This document shows positions 1 to 44,034 of a stretch of 44,034 bases of DNA, piece after piece. The DNA comes from an uncultured Spartobacteria bacterium (GTDB taxonomy: Bacteria; Verrucomicrobiota; Verrucomicrobiia; Chthoniobacterales; Chthoniobacteraceae): NCBI GenBank assembly GCA_903882875.1, contig CAIRYQ010000101.1:1-44034 (forward strand), read 5' to 3'. Made by a program: the position numbers and the translations under genes. A model generated the notes under the pieces. That model made no database searches. It was not told the origin of the DNA and saw only the letters and a program-made list of their open reading frames with translations. Each line of letters starts with the position of its first letter. Position 1 is the first letter of the stretch.

Positions 1-184
1 AAGATCAGCCCGCCTCCTGCCGTCGGCGGCTACGGAAGCCCGTTCCGCGCTTCGGGATGACGAGCCGTGTTCATGTATTGCAGGTGGCTCGCCCCGTCTA
101 AGAATTCAACATTGCGGGCATCCGCACATGCGGTCACCTTCTTTGCAAAGGATTTCCCATTCCCGACTCCCCCCAGCCAGTGCC

Positions 185-2074
185 ATGACACACTCCGTTT
201 TCCGCGCTCTAACTGCTGCCATTGTAGCAGCCATCCCCGTGTCTTGCGCGTGCGCCATGAGTGCAAGGCAGAATGTGGAGGATGCGGGGTTTGAATGCGC
301 CATCTCAGCCGCCAGTGAGCGGAGCGGGAAACCGGGACCGAAGACTGCGGATAAAGTCCCCCCAGTGGTTGATCTCGATGCCATTTACGAGAGCGGCGTG
401 CGCAAGGTGAAAGCAGGCGAGCTCGCCGGCGCGATCGCGGAGTTCACGAAGGCGATCGAATTGGATCCGAAAAACATCAACGGTTACAACAACCGCGGGC
501 ATGTGCGCCTCATGCAGGGAAATCTGGACGCCGCGATTGCGGACTACAGCCGGGCCATCGCCCTCGATCCGAAAGACCCTTCTGCCTATTGTGATCGAGC
601 AAACGCGAAGGTCATGGGCGGCGACTTCAAGGGGGCGAATGCGGATTCGGACAAGGCTGTGGCGCTTGCTCCCGACGATGCCGAAGTGCGCGGCAAACGC
701 GGCGGCGTCCGGTATCTTGCGGGTGATTTGAAGGGCGCGCTGGCTGACTTCGATCATGCGTTGAAACTCGATCCAAAGTTGCTGAATGCGTATGCGACTC
801 GCAGCAAGGTACGACATGGCTTGAGGGACATGGAAGGGCAGTTGGCTGACATCGAAGAGGCAATCTCACTCGGCTCCACCGACGCCGACATGTATGCGAA
901 TCGCGCATCGTTCCGGCTGCCAAAGGGGGATGTGGAAGGGGCGCTCGCGGACAGCAACAGGGCGATCGAACTCGACCCGAAGAATTCTGGCGGCCATCGC
1001 ACCCGCGGCGAGGCGAAGCGGGCAAAGGGTGATTTCGACGGCGCGATTGCAGATGCCGGAAGGGCGATTGTGCTCGCGCCAAAGGACGCGAAGGCATGGG
1101 ACAGCCGGGGAGTGACGAAGCACGACAATGGCGACATTGCCGGCGCGATCGAGGACTTCAACCGGGCGCTCGAACTGGATCCGAAGAATTCCAGCGCATG
1201 GAACAACCGCGGCAGGTCGCGGATGGCAAAGGACGATGTGGACGGCGCGCTCGCGGATTTCAACCGAGCCATCAAGCTGGACCCGAAAGATGCGACGGCG
1301 CTCGGCAACCGCGGCGGGGCGCGATTCTGGAAGGACGACGCAAAGGGCGCGCTGGCGGACATGAATCACGCGATCGAACTGGATCCGCACGCGGCGGATG
1401 CGTGGAACAACCGCGCGGTGATGCGGCGGGACAGCGGGGACTTGGACGGGGCTCTCGCCGACTGTGCTCAGGCGGTGAAGCTCGCGCCAGACTACGCGGA
1501 TGCGTGGGGCAATCTCGCGAGTGTCAGGGCGGCGAAGGAAGACGCAACCGGAACGGTCAAAGCGATTGACCGGCTGATCGAATTGCAGCCGGATTCCGCC
1601 AAGGCATATTATTCGCGCGGAAGCGCCCACTATATGGCGCGGGAATGGGGCGCAGCAGCGGAGGATTTCGATGTCGCAGTCCGGCTGGACAAGACGAAGG
1701 AGGCATTCGTGCCGCTGCTCTCGCACGCGGCGCGGATTCGCTCGGGGCCTGATCCTGTGGCGGAGAAAAAGCTCCAGGCATGGCTCGACAAGCGGGGTGC
1801 CGGAGCAGATGCCGGATGGCCGTCGGCAGCCGGACGTTTCCTGCTCGGCAAGGACGATGAGGCAGCGCTCATTTCGTCCGCGGAGGCATTCGCAAAAAAA
1901 GAGGAGTCAGGCCAACTCGCTCAGGCTTGGTATTTCGCAGGGATCCGCCTCCTCGCATCGGGCGACAAGGCTGGAGCCGCGGAGCGATTTCGGCAGTGCG
2001 TGGCGGCGGAGCGCAAGCAGTCCGTTGTGAAGTCATTCGCTCAGGCGGAGCTGAAATGGCTCGGGAAGAAGTGA
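185..2074 (+). CDS. Exported tetratricopeptide-repeat (TPR) protein
   Basis: 629 aa. The start at 185 gives a clean signal peptide (MTHSVFRALTAAIVAAIPVS, then a CACAM cleavage region); an upstream in-frame ATG at 128 would bury it. From about residue 70 to 520 the protein is a run of roughly 34-residue TPR units with recurring 'AIELDPK' and 'GALADFNRAIKLDPK' helices, some twelve or more repeats, followed by a non-repeat helical tail. TPR arrays are protein-interaction scaffolds; the partner cannot be named from sequence. It stands alone on its strand with nothing in the same operon. The repeats are very alike at DNA level, so copy number could vary between strains. Periplasmic or outer-membrane location is inferred from the signal peptide. 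Confidence 0.9.
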   Translation: MTHSVFRALTAAIVAAIPVSCACAMSARQNVEDAGFECAISAASERSGKPGPKTADKVPPVVDLDAIYESGVRKVKAGELAGAIAEFTKAIELDPKNINGYNNRGHVRLMQGNLDAAIADYSRAIALDPKDPSAYCDRANAKVMGGDFKGANADSDKAVALAPDDAEVRGKRGGVRYLAGDLKGALADFDHALKLDPKLLNAYATRSKVRHGLRDMEGQLADIEEAISLGSTDADMYANRASFRLPKGDVEGALADSNRAIELDPKNSGGHRTRGEAKRAKGDFDGAIADAGRAIVLAPKDAKAWDSRGVTKHDNGDIAGAIEDFNRALELDPKNSSAWNNRGRSRMAKDDVDGALADFNRAIKLDPKDATALGNRGGARFWKDDAKGALADMNHAIELDPHAADAWNNRAVMRRDSGDLDGALADCAQAVKLAPDYADAWGNLASVRAAKEDATGTVKAIDRLIELQPDSAKAYYSRGSAHYMAREWGAAAEDFDVAVRLDKTKEAFVPLLSHAARIRSGPDPVAEKKLQAWLDKRGAGADAGWPSAAGRFLLGKDDEAALISSAEAFAKKEESGQLAQAWYFAGIRLLASGDKAGAAERFRQCVAAERKQSVVKSFAQAELKWLGKK

Positions 2075-2291
2075 ATGGAACGAGGGGAAAATGAGTGCGG
2101 GAACGAGCGGCATGGCTTGGTAGTTCTACGCTTCAGCGTGCCAGGACGTGCGGCTGAAGCTTCCGGCATCCGCGTGCGTTTTCCGGATTGGCAGTCTTTG
2201 TGAGCTGAGGGACCAGACTGGTTTGCATTGCGTCTTTCGTGCCGAAGAGTTCCCCGTTGCCGAGACCGATGGGTTTTGGCATCTTTCTGCC

Positions 2292-2507
2292 ATGAGCATC
2301 ATGGCCACTGTCGAGAACGACACGATCAGACTCCCCGCGGATGTGCATCTGCCGGATGGCACGCGGGTGCGCCTGGAGCCGGTGGATGCCAGACAGCCAT
2401 CCCGCGGCTGGCCCGCAGGGTATTTCGCGCGCACGGCCGGGATGCTCGCGGGTGAGCGCATGGAGCGGCCCGAGCAGGGCACGGCGGAGCAGCGCGAGGA
2501 GTGGTGA
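2292..2507 (+). CDS. VapB-like antitoxin of a type II toxin-antitoxin pair
   Basis: 71 aa, starting MSIMATVENDTIRLPADVHL; an in-frame ATG at 2301 is an alternative start. The first 35 residues have the short beta-strand pattern ('TIRLPADVHLPDGTRVRLEP') of small AbrB-like or DUF104-like antitoxins. The C-terminal half is charged and probably disordered, as expected of a toxin-neutralising tail. Its TGA overlaps the ATG of the PIN-domain gene by one base (TGATG at 2505-2509), the usual translational coupling of antitoxin and toxin. The assignment rests mainly on size, position and coupling; the fold call is weaker. Confidence 0.6.
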   Translation: MSIMATVENDTIRLPADVHLPDGTRVRLEPVDARQPSRGWPAGYFARTAGMLAGERMERPEQGTAEQREEW

Positions 2508-2911
2508 TGGCGTGGCTGCCGGATACGAATGCGTGGATTCACTACCTGAAGAATCCCGGCAGCCGCATCCGCGCGGGACTGGAACGGCGCACGCCGGATG
2601 AAATCATGACCTGCGCAGTGGTGAAGGCGGAGCTGCTGCACGGGGCGCAAAAATACGGGGTTCCCGAACGGCGGACGGCCATCGTGATTGAGACGCTGGC
2701 CCCGTATCGCTCACTGCCATTCGACGACGCGGCGGCGGAACACTACGCGCGCATCCGGCACGAACTGGAGGAATCCGGCGGGCGCATCGGGCCGCACGAC
2801 CTTCTCATCGCGGCGATTTGTCTCGCGCAAGGCTGCACATTGGTGACTGGAAATGTGGCGGAATTCCGAAGAGTGCGCGGGCTGGGAGTGGAGGATTGGA
2901 ACGCGGAGTGA
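2507..2911 (+). CDS. VapC-like PIN-domain ribonuclease toxin
   Basis: 134 aa. The PIN-domain pattern is complete: an N-terminal D6 in LPDTNAWIHY, an internal acidic E42 in 'VVKAELLHGA', D98 in 'GGRIGPHDLLIAA', and a C-terminal 'LVTGNVAEF' with N116 in the usual fourth position. These acidic residues bind Mg2+ in VapC RNases, which typically cut tRNA or rRNA and stop translation. The start at 2507 overlaps the antitoxin stop; a GTG at 2501 would be an alternative. It forms a two-gene cassette with the upstream antitoxin, expected to be autoregulated by the pair. The RNA target is not predictable. Confidence 0.85.
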   Translation: MAWLPDTNAWIHYLKNPGSRIRAGLERRTPDEIMTCAVVKAELLHGAQKYGVPERRTAIVIETLAPYRSLPFDDAAAEHYARIRHELEESGGRIGPHDLLIAAICLAQGCTLVTGNVAEFRRVRGLGVEDWNAE

Positions 2912-3034
2912 CGAGCCCATTGCCAGGGGTTCAGGAGCGAGATCAGCCGTTCTTTTTCAGAAACAAGAAGACCTGTCCCGGCCGACGATGGTCGGCACGC
3001 CGATGCAATTCCCGCAGTGCGCGATGCCGCCCGC

Positions 3035-4414
3035 CTATGCCGCGCCGGGATGGCGATACGGCGCGCGGTATTCGCGGCGGAGGAGTTTGTTCGCCGCATC
3101 GTCGCCGGGGATGATGCGCTTCACGGGATCGTAGGCGAGCTGGCGTCCGCCGAGGTGCATCGAGGCCATGCCGAGCAGGCAGCTCGCGGTGGAGATGTGG
3201 CCCTGCTCGATGTCGGCGATGGGCCGGCCGCGTTTCTCGATGGCGGCGAGGAAGTCGAGCATGTGCCTGCGCGTGGCGGGTGCGGCGTTCAGCTCGTTGT
3301 CCTTTTCGTCCACGTCCTCGGGATACTGCTCCTTCTCGAAGACGCAGTCGAAGTGGATCGGCTTCGCGGCCTTGTCGAGCGGGAGGAAATCCGCGCGCAT
3401 CGTGCTCGCCTTGAGCGTGCCTTTTTCGCCGTGGATGAAGAGCGCCCACGGGTAGTCGGGATCGGTCGGCTGGCCCCACGAGCGGTGCGTCCATGTGCAG
3501 TTGAAGGCGTCGTGCTCGAAGAGCGCGGTCTGCGTGTCGGGGATGTTCGACTTGCCTTCCTTCTGCACAAAGATGCCACCCTGCGACGTGACGCGCTTCG
3601 GCCAGCCGAGGCCGAGCATCCAGCGCGCGGTGTCATACATGTGGACGCACATGTCGCCGAGGATGCCGTTGCCGTATTCGGTGAAAGTGCGCCACCAGCG
3701 TTTGTGCGGGATGCCGTCGTAAGGCCGCAGCGGTGCGGGGCCGGTCCACGCTTCGTAGTCGAGGAAATCGGGCACGGGCTCGACGGGCGGGTTGCCGTTC
3801 GCGCGCATGTGGAAGTAGCAGCACATGTCCACATGGCCGATTTTCCCGAGCAGGCCCGCATCAATGATCTGCTTCTTCGCCTCGATGAGATGCGGCGTGC
3901 TCTTGCGCTGCGTGCCGATCTGCACGACGCGCCCGAGCTTGCGCGCAGCGTCGAGCATCGCCTCGCCCTCGCGCACGTCCACGCTGATGGGTTTCTGGCA
4001 ATACACATCCGCGCCCGCCTCCAGCGCCGCGATGCAGTGGAGCGCGTGCCAGTGATCCGGCGAACCGACGAGCACGATCTCGGGCTTTTCCTTCAGCAGT
4101 TCGCGGTAGTCGGAAAATGTCGGCGGAGCCTTCTTCGACTTCTGCCGCTGCTGCGCGATCTCCACCGCGCCCGCGAGCATGTGCTTGTCCGGATCCGCGA
4201 TGCCGACGATGTCCACATTCGCGACCTGCACGAGCCGCCACAGGTCGCTCTTCCCATACCAGCCCGCACCGATCAGTGCGACGCGGCGCGGCTTGCCGGT
4301 GATGTCGAGCGCATCCGCGCCGAGCGTGGAGAGAGCGAGGGCCGCGGCGCTCGATTTCAGAAAGCGGCGGCGGCTGATGTTGAACGGGTGGTTTTGGAGG
4401 GGCAGCGAGTTCAT
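3035..4414 (-). CDS. Tat-exported Gfo/Idh/MocA family oxidoreductase
   Basis: 459 aa from the ATG at 4414. The N-terminus has a twin-arginine signal (SRRRFLKSSAAALALSTLGA, residues 14-33). A Rossmann NAD(P)-binding motif follows (VALIGAGWYG, about 45-54), then the family's 'QKPISVDVREGEAM' region (usually EKP, here QKP) and a C-terminal alpha/beta dimerisation domain. Members oxidise or reduce sugars and related polyols with NAD(P); exported versions are abundant in Verrucomicrobia and Planctomycetes and some are glycosidases. The substrate is unknown. It is divergent from the DUF1592/DUF1552 pair with about 215 bp between starts. A longer in-frame start would hide the Tat signal, so I prefer 4414. 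Confidence 0.88.
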   Translation of the reverse strand: MNSLPLQNHPFNISRRRFLKSSAAALALSTLGADALDITGKPRRVALIGAGWYGKSDLWRLVQVANVDIVGIADPDKHMLAGAVEIAQQRQKSKKAPPTFSDYRELLKEKPEIVLVGSPDHWHALHCIAALEAGADVYCQKPISVDVREGEAMLDAARKLGRVVQIGTQRKSTPHLIEAKKQIIDAGLLGKIGHVDMCCYFHMRANGNPPVEPVPDFLDYEAWTGPAPLRPYDGIPHKRWWRTFTEYGNGILGDMCVHMYDTARWMLGLGWPKRVTSQGGIFVQKEGKSNIPDTQTALFEHDAFNCTWTHRSWGQPTDPDYPWALFIHGEKGTLKASTMRADFLPLDKAAKPIHFDCVFEKEQYPEDVDEKDNELNAAPATRRHMLDFLAAIEKRGRPIADIEQGHISTASCLLGMASMHLGGRQLAYDPVKRIIPGDDAANKLLRREYRAPYRHPGAA

Positions 4415-4628
4415 GCGGAAAGGATGCACGGCGCAGAGCAAGCGAGGCAACTCCTCAAACACATGGTGCGGAAAACTTCTGCGGCGCTTGGCGCATTTCA
4501 CAGTCGGGGTATCAGGCCCGGCGGAGCATCGGATTTTTCTGCGATGATTTTCCGCGCGATGGGATTGTTGTGAGCACATCGGGGTCTTGCGCCGCTTGCC
4601 GCCCGGATTTCGCCGCCCTGCAACTGCC

Positions 4629-7097
4629 ATGATTTTTTCAAAAACGAAGCTCCGACACATCCTGCTCGCACTCGCGCTGCCCGGCACCACGCGGGCTGCC
4701 ACGGCACCGGCACTTGCGGATTTTCAGCGCGATGCGGCGCCGTTCATCGAGAAGCACTGCATCGAGTGTCACGGCGGCAAATCAACGAAGGGGTATCTCG
4801 ACCTGAAGAAGATCGATCGTGCGGATGCGGCCATCCTGAAGAACCGGAAGGTGTGGATGAATGCGCTCACGCAGGTCGGTTCGGGCGAGATGCCGCCGAA
4901 GAAGCGCACGCGCCCGACGCTGGAGGAGATCGAAAAGTTCACGGCGTCCGTGGAGTTGGCATTCGAGCGTGCGGAACTTGCCGCGCCGCCGGATCCGGGC
5001 CGGATCACGGTGCGCCGACTGAACCGCAACGAATACAACAACACCGTGCGCGATCTGCTCGGCGCGGATTTCAATGCGACGGAGGATTTCCCGCCGGATG
5101 AAATCGGGAACGGCTTCGACAACATCGGCGACGTGCTCACCGTCTCGCCGCTGCTCACAGAGCGTTACCTCGACGCTGCGGACACGATCGCCCGGCGCGT
5201 CATCCTCACGGAAATCCCGAAGCCGTCGCAGCGCGCACTCTCCGGTCGCTATCTCCAGCCGAATAACTCGAAGACGCCGGAGACGCGTTTCCGCGAGTTG
5301 GATCCCGAGTCCGCGGATGCAACGAAGTCCGGCCCATTCACGGCGCAGGGCGACTACCTGAAGTTCTCGAAGAACGACGATTTCATGTTCCGCGCGACGG
5401 TGTACGCGACGACGAAAGGCACCGCACCGGTGAAGGCCGCGCTTTTTCTCTCGGGAAAAAATCTCACCGACGTGTCGAGCGACGCGGAGGTGGAGCAGCT
5501 CATGGGCGCGGCGGCTAAGATGAAGCCGCTGAAAATCGTGAAGGTCTTCGAGATCACGGCGCGCAATTCGGGCAAGCCGCAGACCATCGAGGTGCCGGTG
5601 AACCGCATCGGCGAAATCCAGCGCGCGGGCATCGCGCTCGTGAGGCCGCCCGCGGGTGATCCCGCAACTCAAGGCGAGCCTTTGCCGCATCTTTTCATCG
5701 AGAATCTGCGCACCGTCGGGCCGATGGATCCGAGGCCGCTGTCGCACCGCAAGATCCTCGCGTGTTCGCCCGACAAGCCGCGCGCGGAGCAGACGCGCGA
5801 GGTCGTCACGCGGCTGCTGAACCGCGGATACCGCCGACCGGCGACAGCGGAAGAAATCGGGACGCATGTGAAGTTCGCGGAGCAGGCGATAGCCGACGGG
5901 AAATCGTGGGAGGCGGCGATTCGGCAGGTCGTGCAGGCGGTGCTGTGCTCGCCGAAATTTCTCTTCCGCGTGGAGCTGGATCAGCGGCCCGACGCGAAGA
6001 TGCCGCACGCGATTGATGAATTTCAGCTCGCATCGCGACTGAGTTATTTCCTGTGGAGCACGATGCCGGACGACGAGCTTTTCGCACTAGCGGGAAAAGG
6101 GAAGCTGACGGCAAATCTCGATGCGCAGGTGCGGCGGATGCTGAAGGATCCGAAGGCCGCGGCGCTGACGGACAATTTTGCGATGCAGTGGCTGCAACTG
6201 AAGCGGCTCGAAATCGTCGCGCCGGACACGAAGCTGTTCCCGACATTCACCACCGCGCTGCGTCGCGCAATGATGCGCGAGACACAGCTCTTTTTCGGCG
6301 AGATCCTGCGCGAGGATCGCAGTGTGCTCGATTTGCTCGACGGCGATTTCACTTTCATGAACGAGGCGCTCGCGAAGCACTACGGCATCGCGGACACGGC
6401 CGGCAACGCGGTCGGGACGAAAGGCGCGCAGAAGCGACCCGGCGGCACGCAGTTTCAACGGAATGAATTTGTACGCGTGACGCTGCCGATGAAGGAACGC
6501 GGCGGGCTGCTCGCGCAGGCGAGCGTGCTCACCGTCACCTCGAACCCCACGCGCACGTCGCCGGTGAAGCGCGGGCGCTGGGTGCTGGAGCAGCTCCTCG
6601 GCACGCCGCCGCCGCCGCCGCCCGCAAATGTGAAGGAGCTTGACGCGCAAAAGCAACTGACCGGCACGCTGCGCCAGCGCATGGAGCAGCACCGCGAAAA
6701 CCCGAACTGCGCGAGCTGCCACACGCAGATGGACGCGATCGGTTTTGCACTGGAAAATTTCAACGCGATCGGCGCATGGCGCACGAAGGACGGCGACAGC
6801 GAGATTGATGCGTCCGGAAAATTGCCGGACGGGAAAATCTTCAGCGGGCCGGCGGAGATGAAGTCCGTGCTGAAGGAAAAGAAGGCGCTCTTCGTTCGCA
6901 ATCTCTCGGAGAAGCTGCTCATATACGCTCTCGGGCGCGGGCTGGAATATTATGACGGGCGCGCGATCCGGCAAATCGGCGCGGAGCTGGCGAAGGGCGA
7001 ATACAAGTTCTCGTCGCTCGTGTGCGCGATCGTGAAGAGCGATCCGTTCCGCATGAGGCGCGGGGCGGATCTGGCTGTGAAGAGTGCGGGCAAGTGA
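4629..7097 (+). CDS. DUF1592/DUF1588-type exported cytochrome c-like protein (PSD family)
   Basis: 822 aa with an N-terminal signal segment (MIFSKTKLRHILLALALPGT). A c-type haem motif CIECH lies at residues 44-48 and a second one (NPNCASCH) near residue 700. Between them the order matches the DUF1587-DUF1592-DUF1588-DUF1585 architecture: 'RLNRNEYNNTVRDLLG' near 140, 'LASRLSYFLWSTMPDDELF' near 470, 'ERGGLLAQASVLTVTSNPTR' near 630 and a C-terminal 'SDPFRMR'. In planctomycetes and verrucomicrobia these proteins are nearly always followed by a DUF1552 protein, as here. The biochemical role is not established; periplasmic redox or polysaccharide breakdown has been suggested. The start at 4629 is chosen because it opens the signal peptide. 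Confidence 0.88.
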   Translation: MIFSKTKLRHILLALALPGTTRAATAPALADFQRDAAPFIEKHCIECHGGKSTKGYLDLKKIDRADAAILKNRKVWMNALTQVGSGEMPPKKRTRPTLEEIEKFTASVELAFERAELAAPPDPGRITVRRLNRNEYNNTVRDLLGADFNATEDFPPDEIGNGFDNIGDVLTVSPLLTERYLDAADTIARRVILTEIPKPSQRALSGRYLQPNNSKTPETRFRELDPESADATKSGPFTAQGDYLKFSKNDDFMFRATVYATTKGTAPVKAALFLSGKNLTDVSSDAEVEQLMGAAAKMKPLKIVKVFEITARNSGKPQTIEVPVNRIGEIQRAGIALVRPPAGDPATQGEPLPHLFIENLRTVGPMDPRPLSHRKILACSPDKPRAEQTREVVTRLLNRGYRRPATAEEIGTHVKFAEQAIADGKSWEAAIRQVVQAVLCSPKFLFRVELDQRPDAKMPHAIDEFQLASRLSYFLWSTMPDDELFALAGKGKLTANLDAQVRRMLKDPKAAALTDNFAMQWLQLKRLEIVAPDTKLFPTFTTALRRAMMRETQLFFGEILREDRSVLDLLDGDFTFMNEALAKHYGIADTAGNAVGTKGAQKRPGGTQFQRNEFVRVTLPMKERGGLLAQASVLTVTSNPTRTSPVKRGRWVLEQLLGTPPPPPPANVKELDAQKQLTGTLRQRMEQHRENPNCASCHTQMDAIGFALENFNAIGAWRTKDGDSEIDASGKLPDGKIFSGPAEMKSVLKEKKALFVRNLSEKLLIYALGRGLEYYDGRAIRQIGAELAKGEYKFSSLVCAIVKSDPFRMRRGADLAVKSAGK

Positions 7098-7230
7098 GCC
7101 GGCTGCCGAATTTCTCTCAGAACGCATCCCAGCGGCGATTGATCGCAGCAGTGGTTTTCCACTGGCGCACACTGGCGCCACGGATGAAATCACACCGCAA
7201 TTTTTCCAAACTGAACTCCGCCGAAAACTC

Positions 7231-8571
7231 ATGACACACAATCTTCCCCGACGCACTTTTCTCCGTGGCCTCGGCGCGACGCTCGCATTGCCGTGGCTCG
7301 AGGCGATGGGTCCGCTTTCCTCGTGGGCCGCGGGTAAAACTCTCGCAGGCAAGACGGCACCGAACCGCATGGCGTTCCTCTACGTTCCGAATGGCAAGAA
7401 CATGTCGGACTGGACGCCAGGCAGCGAGGGCGAGCTGGGCGAGCTGCCGCGCATCCTCGAGCCGCTCGCGGATTTCAAACGCGACTTCTCCATTTTGACC
7501 GGCCTCACCGCGGACAAGGCCCGCTCGAACGGCGACGGCGGCGGCGACCACGCACGGGCGCTGTCTGCATTCCTCACCGGCGCGCAGCCGCGCAAAACGG
7601 ACGGCACGGACATCCGCGCAGGTGTCTCCGTGGATCAGGTCGCGGCCTCGCGCGTGGGCGACAGGACGCGGCTGCCTTCGCTCGAAATCGGCACGGAGGC
7701 CGGCTCGATGGCGGGCAACTGCGACTCGGGCTACAGTTGCGTGTATTCGTCCACGATGTCGTGGCGCTCGGCGACGCAGCCGCTGCCGAAGGAAGTGAAG
7801 CCGAAGATGGTTTTCGACCGCATCTTCGGCAGCGGAAAGCAGGACGACCGCGCACGGCGTGATGCATCGCGCAAGAGCGTGCTCGATCTCGTGAAAGGCG
7901 ACTTCCGGCAGTTGAACGGCAAGCTCGGCAAGGACGATCAGCGCAAGCTCGACGAATATTTCACCGGCATCCGCGAGATTGAAAAGCGGATCGAGCGCAC
8001 GGCGGAATTCCCGCTGCCGAAACCGCCCGCTGATTTCACCGTGGGCGACAAGGAACCGACGAGCTACGAGGAGCACATCCGCATTTTGGCCGATTTGATG
8101 GTGCTCGCGTTTCAGACGGACACCACGCGTGTCTGCACGTTCGTCCTCGCGAACGAGGGCAGCAACAAGCCGTATCCGTTCATCAACGTCCGCGAGGGCC
8201 ATCACGACCTCTCGCACCACGGCAACAGCGAGGAGAAGAAGGCGAAAATCCGGGAGATTAACCGCTTCCACACGCGGCAACTCGCCTACGTCCTCGGCAA
8301 GATGAAGTCGGTGAAGGAAGGCGACGGCACGCTGCTCGACCACTGCATGCTCGCGTACGGCAGCGGCAATTCCGACGGCAACGCGCACAACCACGACAAC
8401 CTTCCGATCCTGCTCGCGGGCCACGGCTGCAGCACGATCAAGCAGGGCCGCCACGTCGTGCATCCAAAGGACACGCCGCTGAACAACCTCTGGCTCGCAA
8501 TGCTGAACCGGATGGAGATCAAGGTGCATCAGCTTGGCGACAGCAGCGGGGAACTGCCGGGGCTGGCGTAG
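7231..8571 (+). CDS. DUF1552 (HXXSHH motif) Tat-exported protein
   Basis: 446 aa. It opens with a Tat-like signal (PRRTFLRGLGATLALPWLEA) and carries the family's hallmark HXXSHH motif as HDLSHH at about 325-330, in the context 'VREGHHDLSHHGNSEEKK'. 'LAYVLGKMKSV' and 'YGSGNSDGNAHNHDNLPILLAGHG' follow, the usual C-terminal His/Asn-rich block that suggests an alkaline-phosphatase-like or sulfatase-like fold. It lies 133 bp downstream of the DUF1592 gene on the same strand and is its standard partner, so the two probably act together at the cell surface. Substrate and reaction are unknown for the family. Confidence 0.88.
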   Translation: MTHNLPRRTFLRGLGATLALPWLEAMGPLSSWAAGKTLAGKTAPNRMAFLYVPNGKNMSDWTPGSEGELGELPRILEPLADFKRDFSILTGLTADKARSNGDGGGDHARALSAFLTGAQPRKTDGTDIRAGVSVDQVAASRVGDRTRLPSLEIGTEAGSMAGNCDSGYSCVYSSTMSWRSATQPLPKEVKPKMVFDRIFGSGKQDDRARRDASRKSVLDLVKGDFRQLNGKLGKDDQRKLDEYFTGIREIEKRIERTAEFPLPKPPADFTVGDKEPTSYEEHIRILADLMVLAFQTDTTRVCTFVLANEGSNKPYPFINVREGHHDLSHHGNSEEKKAKIREINRFHTRQLAYVLGKMKSVKEGDGTLLDHCMLAYGSGNSDGNAHNHDNLPILLAGHGCSTIKQGRHVVHPKDTPLNNLWLAMLNRMEIKVHQLGDSSGELPGLA

Positions 8572-8715
8572 GTCAGCCCGCGGGTTGTTCGAGAGGCGTT
8601 CCAAAAACGATCGCGGTCTTCTCGTTTCAAATCGAGATCCCCTGTCGGTTGCGTTTGCTGCGGCGCGCGCGATGTGATAGCGAGCTTCCCCGTGACACTG
8701 CCCGTGATTTTTCCA

Positions 8716-9459
8716 ATGCAGTTTCTCGCCGACGGCGGCGGGCTTTTCTACGCGCTGCAAAATTCGACGCTGCCGGGCAAGATCGTGCTCGGCGCGCTCT
8801 TCCTTGCCTCGGTGCTTTCGTGGACGGTGATGATCACGAAGTTCCGGATGCTGCGCCGATCGAGCGTGCGGCGAATGGATTTTCTCGATGCGTTCCGCGC
8901 GGACCGGCAGCCGCTCAGCCTGTTTCAGAGCGGTGCGCGCTTTTCCGGCGCGCCGGTTTTCACCGTATATCAGGCGGGATGCCGCGAGCTGAGCTTCCAG
9001 ATACTCGGCTCGGCGGAGGTGGATGAGACTTTCGCCGCGCGCCTCGAGACTGCGCCGAAAATTTCGCCCGCGCAGATGCGCATGGTGCAGACCGCGATGG
9101 AGCGTTGCGTCGGCGAGACGGCGCTGAAGCTCGAATCGCAGATGGTCCTGCTCTCGACCGCCGTGAGCGGCGCGCCATTCCTCGGCCTGCTCGGAACGGT
9201 GTGGGGCGTGATGGACACATTCAGCGACGTGGCCACTGCGGGAAAGGCAAACCTCGCCGCGATGGCGCCGGGCGTCTCCGCGGCGCTCATCACGACCGTC
9301 ACCGGGCTGCTCGTCGCGATCCCCGCGATGTTCGGCTACAACTGGCTGGTGACGACACTGCGTGGCATGATCGTGGAGCTGGACAATTTCGGCGCGGAAC
9401 TCTCCAGCGCCATCGAGCACAATTACGTGGATTACGGCGAACGCCGCCGCCACCTCTGA
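8716..9459 (+). CDS. MotA/TolQ/ExbB proton-channel protein (TolQ-like)
   Basis: About 247 aa. There is one transmembrane segment near residues 20-40 ('IVLGALFLASVLSWTVMITKF'), then a cytoplasmic loop, then the paired helices with the family signature GAPFLGLLGTVWGVMDTF and 'AALITTVTGLLVAIPAMFGYNWL'. With TolR/ExbD it forms the proton-driven inner-membrane motor that energises a TolA/TonB protein. It is the first gene of a compact operon: tolR starts 4 bp downstream, then tonB/tolA and tolB. The start is uncertain: ATG 8716 is taken, but GTG codons at 8674 and 8692 are in frame. Presence of tolB in the operon favours Tol over Exb. Confidence 0.88.
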   Translation: MQFLADGGGLFYALQNSTLPGKIVLGALFLASVLSWTVMITKFRMLRRSSVRRMDFLDAFRADRQPLSLFQSGARFSGAPVFTVYQAGCRELSFQILGSAEVDETFAARLETAPKISPAQMRMVQTAMERCVGETALKLESQMVLLSTAVSGAPFLGLLGTVWGVMDTFSDVATAGKANLAAMAPGVSAALITTVTGLLVAIPAMFGYNWLVTTLRGMIVELDNFGAELSSAIEHNYVDYGERRRHL

Positions 9460-9463
9460 AGCC

Positions 9464-9874
9464 ATGCGCCGCTTTTCCGACCGCCACGCACTGCACACGC
9501 TCAGCGAGCTGAATGTGACTCCTCTGCTGGATCTCGCGTTCGTGCTGCTGATCATTTTCATGATCACCACGCCGCTGATGGAAAACAGCACCGACCTCGT
9601 GCTGCCGAGCGGCGAGGCGAAGCAGCCGGCAAACATGGAGGACGTGCGCACCGTCTCGATTCACTCCGACCAGACGATCACGCTGAACGACGAGCGCATC
9701 ACCGCCGACGCGCTCGTGGCCAGGCTCGCCGCACTGCTCGCATCACGACCGGATCTGGGTGTGCTCATCCGCCCGCACCGCGACCTGCCGGTGCAGAAAT
9801 TTTCCGAGGTGCTCGACGCGGTGAAGCGCGCAGGCGTGAAGAAAATCGGCTTTGTGCAGACGACGAAGGAATGA
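9464..9874 (+). CDS. ExbD/TolR biopolymer transport protein
   Basis: 136 aa. After a short cytoplasmic start comes the diagnostic segment 'LNVTPLLDLAFVLLIIFMIT' with the conserved membrane Asp at D23, which carries protons in ExbD/TolR. The remainder is a periplasmic domain ('ITLNDERITADALVARLAAL', 'VLIRPHRDLPVQKFSEVLDA'). It sits between the TolQ-like gene (4 bp upstream) and the TonB/TolA-like gene (6 bp downstream), so the three are surely co-transcribed. Confidence 0.92.
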   Translation: MRRFSDRHALHTLSELNVTPLLDLAFVLLIIFMITTPLMENSTDLVLPSGEAKQPANMEDVRTVSIHSDQTITLNDERITADALVARLAALLASRPDLGVLIRPHRDLPVQKFSEVLDAVKRAGVKKIGFVQTTKE

Positions 9875-9880
9875 TGAGCC

Positions 9881-10822
9881 ATGCGTGATGAACCGCTGAT
9901 ATCGCCGGGCGAGGAGCACGGGAGGTTCGGAAAAAATTTCATGCTCGTGCTCGTGGCCCACGTTGTGTTCGTCGTCAGCGTATGGGCTGGCGGCAAGTGG
10001 CTTTTCAAAACACACAAGCCGGAGCAGATCACATGGCTCGACGGCGGCGGCGAGCCAGGCTCGGCACCGCTCGTACTCCCGCTTCCAGAAAGCGGCGACA
10101 CTTCGCCCTCAGTGCGACCGCCCCGGCCCGAGGCAGACATTCTGCCGCCGCTTCCTCAGCTCACGACGGAACCGGCCGCGCCGCGCTCAACCGACGATCT
10201 TGCATTGCTCCCGAAAGTGACGCCCACGCCGACACCCACGCCGCGACCGAGGCCAACTGCGACGCCGCAGCCGAAGCCGACAACGCCCAGACCATCATCT
10301 TCCGCGACACCGAAGCCAAAGCCGAAAACCGCCGCATCGCCGACGCCTGCCAAAAGCATCGCGAAAGTTGCGACGCCGAATCCCGGTGCGAAACCCACAC
10401 AGACGAAGATCACCGACTCGAATGCAAGACCCCAGGGCGCAGGAACCGGCACGGGCAACGTGACGTCCGGCGCTGGCAGCGCAACGAACGCCGGAACGAA
10501 AGGCGGTCCTGGTGCGGCGGGTGGCTCGACGGCCGCACTCCAGTCGTATTTCAGCAAAGTCGAGCCGGTGATTCACCGCGAGTGGAAGCCGCCGCAGACG
10601 GTCGTCAGCAGCAGCCGCGAGGTGGAGGCGCATGTGCGCCTGCGCGTGGCGGCGGATGGAACGGTGGAGTCGCTCAAGCTCGTGAAGCCGACCGGCAACG
10701 TCGAGGTGGACAAATCCATTGAAGACGCGCTTCAGCGCGTGAAGAAGCTCGAACGCCCGCCCGCGGAACTGCTGAAGAACGGAGTGCTCGAAGCGTCGGT
10801 GGAGTTCGTTCTCGAAGTTTGA
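9881..10822 (+). CDS. TonB/TolA-like energy-transducing periplasmic protein
   Basis: 313 aa. One membrane anchor lies near residues 19-40 ('NFMLVLVAHVVFVVSVWAGG'). A long Pro/Thr/Lys-rich spacer follows (about 105-165, with TPTPTPRPRPTATPQPKP-type repeats), then a Gly/Ala/Thr linker, and from about 225 a TonB C-terminal domain ('VEAHVRLRVAADGTVESLKL', 'VDKSIEDALQRVKKLERPP'). The anchor-spacer-globular layout spans the periplasm and transmits force from the TolQ/TolR motor. The C-domain is the TonB type, yet the neighbour is TolB, so it probably does the TolA job; a role in TonB-dependent uptake cannot be excluded. Confidence 0.85.
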   Translation: MRDEPLISPGEEHGRFGKNFMLVLVAHVVFVVSVWAGGKWLFKTHKPEQITWLDGGGEPGSAPLVLPLPESGDTSPSVRPPRPEADILPPLPQLTTEPAAPRSTDDLALLPKVTPTPTPTPRPRPTATPQPKPTTPRPSSSATPKPKPKTAASPTPAKSIAKVATPNPGAKPTQTKITDSNARPQGAGTGTGNVTSGAGSATNAGTKGGPGAAGGSTAALQSYFSKVEPVIHREWKPPQTVVSSSREVEAHVRLRVAADGTVESLKLVKPTGNVEVDKSIEDALQRVKKLERPPAELLKNGVLEASVEFVLEV

Positions 10823-10861
10823 ACCTCGCGTGCGGCAACATTGTCTGAGAATTTTTTCCGC

Positions 10862-11986
10862 ATGAGAACCGCCATCGCCTCGCTCTTGTTCCTGCTGGCC
10901 TCGCTCGCTTTCGCCGAGGAACCGAAGATCCGCATCGTGAAAAGCACGAGGATGAACATCGCCATCACCGGGCTTTCCGGCGGCGATCTCGACACGCTCA
11001 AGCGCGACCTCGCAAACTCCGGTTTCTTCACGATCACGGGCGCGGATCAGGCGCAGTTCACCGCGGGGGCGACCGAGTCGGGCGGGCTGCACGGCACGGT
11101 CACGGCGAAGGACGGTGCGACTCCTCTTTCCAAAAACTACGGCGGCGCCGGACGCGCGGCGGTGCATCGCTTTGCCGATGACATCACGCAGGCGCTCGTG
11201 GGCGTGCGCGGCATCGCGTCCACGAAGATCGCATTCGTCGGCACGCGCACGGGAAAAAAGGAAATCTACACCTGCGACGCGGACGGAACGAACCTCGTGC
11301 AACTCACGCACGACGGCACGATCAGCGTCTCGCCGGGCATCAGCCCGGACGGCTCTTCGCTCGTGTACACCGGCTACCAGAGCGGCTACGCGGACGTGTA
11401 CCGCATCACGCTCGCGAGCGGCGCGCGCACGCGCATCATCAAATATCCCGGCACCAACAGCGGCGCAAAAATTTCCCCCGACGGCGGAAGGATCGCGCTG
11501 ACGCTGAGCAAGGACGGCAACCCCGAGATTTACGTCACGGGTTCAGGTGGCGGTTCGCCGCGGCGCATCACACGCACGGCGGGCGTGGAGAGTTCACCGA
11601 CGTGGTCGCCCGACGGCACGGAGCTGATCTACAGCAGCGACGACAGCGGCACGCCGCAGCTCTACCGCGTGTCCTCATCCGGCGGGACTCCGCAGCGGCT
11701 CCCGACGGGCTTTGGATACAACACCGCGCCGAGTTGGTCGCCCGATGGGAAAAAGATCGCGTTCAACACGCGCGGCGGCGGATCATTTTCCATCGCAATC
11801 CTCGATCTCGACGGCGGCTCCGTCCGCACCGTCGGCGAGGGCGAAGGCCCGGCGTGGGGCGCGGATTCACGGCATCTCATCTTCGCATACGGAAGCTCCC
11901 TCGTGATGTTCGACACACAGACCTCCACACGCACGACGCTCGTGGGCGGTGCGGGAAAAATTTCCGAGCCGACTTGGTCGCGATGA
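10862..11986 (+). CDS. tolB: TolB-like periplasmic beta-propeller
   Basis: 374 aa. It has a signal peptide (MRTAIASLLFLLASLAFAEE), an N-terminal TolB_N-type domain ('LDTLKRDLANSGFFTITGAD'), then a PD40 beta-propeller with repeated SPDG/WSPDG blades ('SPGISPDGSSLVYTG', 'SPTWSPDGTELIYSS', 'APSWSPDGKKIAFNT'). TolB is the periplasmic partner of Pal and TolA in outer-membrane constriction at division. It is the last gene of the tolQ-tolR-tolA operon. No Pal (OmpA-like lipoprotein) gene follows; tRNA-His is next on the other strand, so Pal must be elsewhere. Confidence 0.88.
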   Translation: MRTAIASLLFLLASLAFAEEPKIRIVKSTRMNIAITGLSGGDLDTLKRDLANSGFFTITGADQAQFTAGATESGGLHGTVTAKDGATPLSKNYGGAGRAAVHRFADDITQALVGVRGIASTKIAFVGTRTGKKEIYTCDADGTNLVQLTHDGTISVSPGISPDGSSLVYTGYQSGYADVYRITLASGARTRIIKYPGTNSGAKISPDGGRIALTLSKDGNPEIYVTGSGGGSPRRITRTAGVESSPTWSPDGTELIYSSDDSGTPQLYRVSSSGGTPQRLPTGFGYNTAPSWSPDGKKIAFNTRGGGSFSIAILDLDGGSVRTVGEGEGPAWGADSRHLIFAYGSSLVMFDTQTSTRTTLVGGAGKISEPTWSR

Positions 11987-12037
11987 GCTACGCGTGCGCA
12001 CATCGCGCGATGATTTCATACCGCGCAGGAGAAACCC

Positions 12038-12113
12038 TGGGGTGGCCGACGGGACTCGAACCCGCAACAGCCAGAACCACAATCTGGAGCTCTACCATTG
12101 AGCTACGGCCACC
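12038..12113 (-). tRNA. tRNA-His (GTG)
   Basis: The minus strand folds as a full cloverleaf. The acceptor GTGGCCG pairs with CGGCCAC and is preceded by a genomic G-1, the identity base of tRNA-His. The D arm has GTAGCTCAATGGTAGAGC. The anticodon stem CCAGA/TCTGG encloses a loop with GTG, and the T arm contains GGGTTCGAGTCCC. A CCA end is encoded (12038-12040). It lies between tolB and the amidase gene, opposite to both. Confidence 0.96.
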
Positions 12114-12200
12114 GTTCAGGGCCGAAGAAGTTACCAAAACATGCGCATCTGCCAAGTGGAACTTTTCCATACCGCGCGAGCCGATCAAAATCACCACCTC

Positions 12201-12788
12201 ATGAAATTCCTGAACTCCATCGCCGCTCTCCTTATCCTTGCCAGTGCGTCCGTCGCCGCGCCGGTGATCGTGATTGATGCGGGGCACGGCGGCCACGACC
12301 AGGGCGGAATGCCGGGGCAGCGCATCGCGGAAAAAGGATACGCGCTCGATGTGGCGAAGCGGCTCGACGGCGTGCTGCGTCGCGCGGGCTTCCGCACGGT
12401 GATGACGCGGAAAGGCGACTACTTCGTGACGCTCTCGGATCGCTGCAGCATCTCGAACAGACAATCGAACGCGGTCTTCGTGAGCATCCATTTCAATGGC
12501 GCGCCGAATTCCGACGCATACGGGATCGAGACGTATTTTTGCCGGGGCCGCGAGAGCGCCGCGCTCGCGGATCAGCTTTACCGCCAGTTGCTCGCGTCCA
12601 CCGGCGCGCCGGGGCGCGGAGTGAAGTCGCGATCGCTCTACGTGCTGAGCCATGCGCGGTTTCCGGCGGCGCTTTGCGAACTCGGCTTCCTCACGAACCG
12701 CGGCGAAGCGAAGCGCATCGCCGCCAGCTCGTACCGGCAACGGCTCGCGGAAGCGGTCGGTGCGGCAATCATCTCGCGCTACCGATAA
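12201..12788 (+). CDS. Exported N-acetylmuramoyl-L-alanine amidase (Amidase_3)
   Basis: 195 aa with a signal peptide (MKFLNSIAALLILASASVAA). The zinc amidase core starts at once: 'VIVIDAGHGGHDQGG' (zinc ligand H29), then 'FVSIHFNGAPNSDAYGIETYF' (second His ligand) and 'ALCELGFLTNRGEAKRI' with catalytic E160. These enzymes cut the bond between N-acetylmuramic acid and L-alanine of peptidoglycan during cell separation. It is a bare catalytic domain with no AMIN or SH3 cell-wall domain. Nearness to the Tol operon fits a role in envelope remodelling, although they are separated by tRNA-His. Confidence 0.92.
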   Translation: MKFLNSIAALLILASASVAAPVIVIDAGHGGHDQGGMPGQRIAEKGYALDVAKRLDGVLRRAGFRTVMTRKGDYFVTLSDRCSISNRQSNAVFVSIHFNGAPNSDAYGIETYFCRGRESAALADQLYRQLLASTGAPGRGVKSRSLYVLSHARFPAALCELGFLTNRGEAKRIAASSYRQRLAEAVGAAIISRYR

Positions 12789-12978
12789 GAAAACGGGCGC
12801 TGTATTTTTACGGAAAAAAAGCGCAGGAGGAGCACGTCCACTTGACGGTTCACGGCTCCAGTCCTGCGCTTGCTCCTTGGAAGCAACTTTCGAGAAAACG
12901 CGGAGCTTGTCGCGAAGCAGAATCCCCTTCTCGACTTCACCGCTGCGCGTTCCCTACAAACGCGGCCCGCAATTTTCC

Positions 12979-14691
<1,713 letters not shown>

Positions 14692-15420
14692 TCACTTCGC
14701 AGCCGGAGGCTTCTTCCCGCCGAGGTTGAAAAAATCGAACGGCTGCTGCGGTGGCGTAGGGGCATCCCCAGGCTTCGCGCCTTCCTCAGTGGGACGCGCC
14801 GGTTTCGCTGGCGGCATTTTTTCCGCACCGATGATCGCCGGGGACGCGGGTTTTTCATCCGCCGGTTTCTTCGGCGCCGCGGCATCGTCCGGCTTTGCCG
14901 GGACGATCACCACTTCTGGCGTCATTGACTCCGCCTTTTGCATGAGCGCGGCAAAGTTCGAGGTGCTGACACTTCTGGCGATTTCCTTCTCCCCGATGAG
15001 ATACACCATTTCGTAATCAATCCGATCGCGCTCAAGGATCGTGACGCTCGGCTTTGCGTCCAACTCGAAGACACCGCACTGGATCTCCGAGGATTGGAAC
15101 GACCGCAGTGACTTCACAGGCTCGGTTCCGGAATACTTCAGCAACCCGCCGGGATATTTCCGGATAACCGCCGTCCAGCGGAGCGTTCCCTCCGGCAGCG
15201 TGCGGATCGAAAGGTTTTCCAAAGTGGCGAAAAGCGTATGCGGACGCCCGTTCTCCGCTCCTGCGACAGTTTTTGATGCCGGATGCCCGACGGCCTTCTT
15301 GATGATCGTGATGCTCACACGCGGCTTTTCATCCGCGAGGCAGGCAATCACGGGAAAGAAAACGCAGAACGCGATCCCGATGACTCGGAGCAACCGCAGG
15401 ATTGGGATGTATAGTTTCAC
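14692..15420 (-). CDS. Exported protein of unknown function with proline-rich tail
   Basis: About 242 aa. I do not recognise a family. A strong hydrophobic start (VKLYIPILRLLRVIGIAFCVFFPVIAC) ends in a possible lipobox V-I-A-C, so it may be a lipoprotein. A beta-rich middle follows ('VSITIIKKAVGHPASKTVAG', 'LRSFQSSEIQCGVFELDAKP', 'IDYEMVYLIGEKEIARSVST'), and the last 70 residues are Pro/Ala/Lys-rich ending PFDFFNLGGKKPPAAK. There is no good ATG; a GTG at 15420 is taken, with another GTG at 15453 in frame. It converges on glnS. Confidence 0.6.
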   Translation of the reverse strand: MKLYIPILRLLRVIGIAFCVFFPVIACLADEKPRVSITIIKKAVGHPASKTVAGAENGRPHTLFATLENLSIRTLPEGTLRWTAVIRKYPGGLLKYSGTEPVKSLRSFQSSEIQCGVFELDAKPSVTILERDRIDYEMVYLIGEKEIARSVSTSNFAALMQKAESMTPEVVIVPAKPDDAAAPKKPADEKPASPAIIGAEKMPPAKPARPTEEGAKPGDAPTPPQQPFDFFNLGGKKPPAAK

Positions 15421-15520
15421 GTTTTGAAAGTTGCGGAGTCTCGCACGGAACACAGCGCAGAGGACGAAAACTTTGACCCCTCATCAGCTCGCACCCACGG
15501 CAGTACAGAAGGCACAAGAG

Positions 15521-16036
15521 ATGCTTATAATTTCCATAATGATGCTTTTGCGAAAAAAAACACAGCTTCGGATTGCCTATGCCTTGCTCGCGGCCACCGC
15601 CGCGTCGCTCATCGCGTACGACTTCGCACAACGCAGTGAACCCGCCGTTCAAAATGTGCAGACCGAACCGATGCCACCGCCCCCGCAAAATACGCCGGGA
15701 CTCCCGATCTTGCCGATTGCACAATCGCCATTCCGCGAGGCGAACAGGGAAGCTTTCCTGGCCAGCCATCCCGCCCCGACGAGCACAGAGACGAAAGCAC
15801 CGTCCATAGCACAGCATCGCAGCGCGCAGTCCGGCGTTTATTTTTTGAAAGTCGCCGTGGAAGTACCCTCCAAGCACGGTCCGCTCGCGCTGAACCGAGG
15901 CACGCGCGTCCGCCTCGTTCGGGAGCAGGACGGCAAACTGCGCGTCCGCCGCAACACGACGGATTTCCTGATCGAGAAATCACAGGTCACGGACGACCTC
16001 AACGAACTGAGCGCACTCGCTCGGAACTCCTCGTAA
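15521..16036 (+). CDS. Membrane-anchored protein of unknown function, possible SH3-like tail
   Basis: 171 aa from ATG 15521 (alternatives 15539, 15542). One N-terminal membrane segment ('QLRIAYALLAATAASLIAYD') is followed by a Pro-rich linker and a small C-terminal domain 'VYFLKVAVEVPSKHGPLALN ... RGTRVRLVREQDGKLRVRRN'. That strand pattern is like a bacterial SH3/KOW-type barrel, but the match is by eye. Its start region is divergent from the preceding lipoprotein-like gene (about 100 bp apart), so the two may share a promoter region. Confidence 0.6.
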   Translation: MLIISIMMLLRKKTQLRIAYALLAATAASLIAYDFAQRSEPAVQNVQTEPMPPPPQNTPGLPILPIAQSPFREANREAFLASHPAPTSTETKAPSIAQHRSAQSGVYFLKVAVEVPSKHGPLALNRGTRVRLVREQDGKLRVRRNTTDFLIEKSQVTDDLNELSALARNSS

Positions 16037-16395
16037 TATCACCTCGGCAAACAAGCAGATGGCAACAGCTTGCTTTTTGCCGGGTTGACCAATGTGTGAT
16101 GCGGCTGGATACGCCGCTGGAGTAGCGCACTGTTTGAGTTTCCGCCGCTCTATCGCCGCGCGGGCTTGGAACAAGGGACTGATTATTGTGTTTTCCTCCG
16201 GAGGGCGGGAGAAAATGGTCCGCTGGTCGAGTGAACGGAGCCACGTATTGCGCGGCGCAGCGTGCGAACCCCGTCGGCTTCCATTCACCCTCCTGGCACG
16301 CAAAACTGTTCGCTATTCACACGAGACTCGACAGCACGCCTCCATTGCATCAGCGATTCGGGCTTACTTCGCCATCCGTCCTTCGTCATTCCACG
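16037..16395 (+). other. Intergenic stretch without a recognised gene
   Basis: 359 bp between the unknown membrane protein and the nucleoside phosphorylase. I see no convincing coding region or tRNA. Open frames cross it but they lack codon bias and start signals. It presumably holds the phosphorylase promoter. Confidence 0.5.
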
Positions 16396-17640
16396 ATGCA
16401 CATCCCCACTTTCATCGAGAAAAAGCGCGACGGACACGAACTCACCGCGGAGGAAATCGCCGAATTTATCCGCGGCTACACGAGCGGCGAGGTGCCGGAC
16501 TACCAGACGGCGGCGTGGGCGATGGCGGTGTATTTCAAAGGCATGACCGCCGCCGAAACGGGCGCACTCACCCGTGCGATGATGCACAGTGGAAACGTGC
16601 TGAAGCATCCCGCCGGTTCGCCGCCAAAGGTGGACAAGCACAGCACCGGCGGCATCGGCGACAAGGTCTCGCTCATCCTCGCGCCGCTGCTCGCGTGCGA
16701 CGAACTGTGGGTGCCGATGATCAGCGGACGCGGCCTCGGCATCACCGGCGGCACGCTCGACAAACTCGAAAGCATTCCCGGCTTTCGTGTCGGCCTGAGT
16801 GAAGAGGAAACTCACGCGCAGCTCGCACGCATCGGCGTCGCAATGATCGGGCAGACGGCTAATCTCTGCCCCGCCGACAAGAAGCTCTACGCGCTCCGCG
16901 ACGTGACTGCGACCGTGCCGAGCATCCCGCTCATCGTCGCGAGCATCATGTCGAAGAAACTCGCCGAGTCGCTCGACCGCCTCGTGCTCGATGTGAAATT
17001 CGGCACCGGCGCCTTCATGCAAAGCCGCACTGACGCCGAGACGCTCGCAGCCGCGCTCTGCGCGACCGGACGCGAGTGCGGCGTGAAGACTGAGGCAATT
17101 CTCACGCCGATGAGCGAGCCGCTCGGCCACACCGCCGGCAACGCACTCGAAGTCCGGGAGTCCGTGGAAACATTGCAAGGCCGCGGCCCCGCCGATCTAG
17201 TGAAGCTCACGCTCGACCTTGCCGAGCGAGTCGCGAATGTCCCGCGCACGCAACTTGCGAAGTGGCTCAATGACGGCACCGCGTGGCGAAAGTGGGTTCA
17301 GCTAGTCGAAGCGCAGGGTGGACGAGCATCGGACACGGAGCGCATCCTCGAAATCCACGCCGCACCGCTCCGCCACATCTTCGCCACACCGAGCGCCGGC
17401 ACGCTCACGAGGATGGACGCCGGACTGATCGGCCGCGCGTGCATCGCTCTCGGCGCAGGACGCGCGAAGGCGAGCGACGCGATAGATTTCGCTGTCGGCA
17501 TATCGGACATCGTGAAAGTCGGAACGCCCGTCGAAGTCGGATCCCCGCTGCTCACGATCCACGCTCGCAACAAACGCGGACTCGCGGAAGCGCGCGCATT
17601 TGCAGAACAGGCGGTTGAAATCGCGGAACTCCATCCGTAA
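16396..17640 (+). CDS. Thymidine / pyrimidine-nucleoside phosphorylase
   Basis: 414 aa. The phosphorylase signature KHSTGGIGDK (81-90) lies in the right place, preceded by the alpha domain 'ELTAEEIAEFIRGYTSGEVP' and followed by 'PMISGRGLGITGGTLDKLES' and 'VLDVKFGTGAFM'. The enzyme splits thymidine or uridine with phosphate into base and (deoxy)ribose-1-phosphate for nucleoside salvage. Length fits a DeoA/Pdp enzyme rather than the longer archaeal AMP phosphorylase. The DeoA versus Pdp choice (thymidine only, or uridine as well) cannot be made safely, so no symbol is given. It stands alone, with a hairpin just after the stop. Confidence 0.9.
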   Translation: MHIPTFIEKKRDGHELTAEEIAEFIRGYTSGEVPDYQTAAWAMAVYFKGMTAAETGALTRAMMHSGNVLKHPAGSPPKVDKHSTGGIGDKVSLILAPLLACDELWVPMISGRGLGITGGTLDKLESIPGFRVGLSEEETHAQLARIGVAMIGQTANLCPADKKLYALRDVTATVPSIPLIVASIMSKKLAESLDRLVLDVKFGTGAFMQSRTDAETLAAALCATGRECGVKTEAILTPMSEPLGHTAGNALEVRESVETLQGRGPADLVKLTLDLAERVANVPRTQLAKWLNDGTAWRKWVQLVEAQGGRASDTERILEIHAAPLRHIFATPSAGTLTRMDAGLIGRACIALGAGRAKASDAIDFAVGISDIVKVGTPVEVGSPLLTIHARNKRGLAEARAFAEQAVEIAELHP

Positions 17641-17642
17641 CC

Positions 17643-17664
17643 ACCTGCGTGCTCACGCAGGTTT
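17643..17664 (+). terminator. Candidate terminator after the nucleoside phosphorylase
   Basis: ACCTGCGT (17643-17650), loop GCTC, ACGCAGGT (17655-17662): a perfect 8-bp stem followed by a short T run. It begins 3 bp after the phosphorylase stop and lies 34 bp from the stop of the convergent glycosyltransferase gene, so it could serve both. The weak T tract lowers confidence. Confidence 0.55.
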
Positions 17665-17695
17665 ATCGAGTCTCGCGCCAATGAGTAAGCCAAAC

Positions 17696-19045
17696 TCAGT
17701 GGCGGGCGGGCACGTTCGCGGTTTCGGCGCCGAGTGAACCTGCAAGCCGGACGAATGCCGCCGCCATCCCGTGCAGCGAAAACTTCTCCCGCGCCAAATC
17801 TCTCGCAGCCGCGCCGCACGCGCGCAGACAGGCGGGGTCGCGGAGCGATTCCTCCAGTGCATCGGAGAGCGCATTTGCCGCGCTCTCCGAGTTTTTTCCC
17901 GGATCAAAAAGCACACCGGCCTGTTCGTTGACGATTTCAGGAAAGGCCCACGCGCGCGGCTGAACCACCGGCACGCCCGCGGCCAGCGCCTCGATCACGT
18001 AGAGCCCGAATGCCTCGCTCGCCGTCGCTGGCACGCTGAAGACGTCGAGGCCGCGGAGGAAACGGATTTTTTCCTCGCGCGAGACATTCGGGAGGAACTC
18101 GACATCGCCCGCGCAGCCCGCGGCGGCGAGCTTCTCGCGCAGCGTGTCCGTGTAACGCGCATCGCCATCGGTCATCGAGCCTGCACAGCGCAGCCGCAGT
18201 CCTGGAATCGTGTTCCGCTTCTTCAGGATGATGAACGCATCCACCAGCACGCCGATCCCCTTCCCCGGCACGAAGCGCGCAAGATAGCCGATTGTCGGCG
18301 CGCTGTGCGGCTGCTCCGGCTCCGCGTCGAAATCCTCCAGCGCGATCCCGTTCTGGATCACGCGCATCCGCTGCGCCGCTTCCGCATTGCTCCAGCGCAG
18401 GCGCGCGGCCATCAGTTCCGCGAAATATTTGCTCGGCGCGACCCACGAATCCGCGTCCCTCATCCGCTCGGCGAGCAGCGACCAGATCTCCGGCGCGCGC
18501 GAACCAAGACCATCGAGAAATGTGTCCTCGCCCTGCAAAAATCCGACGACCGGAACTTTCAGTTCGTCGCGCAACGAACGCGCGAGACCCGCCTGGAGCG
18601 CAGTCGAGAGCCACACGGAGTCCGGCGGCTTTCCGTCGAACGCCGTCTTCAGCCACGCGACCAGCTCGCGAAGTTCGCCCGCCTGGTTTCCCATTTCGCC
18701 GCGCAGCATGGAGAGCGTCATCTCCGCGACCTCGGGCCCGCCCGTCTTCGCAGCGGCGCGGCCCGCGAGCATTTTCAGAATCCACCGCGCGCTCAGCAGG
18801 CGATCCATCCAGCGCGGCATCTTGCGCAACAGCGGAAATTTCTCGCGCAGATACGTGCTCACGCCGCCGAAGAAAATCGGCGCACTCGGACTTGCCGCAG
18901 TCTCGTCGAGCGTGAGCGGCAGGTACATCGGCAGCAGCAGCGCGCGGTGGCCCTGCCGGTGCAGCTCCTTCGCGAGCGCATTGTCGCGCATGCACACGCC
19001 GCAGTGGTAGCTCCCGGTGCCGGGCGTCAGCAGTGCGATGTTCAT
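17696..19045 (-). CDS. Glycosyltransferase, GT4-like
   Basis: 449 aa. The N-terminal Rossmann domain starts 'MNIALLTPGTGSYHCGVCMR'. The C-terminal domain has 'IGYLARFVPGKGIGVLVDAF', 'FLPNVSREEKIRFLRGLDVF' and the nucleotide-sugar E-x7-E motif in 'SEAFGLYVIEALAAGVPVVQ'. It transfers a sugar from an activated donor, for a surface polysaccharide, glycolipid or glycogen-like polymer; the acceptor is unknown. The ATG at 19045 overlaps the stop of the upstream PQQ-propeller gene (shared ATGA, 19042-19045), so the two are translationally coupled. No signal peptide; cytoplasmic or membrane-associated. Confidence 0.88.
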   Translation of the reverse strand: MNIALLTPGTGSYHCGVCMRDNALAKELHRQGHRALLLPMYLPLTLDETAASPSAPIFFGGVSTYLREKFPLLRKMPRWMDRLLSARWILKMLAGRAAAKTGGPEVAEMTLSMLRGEMGNQAGELRELVAWLKTAFDGKPPDSVWLSTALQAGLARSLRDELKVPVVGFLQGEDTFLDGLGSRAPEIWSLLAERMRDADSWVAPSKYFAELMAARLRWSNAEAAQRMRVIQNGIALEDFDAEPEQPHSAPTIGYLARFVPGKGIGVLVDAFIILKKRNTIPGLRLRCAGSMTDGDARYTDTLREKLAAAGCAGDVEFLPNVSREEKIRFLRGLDVFSVPATASEAFGLYVIEALAAGVPVVQPRAWAFPEIVNEQAGVLFDPGKNSESAANALSDALEESLRDPACLRACGAAARDLAREKFSLHGMAAAFVRLAGSLGAETANVPARH

Positions 19046-20391
19046 TTTGCGCGCAGGTCGTAGCAGATCAGGCGCGGCCTCCTGCCGTCGCGATCCGGTT
19101 CGTTTTGCTGCACGTAGAGCAGCCCGTGGCTGAGCGCGGGCGGCGTCCACGTCTCGGGCGCGTCGAACAGCTTCGTGCGCCCGATCACTTTCCCGCCTTT
19201 CGGCGAAATCTCGATCCACGCGAGGTCGCCAAATTCCCCGAGGCACAGCACGCCGTCCGCCGTCGCGAGCAGGTTTGCGCGGCCAAATCCGCGGCCGAGA
19301 TCGTCGTGCCACATCTCGCGTCCGCTCACGACCTCGCGGCATGTCAGTTCCGCGAGCTGCTCGCTCTGCCCGGTGAAGCCGAAGATGCAGCCGTCGCGCA
19401 CAAGCGGCGTCATCCAGTACATCCCGAAATTCTCCTCCTGCCACGCAGTCTTCGTGGCAAAGTCCTTCGCGATCTCCACGCACAGCCCGCCAGCGGTGTA
19501 CACCTCGGACACAAAAATGCGCGCACCCTTCCCCTCGTCCGCCGAGGCCACGACCGGCGATGACACGTTCACCGATTCGGCAATCGCCGCGCGGTGCGGC
19601 GCCGACGCGAGCACCTTGCCATCCGCCGCATCCACGACGAGCAGCCCGCCCGTCGCGGGCCTGCTCATGCCGCCTGCAAACACGAGCACGCAGTCGCGCC
19701 CGTGCAGCCGCGCGGGAACCGGCGACGCATAGCTCGCGCCCCATTCGTGCGCGACGGTCCAGAGCAGCTTCCCCGTCGCCGTGTCGAACGCCACGGAGTT
19801 CACCGGCTTCCCGTCAATCACGCCGCCGATCTGCACAACCACGCGGCTGCCCATCACGAGCGGCGTGGAGCCGAATCCAAAAAATGCGGGACGCATCGCA
19901 TATTCGCGCGCGCAATCGTGTTCCCAGATCACTTTCCCGCTCGCGAGATCGAGGCAGTGCAGCCTGCCGGAAATCCCGAAGGTGAACACGCGCCCGTCCG
20001 CGATCACCGGGCTCGTCCGCGGCCCGCGCCCACCGCCGTAGCGCGGCTGGTACGGTGCGGCGCAGTCAAATTTCCACTGCGACTTTCCCGTCGCTGCGTC
20101 ACGGCATTCCACCGTTTCCTTTTCCTCGATCCGATGAAAGACGACGATCCTTCCACCCGAAATCGCAGGCCCGCCCATTCCGCTGCCGAGCGGCATTTCC
20201 CAGATCGCGCGGAGTCCGTCCGCGGGAAATTTCCGCAGCAGTCCCGACTCGGGCGTCGTGCAGTTGTGACTCGGCCCGAGCAGATGAGGCCAGTCGGCGA
20301 CGGCAGGCTTTTCCGCGGCGATCGAGGAGGAGACACAGAAAAGCGCCGAGGCACAGAGTGCGGCGATGACAGTCAGCGGGAAAATTTTCAT
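19042..20391 (-). CDS. Exported PQQ-like beta-propeller protein
   Basis: 449 aa from ATG 20391, giving a signal peptide (MKIFPLTVIAALCASALFCVS). The rest is a WD/PQQ-like propeller: 'ADWPHLLGPSHNCTTPES' near the start, then repeated blade motifs of the 'LDLASGKVIWEHD', 'FDTATGKLLWTVA' and 'VDAADGKVLASAP' type. Verrucomicrobia and planctomycetes have many such proteins, often called PQQ-binding-like; few bind PQQ, and the BamB fold is similar. Translationally coupled to the glycosyltransferase, which may point to polysaccharide handling, but function is unproven. A longer in-frame start would extend upstream of the signal peptide and is not preferred. Confidence 0.85.
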   Translation of the reverse strand: MKIFPLTVIAALCASALFCVSSSIAAEKPAVADWPHLLGPSHNCTTPESGLLRKFPADGLRAIWEMPLGSGMGGPAISGGRIVVFHRIEEKETVECRDAATGKSQWKFDCAAPYQPRYGGGRGPRTSPVIADGRVFTFGISGRLHCLDLASGKVIWEHDCAREYAMRPAFFGFGSTPLVMGSRVVVQIGGVIDGKPVNSVAFDTATGKLLWTVAHEWGASYASPVPARLHGRDCVLVFAGGMSRPATGGLLVVDAADGKVLASAPHRAAIAESVNVSSPVVASADEGKGARIFVSEVYTAGGLCVEIAKDFATKTAWQEENFGMYWMTPLVRDGCIFGFTGQSEQLAELTCREVVSGREMWHDDLGRGFGRANLLATADGVLCLGEFGDLAWIEISPKGGKVIGRTKLFDAPETWTPPALSHGLLYVQQNEPDRDGRRPRLICYDLRAK

Positions 20392-20532
20392 GCAGCGTGC
20401 GTCATCGGGAGACTGAGTGTGATTTTGAAAATGATCCATTGTTAGAAATGTTGCGCGGCAAACTGACGGAGATCCCGGCAACGGCACCGGCGTTTTTCCG
20501 AACCGCAGATGAACGCGAATGGCGCGGCAATC

Positions 20533-21339
20533 TCACCGCTTCGGAATCGTGAGCGGGCGCCGGGAGCCGACCTCCTCGATCACGACCTGGTCAGGCCGGA
20601 TCTCGAGCACCTTGAATTTTTTGTCCGTCTGCCCCGGCAGTTCGATGACCTCATCCACATGGATTTTTTTCCGCGCGCCGTCCGGCCCGGCGATCACCGC
20701 GTGCGTCTCGCTGCTCCGGGCGGGAAGATCGCGGATGAGCACCACCGATTCCTTCGTGTCCGAATTTTCGAGCGTGACCTGCGACACGTCTGAAAAGACG
20801 CCATGCTTGTCCGCCTTCACGTCGTGCTTCAGCGCAGTGACGCGGTACGGCAGCCCTTTCAAAATCGTGCCCTGCTGCACCTCCTCCGTGCCGGGCGTGT
20901 CGAGCCGTTCCAGCCGCGCCTTGCCGTCCTTCACCTCGCGCAGCAGCACCGGCACGCGCACCTCATTGTATTCCTTCATCACCACGCCGTCGAGCATCCC
21001 CGGCACCGAATTCGGATCGAGCGGATTCGTGCCCGCGATGTATTCCTCGCGGTTTGTAAATCCGTCGTGATCCGGGTCCGCGTCGAGCATCGCGGGATCC
21101 TTCGGGTCGAGCCCGTACCGTTTGCACCACGCCTCGAATTTCACATTCTCCTCCTCCGAAAGCGCGGCCACCGGACGACTCCCGATCGCAGCCTCCGGCA
21201 GCGCGACAGGCGCGGACAGGGACTCCGAAGCCGGCGGCAGCGGAGGCAGTTTTTCCGTCGAGGTGACCTCATTCCGATCGCAGCCCGCGAGCCACAGCGG
21301 GAACGCGAGCGCGAGCATCACACGGGAGAATTTCTTCAT
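20533..21339 (-). CDS. Lipoprotein with calcium-binding-type repeat, Amuc_1099-like
   Basis: 268 aa. It starts MKKFSRVMLALAFPLWLAGC, a lipoprotein signal with the acylated Cys at 20. Near residues 85-110 'DADPDHDGFTNREEYIAGTN' is a DxDxDG thrombospondin-3/EF-hand-like calcium loop. The rest is beta-strand-rich with two related halves ('YRVTALKHDVKADKHGVFSD', 'FKVLEIRPDQVVIEEVGSRR'). The layout resembles the Amuc_1099 group of verrucomicrobial pilus-system proteins, recalled rather than searched. Monocistronic on its strand. Confidence 0.7.
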   Translation of the reverse strand: MKKFSRVMLALAFPLWLAGCDRNEVTSTEKLPPLPPASESLSAPVALPEAAIGSRPVAALSEEENVKFEAWCKRYGLDPKDPAMLDADPDHDGFTNREEYIAGTNPLDPNSVPGMLDGVVMKEYNEVRVPVLLREVKDGKARLERLDTPGTEEVQQGTILKGLPYRVTALKHDVKADKHGVFSDVSQVTLENSDTKESVVLIRDLPARSSETHAVIAGPDGARKKIHVDEVIELPGQTDKKFKVLEIRPDQVVIEEVGSRRPLTIPKR

Positions 21340-21558
21340 TCCTCACACTGTATGCACGCCATGCCGCGAGCCAGCGGGAAATGCGCTGCCGCGCCGGGAT
21401 TGATGCCCGCGAAGCGAAAAGGAAGACGCCGGCGGGATGAGTGGATTCGTCGCGCGCAGAAATCCCGATTGCCGTGGCAGCATTTTCTTTTCGTGCCCTG
21501 CCGCGTCTTTCGTGGACAATCCCTTCCCCGCACAGCCGACTCATTCCCCTCCGCACCC

Positions 21559-22734
21559 ATGAACCGCCGCCGCTTCCTCGCACTCGGAATTGCATCCTCC
21601 CTCGCCACCGCCGCACGCGCGGAAGAAAAGCGAATGCGCATCGCCGTCATCGGCCACACGGGGCGCGGCAACTACGGACACGGCCTCGACACGATGTGGA
21701 CGCTGATGCCCGAGACGGAAATCGCCGCAGTCGCGGATGCCGACGCCACGGGACTTGCCGCCGCGCAGAAGAAGCTCGGCGGCATCGCGGGCTTTGCCGA
21801 CTACCGCAAGATGCTCGCGGAAGCGAAGCCCGACATCGTCGCCGTTGCGCCGCGTTTTGTGGACGAGCACCGCGACATGATTGTCGCTGCCGTCGAAAAC
21901 GGCGCACGCGGCATCTACGTCGAGAAGCCCTTCTGCCGCACGCCTGCGGAGGTGGATGAAATCGTCGCCGCATGCGCGAAGCGGAACGTGAAACTCGCTG
22001 TCGCGCACCGCAACCGCCACCAGCCCGCAGTCGCCACCGCCGCGGCGCTCGTGAAGGACGGCGCCATCGGCCGCCTGCTCGAAATCCGCGCACGCGGCAA
22101 GGAAGACGATCGCGGCGGCGCGCTCGACCTCTGGGTGCTCGGCTGCCATGTGATGAACCTCGTGCATTTTTTCGCCGGCAAGCCCGTCGCCTGCACCGCC
22201 ACGCTCCTGCAGGACGGACGCCCCGTAACGCACGACGACGTGAAGGATGGCGCAGAAGGCACCGGCCCCATCGCGGGCAACGAAGTCCACGCGCGCTTCG
22301 AGACGGAGCGCGGCGTGCCGGCGTTCTTCGATTCCGTGCAAAAGGCCGGCGTGAAAAGCGCGGGTTTCGGCCTCCAGCTCATCGGCACCGGCGGCGTGAT
22401 CGATCTGCGATTCGACGCCGAACCCGTCGCTCATTTCCGCGAGGGAAATCCATTCCAGCCAGCCGCCGGACCGCGCGTGTGGATTCCGATTTCATCCGCC
22501 GGAATCGGCAAGCCCGAGCCCGTCCCGGACGCCGGCAAGCTCGTGATGAGCCACGTCACCCCCGGCCGCGATCTCATCGCCGCAATCCGCGGGGATCGCG
22601 CACCGCTGTGCAGCGCGGAGGATGGCCGCGTGGTCGTGGAAATGATCAGCGCCGCATTCGAGTCCCACCGACTCGGCGGGGCGCGCACCACCTTCCCGCT
22701 CAAAACGCGGCAGGCACCTTTCTCTCTCCTGTGA
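21559..22734 (+). CDS. Tat-exported Gfo/Idh/MocA family oxidoreductase
   Basis: 391 aa. It begins with a compact Tat signal (MNRRRFLALGIASSLATAARA). The Rossmann motif reads 'MRIAVIGHTGRGNYG' rather than the usual GxGxxG, a divergence seen in exported members. 'GIYVEKPFCRTPAEVDEIVA' supplies the EKP motif near residue 118, followed by 'AVAHRNRHQPAV'. Only distantly similar to the other Gfo/Idh/MocA protein in this window. Substrate unknown. It is the last host gene before the left end of the integrative element; its stop is 129 bp from the att repeat. Confidence 0.87.
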   Translation: MNRRRFLALGIASSLATAARAEEKRMRIAVIGHTGRGNYGHGLDTMWTLMPETEIAAVADADATGLAAAQKKLGGIAGFADYRKMLAEAKPDIVAVAPRFVDEHRDMIVAAVENGARGIYVEKPFCRTPAEVDEIVAACAKRNVKLAVAHRNRHQPAVATAAALVKDGAIGRLLEIRARGKEDDRGGALDLWVLGCHVMNLVHFFAGKPVACTATLLQDGRPVTHDDVKDGAEGTGPIAGNEVHARFETERGVPAFFDSVQKAGVKSAGFGLQLIGTGGVIDLRFDAEPVAHFREGNPFQPAAGPRVWIPISSAGIGKPEPVPDAGKLVMSHVTPGRDLIAAIRGDRAPLCSAEDGRVVVEMISAAFESHRLGGARTTFPLKTRQAPFSLL

Positions 22735-22848
22735 ACGGCCTCGGAAACTGAAAGCCGAAAGTTCGCGGACATCCCACTCAGACCAAACCTCCGACGCACT
22801 GGACGAGGATTCGGAAAGCATCCGCAAACCAAAATCCACAAAGCCCTT

Positions 22849-22863
22849 CCCATTTCCAATGGG
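22849..22863 (-). terminator. Displaced hairpin that would have followed tRNA-Leu
   Basis: A 6-bp stem CCCATT/AATGGG with a 3-nt loop directly abuts the left att repeat. Before insertion this would have lain immediately after the 3' end of tRNA-Leu, so it is a plausible tRNA-transcript terminator now separated from its gene by about 9.8 kb. No strong T run follows, so the terminator call is tentative. Confidence 0.35.
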
Positions 22864-22884
22864 GTACTCGGGGCGGGACTTGAA
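22864..22884. repeat. attL: 21-bp duplicated tRNA-Leu 3' end
   Basis: Perfect copy of 32675-32695, covering the 3' acceptor strand and part of the T arm of tRNA-Leu. The rest of the tRNA is absent here, as expected of the far att site of a tRNA-targeting tyrosine recombinase. The flank beyond it (22863 and lower) is the original sequence downstream of the tRNA. Confidence 0.85.
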
Positions 22885-22906
22885 AAGGGACGGCCACCCC
22901 TGAAAC

Positions 22907-22925
22907 CCGCATGAATACAGGATTC
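22907..22925 (+). repeat. Left arm site: 19-bp inverted repeat near attL
   Basis: CCGCATGAATACAGGATTC, matching the reverse complement of 32634-32652 at 17 of 19 positions. The gap to the att core is 22 bp on both ends, so after excision the core would be flanked symmetrically by the two copies. This is the layout of recombinase or Xis arm sites. Confidence 0.7.
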
Positions 22926-22966
22926 TTGTTGCACGTTGCACCCCACTTGTTGCAAGGTGCGTGCTA
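22925..22966 (+). promoter_or_regulatory. Two 21-bp direct repeats in front of the integrase gene
   Basis: CTTGTTGCA occurs at 22925-22933 and 22946-22954, 21 bp (two helical turns) apart; over the full 21-bp units 15 positions match. They lie between the arm site and the integrase start, so they could be further arm sites or an operator for the int operon. The regulator is unknown; the HTH protein encoded at 25037 is a candidate. Confidence 0.5.
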
Positions 22967-22986
22967 TGCACAAGGGAGATTCTGCT

Positions 22987-24285
22987 ATGCAAGAAAAACC
23001 GGAAACATGGCCGCGCAAGATCACGCGAGCCGGTGCTACGGTGAAAATCTACCGCATCACGAATCGGGGGCGCACAGGCTACCAGTGCGCCTACTATATC
23101 GGAAACCGGCGATGCTTGAAAAACTTCACGCAATACACCGAAGCGCGAGCGCACGCCGATGAGCAGGTGTCGCTTTTGAGCGCGGGACACCTGAGCGTTG
23201 CGCAGATGCGCAGTCACGACCGCGAAGCGTTCACCGCCGCAATGCGTATCTTGAAACCACTCGACGTGCCCTTGCTCGACGCCGTGCGCGAATACGCCGC
23301 CGCCGCGAAAGCGTTGCCCGCTGGCGCATCCATGCTCGCCGCCGCGAAGGATTACGCACGCCGCCATCCCGACAACGCGCCGAAGAAAACCGTTGCCGAA
23401 GTCATTGCGGAATTTCTCGCAACGAAGGCACAGGACAAAGCCTCGTATCGTTACCTCAAAACGCTGACATCTACGCTCGCGCCGAATGCGGACAACGGGA
23501 GCGCACAGAAAAAGCGCAAGAGTTTCGGCGATGCTTTCCGCCGCAATGTGGACAGCGTGACGACGGCGGAAATGGACGCATGGCTGCGCGGGCGTGGCGT
23601 GGCACCGCGCACCCGTCGCAATCTGGTTCTCATGCTTCGCACGCTGTTCAATTTCGCAAAAGGGCAAGGCTATCTCGCCAAAGGAATGCCCACGGAAGCC
23701 GACACGCTCACGTTGCCGAAAAAGACAGACGGCGAGAGCATCGGCATTTTCACACCGCAGGAAATGGCGACGCTTTTGACCGGAACAAAGCGGCATCCCG
23801 TCGCCGATGAATATCGGCTCTGGCTTGCCCTTGGCGGATTCGCGGGACTGCGCACGGCGGAGTTGCTGCGCTTGGAATGGGGAAAGCACGTCCAACCGGA
23901 TCGCGGATTGATTCAAGTCTCGGCGGACATTGCGAAAGCGAACGGGCGGCGGATTATCAATCTCCAACCTAATTTGTGCGCGTGGCTGGCACCCTACGCG
24001 GGCCGCACCGGGAAAGTTTTTGAGCCTCGCGCAGATGAGCGGGCGCACGAATACGCGAAACGTCTCGGCATCGAATGGAAGCCGAATGCCTTGCGGCATT
24101 CGTTCATCTCTTACCTTGTCGCGCTGTCCAAGAATTTGCCCGCCGTCGCGTTAGAGGCTGGGAACAGCGTTGCTATTATCAATCGCCACTATCGCGAGCT
24201 TGTCACGGAAGCGGATGGCAAAAAATGGTTTGCAATCATGCCCGACCGTCCCGCTAACGTGTTGCAAATAAAAGGAGCCGCATGA
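22987..24285 (+). CDS. Tyrosine recombinase (integrase) of the element
   Basis: 432 aa from ATG 22987, which has a Shine-Dalgarno AGGGAG 9 bp upstream. The N-terminal region (about 1-130) looks like an arm-binding domain; a SAM-like core-binding region spans about 135-230, and the catalytic domain follows. Catalytic residues: R289 in 'GGFAGLRTAELLRLEW', K317, R370 in 'NALRHSFISY', Y402 in 'NRHYREL'. Two His positions are changed: the first His of HxxR is N367, and the LGH box reads AGNS. It lies next to attL and most likely catalyses integration at tRNA-Leu. Its stop overlaps the next ATG (ATGA, 24282-24285). Confidence 0.9.
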   Translation: MQEKPETWPRKITRAGATVKIYRITNRGRTGYQCAYYIGNRRCLKNFTQYTEARAHADEQVSLLSAGHLSVAQMRSHDREAFTAAMRILKPLDVPLLDAVREYAAAAKALPAGASMLAAAKDYARRHPDNAPKKTVAEVIAEFLATKAQDKASYRYLKTLTSTLAPNADNGSAQKKRKSFGDAFRRNVDSVTTAEMDAWLRGRGVAPRTRRNLVLMLRTLFNFAKGQGYLAKGMPTEADTLTLPKKTDGESIGIFTPQEMATLLTGTKRHPVADEYRLWLALGGFAGLRTAELLRLEWGKHVQPDRGLIQVSADIAKANGRRIINLQPNLCAWLAPYAGRTGKVFEPRADERAHEYAKRLGIEWKPNALRHSFISYLVALSKNLPAVALEAGNSVAIINRHYRELVTEADGKKWFAIMPDRPANVLQIKGAA

Positions 24286-24935
24286 AGCCCACAAAACACA
24301 AAGCCAGCGAGACAACCAAAGAGATTCCCGCGCCAGCAGACAATCAAGACGAACCGTATCGTTACCCCTTGGACTTAGTAGCTAAGATTGCAGTGCGGTT
24401 CGTGGATTCAAACACAAGCGACAAAGCGGCGACTGACCGTGCCATTGTCTTTCTCGACAACGTGGAGAAAACGATTGCAGGAAAAATGATGTGGATTCGC
24501 GCACGGAAAGAAGGCGAACGAATTGCCGCTGTAACTCCGATCCGCTCGACATTCGCCAAAGGTATCATTTGGATTACGAGCAAGAGGACGGCAAAGGAAG
24601 CAAACAAGGCTTACGTTGCTCATCTGCGTTTGCATTTGCGATTATCTGACTTAGGCCGTCCCGCACAGCCTAGCGAGGAACAAGTCGCAGAACTAATGTC
24701 ACCAAGACGCAAGAAAGGGGAAGGCGCACGAATCTCAAAGATTATCGCCAACTATCAGAGCAAGGGATTCAATCGAGTGCAACTCGTCACGGGCAAGGAA
24801 GAATACGACCGATTGCAGAAGGGGTTGGTCATTCCTTATCAGAACTCCAAAAAGGGGAAATCGGGCGGCAGGCCGCGCGGCTCGAAAAAAAGTCGAAAAA
24901 AGTCCTTGGACGGCAAATCGGCATCCGAAAAGTGA
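24282..24935 (+). CDS. Basic protein of unknown function with AT-hook-like tail
   Basis: 217 aa, translationally coupled to the integrase by an ATGA overlap. No family recognised. The N-terminal third is charged; the middle ('DKAATDRAIVFLDNVEKTIA', 'KGIIWITSKRTAKEANKAYV') is predicted helical; the C-terminal 30 residues are very basic and contain GGRPRGSKKSRKK, close to an AT-hook, which binds the minor groove of AT-rich DNA. Coupling to int, the AT-hook and the iterons directly downstream suggest a nucleoprotein accessory factor for recombination or replication (inference). GC content is clearly lower than in the host genes. Confidence 0.75.
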   Translation: MKPTKHKASETTKEIPAPADNQDEPYRYPLDLVAKIAVRFVDSNTSDKAATDRAIVFLDNVEKTIAGKMMWIRARKEGERIAAVTPIRSTFAKGIIWITSKRTAKEANKAYVAHLRLHLRLSDLGRPAQPSEEQVAELMSPRRKKGEGARISKIIANYQSKGFNRVQLVTGKEEYDRLQKGLVIPYQNSKKGKSGGRPRGSKKSRKKSLDGKSASEK

Positions 24936-24936
24936 C

Positions 24937-25020
24937 TTTGGCTTTTCTGGCAGTGCGTTTGGCTTTTGCAGTTTTGCAGATAGCTTTTCAAAGTGTGTGT
25001 TTGGCTTTTTGGTAGCTGGC
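24937..25020 (+). repeat. Four tandem 21-bp iterons upstream of the HTH-rep genes
   Basis: Units start at 24937, 24958, 24979 and 25000, exactly 21 bp apart. Units 1, 2 and 4 begin TTTGGCTTTT; unit 3 begins GATAGCTTTT, so GCTTTT is kept in all four at the same phase. The remainder of each unit varies. Two-turn spacing places the cores on one face of the helix, as in plasmid iterons and cooperative operators. They lie just before the HTH-Rep pair. Confidence 0.75.
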
Positions 25021-25036
25021 GAAAGGCGAAAATCAG

Positions 25037-25306
25037 TTGTGGCAAGTAGTGTGCGTGAATCGCACGCCACGAAAATCAGAACCTACTTCCGGCAAAGTCG
25101 CGTCGCGTGTTAGCGATGCCTCCCCACTCGACGGATACGTTGACTGGAAACCCATTGCCGCACGGCTTGGATTGCGCGAGCGCGCGTTTTGGAAATTGGT
25201 TCACGAACAGGGGTTGCCCTGCCACTACCTCAACAGCCGCGTGGTTCGATTCAAATGGCCCGACGTTGAGCAATGGATGCAGGAACGGCGGAGGGGCGGA
25301 CTGTGA
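25037..25306 (+). CDS. Excisionase/MerR-like helix-turn-helix protein
   Basis: Up to 89 aa; the start is uncertain. TTG 25037 has an AAAGGCG upstream; GTG 25049 and 25055 are alternatives. The C-terminal 50 residues hold a winged HTH of the HTH_17/excisionase type: 'YVDWKPIAARLGLRERAFWK' (helix-turn-helix), 'PCHYLNSRVVRFKWPDVEQW' (wing and last helix). Such proteins bend DNA as recombination directionality factors or act as repressors. Its stop lies inside the GTGA that starts the rep gene, so the two are coupled. It likely binds the iterons or the att arm sites. Confidence 0.75.
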   Translation: MWQVVCVNRTPRKSEPTSGKVASRVSDASPLDGYVDWKPIAARLGLRERAFWKLVHEQGLPCHYLNSRVVRFKWPDVEQWMQERRRGGL

Positions 25307-25755
25307 AGCCCAGCGAGCAAAACGCCGACGCACTCGCACTGGCGAAGGTGCCTTGGCAGGTTTTCGCCACCTTCACGTTGCGCCCCACATGGACGATGTG
25401 CGACTTGAATGACCGGCGATTCCGCGCGGCAGTGCATCTTGTCGAGCGAAGGTATCGGATTCGCCAAGGCGACCTGCAATGGTTTCTCGCGCTTGAAGGT
25501 GTATCTGGCACACCTCACTTTCACGGCCTGATTGCGGGCTTTCCGCCGGACGTGATCAACGGCGGCGGGTGTGCCCGTTTCGTCGCCGATGCTTGGCATC
25601 GCAAGAAGGGTGGATTTGCCTACGCGAGACTTTACGACGCCAGCAAAGGGGACGGAATCGGCTATCAATCGAAAAGAACACGCGAGGGCGACAACGTAGA
25701 TCGCGGCTCTCCGTGGTATTCAGAAAGCCTACTCCGCAAATTGACTGCGGCCTGA
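25303..25755 (+). CDS. Minimal HUH rolling-circle replication initiator (Rep)
   Basis: 150 aa from GTG 25303 (overlap GTGA with the HTH gene). The three HUH endonuclease motifs appear in order: motif 1 'QVFATFTLRP' (19-28); motif 2 'ALEGVSGTPHFHGLI' with the metal-binding pair H72 and H74 and a conserved E65; motif 3 'GIGYQSKRT' with catalytic Y121 and K124 (YxxK). Rep proteins of this type nick one strand at an origin and stay bound to its 5' end during rolling-circle replication. There is no helicase domain, so a host helicase would be needed. A TnpA-type transposase is less likely because the protein has the YxxK and TLR-type motif 1 of Reps. Confidence 0.8.
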   Translation: MKPSEQNADALALAKVPWQVFATFTLRPTWTMCDLNDRRFRAAVHLVERRYRIRQGDLQWFLALEGVSGTPHFHGLIAGFPPDVINGGGCARFVADAWHRKKGGFAYARLYDASKGDGIGYQSKRTREGDNVDRGSPWYSESLLRKLTAA

Positions 25756-26028
25756 TTTGGATTGCCGCTCCGGTGCCATCGTCGCGGAGCCAGGATGAGA
25801 GCAAAGGGCGCGAAAAATCGCGCGAGTGCTCTTGTATGGCAGAGCTTTGCCCAAATCGGAACGCGGGGGGCGCGGGCGGGCGTCTCGGACGTGCCTTAGA
25901 CAGGACGCCGCGAGGCTTCGTAGGCGTAAGGGTGTGAGTCGAAAAAGTATCTTTGAGCGAACACCCTAAAGCCGAAGAAACGTAGCGGCGGCGTGGCTTA
26001 GGACTCGCCTAGACGCCCGCCCGCGCCC
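25754..26028 (+). ncRNA. Candidate structured RNA or rolling-circle origin downstream of rep
   Basis: No coding sense, but dense nested pairing. Domain 1: 25754-25760 with 25851-25857 (7 bp) encloses a 6-bp hairpin (25767-25772/25785-25790), the pair 25801-25806/25845-25850 and a 6-bp AAAA-loop hairpin (25808-25823). Domain 2: a perfect 18-bp stem 25868-25885/26011-26028 encloses 25905-25911/25988-25994 (7 bp), 25914-25918/25969-25973 (5 bp) and 25929-25935/25961-25967 (7 bp). A further 8-bp hairpin lies at 26059-26076. Either a structured RNA expressed as the rep 3' region, or the folded single-stranded/double-stranded origin of the Rep. I recognise no known RNA family. The ncRNA type is a best guess. 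Confidence 0.55.
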
Positions 26029-26159
26029 GTGGTGAGGGAGCGGGTGGAGAGGCGGGGAGCATCGGGAGCCCGATGCGATGCGGAGCGGAGTCGGCGAGGA
26101 TGTGCAGAGCAAACGTGCGGGCCGCGAAAGCTACTTTGCGCGAATCGGTGCCAGTGTGC

Positions 26160-27404
26160 TTACTTCGGCACCGGCTTGGCGTTCAAAGCATCGCTGCATT
26201 CCTTAGCGAGTCGCACGGGCCAATCCGGTTCCGCAAAGAACTCCTTTTTCTCAATCCGGTAAATTTTCACTCGCTCCACAAATTCTTTGTTCAGAGGGGA
26301 GTCGGCCACACCAAGATCGGGATAAAGCTCGATTGCTTTCCGTTGCGCTGCACCTGCGGCATTGGCGTTAGCTATGGCGTTGCCTTGCTCTCGCTTCGCC
26401 TTTTCTATCAAGTCGGCAAGGCTTTGAATATCTTTTTTCGTGCTATAACTTTCGTCAGAAACAAACACCAAAGAATCACCTGAACCTGCGGAAGCAAGAT
26501 TGTCATTGGCGAGCATTACCTTTTTGTCTGCATCAACGGTGACTTTTACCATCCAATGATAGGACTCAGTTTTCGGGAATGATTGGTTTCCTATAATTGT
26601 TGCGCCAGCACTCCGGTTTGACGCTGCTGCCAGCACGTATGCACCACTTGGAACCTTGAAGCCGAATTTGCCATCGGCATCTGTTTTGGTGTTTTGCACT
26701 GCCACTGGCAGGTCGGCGAAACAAAAACTTACGGAAAGGGAGCAAGTGGCCCTGCTCCTGATTTCCCGATGCAATTCAGAGGTTTTTTCGGCCATCGTTC
26801 TCGCCACTTCAGAAACCTTTCTATCGAGAGAATGAATCGCAGTTTCGAGTGCTCTTTGTTCCTTCTCCCTGTTCGCTTCGTTCTGGCGCTTATATGCTTC
26901 GTTCGCAGTGTTCTGACGCTCAATTGCTTCATCAATTTCTTTTCTTAGAGCTTGGAACTCCCGCTCAAGCGGAATCCCTGCTTTGCTCGCAATTGCCAAG
27001 ACTTCTTTTCTGACGTTTGCAACCGCGTCAATGGACTCTTGTAGTCCTTTTCCGTTATCGCCTCCTTTAAGCGAATAGTCGCCTTTGTATTTTTTTGCAA
27101 TCTCCTCAGCATCGTGGGCATGACTGCTGGCTCGCGCTGCCAGTTTTTCAAGAGGTAGAAAATAGTCCTCAATCGGTTTGGCCAGTTTGCGCTTCGCCTC
27201 CAAATCCTGCGCGATCATTTTTTCATCGAAAAGCAGAACATCCACAAGCGAGAGTTTGATATTTTCGCCTCCCTTTGTGCGGATGAAAATTTGCCCTTCG
27301 ATTGTCCGCAAGTCCTCCGCTCGCGCACTGGCGACGGTCAGAACACAGGCGACGATTCCAGCCAAAGCAACTTTCCAAGACAGCCGGGGAGTTTCGTTCT
27401 GCAT
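26160..27404 (-). CDS. Secreted coiled-coil protein with carboxypeptidase-regulatory-like domain
   Basis: 414 aa. N-terminal signal segment ('WKVALAGIVACVLTVASARA'). Residues about 130-225 form a long, charged helical or coiled-coil region ('EFQALRKEIDEAIERQNTAN', 'NREKEQRALETAIHSLDRKV'). At about 235-300 lies a beta-sandwich-like segment 'VQNTKTDADGKFGFKVPSGA', the TDxxGxFxF pattern of carboxypeptidase-regulatory (CarboxypepD_reg) domains. It is the only leftward gene of the element and has lower GC than all neighbours, so it may have been acquired separately. It looks like cargo for the envelope, perhaps surface defence or adhesion, but I cannot name a function. Confidence 0.75.
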   Translation of the reverse strand: MQNETPRLSWKVALAGIVACVLTVASARAEDLRTIEGQIFIRTKGGENIKLSLVDVLLFDEKMIAQDLEAKRKLAKPIEDYFLPLEKLAARASSHAHDAEEIAKKYKGDYSLKGGDNGKGLQESIDAVANVRKEVLAIASKAGIPLEREFQALRKEIDEAIERQNTANEAYKRQNEANREKEQRALETAIHSLDRKVSEVARTMAEKTSELHREIRSRATCSLSVSFCFADLPVAVQNTKTDADGKFGFKVPSGAYVLAAASNRSAGATIIGNQSFPKTESYHWMVKVTVDADKKVMLANDNLASAGSGDSLVFVSDESYSTKKDIQSLADLIEKAKREQGNAIANANAAGAAQRKAIELYPDLGVADSPLNKEFVERVKIYRIEKKEFFAEPDWPVRLAKECSDALNAKPVPK

Positions 27405-27497
27405 ACCGGGCGAGCGTAGCCCGCGCCTCGAAAATTCCGCAAGATTTCCCTTGCGCTCTTTCGATTAAGAGAATAAACATTCTAGTAACCAATCGCC

Positions 27498-28454
27498 ATG
27501 CACACGCTCTCGAAAATCAAATCCCCCTCGCCCGTTAAGTCAGTTGACGCGAACCGCGCCCTTCCCGCCGCCGCTTACCTCGCCAGCCTGCGCACGGCTC
27601 CGAGCCGTGCGGGCATGGTGTCCGCGCTCAACGCCGCTGCATTCTCCATTTGCGGCAAGCGGGACTGGCAGGCCGTTGCGTGGTCAAAGCTCAACGCCGC
27701 AATCGTCAAAGCTGCTTTGGCAAAATGCGAGGGCGCACCGGCTACGCGCAACAAGCTGCTTTCCGCGCTCAAAGGCACCGCACGGGCCGCGTGGCAGCTT
27801 GGCGTGGTGAGCTTGGAAGACTTTGAAAAGATTCGCAGCGTGAAAGGCGATACAGGCGCGCGGCTCCCCAAGGGGCGCGACATTCGCCCGCTCGAAACGC
27901 AAAAGCTCTTGGGAGCCTGCGCGGGGGACAAGACGGCGGCGGGCCGTCGCGATGCTGCAATCCTCGCCATCGCAGCGGCAACGGGCGCACGGCGCGCGGA
28001 GCTTGCCAGCCTGCGCATTGAGAACATGCGGCGGGAAAATGGCCTCACAATTTTCCGCGTCATCGGCAAGCGGGACAAAGAGCGGGAGATTTACTTGCAC
28101 AACGGCGCACAGGCCGCGCTCAACGATTGGCTCACGGTGCGCGGCGCACAGGCGGGCGCGGTCTTTAATCCCATCAACAAGGGCGGGCACATTTCAACCG
28201 AAGGCATCACGACAACGGCAATGCACAAGATTCTCGCAAAGCGAGCGGAGCAAGCGGGAGTCGAAAACGTGACGCTTCACGACTTCCGCCGCACGGTCAC
28301 AGGCGACTTGCTCGACAAGGGCGCGGACATTGCCAGCGTCGCAGGCTTGCTTGGTCATGCGAGCGTGAACACGACCGCCCGTTACGACCGGCGCGGACAG
28401 CGGGCGCGCATCGCCGCTTCGCAGCTTGTGTGCGTGCCCTACGTGGCAGCGTGA
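27498..28454 (+). CDS. Second tyrosine recombinase, XerC/D-like
   Basis: 318 aa with a full set of catalytic residues: R165 ('TGARRAELASLR'), a Lys in 'GKRDKEREIYL' (K191 or K194), H261 and R264 ('HDFRRT'), H287 ('LLGHAS') and nucleophile Y296 ('TTARYDRRG'). It is shorter than the first recombinase, with only a core-binding and a catalytic domain, like Xer or cassette-type enzymes. The intergenic gap to the divergent secreted-protein gene is 93 bp. It could resolve dimers of a circular form, move the downstream restriction module, or mark an older nested insertion; no second pair of att repeats was found around it. Confidence 0.9.
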   Translation: MHTLSKIKSPSPVKSVDANRALPAAAYLASLRTAPSRAGMVSALNAAAFSICGKRDWQAVAWSKLNAAIVKAALAKCEGAPATRNKLLSALKGTARAAWQLGVVSLEDFEKIRSVKGDTGARLPKGRDIRPLETQKLLGACAGDKTAAGRRDAAILAIAAATGARRAELASLRIENMRRENGLTIFRVIGKRDKEREIYLHNGAQAALNDWLTVRGAQAGAVFNPINKGGHISTEGITTTAMHKILAKRAEQAGVENVTLHDFRRTVTGDLLDKGADIASVAGLLGHASVNTTARYDRRGQRARIAASQLVCVPYVAA

Positions 28455-28619
28455 AAGCAGGGGCACCCCCCACCCCATGTAGGAACACCTCTTTTTTCAA
28501 AGCAAAGCAGGCACGTTCCGAAGGCCAGCCACGCTTCCCTACTTGAGATCAAAAACCGTTCCGCCATTTTCGCATCGCGCCTTGTGTTTCGTTTCTCTGC
28601 CAATGCAGAGTGCGCGGAG

Positions 28620-31600
28620 ATGACCCCGGCAGAATTCAAAACGAAATGGGCGAAGTTTTCCGGCAAGGAAAGCGCGGCGTATCAGGATCATTTCAGCGAC
28701 CTTTGCCGGATGCTCGGCGTGCAAACGCCGATTCAAGCAGACCCCACGGGCAACGATTCGTTTTGTTTCCAGAAGCGCGTTGCAAAGGACGCGGAGCTTT
28801 TCGATTTCGACGCCACGGGCGAGGCGTTGCCCGCGAGCAAGGAGCGTGGCTTTGCCGACGTGTGGAAACGCGATTGCTTCGGATGGGAATACAAGGGGCC
28901 GGGTGAAGACCTCGAAAAAGCCTACAAGCAACTTCTCCGCTACCGCGAAAGCCTGCTCAATCCCCCGCTGCTCATCGTCTGCGATTTTCACCGCTACATC
29001 GTCCGCACGAACTTCAACGGCGCGGTGCAAGAGACGCACAGCTTCACGAACGCGGACATTGATTCACCCGCCGCGCTCCGTGTGCTGCGCGCCGCGCTCG
29101 CCGCTCCCGATGAACTGCGACCGTGCGAGACGACGGCAGACGTAACGGCCAAGCTCGCGCAGAAAATCGCCGCCATCGCCCTTTCACTGCAACAGCGCGA
29201 AGCCGTCGAACTCGCGAGCGCCAAGACCCGCCGCGAGCATTCCGTGGCCCAAAAGAAAAACCTCCGCATCGCCCGGTTTCTCAATCGGCTCGTGTTCTGC
29301 TTTTTCGCGGAGGACACCGGCCTGCTTCCGAAAAACATTTTCAGCGAAGTGTGCGCCGTCGGCCTCAATGACCCGATCCATTTCGCCGAGAGCTTGGAAG
29401 ACCTTTTCAAGTGCATGGCGAAGGGCGGACGTTTCGGCACGCACAAGATTCGCCATTTCAACGGGCATCTTTTCGAGGATTCCACCGTCTTTGAATTGCT
29501 CCCCGATGAAATCGAAAAGCTCGCCGACGCCGCCGCGTCTGACTGGCAATCCATCCGCCCCGCCATCATGGGCACGCTTTTCGAGCGCGCACTCGACGAT
29601 TCGCAACGCTCGCAACTCGGCGCGCACTACACGAGCGAGGAAGACATCACGACCCTCGTGGAACCCGTGCTCATGGCCCCGCTCCGGCGCGAGTGGCAAT
29701 CCATCCGGCACGACCTGGCCCCGTTGCTCGCGAAGGGAAAGGCCACGACCCCCGCGCGCGACACGCTCGCCGCGTTTCAAAAGAAACTCGCGAGTGTCAC
29801 CGTGCTAGACCCCGCGTGCGGGAGCGGAAATTTTCTCTACGTCGCGTTGCAACTTTTGCTCACGCTCGAAAAGCAAATCATCACCGCCGCCGCGCAAATC
29901 GGCTTCACCTTCACGCCGCAAGTGAACGTGCAACAGCTCCGCGCGATTGAGGTGAACCCCTACGCTTACGAGCTGGCGCAAGTCTCCGTGCAAATCGGCG
30001 CGCTCCAATGGCGGCGCGACAACGGTTTCGACAATGACCGCACGCCCGTCCTGCAAAATCTCGACGGATTCCAAAACGAGGATGCGTTGCTCGTGCCGCA
30101 CTTTCACAGCAAGGCCAAGAGCTTGAAGGAAGCGCAGGCGGAGGAACATGAGACGCAAGGCGCACTGAAATTCTACACCGAGCGAGATTGGCCGGAGTGT
30201 GATGCTCTCGTCGGCAACCCGCCGTTTCTCGGCGGCAAGTTGCTTCGGCGTGAGTTAAGCGACGCATACGTTGACGCCCTCTTTCAAAACTACGGCAAGC
30301 GCGTGCGCCCCGAAGCCGACCTTTGCTGCTACTGGTTTGAGAAGGCGCGGCATCAGATTGAGGAAGGAAAATGCAAACGCGCGGGATTGCTGGCCACGCA
30401 AGGCATTCGTGGCGGTGCGAATCGCGACGTGCTGAAAGGCATCAAACAAACCGGAGACATCTTCTTTGCCGAGAGTGACCGCCCGTGGATTCTGTCCGGG
30501 GCAAATGTTCATGTCAGCATGGTAGGTTTCGACGATGGAACGGAAACGCACCGCTTACTAAACGGTCACGCCGCGCCAGCAATTCACTCAAATCTTTCTG
30601 CTACGCAGGCCGACACAACAACCGCGACGCCATTGCGGGCAAACTTTGACATTGCTTACATGGGCGACACGAAGGGCGGCTCGTTCGACATTTCCGAAGA
30701 CGTAGCAATATCAATGTTGAGTGAACCGAACCCGCACGGAAAACCAAACTCCGACGTTATTGTTCCGTGGGTCAACGGCCTCGACGTTACCCGCCGCCCG
30801 CGCAGTGTGTTCATTCTCGATTTTGGATTGTCGCGCACCGAAGACGACTGCGCGAAATACCAAAAGCCCTTTTCCCATGTTTGCGATCACGTCCGCCCGG
30901 AGCGGGTGAAAAACAACCGGGCACTCTACGCGAGGAATTGGTGGCGGCACGTCGAACCGCGTCCCGGCATGTTGACCGCTCTTGCTCCGTTGCCCCGGTT
31001 TCTCACGACTGTCCGCGTCTCAAAGTTCCGGCTTTTTGTTTGGCACTCCGCTCCGACGCTTCCTGACAGTTCCTGTTTTTCGTTCGCGCGTTCCGACGAC
31101 TATTTTCTCGGCGTCTTGCACTCACGTTTCCATGAGGTGTGGGCGTTGAAGCAAGGCACACGACTTGAAACGCGCCCGCGTTACACGCCGAATACTTGTT
31201 TTGAAACATTCCCATTTCCCCGCGCCACGCCCGCGCAGGAAACCCCGATTGCCGCCGCCGCGAAGGAATTGAACGCACTGCGCGAACGCTGGCTCAATCC
31301 GCCCGAATGGACGCAAACGCACACGCTCACCTTTCCCGGCTCCGCCGCTGGCCCGTGGGCGCGCTACATTGACCCGCAGACCGTTGACCCGCAAACCGGA
31401 CTCGGCACCGTGCGCTATCCGCGCCTTGAACCGCGCGACGCCGATTGCGCCGCGAATCTCAAAAAACGCACCCTCACGAACCTCTACAACGAACGCCCCG
31501 CATGGCTCGCCCTCGCGCATCAAACGCTCGATGCCGCCGTCGCCGCCGCATACGGCTGGCCCGCCGCCATGAGCGAAGATGAAATTCTCGCCCGCTTGCT

Positions 31601-31697
31601 CGAATTGAACCTCGCCCGCGCCGCAGAGGAAGCCAAAGCCGCGAAGGTGAAGACGCGGAAAGCACAGCGCGAAAAAGCCGCAAGTGACTTGATCTAA
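28620..31697 (+). CDS. MmeI-like type IIL fused restriction endonuclease-DNA methyltransferase
   Basis: 1025 aa. The N-terminal nuclease has a PD-(D/E)xK pattern: D80 in 'GFADVWKRDCFGWEYK', then E90 and K92. A helical linker follows to about 390. The methyltransferase has motif I DPACGSGNF (from D397) and motif IV NPPF (from N533), which indicates adenine-N6 methylation. 'GGKLLR' follows motif IV, and 'RAGLLATQGIRGGANRDVL', a strong MmeI-family block, comes next. The C-terminal 300 residues should be the target-recognition domain. Such enzymes cut unmodified DNA at a fixed distance from the site and methylate their own. ATG 28620 is chosen over upstream in-frame codons because family members begin near 'TPAEF'. 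Probable anti-phage cargo. Confidence 0.88.
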   Translation: MTPAEFKTKWAKFSGKESAAYQDHFSDLCRMLGVQTPIQADPTGNDSFCFQKRVAKDAELFDFDATGEALPASKERGFADVWKRDCFGWEYKGPGEDLEKAYKQLLRYRESLLNPPLLIVCDFHRYIVRTNFNGAVQETHSFTNADIDSPAALRVLRAALAAPDELRPCETTADVTAKLAQKIAAIALSLQQREAVELASAKTRREHSVAQKKNLRIARFLNRLVFCFFAEDTGLLPKNIFSEVCAVGLNDPIHFAESLEDLFKCMAKGGRFGTHKIRHFNGHLFEDSTVFELLPDEIEKLADAAASDWQSIRPAIMGTLFERALDDSQRSQLGAHYTSEEDITTLVEPVLMAPLRREWQSIRHDLAPLLAKGKATTPARDTLAAFQKKLASVTVLDPACGSGNFLYVALQLLLTLEKQIITAAAQIGFTFTPQVNVQQLRAIEVNPYAYELAQVSVQIGALQWRRDNGFDNDRTPVLQNLDGFQNEDALLVPHFHSKAKSLKEAQAEEHETQGALKFYTERDWPECDALVGNPPFLGGKLLRRELSDAYVDALFQNYGKRVRPEADLCCYWFEKARHQIEEGKCKRAGLLATQGIRGGANRDVLKGIKQTGDIFFAESDRPWILSGANVHVSMVGFDDGTETHRLLNGHAAPAIHSNLSATQADTTTATPLRANFDIAYMGDTKGGSFDISEDVAISMLSEPNPHGKPNSDVIVPWVNGLDVTRRPRSVFILDFGLSRTEDDCAKYQKPFSHVCDHVRPERVKNNRALYARNWWRHVEPRPGMLTALAPLPRFLTTVRVSKFRLFVWHSAPTLPDSSCFSFARSDDYFLGVLHSRFHEVWALKQGTRLETRPRYTPNTCFETFPFPRATPAQETPIAAAAKELNALRERWLNPPEWTQTHTLTFPGSAAGPWARYIDPQTVDPQTGLGTVRYPRLEPRDADCAANLKKRTLTNLYNERPAWLALAHQTLDAAVAAAYGWPAAMSEDEILARLLELNLARAAEEAKAAKVKTRKAQREKAASDLI

Positions 31698-31725
31698 AGC
31701 CAAGCGCGCAACCCGTAGAAAACCC

Positions 31726-32046
31726 ATGCCAAAGAAAAAGCCTGCGAAACTCGATTCCCGCACGAGTGAAGCGCCCGCCGAAGTAGAATCAGAATGGACT
31801 CAAAAAGACCAAGACGAACTCGACGATATTGGCTTGATGGATGACCTTTCGCCGGAAGCATTGGCGGAATATCACGCAAGTCTCCCGCCCGCTGTCCGCG
31901 CTGAAATCGAAAAGGAAGCCGACGCGCAGGCAAAGGAGATGATCCAAAAGTTCGAGGAACACGCGAAGGCATACGAAAAAGAACATCCCGAAACCGCGCC
32001 CGTAGCAAAGACCCCGAAGGCCAAGCGCGGGAAGAAAGCAAAGTGA
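31726..32046 (+). CDS. Small charged protein downstream of the R-M gene
   Basis: 106 aa starting MPKKKPAKLDSRTSEAPAEV and ending KAKRGKKAK. Basic ends enclose an acidic, helical middle ('SEWTQKDQDELDDIGLMDDL', 'EKEADAQAKEMIQKFEEHAK'). No family recognised. It begins 28 bp after the methyltransferase stop and is surely co-transcribed, so it may modulate the enzyme, but that is inference. The DNA around its stop resembles the DNA around the methyltransferase stop. Confidence 0.65.
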   Translation: MPKKKPAKLDSRTSEAPAEVESEWTQKDQDELDDIGLMDDLSPEALAEYHASLPPAVRAEIEKEADAQAKEMIQKFEEHAKAYEKEHPETAPVAKTPKAKRGKKAK

Positions 32047-32633
32047 CTTTGATTTAAGCGAGCCGGCAGATTGCGGAAACACCCCGTCACCCCGTCATTG
32101 CCGCGCGTGGCTGCCCTTCGGGCCAGCGCGCGAAACGTCCGCCATCCCGCCGCGTGCGCGTTCTCCGTGCGGTGCGTGTTTGCGCTCGCCCGCTCGCGAG
32201 TATGGCGCTCCGCGCGTAGTCGCCGCGTCCCGCCTCGCTACGCTCGCCCGCGCCGCGTCCGGCTCCGGCTACGCCTTCGCCTCGCTCTCGCCGCCGCGCG
32301 AAGCCCTCCCGCTCCAATTTGCCCGCCCTGCGCGCGTGGCGGCGTCGCGAGTCTGCCGCCATCGTGCCACTCCCGCCGTATCGCCAGCCGCGCGCCTCCG
32401 GCGTGGAAAGGCTCGCGTTGCTCGCAAAGCGTATCGTGCGAGGGCGCTCTCCGGCGCGCCCTCGCGCACCCCAGCCTCGGGAGGGAACATGCTGCGCGCT
32501 TCGCTTGCCCGCTGGCGCGGATTCACGGTCGCAACTGAGTTTCACGCGCGAGTGAAAACCGCAAATCGCGCTTGCTATGCGGGCGCTATGCACGGCGGAA
32601 AAGCGTTGCAGATTGGCAGCATGAAATCCTCTG
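32047..32633. other. GC-rich non-coding stretch at the right end of the element
   Basis: About 590 bp, extremely GC-rich and full of CG/GC runs, with no credible gene: long frames are open on both strands only because stops are rare in such composition, and one of them would run through tRNA-Leu. It could be a replication or packaging region or simply decayed sequence. Nothing else seen. Confidence 0.5.
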
Positions 32634-32652
32634 GAACCTTGTATTCATGCGG
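32634..32652 (-). repeat. Right arm site: 19-bp inverted repeat near attR
   Basis: On the minus strand CCGCATGAATACAAGGTTC, 17/19 identical to 22907-22925 on the plus strand. It is 22 bp from the att core at 32675, the same spacing as at the left end. Confidence 0.7.
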
Positions 32653-32674
32653 CTTCCCCGCCGATTGCGAAGAA

Positions 32675-32695
32675 GTACTCGGGGCGGGACTTGAA
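32675..32695. repeat. attR: 21-bp att core inside tRNA-Leu
   Basis: Second copy of the 21-bp direct repeat. All but its first base lies within the 3' end of tRNA-Leu, so integration here kept the tRNA intact. Confidence 0.85.
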
Positions 32696-32757
32696 CCCGC
32701 ACGGCTTGCGCCATACGCCCCTCAAACGTACGTGTCTGCCAATTCCACCACCCGAGC
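32676..32757 (-). tRNA. tRNA-Leu (GAG), integration target
   Basis: 82 nt on the minus strand. Acceptor GCTCGGG pairs with CCCGAGT (one G-U at the end). The D arm is TGGTGGAATTGGCAGACAC; the anticodon stem TACGT/GCGTA encloses a loop TTGAGGG with anticodon GAG; a long variable arm (class II tRNA) and a T arm GCGGGTTCAAGTCCCGC follow. No CCA is encoded: after the discriminator A the element supplies CTT, whereas the original downstream sequence at attL would have supplied CCC. The tRNA is therefore still functional with CCA added post-transcriptionally. Confidence 0.95.
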
Positions 32758-33053
32758 ATTTCTGCGGAAAGGGACGGGCTAAATAGCAGGACGTCTGATG
32801 CGTGCAAGCGTTCTTTGCATCTGGGCGAAAAAAATCGCGCGGTCGCCGCATCTGCGGGCAGCGACCCAGCCTGAAGGGAACCACGGCCGGTCACGAAGAC
32901 AGACGACTGGGATTACGGAAGGACGAACTGCATCTTGCGGGAAGCATCGCAGATTCATTCCCGGCCTTTCGTGTTCATTCGCGGTTCAAATGGAGCCGCG
33001 GCGAATCTGCGAGCAGGCTTGGCGTGCGGCGACGGAGCGGCTATCTCCGCGGC

Positions 33054-33830
33054 GTGAACCCGACATTTTCCCAGCGCCTCCACGACAAGCACGCACTCAT
33101 CACCGGCGGAGGCTCGGGCATCGGGCGCGCGATCGCGGAACGCTTCGCCGCGGAAGGCGCGCATGTCTTCATCGTGGAACTCACCGACGCCGCGGCAGCG
33201 GATGTGGCAGCGGCGATCCACGCGGCGGGCGGAAAATGCGACGTGCTCGCCGCGGATGTGAGCGACACGGAGGCGATGCGCACCGCCTTCTCGAAACTGC
33301 CGAGGCTGGACGTGCTCGTGAACAACGCGGGCATCGCGCACATCGGCAACGTGCTCACGACGACGGCGGCGGACATGGATCGCCTGCACTCGGTGAATGT
33401 CCGCGGCGTGTATCACGGCATGCACTTCGGCGTGCCGCTGCTGCAAAAGGCGGGCGGCGGCGCGATCCTGAACATCTGCTCCGTCGCCGCAAAGCTCGGC
33501 ATCTCGGACCGCTTCGCCTACTCGATGACAAAGGGCGCGGTGCTGAGCATGACGTTGAGCGTGGCTCGCGATTTCGTGGACAAAAGGATTCGCTGCAACT
33601 GCGTGTGCCCTGCGCGCGTCCACACGCCGTTCGTTGACGGCTACCTCGCGAAGACGTATCCCGGCCGCGAGGCGGAGATGTTTGCAAAATTGAGCGCATG
33701 GCAGCCGATAGGACGCATGGGCGAACCTGCGGAGATCGCCGCGCTCGCTGCATTCCTGTGCTCGGATGAGGCGGGCTTCATCACGGGGACGTCATACGAC
33801 ATTGACGGCGGCGTGACGCTCCTGCGGTGA
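33054..33830 (+). CDS. Short-chain dehydrogenase/reductase (SDR)
   Basis: 258 aa from GTG 33054, the only sensible start before the cofactor motif. Classical SDR: 'ALITGGGSGIGRAIAERFAA' (TGxxxGxG), 'VLVNNAGIAHIGNV' (NNAG), a Ser in 'ILNICSVAAKLG', and YxxxK in 'FAYSMTKGA'. The C-terminus 'WQPIGRMGEPAEIAALAAFL' with 'CPARVHTPFVDGYLAKTYPG' resembles sugar-acid dehydrogenases such as 2-keto-3-deoxy-L-fuconate dehydrogenase, but substrate cannot be assigned safely. First host gene right of the element; no operon partner. Confidence 0.88.
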   Translation: MNPTFSQRLHDKHALITGGGSGIGRAIAERFAAEGAHVFIVELTDAAAADVAAAIHAAGGKCDVLAADVSDTEAMRTAFSKLPRLDVLVNNAGIAHIGNVLTTTAADMDRLHSVNVRGVYHGMHFGVPLLQKAGGGAILNICSVAAKLGISDRFAYSMTKGAVLSMTLSVARDFVDKRIRCNCVCPARVHTPFVDGYLAKTYPGREAEMFAKLSAWQPIGRMGEPAEIAALAAFLCSDEAGFITGTSYDIDGGVTLLR

Positions 33831-34424
33831 CGCCTCCGCGAGAGTGAGATCACGAAGCAGCTAAGCGACGAAGATGGTTCCTGCTGTGCTTTGGGAAGAT
33901 TCATGCCGACAAGGAGGAGCACAAGCGGAACCGTTCGCGCCTCGCGGGCGTGGTGAGCGGCATTGAGCACAAAAGGAATTGCACCGGCGCGCCGATCATC
34001 GGCGGCGGGAGTTGGTTTTCCTTTTAGGAAAATGTACGACAGTGGTGTGGGGTGACAGTTGTCACAGGGTTGGCGAGGATAGTGCGTTAGTTCCATCCCC
34101 TCGAAAATCGCTGCCTCGACGAACGGCTCTCTGCCCAATCCCACCCAGACTGAGATGTGTGAACACTGTCGGCGATTTCACGGGCGACTGAGACCGCGCA
34201 GGTTAATACACTGCCGCTAGGCACATCTTTCACACTCCATCTGGAGCACGCCGCAAGAATGCCAGCAACCCTCGCATAAGCGGCATCCAAAACCCGTCAC
34301 GGGTGTCGCGCCCGAATGTCCTGTTTCCTGACACAACTGTCGCTAACCATGACGCACGCGACATTCCGCGGCCAAGCCCAAGGGGCAAATTGCCTGTGGC
34401 ACGGCAAAAGGTATCACTCAGTGC
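33831..34424. other. Intergenic region, no confident gene
   Basis: About 590 bp without a supported gene. It contains an interrupted palindrome GTGACA-GT-TGTCAC near 34050-34065, the shape of a dimeric regulator site, and an A/T hairpin TTTTCC/GGAAAA near 34015-34030. Codon use is not host-like in any frame, so it is probably decayed or regulatory DNA. Confidence 0.45.
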
Positions 34425-34604
34425 ATGAATCAACCCATGAAAACTTCCACTCCCCGGTATCCTGTCACGTTAGGCGATCTTATCCTCGCCGTCTCCTCCT
34501 CCTGCCGCAGCAGCCGCGAGACCGCTGCGGCCGTCACTGACTTGCTGCGTAGCGGCCGTGCGCGTCTAAATAATCACGGTTGCAAGCTTCGTGTCGCCGC
34601 TTAG
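34425..34604 (+). CDS. Small protein of unknown function (59 aa)
   Basis: 59 aa, MNQPMKTSTPRYPVTLGDLI at the start, then 'VSSSCRSSRETAAAVTDLLR' and 'SGRARLNNHGCKLRVAA'. A second ATG at 34437 may be the true start. The pattern (TLGDLI, a helix, then xxVxxLLxSGRxRL) is that of small accessory proteins I associate with verrucomicrobial genomes, from memory only. An AAAAGG lies about 14 bp upstream of 34425. It is flanked by decayed sequence, so it could itself be inactive. Confidence 0.5.
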   Translation: MNQPMKTSTPRYPVTLGDLILAVSSSCRSSRETAAAVTDLLRSGRARLNNHGCKLRVAA

Positions 34605-34836
34605 TGAACTGCACACTTCGTGTAACGGAGTGTTGAGCCTCTTGTTAGGACTTGTCCATTGATCTCTTGCAACGCAACAAGCCAAGCAGGGTATGCAGCT
34701 ACTTCGCAAACAAAAGCTCATTCATATGATACATGAAAAGCAATGAACGCTTCATCCTGGCGGGTTCCGACTCAGCGGAGAATTTCAAGCTCAACCGCCC
34801 TCCGGTGCAAGCAGAGGCTCACTTGTCACAGTAACT

Positions 34837-35130
34837 ATGCAACATCCGAATCCTGACCTATTGGGCATCAAGACTGTGCTCGGCCTTGCCGCTGGAGAAA
34901 TTGTTTCGCTGCTGCTGATGCGCTGGTTGGGCATGTAGCCAGAAACTCTTGGATTCTGTGCCCGCTTCTGTAAAGAAGAACGGATTGGTCGTGCTTCCGA
35001 TTGCCAGTTACGCCGTATTGCGCTGTGATGGATTCTGGGCTTTGCCACTTGGTTAGTATGGCATGGAAAGCGTAGCGAAGCCTCCAATCTGAAAGAGGCC
35101 CGGACTAACCGCATCAACGCCGCCGCTTAG
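34837..35130 (+). pseudogene. Decayed small membrane-protein gene with two in-frame stops
   Basis: A single frame of 97 codons runs from ATG 34837 to TAG 35128, with internal stops TAG at 34936 and TGA at 35026. The first piece (MQHPNPDLLGIKTVLGLAAG, then EIVSLLLMRWLGM) reads as a membrane helix. The last piece (WILGFATWLVWHGKRSEASN, then LKEARTNRINAAA) reads as a second helix plus a charged tail. Coding character on both sides of the stops in one frame suggests point-mutation decay. The first 33-aa piece alone could still be made. Confidence 0.4.
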
Positions 35131-35453
35131 CGATGACCCGCCCGCGCACCATTGGCATGTGCCCCAGCACCGCCCCGCGCGAATCCACCGGACCACGCAC
35201 GATTTCCGCCGACGTGTCCGAAGCTGTTCCCCGAGTAGTGGTGTCCGCCGCGGTAGATACCGCCTAGGACAAGGGTGTTTGAATACGGCCCGTAGTTGCC
35301 GTAGTAGTCGCCCGAGTAAGGATAGTAGCGAGGGCCGGGTTCGTAACCCACCTCCGTCACCACACAGCCGCTCAAGGTAATCGCCGCGAGCGAAGCCATG
35401 CCCAGCAGCAGGCCGCGCGCACGCACCCGCCTATTAGGCAATTGGGGTGTCAT
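35127..35453 (-). CDS. Small Gly/Tyr/His-rich lipoprotein
   Basis: 108 aa from ATG 35453, giving a lipoprotein signal MTPQLPNRRVRARGLLLGMA ... ITLSGC. The mature part is low-complexity: 'YEPGPRYYPYSGDYYGNYGP' then Gly/His/Ala repeats. ATG 35525 has a much better Shine-Dalgarno (AGGAAGGA) and would add 24 residues before the signal and overlap the upstream gene's end; the choice is open. Probably co-transcribed with the DUF2314 lipoprotein upstream. Function unknown. Confidence 0.65.
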   Translation of the reverse strand: MTPQLPNRRVRARGLLLGMASLAAITLSGCVVTEVGYEPGPRYYPYSGDYYGNYGPYSNTLVLGGIYRGGHHYSGNSFGHVGGNRAWSGGFARGGAGAHANGARAGHR

Positions 35454-35493
35454 GCGGACATCACGCACCTCTGACGTGCGGAGGGTGGAAGTG

Positions 35494-36024
35494 TTACTGG
35501 GCATCAATGCGGACGTTAGTTTCATTTTGAAATTCCTTCCTGCGCTCGGGGGAGAGATTGTTAGACAGCGCCCGGTTCGTGTAACCGCCCACCAGCTTGC
35601 CGTGATCCACAAAGGCCCAGTCCGAAATTTCATCGGGGTTCACCGACGCCCGGTCGCCGAACTTCACGCCCTCGATCAGGTGCGGCCGGTTGTCCACGCG
35701 CCCGTGGAAATGGTTCCCGTTGAATTCCACGTGCGACAGCCATAGGTGCTCCACCGCCCCGTCATTCATGAAGGGCTTCTTCACTTGGAAGTCATGCTGT
35801 CCCTGCGCGGGATGCTCCAGCGCCGCGATGAACACCGCCACCGTCCGCCGCGCCTCGCGCACCGCCTTGCGCATCTGCTCGTCCTTGTCCGCGATGCGGA
35901 AAATCTCCGGCTGCACGCCCACCCGGCGCATCTCCCGTGGCAACGGATGTTGCACCCGCTGCGCACACCCAGCGAGGAAAAGCGGCCCGGCGACGAGCAA
36001 TGTCTTGAGAGTATTCGTAAGCAT
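35494..36024 (-). CDS. DUF2314-domain lipoprotein
   Basis: 176 aa. Lipoprotein signal MLTNTLKTLLVAGPLFLAGC (Cys 20). The C-terminal 110 residues match the DUF2314 pattern: 'FIAALEHPAQGQHDFQVKKP', 'VEHLWLSHVEFNGNHFHGRV', 'HLIEGVKFGDRASVNPDEIS', then DWAFVDHGKLVGGYTNR. The domain occurs in small exported proteins of unknown function. First gene of a leftward two-gene unit with the small Gly/Tyr-rich lipoprotein. Confidence 0.85.
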   Translation of the reverse strand: MLTNTLKTLLVAGPLFLAGCAQRVQHPLPREMRRVGVQPEIFRIADKDEQMRKAVREARRTVAVFIAALEHPAQGQHDFQVKKPFMNDGAVEHLWLSHVEFNGNHFHGRVDNRPHLIEGVKFGDRASVNPDEISDWAFVDHGKLVGGYTNRALSNNLSPERRKEFQNETNVRIDAQ

Positions 36025-36268
36025 TTCACCCCTTCATCGTGGGCGCATCGCACTTTGGATGTGTCCGTTGGAAAAAAAGATGGGGCTGCTTTGCAGACGC
36101 CCCTTTTCCGCCGACCACATGGATGATGGACGATTTGCATGCCTCCCTTTGCACTGCCCGTGGATTGAACTTCCGGTGCACGCATCTCCCAGCCTGCGAA
36201 CCGACAGGCATGCCCGCGGAATGCAGCTCTCGCTTCTCGATCTTTCCGGCGCACCGCCGCCCTGGCGG

Positions 36269-36703
36269 CTACCGCCGCACAACCATGCCGGCGACAAATC
36301 CCACGGCGAGCGCCGTCAGCAGCGACTTCACCGGCTGCCGGGCCACGTAGTGCCGCGCCTTTTCCGCCAACGAATGTGCGCGCCTGCTTACCTCATCGCA
36401 CGCATCACCCGCCCCTTCGACAAACTTCGCCTTTGCATCGGCCGCGACTTCGCCGACGCGCGTCGCCGCTTCCGACACTTTCTCGCGCACGGTCTCGCCG
36501 AGCGTCTCCGAGGAATCCTTCAGCTCGTGCAACAGCCCGACTAAGGCTGCTTCGGAAAGGCCTAGCCTGGCCTGCAGCCGCCCGAGGAGTTCCTGCCCTT
36601 TGCCCTCAACGAACATGAGGTCGTCATCCGTGAGCTGCGCGTATTTTTGCTTTAGCTTGCCTTTGATGCGATTCCATGAGCAGTCGAATGTGAATGTATT
36701 CAT
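36269..36703 (-). CDS. CsbD-like protein fused to a DUF883/ElaB-type membrane tail
   Basis: 144 aa from ATG 36703 (CAAGGG upstream). Residues 1-60 are CsbD-like ('WNRIKGKLKQKYAQLTDDDL', 'FVEGKGQELLGRLQARLGLS'). Residues 65-144 are a helical, charged stretch ending in one transmembrane helix with the DUF883/ElaB signature 'VARQPVKSLLTALAVGFVAG'. CsbD proteins are general-stress proteins; DUF883 proteins bind ribosomes or membranes in stationary phase. The two are usually separate genes. Near other stress-type small membrane proteins on the opposite strand (37.9-39.1 kb). Confidence 0.85.
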   Translation of the reverse strand: MNTFTFDCSWNRIKGKLKQKYAQLTDDDLMFVEGKGQELLGRLQARLGLSEAALVGLLHELKDSSETLGETVREKVSEAATRVGEVAADAKAKFVEGAGDACDEVSRRAHSLAEKARHYVARQPVKSLLTALAVGFVAGMVVRR

Positions 36704-36775
36704 GACCCTTGAATCGGGGCGCATTGCGCGGGTGGCCGTGCCGGATGTGAAATTGGGCGCAAGCGGAGCAACGGA

Positions 36776-36843
36776 GGGGAATGTGACTGGTGACTGGTGA
36801 AAAGTGACTGGTGGGCTGCTACCAGTCACCAATCACACTCCCC
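36776..36843. repeat. Imperfect inverted repeat between divergent genes
   Basis: 36776-36799 pairs with 36820-36843 at about 20 of 24 positions. The left arm contains tandem GTGACTGGT copies, three in all (one in the spacer). It lies between the start of the leftward CsbD gene and the rightward response regulator, so it may be an operator or a small interspersed repeat. Confidence 0.6.
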
Positions 36844-36931
36844 TTTCTCCCCGCCGCTCCGTCCACCACATGCTGTCGAATGCACGCCCGCATACCGCCA
36901 CCCACGCCCTCGCGCACGATACGGGGGAAAC

Positions 36932-37633
36932 ATGGACCCCATCCCCGAGCAGACCACCGCTCACACGCCCGCCGACGCCCCCGTGCATCTACTTATCGCG
37001 GAAGATCACGCCACCGCGCGCACCGCATTGAAGAGCCTCCTCGAATGGAAAGGCTTCGCCGTCACCACTGCGGGGAACGGGACCGATGCGCTCGCGATTC
37101 TCACCGACGATGACGCCCCCTCCATCGCGTTGCTCGATTGGGAAATGCCCGGCGTCACCGGCACTGAAATCTGCCGCGCCGTCCGCGCCGCCCCTGCGGG
37201 CCGCTACCGCTACCTCATCATCATCACCGCGCGCGAAGGCGAGGAAGCCATCACCGAAGCCATGGCCGCCGGGGCCGACGATTTCATCCGCAAGCCCTTC
37301 GGCGTCCCCGAAGTCATCGCCCGCATCCGCAATGGCCAGCGCATCCTGCGGCTGGAGCGCAGCCTCGCCGCGCGCATCACGGAACTCGAGCGCAGCATCG
37401 AGGAAAGCCACCAGCTCAAGCGACTCCTGCCCATCTGCACCTACTGCAAGAGCATCCGAGACGACACCGACTACTGGCAGGAGATCGAGCAATACATCCA
37501 CAAGCACACCGGCACGGACTTCTCCCACGGCATCTGCCCCGCGTGTATGGAAAAGGTGCTCAAGGAGCAATTCGGAGATCCCACCGCCGCCGACATCGCC
37601 AAGGCGAAAGCTCTGGAGCAGCAGCCGGGATAG
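36932..37633 (+). CDS. Response regulator with C-terminal Cys4 motif
   Basis: 233 aa. Receiver domain about 18-135: acidic pair E24/D25, phospho-acceptor D69 ('ALLDWEMPG'), T99 and K121 ('DDFIRKPFG'). A coiled coil (about 138-165) leads to 'LLPICTYCKSIRDDTDYWQE' and 'IHKHTGTDFSHGICPACMEK', with Cys at 169, 172, 202 and 205. This Cys4 module is familiar from response regulators and PAS kinases and looks zinc-binding; there is no DNA-binding domain. Likely an adaptor or signal relay. The hybrid kinase at 39108 is a possible partner by nearness only. Confidence 0.88.
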   Translation: MDPIPEQTTAHTPADAPVHLLIAEDHATARTALKSLLEWKGFAVTTAGNGTDALAILTDDDAPSIALLDWEMPGVTGTEICRAVRAAPAGRYRYLIIITAREGEEAITEAMAAGADDFIRKPFGVPEVIARIRNGQRILRLERSLAARITELERSIEESHQLKRLLPICTYCKSIRDDTDYWQEIEQYIHKHTGTDFSHGICPACMEKVLKEQFGDPTAADIAKAKALEQQPG

Positions 37634-37880
37634 TGCGCCGCGACCCCGGTCATGGGAAACCGCCGCCGGGGTCAAATGATGCCATGTGCCGTCAGCGAAT
37701 GCCGTGTCCAGTGTCTGAGTGGAGCGGTGGAACGCGCGCTCCGTCGCCCGTTTCCGGCTGCCGGACTTGCACACCGGTTTCCCGCCGAGGCGCGCGCGAC
37801 GCTCTCCCCCACCCTTGGACGAAACTTTCTTCCGAACGACACACGCGGAGGGCGGACCGGGCGCGATACGTGTGGTGAAT

Positions 37881-38180
37881 ATGAGTGACTCCGACCAGCC
37901 GCAGACCGCCGCCACGAATCCCGACACCAAGGACGCGAGCCCATGCTCCGTGAACTGCTGCAAGTGGGTCGCCGATGCCGAGGCATTCGCCCGGCGCGAA
38001 CCCGGCAAGGCGGTCGCCGTCGCAGCGGGCGCAGGCCTGCTCCTGCACCTGCTGCCGGTGCGCGCGATCTGCGGTGCGCTCGCGGCGGTCGCCGTCGCGG
38101 CGGCGCGGCCTGCGCTGATTTTCCTGGGGATGATGAAGCTCTCCGAGCTCTGCCCCTGCAAAAAAGAACCCAAAGCCTGA
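37881..38180 (+). CDS. Small membrane protein, Cys-rich
   Basis: 99 aa from ATG 37881. Soluble start with 'SPCSVNCCKWVADAEAFARR', then EPGKAVAVAAGAGLLLHLLP as a DUF883-like membrane approach and a second hydrophobic stretch 'AICGALAAVAVAAARPALIF', ending with ELCPCKKEPKA. Function unknown. First of three close genes; the next ATG is 3 bp after its stop. Confidence 0.7.
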   Translation: MSDSDQPQTAATNPDTKDASPCSVNCCKWVADAEAFARREPGKAVAVAAGAGLLLHLLPVRAICGALAAVAVAAARPALIFLGMMKLSELCPCKKEPKA

Positions 38181-38183
38181 ACC

Positions 38184-38528
38184 ATGAGCAAATCATCCCA
38201 TCCCATCGTCGAGTGCGCGTCGAAGCTGAACCACATCGCGCGTGAAAACCCCCGCAGCACGCTGCTCGCCGCCATCGGCTGCGGCCTCGCCATCGGCTAT
38301 CTCGTCCGCACGCTGTTGCCCCGCGCTCCTGCGAGCCGAACGGCACGCCTGCTCGCGGACATGAGCCACCGGCTCCACGCCATCGCGGCGCCGGTGCGGC
38401 GGGAGGCGGAGCATCTTGTGGAGAGCGGCAAGGACGCGGTGAAGAACGGCGCCGCGCATCTGCACGACCTCCATCTCGGGCGCGGCCTCCAGAAGCTCGG
38501 CCAGCGGATCAAGGGACTTTTCAGCTAA
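38184..38528 (+). CDS. Small membrane protein, DUF883-like
   Basis: 114 aa. A short N-terminal helix, then 'ENPRSTLLAAIGCGLAIGYL', a single membrane segment of the type found in DUF883/ElaB proteins but placed near the N-terminus, then an amphipathic helical tail ('RREAEHLVESGKDAVKNGAA'). 3 bp from the preceding gene and 27 bp before the next start, so an operon. Role unknown; stress-envelope function inferred from relatives. Confidence 0.7.
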   Translation: MSKSSHPIVECASKLNHIARENPRSTLLAAIGCGLAIGYLVRTLLPRAPASRTARLLADMSHRLHAIAAPVRREAEHLVESGKDAVKNGAAHLHDLHLGRGLQKLGQRIKGLFS

Positions 38529-38555
38529 ACGCAAATGCCAGCCACACCACCAACC

Positions 38556-39065
38556 ATGAAACACATCCCAGCATCCACCGCCAATCTCCTCACAGCCGTC
38601 ATGCTCTCCGCCACCGCCTGCACGGTGAAGGCCGACGAACGCACCATCTCCGAGAAAACCCGCGACGCTGCGCACGACACGAAGGACGCCATCGTGGACG
38701 CCGCACACGGAGTGGGCCGGGCCGCACGCATCGGCTGGCGCAATACCAAGGCGTTTTTCAGCGAGGATCTGCCATCCTACCACGAGGGCGCGAACGCGAC
38801 GCTCAATGCTCTCGCAAAAGAAATCTTCGTGCTGAAGGCGCGCACGCCCGAGTACGCCCCGGCCTATTTTCGCACGCGGCTGCTCGCGCTCGATCAGCAG
38901 CACGAGCACCTCTCCCGTCAGGTCAGCCTGGTGACCCGTGATCATTTGCGGGATCGCACGATCGGCGCGGGGTATGATTTTGATCGCGGCATCGCGGATC
39001 TCGAGCAGGCCATTGATCAGGCGGTAAGCGGTGCGGATCTGGTCGTGAAGAACATCGCGAAGTAA
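38556..39065 (+). CDS. Exported helical protein of unknown function
   Basis: 169 aa from ATG 38556 (MKHIPASTANLLTAVMLSAT, signal peptide ending near 'ACTVKA'); ATG 38535 would add seven residues. 'ERTISEKTRDAAHDTKDAIV' and 'DAAHGVGRAARIGWRNTKAF' form an apolipoprotein/YtxH-like amphipathic repeat, followed by a helical C-terminal half ('LALDQQHEHLSRQVSLVTRD'). Third gene of the small-membrane-protein operon. Confidence 0.7.
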   Translation: MKHIPASTANLLTAVMLSATACTVKADERTISEKTRDAAHDTKDAIVDAAHGVGRAARIGWRNTKAFFSEDLPSYHEGANATLNALAKEIFVLKARTPEYAPAYFRTRLLALDQQHEHLSRQVSLVTRDHLRDRTIGAGYDFDRGIADLEQAIDQAVSGADLVVKNIAK

Positions 39066-39107
39066 CGGGCGGATGCGCCGCGACCCGCGGGTGCTGCCGG
39101 AAACCGG

Positions 39108-41153
39108 TTACGGCTTGGGTTTCATCACCTGGCGGATCGCGGCGATGAGCTTCGGCACTTCGACGGGCTTCACGAGGTGGGCGCCGAATCCCGCTTCCCG
39201 GCTGCGGCGCACGTCGTCCTCCATGCCGTAGCCGCTCATCGCGATGCCGGGGAGCGGCTGTATTTTTTGCAGGCCGGTCATTACGTCGTAGCCGGTGCCG
39301 TCCGGCAGGCCGAGGTCGCTGATTAGCAAGTCGAAGGTCTCACGGGCGGCGAGTGCGAGCGCGGTGACGACATTGCTGGCGATGCTTACCGCGTAGCCGG
39401 CCTTGGTCATCAGCCTGCGCAGCGCGCGCGCGGTGTCATCGTGATCCTCGACGATGAGCAGCCGCAGCCGGCCGGGCAATTCGCCATCGGGCACGGCGGG
39501 CGGCGTTGCGGATTCGGATGCGGGTTGTTCGCCCGGCAGCTCGATGATGAAAGTTGCACCCTGCCCGCTGCCCGCGCTCTCGGCGCGGATGGAGCCGCCA
39601 TGCAATTCGACCAGCGCCTTTGCGATTGTGAGCCCGAGGCCGAGGCCGCCGAATTGCCGCGTGACGCGCGCGTCGCCCTGCTCGAAGGCATCGAAAATGT
39701 GCGGGAGCATTTCCGGTGGGATGCCGATGCCGCTGTCGCACACGCGGACTTCGCATCGCGCGGGGCCGAGCCGCGCGCTGCTCACGCGGATGGTCCCCTG
39801 CTCCGGCGTGAACTTGACCGCGTTGCGGAGCACGTTGGACAGCACCTGCTGGAGCCGCACCGCGTCGGCGGCGATGAGGCCGATGTCCGCGGAGAGTTCC
39901 ATTTCGAGGCGCACGCGCTGTTCGAGCAACTGCGAACGGAGCCCGGCGCACACTTCGCGCACGGCGGCGTTGAGATCGAGCGGCGCGATGTGCAGCGGGA
40001 CTTTGCCGCTGCCGATGCGGCTCACGTCGAGCAGGTCGTCAATGAACTTCACCTCCAGCTCGATGTTCCGCTTGATCATCACCATGTCCTCGCGCACGTC
40101 GCGCCGAAGCTCGGGATCGTGCTCCAGCGCGGCGACGGCCATGAGCACGGGCGTGAGCGGCGTGCGCAGTTCGTGGCTGAGCACGGCGAGGAAGCGGTCC
40201 TTGCTCTGGTTCGCGGTTTCCGCGGTTTCCTTCGCCTCGCGGAGTTTCTCCTGCGCGTGCTTGCGCGCGGAGATGTCCGTCAGGGTTTGCAGCACCGCCG
40301 TCGGTTTTCCGTCGCTGTCACGATCGAGTGTCTTGCGGACAAGCACGGCGATCCGTCTGCCATCGCGCGTCGTATGCCCCAGCTCGCCCGTCCAGCGCCC
40401 GTTCCGGTGCAGCTCCTCAGTGAGTTGCTCCTCGGTCATTGAAAACGGGAATTCAGTGCGGAGCAGGGCGTGGCTGATCTTTCCCAGCGCCTCTTCCGAT
40501 GACCACCCGTAGAGCACTTCCGCACCGTGGTTCCAGTACGAGATCCGGCCATCCACATTTCGGACGATGATGGCGTCTTCCGTCAGGTCGAGCAGCCGCG
40601 CCTTTTCGGCCAGCTCCCGGGCCGCTTCCGAAAGATCCAATGCGATCTGCTCGCGCGCGATGATTTCCGCCCGTTGCCGCGCGTTCAGCTTCTCCGCCGC
40701 CTCGGCGAGTTCATGCTGGCGCAGCGAACTGAGCAGCAGCGCCTGATTCATCGCGACTGTCTCGCCGTGGAACTTCGCGGTCTCGGTCACTTGAATCATG
40801 ATGCCCACGAGTCCTTCGCCCGCGTTCGCCGGCCACACCGTGTAGGACCAGAAAACCGGATGCGGTGAGGACTTCTCCTCCTCCGTGTGGCTCTCGGGTT
40901 TTCCGGTGCGAAAGACGCGGTTGAGCAGCGAAACGCATTCGTCCTTCTCCGGCAGAAGCTCCGAGAGCGGTTTCCCGAGGAGCTGTTCCTTTGGCTTTCC
41001 CATCAGTGTGCAAAACGCGGGGTTGGCGTAGCGCACGATGTGCGTGGCTCCATCCACCGTGGCCATCGGCAAAGGCGCCTGCTCCGTGATGGCGAGGCAG
41101 TGGCTCGCCAAATCGGCCGGCAGGTTCGGTGCTGCTGTGGGATCCGCGCTCAT
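39108..41153 (-). CDS. Hybrid PAS sensor histidine kinase with receiver
   Basis: 681 aa, no membrane segment. Domains: PAS 1 about 20-125 ('VRYANPAFCTLMGKPKEQLL'); a coiled linker; PAS 2 about 185-300 ('DGRISYWNHGAEVLYGWSSE') with a PAC end; HisKA with phospho-accepting H327 ('FLAVLSHELRTPLTPV'); HATPase about 430-540 with N-box 'LSNVLRNAVKFTP' and G boxes 'DSGIGIPPEM' and 'GGLGLGLTI'; C-terminal receiver about 562-678 with E569/D570, D613 ('ISDLGLPDG') and K662. A cytoplasmic sensor, signal unknown. Its ATG lies 4 bp after the stop of the KaiC-like gene, so it is the third gene of that operon. Confidence 0.93.
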   Translation of the reverse strand: MSADPTAAPNLPADLASHCLAITEQAPLPMATVDGATHIVRYANPAFCTLMGKPKEQLLGKPLSELLPEKDECVSLLNRVFRTGKPESHTEEEKSSPHPVFWSYTVWPANAGEGLVGIMIQVTETAKFHGETVAMNQALLLSSLRQHELAEAAEKLNARQRAEIIAREQIALDLSEAARELAEKARLLDLTEDAIIVRNVDGRISYWNHGAEVLYGWSSEEALGKISHALLRTEFPFSMTEEQLTEELHRNGRWTGELGHTTRDGRRIAVLVRKTLDRDSDGKPTAVLQTLTDISARKHAQEKLREAKETAETANQSKDRFLAVLSHELRTPLTPVLMAVAALEHDPELRRDVREDMVMIKRNIELEVKFIDDLLDVSRIGSGKVPLHIAPLDLNAAVREVCAGLRSQLLEQRVRLEMELSADIGLIAADAVRLQQVLSNVLRNAVKFTPEQGTIRVSSARLGPARCEVRVCDSGIGIPPEMLPHIFDAFEQGDARVTRQFGGLGLGLTIAKALVELHGGSIRAESAGSGQGATFIIELPGEQPASESATPPAVPDGELPGRLRLLIVEDHDDTARALRRLMTKAGYAVSIASNVVTALALAARETFDLLISDLGLPDGTGYDVMTGLQKIQPLPGIAMSGYGMEDDVRRSREAGFGAHLVKPVEVPKLIAAIRQVMKPKP

Positions 41154-41157
41154 CGTT

Positions 41158-42714
41158 CTACTTCGTCGCCTTCGGTTCCGGCGCGCCTTCTTCGCGCTGG
41201 CCGACTCGCGTCGGGATGCCGGTGGTCAGCCCGGTGTAATCGGTCTGCCGCGGGCCGATGACGACCACGCCCTTGTCCGTGATGACGTATTCGCGGATGT
41301 CTTTGCTGTGATTGCCGCCGCGCATTTTGATCACGACCATCACCTTCCGAAGCTGGCCGTCAATCTCCACATAGCGCATGCGGATGATGTCATCCGTGAG
41401 GAACGAAATCGCGTAACGGCTGAACTGCAACGAGGTGAAGGTGTCCTCCAACTCGACCGTGCTGAGGATCGTGATCCCGGCGCCCGTGAGCGCGCTGATC
41501 ATCCGGTAAAGCGATTCGCGAAAGTCCGCGCGGAATCCCGGCGCGAGCGCCATCTCGAAACCGACTAGCGAATCAATGACCAGCCGTTTCGCGCCGACGC
41601 GCACGATGGCGTCGAGGATTTCCTGCATCGTCTCGTCCACCGAAAGATCGAGTGGGCGAAGGTAAAGGATTTCGAGTTTCCCCTTTGCCTGCGGCGTCTT
41701 GAGATTCAGCCCGAAACCGGCGGCGCGGTCCGCGTATCCCTCCGGGCGTTCCTCGAAAATCGCCATGATTCCCGGCTCCCCGCGCCGCAATCCCTCGGCG
41801 ATGAATTGCGTCGCCAGCGCCGATTTGCCCGTGCCCGAAGGCCCGGCCACGAGCAGGCTGTCGCCTTCGAGAAGACCGCCGCCGAGCATCCCGTCCAGTT
41901 CGGAAATGCCAGTGGAAAGCCGCCGGTTCCGCTTTGCAAGAATCTTGCTTCCGGTCAGTCCCAGCGTGCGCGAGAAGGCCTGCAATCCGCCTTCGCTGAT
42001 GCGGATGGTGTGCAGCCCCGGCACCGATGCCTGCCCGCGCAGTTTCAGGATTTGGAGTTTCCGCACGACGGAATTCCGCTCCGCCACCTGCGAAAGCCAG
42101 ATGAGGCCGTCGGCAATCGTGAACACCGGATTGTCGCGGACCTCTTCCGGGACGTATTCGCCGACGAGAAATGTCGTGGCCTGCCAGCCGGTGAGAAACT
42201 GGGCGAGCCGCTGGATGAACGACTGCATCTGCAATTCGCTCACGCCGCTCATCGCCTTGCGCACCACGGTGCGAAAGGAATCCACCACCACGATGCTTGG
42301 CCCCATCGCCTCCACCTGCCGGGTGATTTCGTCGAAGACCGCATCGAGATCCTTCTCCATCACCACGTCGGCGAGATTGATGAAGCGGATGGCCGCGCCG
42401 AGCTTCGATGCATCGAAAAAGGAATACTGCTGCTGGTAGCGCAGCATCTTCATGGCCGGCTCGCCGAGGACGGTGAAATAGAGCGCGGGCTTCTTCGCCG
42501 TCGCATTCGCGAAGACGATCTGGTGCGCCAGCGTCGTCTTTCCGCAGCCCGGAGTGCCCGCGATGATGTTGAAGGAAAACTCCGGGATGCCGCCGCCGAG
42601 GATGTCGTCGAGACCGCGCACGCCGCTCGGGATTTTCCGGATCACGACCTTCGCCGGCGGGCGCACCGCTTTCTTCGGCAGCTTGGGTTTCACCGCGTCG
42701 TTTTGCTTTTTCAT
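41158..42714 (-). CDS. KaiC-like two-domain RecA-type ATPase
   Basis: 518 aa, the length of cyanobacterial KaiC. Two RecA-like halves: Walker A GTPGCGKT at 53-60 and GPSGTGKS at 291-298; Walker B 'IVVVDSF' near 141-147 and 'LVIDSLVGFEM' near 378-388. The catalytic Glu pair is intact in the second half (E321/E322, 'AIFEERPEGY') but the first half has LGE. Aligned from memory with KaiC, the phosphosite pair Ser431-Thr432 corresponds to S437-F438. KaiC-like proteins with kinases are common outside cyanobacteria and act in stress or time-of-day signalling. No KaiA or KaiB gene is in the window. Middle gene of the operon. Confidence 0.9.
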   Translation of the reverse strand: MKKQNDAVKPKLPKKAVRPPAKVVIRKIPSGVRGLDDILGGGIPEFSFNIIAGTPGCGKTTLAHQIVFANATAKKPALYFTVLGEPAMKMLRYQQQYSFFDASKLGAAIRFINLADVVMEKDLDAVFDEITRQVEAMGPSIVVVDSFRTVVRKAMSGVSELQMQSFIQRLAQFLTGWQATTFLVGEYVPEEVRDNPVFTIADGLIWLSQVAERNSVVRKLQILKLRGQASVPGLHTIRISEGGLQAFSRTLGLTGSKILAKRNRRLSTGISELDGMLGGGLLEGDSLLVAGPSGTGKSALATQFIAEGLRRGEPGIMAIFEERPEGYADRAAGFGLNLKTPQAKGKLEILYLRPLDLSVDETMQEILDAIVRVGAKRLVIDSLVGFEMALAPGFRADFRESLYRMISALTGAGITILSTVELEDTFTSLQFSRYAISFLTDDIIRMRYVEIDGQLRKVMVVIKMRGGNHSKDIREYVITDKGVVVIGPRQTDYTGLTTGIPTRVGQREEGAPEPKATK

Positions 42715-42715
42715 T

Positions 42716-43147
42716 CTATTTTCCTTTGTGTGAATCCGAATCGTTGCGAGCCAGCTCCGGCCACGCGTCGTGCATGAGGCGCAGCGCCAGGATTTCGCCG
42801 ATGAATCCCTCCAGCAGGGCCAGCAGCTCGGCGAGAAGCGCAATGCTCCCCGCAGTCATCACCTTCGCGTCCACTTGCGTTTCCGGTTCGCCCGACCAGT
42901 CCAAAGAACCGTCCGCCTTCATCTGAACCGCGCGAAGCCACGGCGCTTCCCCGTGGGCCAGGGTGAGTGCGCGCGAAAGCAGCGTGCGAAATCCGATGCT
43001 GCCCATGAGGTTTGCCCACTGCGGGCGCAACTTCTCACAGATCGCAAAGGCCACCGGGGTGGTGGCCGCGGAAGCTCCGCCGTTCCGCATCTCAAATTCG
43101 ATGACACGATTCACAAACTCCCGCATCTCCGGCGTGGCGCGGATCAT
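42716..43147 (-). CDS. Helical protein of unknown function in the kaiC-like operon
   Basis: 143 aa from ATG 43147 (ACAAGG just upstream); a longer open frame extends upstream but with poor coding character. All-helical by eye: 'EMREFVNRVIEFEMRNGGAS', 'AFAICEKLRPQWANLMGSIG', 'LLAELLALLEGFIGEILALR'. The middle ('QMKADGSLDWSGE') is a small loop. No family recognised. Its stop is 1 bp from the KaiC-like start, so it is the promoter-proximal gene of the operon and a likely partner or input of the KaiC-like protein. Confidence 0.7.
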   Translation of the reverse strand: MIRATPEMREFVNRVIEFEMRNGGASAATTPVAFAICEKLRPQWANLMGSIGFRTLLSRALTLAHGEAPWLRAVQMKADGSLDWSGEPETQVDAKVMTAGSIALLAELLALLEGFIGEILALRLMHDAWPELARNDSDSHKGK

Positions 43148-43413
43148 CCTTGTCCCGTGAAATGCACGCCTCCGGTGTACCCTGCCGCACCCACCGCGAC
43201 GTGCGGCGGCACCTGCGCCGGAGCAAAGTCCGTTTGCGGGGGCGGTTTTTGATCGTGGGGCATGAGTGCGCGCACAGTGCGGCCATTCCGGTGGGAGCAC
43301 AACCCCCGCAGTCCGCTTTCTTCCGCCGCAGGCGCAGGGCAATCGCATCAAAAGAGCGCGGAGTGAAATAGGGAACCCTGTGGAGAGAGATGCGTGCTTA
43401 TCGGCAGTGCCCT
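43148..43413. other. Intergenic, contains the promoter region of the kaiC-like operon
   Basis: 266 bp with no supported gene. Frames through it have no credible starts. The leftward operon promoter should be here; no clear -35/-10 was picked out. Confidence 0.4.
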
Positions 43414-43503
43414 AATTTGGAAGCCAAGAAGCCAGGAATGGAAGAAAAGCCTGTGGAACGAGAGGGAAGCGCCTGCTTTTCATGGCTTCATGGCTTCCAA
43501 ATT
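43414..43503. repeat. Long inverted repeat (20 of 21 bp)
   Basis: 43414-43434 and 43483-43503 are inverted copies differing at one position, each made of AAGCCA-type tandem steps (GGAAGCCAAGAAGCCA on the left). The 48-bp spacer is non-coding. It ends 17 bp before the MITE-like unit. Confidence 0.7.
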
Positions 43504-43520
43504 CAAATGAGGACACTCCC

Positions 43521-43760
43521 TGCTTATCCGGTTGCTTGACACAATGCGTGCCGAAAGGGAATGCCGGGAAAATAGCCCAGCGCTTCAGCGCTGGGAACCG
43601 CAGGCTCCCGGAAAGCAAAGTCCCGCAAGGGACGGAAGGAGCGTTCTGTCGTCCCTGACGGGACTTTCCCCATTTTCCCATCCTTTTACCCAGCACTGAA
43701 GTGCTGGGCTATTCTCGAAGCCCTCGCCGAGCCTGTCTGTGTCAAGCAACCGGATAAGCA
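43521..43760. mobile_element. MITE-like unit with 23-bp perfect terminal inverted repeats
   Basis: 240 bp. The outer 23 bp (43521-43543 and 43738-43760) are perfect inverted repeats. Inside are two facing REP-like palindromes (43572-43595 and 43689-43712, both of the form TAGCCCAGCnnTnAGnGCTGGG) and a third inverted pair, AAAGTCCCGCAAGGGACG with CGTCCCTGACGGGACTTT (43617-43674 region). No gene. The whole unit could fold into one long hairpin. REPIN/RAYT-mobilised elements or tIR-bearing MITEs look like this. Confidence 0.65.
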
Positions 43761-43924
43761 CGGAGAGATGGGCGGAAAAGTGGGACGGCGTGCGGTGGGG
43801 TGACGGGCGGAGGGAACTGGGGTCAGCCCTTGGCGTCGGGACGGCGCTTTTTGAGCATTTTTGGGAGCAATATCGGAAAACTACGGAAAACAGGCTGTTT
43901 TTGCGGCTTTCCCATGTCGTACGA

Positions 43925-44034
43925 GTGGTCGTACGACATTGGGTGAGTGGTCGTACGACATTGGGTGAGTGGTCGTACGACATTGGGTGAGTGGTCGCAC
44001 GACATTGGGTGAGTGGTCGCACGACATTGGGTGA
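43925..44034 (+). repeat. 22-bp tandem repeat array, truncated by the window end
   Basis: Five head-to-tail 22-bp units start at 43925, 43947, 43969, 43991 and 44013. Each contains the palindrome GTCGTACGAC followed by ATTGGGTGA; units 4 and 5 have C for T in the palindrome (GTCGCACGAC). A partial copy precedes at 43916. The unit is not a multiple of 3 and no gene crosses it, so it is non-coding. Confidence 0.85.

Follow-up and report, generated by a model that had tools for sequence, protein, structure and literature searches.

A bacterium of the Verrucomicrobiota carries, within a leucine tRNA gene, a 9.8-kilobase stretch that is a real mobile element, and elements of similar build in other Verrucomicrobiota show it to be one case of a kind of hitch-hiking element that recurs and has been little described. 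Judged from sequence, these 9,811 bp in tRNA-Leu(GAG) are best read, with a probability of about 0.7, as an integrative element with excision and rolling-circle replication of its own, which requires a helper to reach another cell; a helper is invoked since neither transfer genes nor particle genes were found. New here is a predicted rolling-circle origin just behind the gene for the replication protein (Rep). The window, that is, the whole stretch of DNA analysed, comprises 44,034 nucleotides from an uncultured Spartobacteria bacterium, and the features of the element are the following.

22864-22884, no strand: distal att core, exact 21-bp copy of the tRNA-Leu 3' end
22904-22925, + strand: attP arm site, CCGCATGAATACA at 22907, 19 nt inside the core; inverted repeat I7
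22936-24285, + strand: tyrosine integrase int1 (Pfam Phage_integrase, 3.6e-7)
24282-24935, + strand: 217-aa accessory protein with a GGRPRGS tail; open reading frame with a 4-nt overlap with int1
24937-25009, + strand: four 21-bp iterons, TTTGGCTTTT-like boxes
25037-25306, + strand: small HTH protein, probable excisionase/regulator (HTH_17, phrog_66)
25273-25755, + strand: HUH rolling-circle Rep, overlapping the HTH gene; GTG at 25303 is an alternative start
25798-25861, + strand: predicted double-strand origin, small hairpin plus CTTGTATGGCAGAGCTTTGCCCAAATCGGAA, directly behind Rep
25868-26028, no strand: long imperfect hairpin of 161 nt
26160-27404, - strand: cargo coiled-coil protein, secreted-looking by reading
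27498-28454, + strand: second tyrosine recombinase int2 (Pfam, 2.7e-24; HDFRRT, LGH and RY motifs)
28584-31697, + strand: MmeI-like type IIG restriction-modification enzyme (D-X9-EXK and NPPF motifs)
31726-32046, + strand: 106-aa protein, open reading frame only
32102-32519, no strand: dispersed repeat, three further copies (87-95%) elsewhere in the genome
32634-32655, - strand: attP arm site, mirror of 22904-22925
32675-32695, no strand: att core inside the tRNA-Leu gene
32675-32757, - strand: tRNA-Leu(GAG), the integration target, whose 3' end is the att copy at 32675

The borders were sought by comparing the tRNA-Leu gene and 25 nt on each side with the window, for matches of at least 13 nt lying more than 300 nt apart. 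The exact 21-mer repeat at 22864 and 32675 was the sole such match between the tRNA-Leu region and the remaining window, and both att cores are identical. Bordered on each side by the same tRNA 3' end in direct orientation, and encoding a tyrosine recombinase whose gene lies at the end farther from the tRNA, the stretch is delimited as integrative elements in tRNA genes are, which bears out the discrete, integrase-bearing element at tRNA-Leu that an earlier note had described. The mirrored arm sites each lie 19 nt from their core, and other loci within the genus have exact copies of the arm 13-mer beside tRNA-Glu, tRNA-Thr and tRNA-Lys. In total, the exact 13-mer occurs five times in 308 kb (28 loci), each time adjoining a tRNA gene or an att core, against 0.26 expected when one mismatch is tolerated; the element itself supplies two of the five, and the motif was derived from those two. 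Arm-like matches at three further loci (L091, L092 and L093), none of them near a called tRNA, were left out of this count. The G+C content per 1-kb window is 51-62% inside 23001-32000 and 55-68% outside, and no empty site with both flanks was present among the matches listed for nine other genomes of the genus.

Behind int1, which has matches at E<=1e-30 in 24 of 40 genomes of the family (own genome included), the 217-aa accessory protein has no convincing family match in Pfam or PHROG and its structure model is unusable (pLDDT 36), and the label 'AT-hook-like' was given to it by reading. The boxes that follow start at 24937, 24958, 24979 (diverged) and 25000, with a spacing of 21 bp, and the exact pair among them was matched in 0 of 100 shuffles, in agreement with the iterons of the earlier note; any role for them would be putative. 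The small HTH protein matches HTH_17 weakly, below the Pfam cut-off (2.3e-3), and phrog_66, 'excisionase and transcriptional regulator', at 2.5e-4, so that the excisionase-like HTH proposed before was found and is here regarded as a probable excisionase or regulator.

Rep, put forward earlier as a minimal HUH protein, retains that assignment: it matches Pfam REP_ORF2-G2P below the cut-off (6.3e-4), its HUH motif residues are invariant across an alignment of 11 sequences (its own included), and its AlphaFold model (pLDDT 83) resembles HUH nucleases. The model also resembles initiators of small phages, and the gene is akin to the replication genes of single-stranded-DNA phages. Among the 50 models listed as nearest to it, five are named viral ones, of which four are phage replication proteins and the fifth is uncharacterised, and three come from tailed-phage assemblies. 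These neighbours argue against conjugation as the vehicle, a view in which the element would be a mobilisable island or an integrative plasmid of the rolling-circle type, its HUH protein doubling as a relaxase in an AICE-like or MOB-T-like manner. This view is improbable also in that the eight proteins of the element gave no Tra/FtsK or coupling-protein match; as the earlier note had stated, neither conjugation nor capsid genes appear among them in Pfam and PHROG scans.

The Rep is rare, being present in 11 of 213 genomes of the order and in 7 of 387 genomes drawn from the phylum. Single-sequence searches of phage and plasmid records gave no match, and in IMG/VR no relative was found with this Rep as query, while the profile A3 recovered one there, the inovirus of BvORR034. 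Weak matches at two pairs of loci (L014/L022 and L016/L024), which read antisense to other genes, and a locus with no Rep match (L163) were dropped, and three duplicates (L150, L158 and L162, repeating L122 and L156) were left out of the counts.

The origin pattern was built from the element and one relative. Across the 213 genomes of the order it matches only G000, G078 and G550, each time behind a Rep gene, and in all three genomes that Rep gene adjoins integrase and HTH genes; the backward control of the pattern gave one match, in another genome. In G078 the sequence at the same place has 29 of 33 nt in common with the predicted origin (E 8e-5). The element thus has an HUH initiator adjoined by a conserved predicted origin, as rolling-circle replicons do. 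An HMM trained on the origins of 19 other loci did not recover the element origin, and in a search with inovirus origin strings it appeared only among matches at chance level (best E 0.5). A consensus pattern combining the element origin with an inovirus origin, which matched once here against 0.11 expected, was not taken as evidence, having been drawn up with both origins already in view.

Following the origin, the large folded non-coding region of the earlier note is present, with z values of -8.3 and -7.5 on the two strands when 176 nt are folded as RNA and of -6.3 when 401 nt are folded as DNA. The long hairpin within it has no Rfam match up to E 1, and a function as single-strand origin or as packaging signal would be a guess.

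Relatives with a similar gene order, which the earlier note had named as a check, do exist. Integrase, HTH and Rep genes are adjacent at tRNA-Leu(TAG) both in G078 and on contig JACDBM010000370.1, which agrees with the G550 contig in length and in open-reading-frame coordinates, and at tRNA-Glu in G499, where the HTH gene lies on the opposite strand. No att repeat was found at these three loci, where the stretches reach contig ends soon after Rep. Behind the integrase, HTH, Rep and origin of JACDBM010000370.1 lies a gene for a terminase small subunit (phrog_4044, 1.2e-17), and int2 of G147 is also near a gene of this kind (2.2e-8). Together with the tailed-phage models near Rep and with the I55-type islands, which are transduced by a jumbo phage (PMC12595487), these genes point to a tailed-phage satellite, which would excise, replicate by rolling circle and then use the packaging of a tailed helper, like PICI-type elements and I55. 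As a vehicle this is possible but doubtful, given that no terminase or other packaging gene was matched in the eight proteins of the element, and that JACDBM010000370.1, which stops 1.1 kb past its terminase gene, could itself be an ordinary prophage.

The wider Rep family consists of filamentous prophages with Zot and of tRNA-integrated elements without a Zot match. Zot is found at 5 of the 31 Rep loci compared; both Zot loci scanned with Pfam have Zot, and one also has a secretin, accompanied by a coat-like gene by reading. The eight loci with both att copies measure 4.5-9.8 kb, none has a Zot match, and some have restriction genes behind the origin. Restriction genes within 4.5 kb downstream of Rep occur at 6 of 19 Zot-less loci with at least 4 kb there and at 0 of 5 Zot loci (upstream, within the same distance, at 1 of 18), a count that is descriptive and not a test because the query proteins came from the same loci; 7 others among the 26 loci lacking a Zot match have less than 4 kb downstream, so that absence there means little.

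Such a family raises the alternative of a filamentous-phage satellite, in which an origin of inovirus type would yield single strands for packaging by a co-resident inovirus, with the long hairpin as packaging signal. Besides the Zot loci and the hairpin after the origin, it draws on G225, where 462 nt of Rep-origin sequence with 97% identity to the resident inovirus adjoin a type III restriction system, and on G008, where a locus with Rep and restriction genes but no Zot is accompanied by a weak Zot match (3.1e-5) on another contig. A precedent is pDolos, an inovirus satellite plasmid cited in a review. We nevertheless consider this vehicle unlikely. Zot has no match in the 40 genomes of the family, own genome and element included, and its model matches only 10 of the 213 genomes of the order, as well as 4 of 14 control genomes. 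The element Rep shares about 26% identity with the three inovirus Reps compared, and its placement on a largely unresolved tree is unsure, with a possible long-branch join to the G078 Rep. On that tree the Zot label is clustered (two changes, a number as low in 1 of 500 shuffles), so that no free mixing of Zot and Zot-less kinds is shown. Moreover, the small gene ahead of Rep at 12 loci has no match in the element, no comparable long hairpin occurs at the other loci among 12 Rep loci scanned (element included), and in the G225 copy, possibly a remnant, Rep is truncated. Both satellite alternatives concern the vehicle only and are compatible with the preferred reading of a helper-dependent integrative element.

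Downstream of the hairpin, the coiled-coil protein is 47% identical in its C-terminal part to a protein at G066:C250, and the second recombinase of the earlier note is confirmed as int2, which is found in 3 of 40 family genomes (own genome included). The MmeI-like enzyme that it had named likewise holds, with a methyltransferase domain in Pfam (1.5e-26), a PADLOC type IIG match (9.7e-257) and four MmeI Pfam domains above the cut-off, the C-terminal one falling below. N-terminal nuclease, spacer, methyltransferase, specificity and C domains thus lie in a single chain, and domains and motifs are those of the MmeI family, from which this enzyme differs as cargo of a mobile element; a 78% identical copy occurs in a different context at G148:C66. 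The dispersed repeat and the second recombinase inside the element, as well as scar-like remains of a similar end at tRNA-Leu(GAG) in G005, G150 and G066, would also fit an immobile, decayed genomic island. This is quite improbable, since open reading frames with matches to their families exist for integrase, HTH, Rep, int2 and the MmeI-like enzyme, the att cores are identical and the origin is conserved.

PICI, P4-like and PICMI satellites use primase-type replication. The element, with its HUH Rep, shares with these satellites, which PMC11389934 names, small size, integration, replication genes and an incomplete set of particle genes, but no packaging-redirecting or capsid-interference gene was found among its eight proteins. 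The Verrucomicrobiota inoviruses (G225 and Verrucomicrobium sp. BvORR034) have a homologous Rep family and, as here, a hairpin and CTTG(A/T) site directly behind Rep, whereas no Zot, secretin or coat gene was found in the element. In I55-type islands of Pseudomonas, reported in 2025 to travel as phage satellites (PMC12595487), a tyrosine integrase, insertion at tmRNA or tRNA genes, direct repeats and an HTH protein recur, with an inovirus Gp2-like protein (alike by description), type II restriction-modification in some and, as in the element, no genes for autonomous transfer. However, these islands are larger, the first three having about 18 kb in common alone, they carry alpA and often radC and yqaJ, none of which has a match among the eight proteins, and a jumbo-phage vehicle is shown for I55 (same source). 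Elements with int, xis and rep in tRNA genes are already known as AICEs, such as pSAM2, which likewise combine this module, including an HUH rep, with insertion at tRNA 3' ends and rolling-circle replication (PMC3218068). The element has the same int-xis-rep module, its xis assignment being weak, and differs in the lack of a Tra (FtsK-type) translocase among eight proteins, in phylum and in its restriction cargo.

With these known parallels, the AICEs and I55-type islands, the element is less novel than first proposed: of the undescribed system suggested by the earlier note, a discrete, excisable-looking element stands, with integrase, HTH, a rolling-circle module of its own and relatives. Literature searches, with most subscription journals outside their reach, returned nothing on filamentous or inovirus satellites, no paper joining inovirus, restriction-modification, integration and Verrucomicrobiota, and nothing joining phage satellite, filamentous phage, rolling circle, integrase and tRNA.

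For the preferred helper-dependent element, the following course may be proposed. Int1 would recombine the two 21-bp cores, probably aided by the small HTH protein as directionality factor, to give a free circle whose attP has the two mirrored arm sites. Rep, whose gene overlaps that of the HTH protein, would then nick the CTTG(T/A) site at 25831 beside the hairpin of the predicted origin, between 25834 and 25835, and this nick would start rolling-circle replication with polymerase and helicase of the host. The circle would either re-integrate or be carried by a helper to another cell. The coiled-coil protein and the MmeI-like enzyme are cargo, and the latter would protect the host and stabilise the element.

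Small islands in tRNA genes are usually annotated as 'integrase plus hypothetical genes', and a predicted origin tied to Rep provides a concrete handle on them. It marks where such an island would begin replicating, groups elements across Verrucomicrobiota orders and suggests which phages could be helpers. If the helper were filamentous, restriction-modification genes would travel as single strands, which would presumably be spared by a restriction enzyme acting on double strands.

The 9.8-kb mobile element with nine parts proposed in the earlier note is borne out, both in its boundaries and in the place of each part. The 21-mer GTACTCGGGGCGGGACTTGAA occurs in two copies, at 22864 and 32675, and the second belongs to a tRNA gene:

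32675-32757, minus strand, tRNA-Leu(GAG), whose 3' end is the second 21-mer copy

Joining both ends yields an attP whose core is accompanied by an inverted repeat around CCGCATGAATACA, 19 nt off each side. This 13-mer was found exactly five times in 308 kb (28 loci), against a chance expectation of 0.26 with one mismatch allowed, two of the five copies being the element's own, from which the motif was derived. The other three lie beside tRNA-Glu(CTC) and tRNA-Thr in the element's genome (G000) and beside tRNA-Lys in G005. Because the tRNA-Glu and tRNA-Thr loci hold relatives of the element's first tyrosine recombinase (int1, 22936-24285) adjoining the tRNA, CCGCATGAATACA looks like an arm-type site of the int1 integrase family. 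In three genomes of the same genus (G005, G150 and G066), a similar stretch is kept beside the same tRNA-Leu; no int1 match was present in the stretches fetched there, which are best read as scars.

The integrase int1 carries a Pfam integrase domain (3.6e-7), and 24 of the family's 40 genomes contain a match to it at E<=1e-30. G000 itself holds five further strong relatives (L034-L038, on contigs C77, C56, C60, C10 and C108), three of which adjoin tRNA genes. Replication genes differ among these loci, including DUF3987 (C60), a replication initiator-like gene (C108) and, by reading, a possible HUH protein (C56). Following int1 with a 4-nt overlap is the gene of a 217-aa protein without a convincing family match, and four TTTGGCTTTT-type boxes, at 21-bp spacing, separate it from the gene of a small HTH protein (HTH_17, 2.3e-3; phrog_66, 2.5e-4), which is overlapped by the Rep gene (25273-25755).

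Rep matches PF23343 (REP_ORF2-G2P) at 6.3e-4, under the curated cut-off, and its F-x(3)-T, E, H-x-H and Y residues are invariant in an alignment of 11 sequences, the element's included. Nothing in PDB matched its AlphaFold model (pLDDT 83, pTM 0.80) at E<=0.001; HUH nuclease domains of Rep from parvovirus and AAV came nearest, with E values from 5.6e-3. Against viral models there were 129 matches at E<=0.001; among the best 50, five are named, two of them microvirus replication initiators and three from tailed-phage assemblies, these being two replication-associated proteins and one uncharacterised protein.

Directly 3' of Rep lies a small hairpin followed by CTTGTATGGCAGAGCTTTGCCCAAATCGGAA, the predicted origin. 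In G078, whose Rep is 39% identical to that of the element across the aligned part, 29 of the 33 origin letters are shared at the same position (E 8e-5, runner-up 0.42). A search pattern derived from these two genomes and run on 213 genomes of the order matched once each in G000, G078 and G550 and nowhere else, while its backward control matched once, in a different genome. The G550 match sits 63 nt 3' of a Rep gene, as predicted, on a contig with the same ORFs as the sister contig JACDBM010000370.1, where tRNA-Leu(TAG), int, HTH and Rep are ordered as in G078. Remoter Rep relatives present a hairpin and CTTGA at the origin position (CTTGA at 22, CTTGT at three and neither at five of 30 loci); CTTG^A is the nick site of phiX174 and pC194. 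An HMM built from 19 of the relatives' origin loci failed to recover the element's origin, and in a search of 44 kb true inovirus origins aligned with it no better than expected by chance. The element also contains a 161-nt hairpin with a strong fold, which matched no Rfam family and has no comparable counterpart at the other Rep loci scanned; one guess is that it might act as a single-strand origin or packaging signal. The sequence itself shows the element's borders, its set of genes, the motifs of Rep and the conservation of the origin.

By profile search, this Rep is present in 7 of 387 genomes sampled from the phylum, in 11 of the order's 213, and at 18 loci of named genomes (by title, 16 loci of Verrucomicrobiota lineages, one of a mere "bacterium" and one of an archaeal MAG). 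Zot, the inovirus assembly ATPase, is encoded 2.4-3.8 kb downstream of Rep at 5 of the 31 loci compared; two of these five were Pfam-scanned, one of them also having a secretin, and both are filamentous phages in integrated form. None of three Zot queries matched at the remaining 26 loci, 19 of which have at least 4 kb downstream, and the Zot label is clustered in the mostly unresolved Rep tree. A filamentous phage is one candidate helper for the element given its Rep family membership, together with a weak Zot match elsewhere in G008 and a 462-nt Rep-origin piece in G225 (L120, L121), with Rep truncated, that is 97% identical to the resident inovirus and adjoins a type III restriction system. 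Against such a helper stand the lack of a Zot match in the 40 genomes of the element's family, the low identity of its Rep to inovirus Reps, and the small pre-Rep gene, not matched in the element.

A repeat test on 14 Rep loci close to a tRNA turned up both att copies at 8 of them, namely at the element, at G042 and G295, and at five loci of named MAGs. These 8 measure 4.5-9.8 kb and sit in tRNA genes for Leu, Val, Met, Val, Val, Asn, Asn and Gly. The slot behind their origins holds a type IIG enzyme (the element), Vsr and a cytosine methylase (G295), type III restriction-modification (BP6.bin43), AAA_16 or PIN proteins, or genes of unknown kind. Restriction-modification lies within 4.5 kb downstream at 6 of 19 Zot-less loci (at least 4 kb there) versus 0 of 5 Zot loci, and in 1 of 18 upstream stretches, counts that are description only because the queries came from the same loci. 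In Methylacidiphilaceae UBA1321, two Rep loci at different tRNA genes, one with att repeats, differ in integrases and cargo and share a 910-nt block (90% identity) covering just the small pre-Rep gene, Rep and origin, as if this block had been swapped as a unit.

Past the folded region, the element encodes a coiled-coil protein on the opposite strand, a second tyrosine recombinase (int2, 27498-28454) and a 1,037-aa MmeI-like enzyme with D-X9-EXK and NPPF, which we take to be its catalytic motifs. An enzyme 78% identical occurs in a different gene context in G148, and the cargo therefore has its own history. Matches to int2 occur in three of 40 family genomes, G000 counted; that of G083 follows an int1 relative, ahead of a gene read as cytosine methyltransferase-like, and the G147 relative has a terminase small subunit nearby. 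At that locus (L164, G147:C266, 8749-10736), three neighbouring genes are that of the terminase, one weakly matching polynucleotide kinase, and the int2 relative. A 77-bp piece of the int2 3' end, 90% identical and without the rest of the gene, at G000:C60:171-245 is either a remnant or a site where int2 recombines. As for repeats, 32102-32519 is a 420-bp G+C-rich dispersed repeat with four copies in G000 (the others on C84, C89 and C70), 87-95% identical; the C84 copy shares its contig with a tRNA-Val gene, an integrase gene and one for an MmeI-type enzyme. The short repeat at 36776-36838, with many matches in G000 and other genomes of the genus, some as opposed pairs, looks like a REP-type dispersed palindrome, and the contig end (43923-44034) is a 22-bp tandem repeat of five copies, 98% matching.

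A tailed phage is another candidate vehicle, suggested by the terminase small subunit on the sister contig JACDBM010000370.1 (1.2e-17), although that contig stops 1.1 kb past the terminase gene. The precedent is I55, which a jumbo phage transduces; I55-type islands combine an integrase, an inovirus Gp2-like protein, an HTH protein and, in some, type II restriction-modification (PMC12595487). AICEs share the element's int-xis-rep logic in tRNA genes but carry Tra (PMC3218068), Charybdis elements are of a different kind, without a recognised replication gene (PMC12324425), and pDolos and RS1 are named in a review as satellites of single-stranded phages (PMC11389934). The 2019 inovirus survey took pI proteins as its starting point and would therefore miss elements that lack pI (PMC6813254); no description of the Rep-origin family was found in the literature listings and passages searched.

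We infer excision, nicking, replication and transfer of the element. Most likely, int1 and the HTH protein would excise it, Rep would nick the origin and start rolling-circle replication, and the freed circle would re-integrate or exit with a helper, the restriction enzyme serving as protective cargo.
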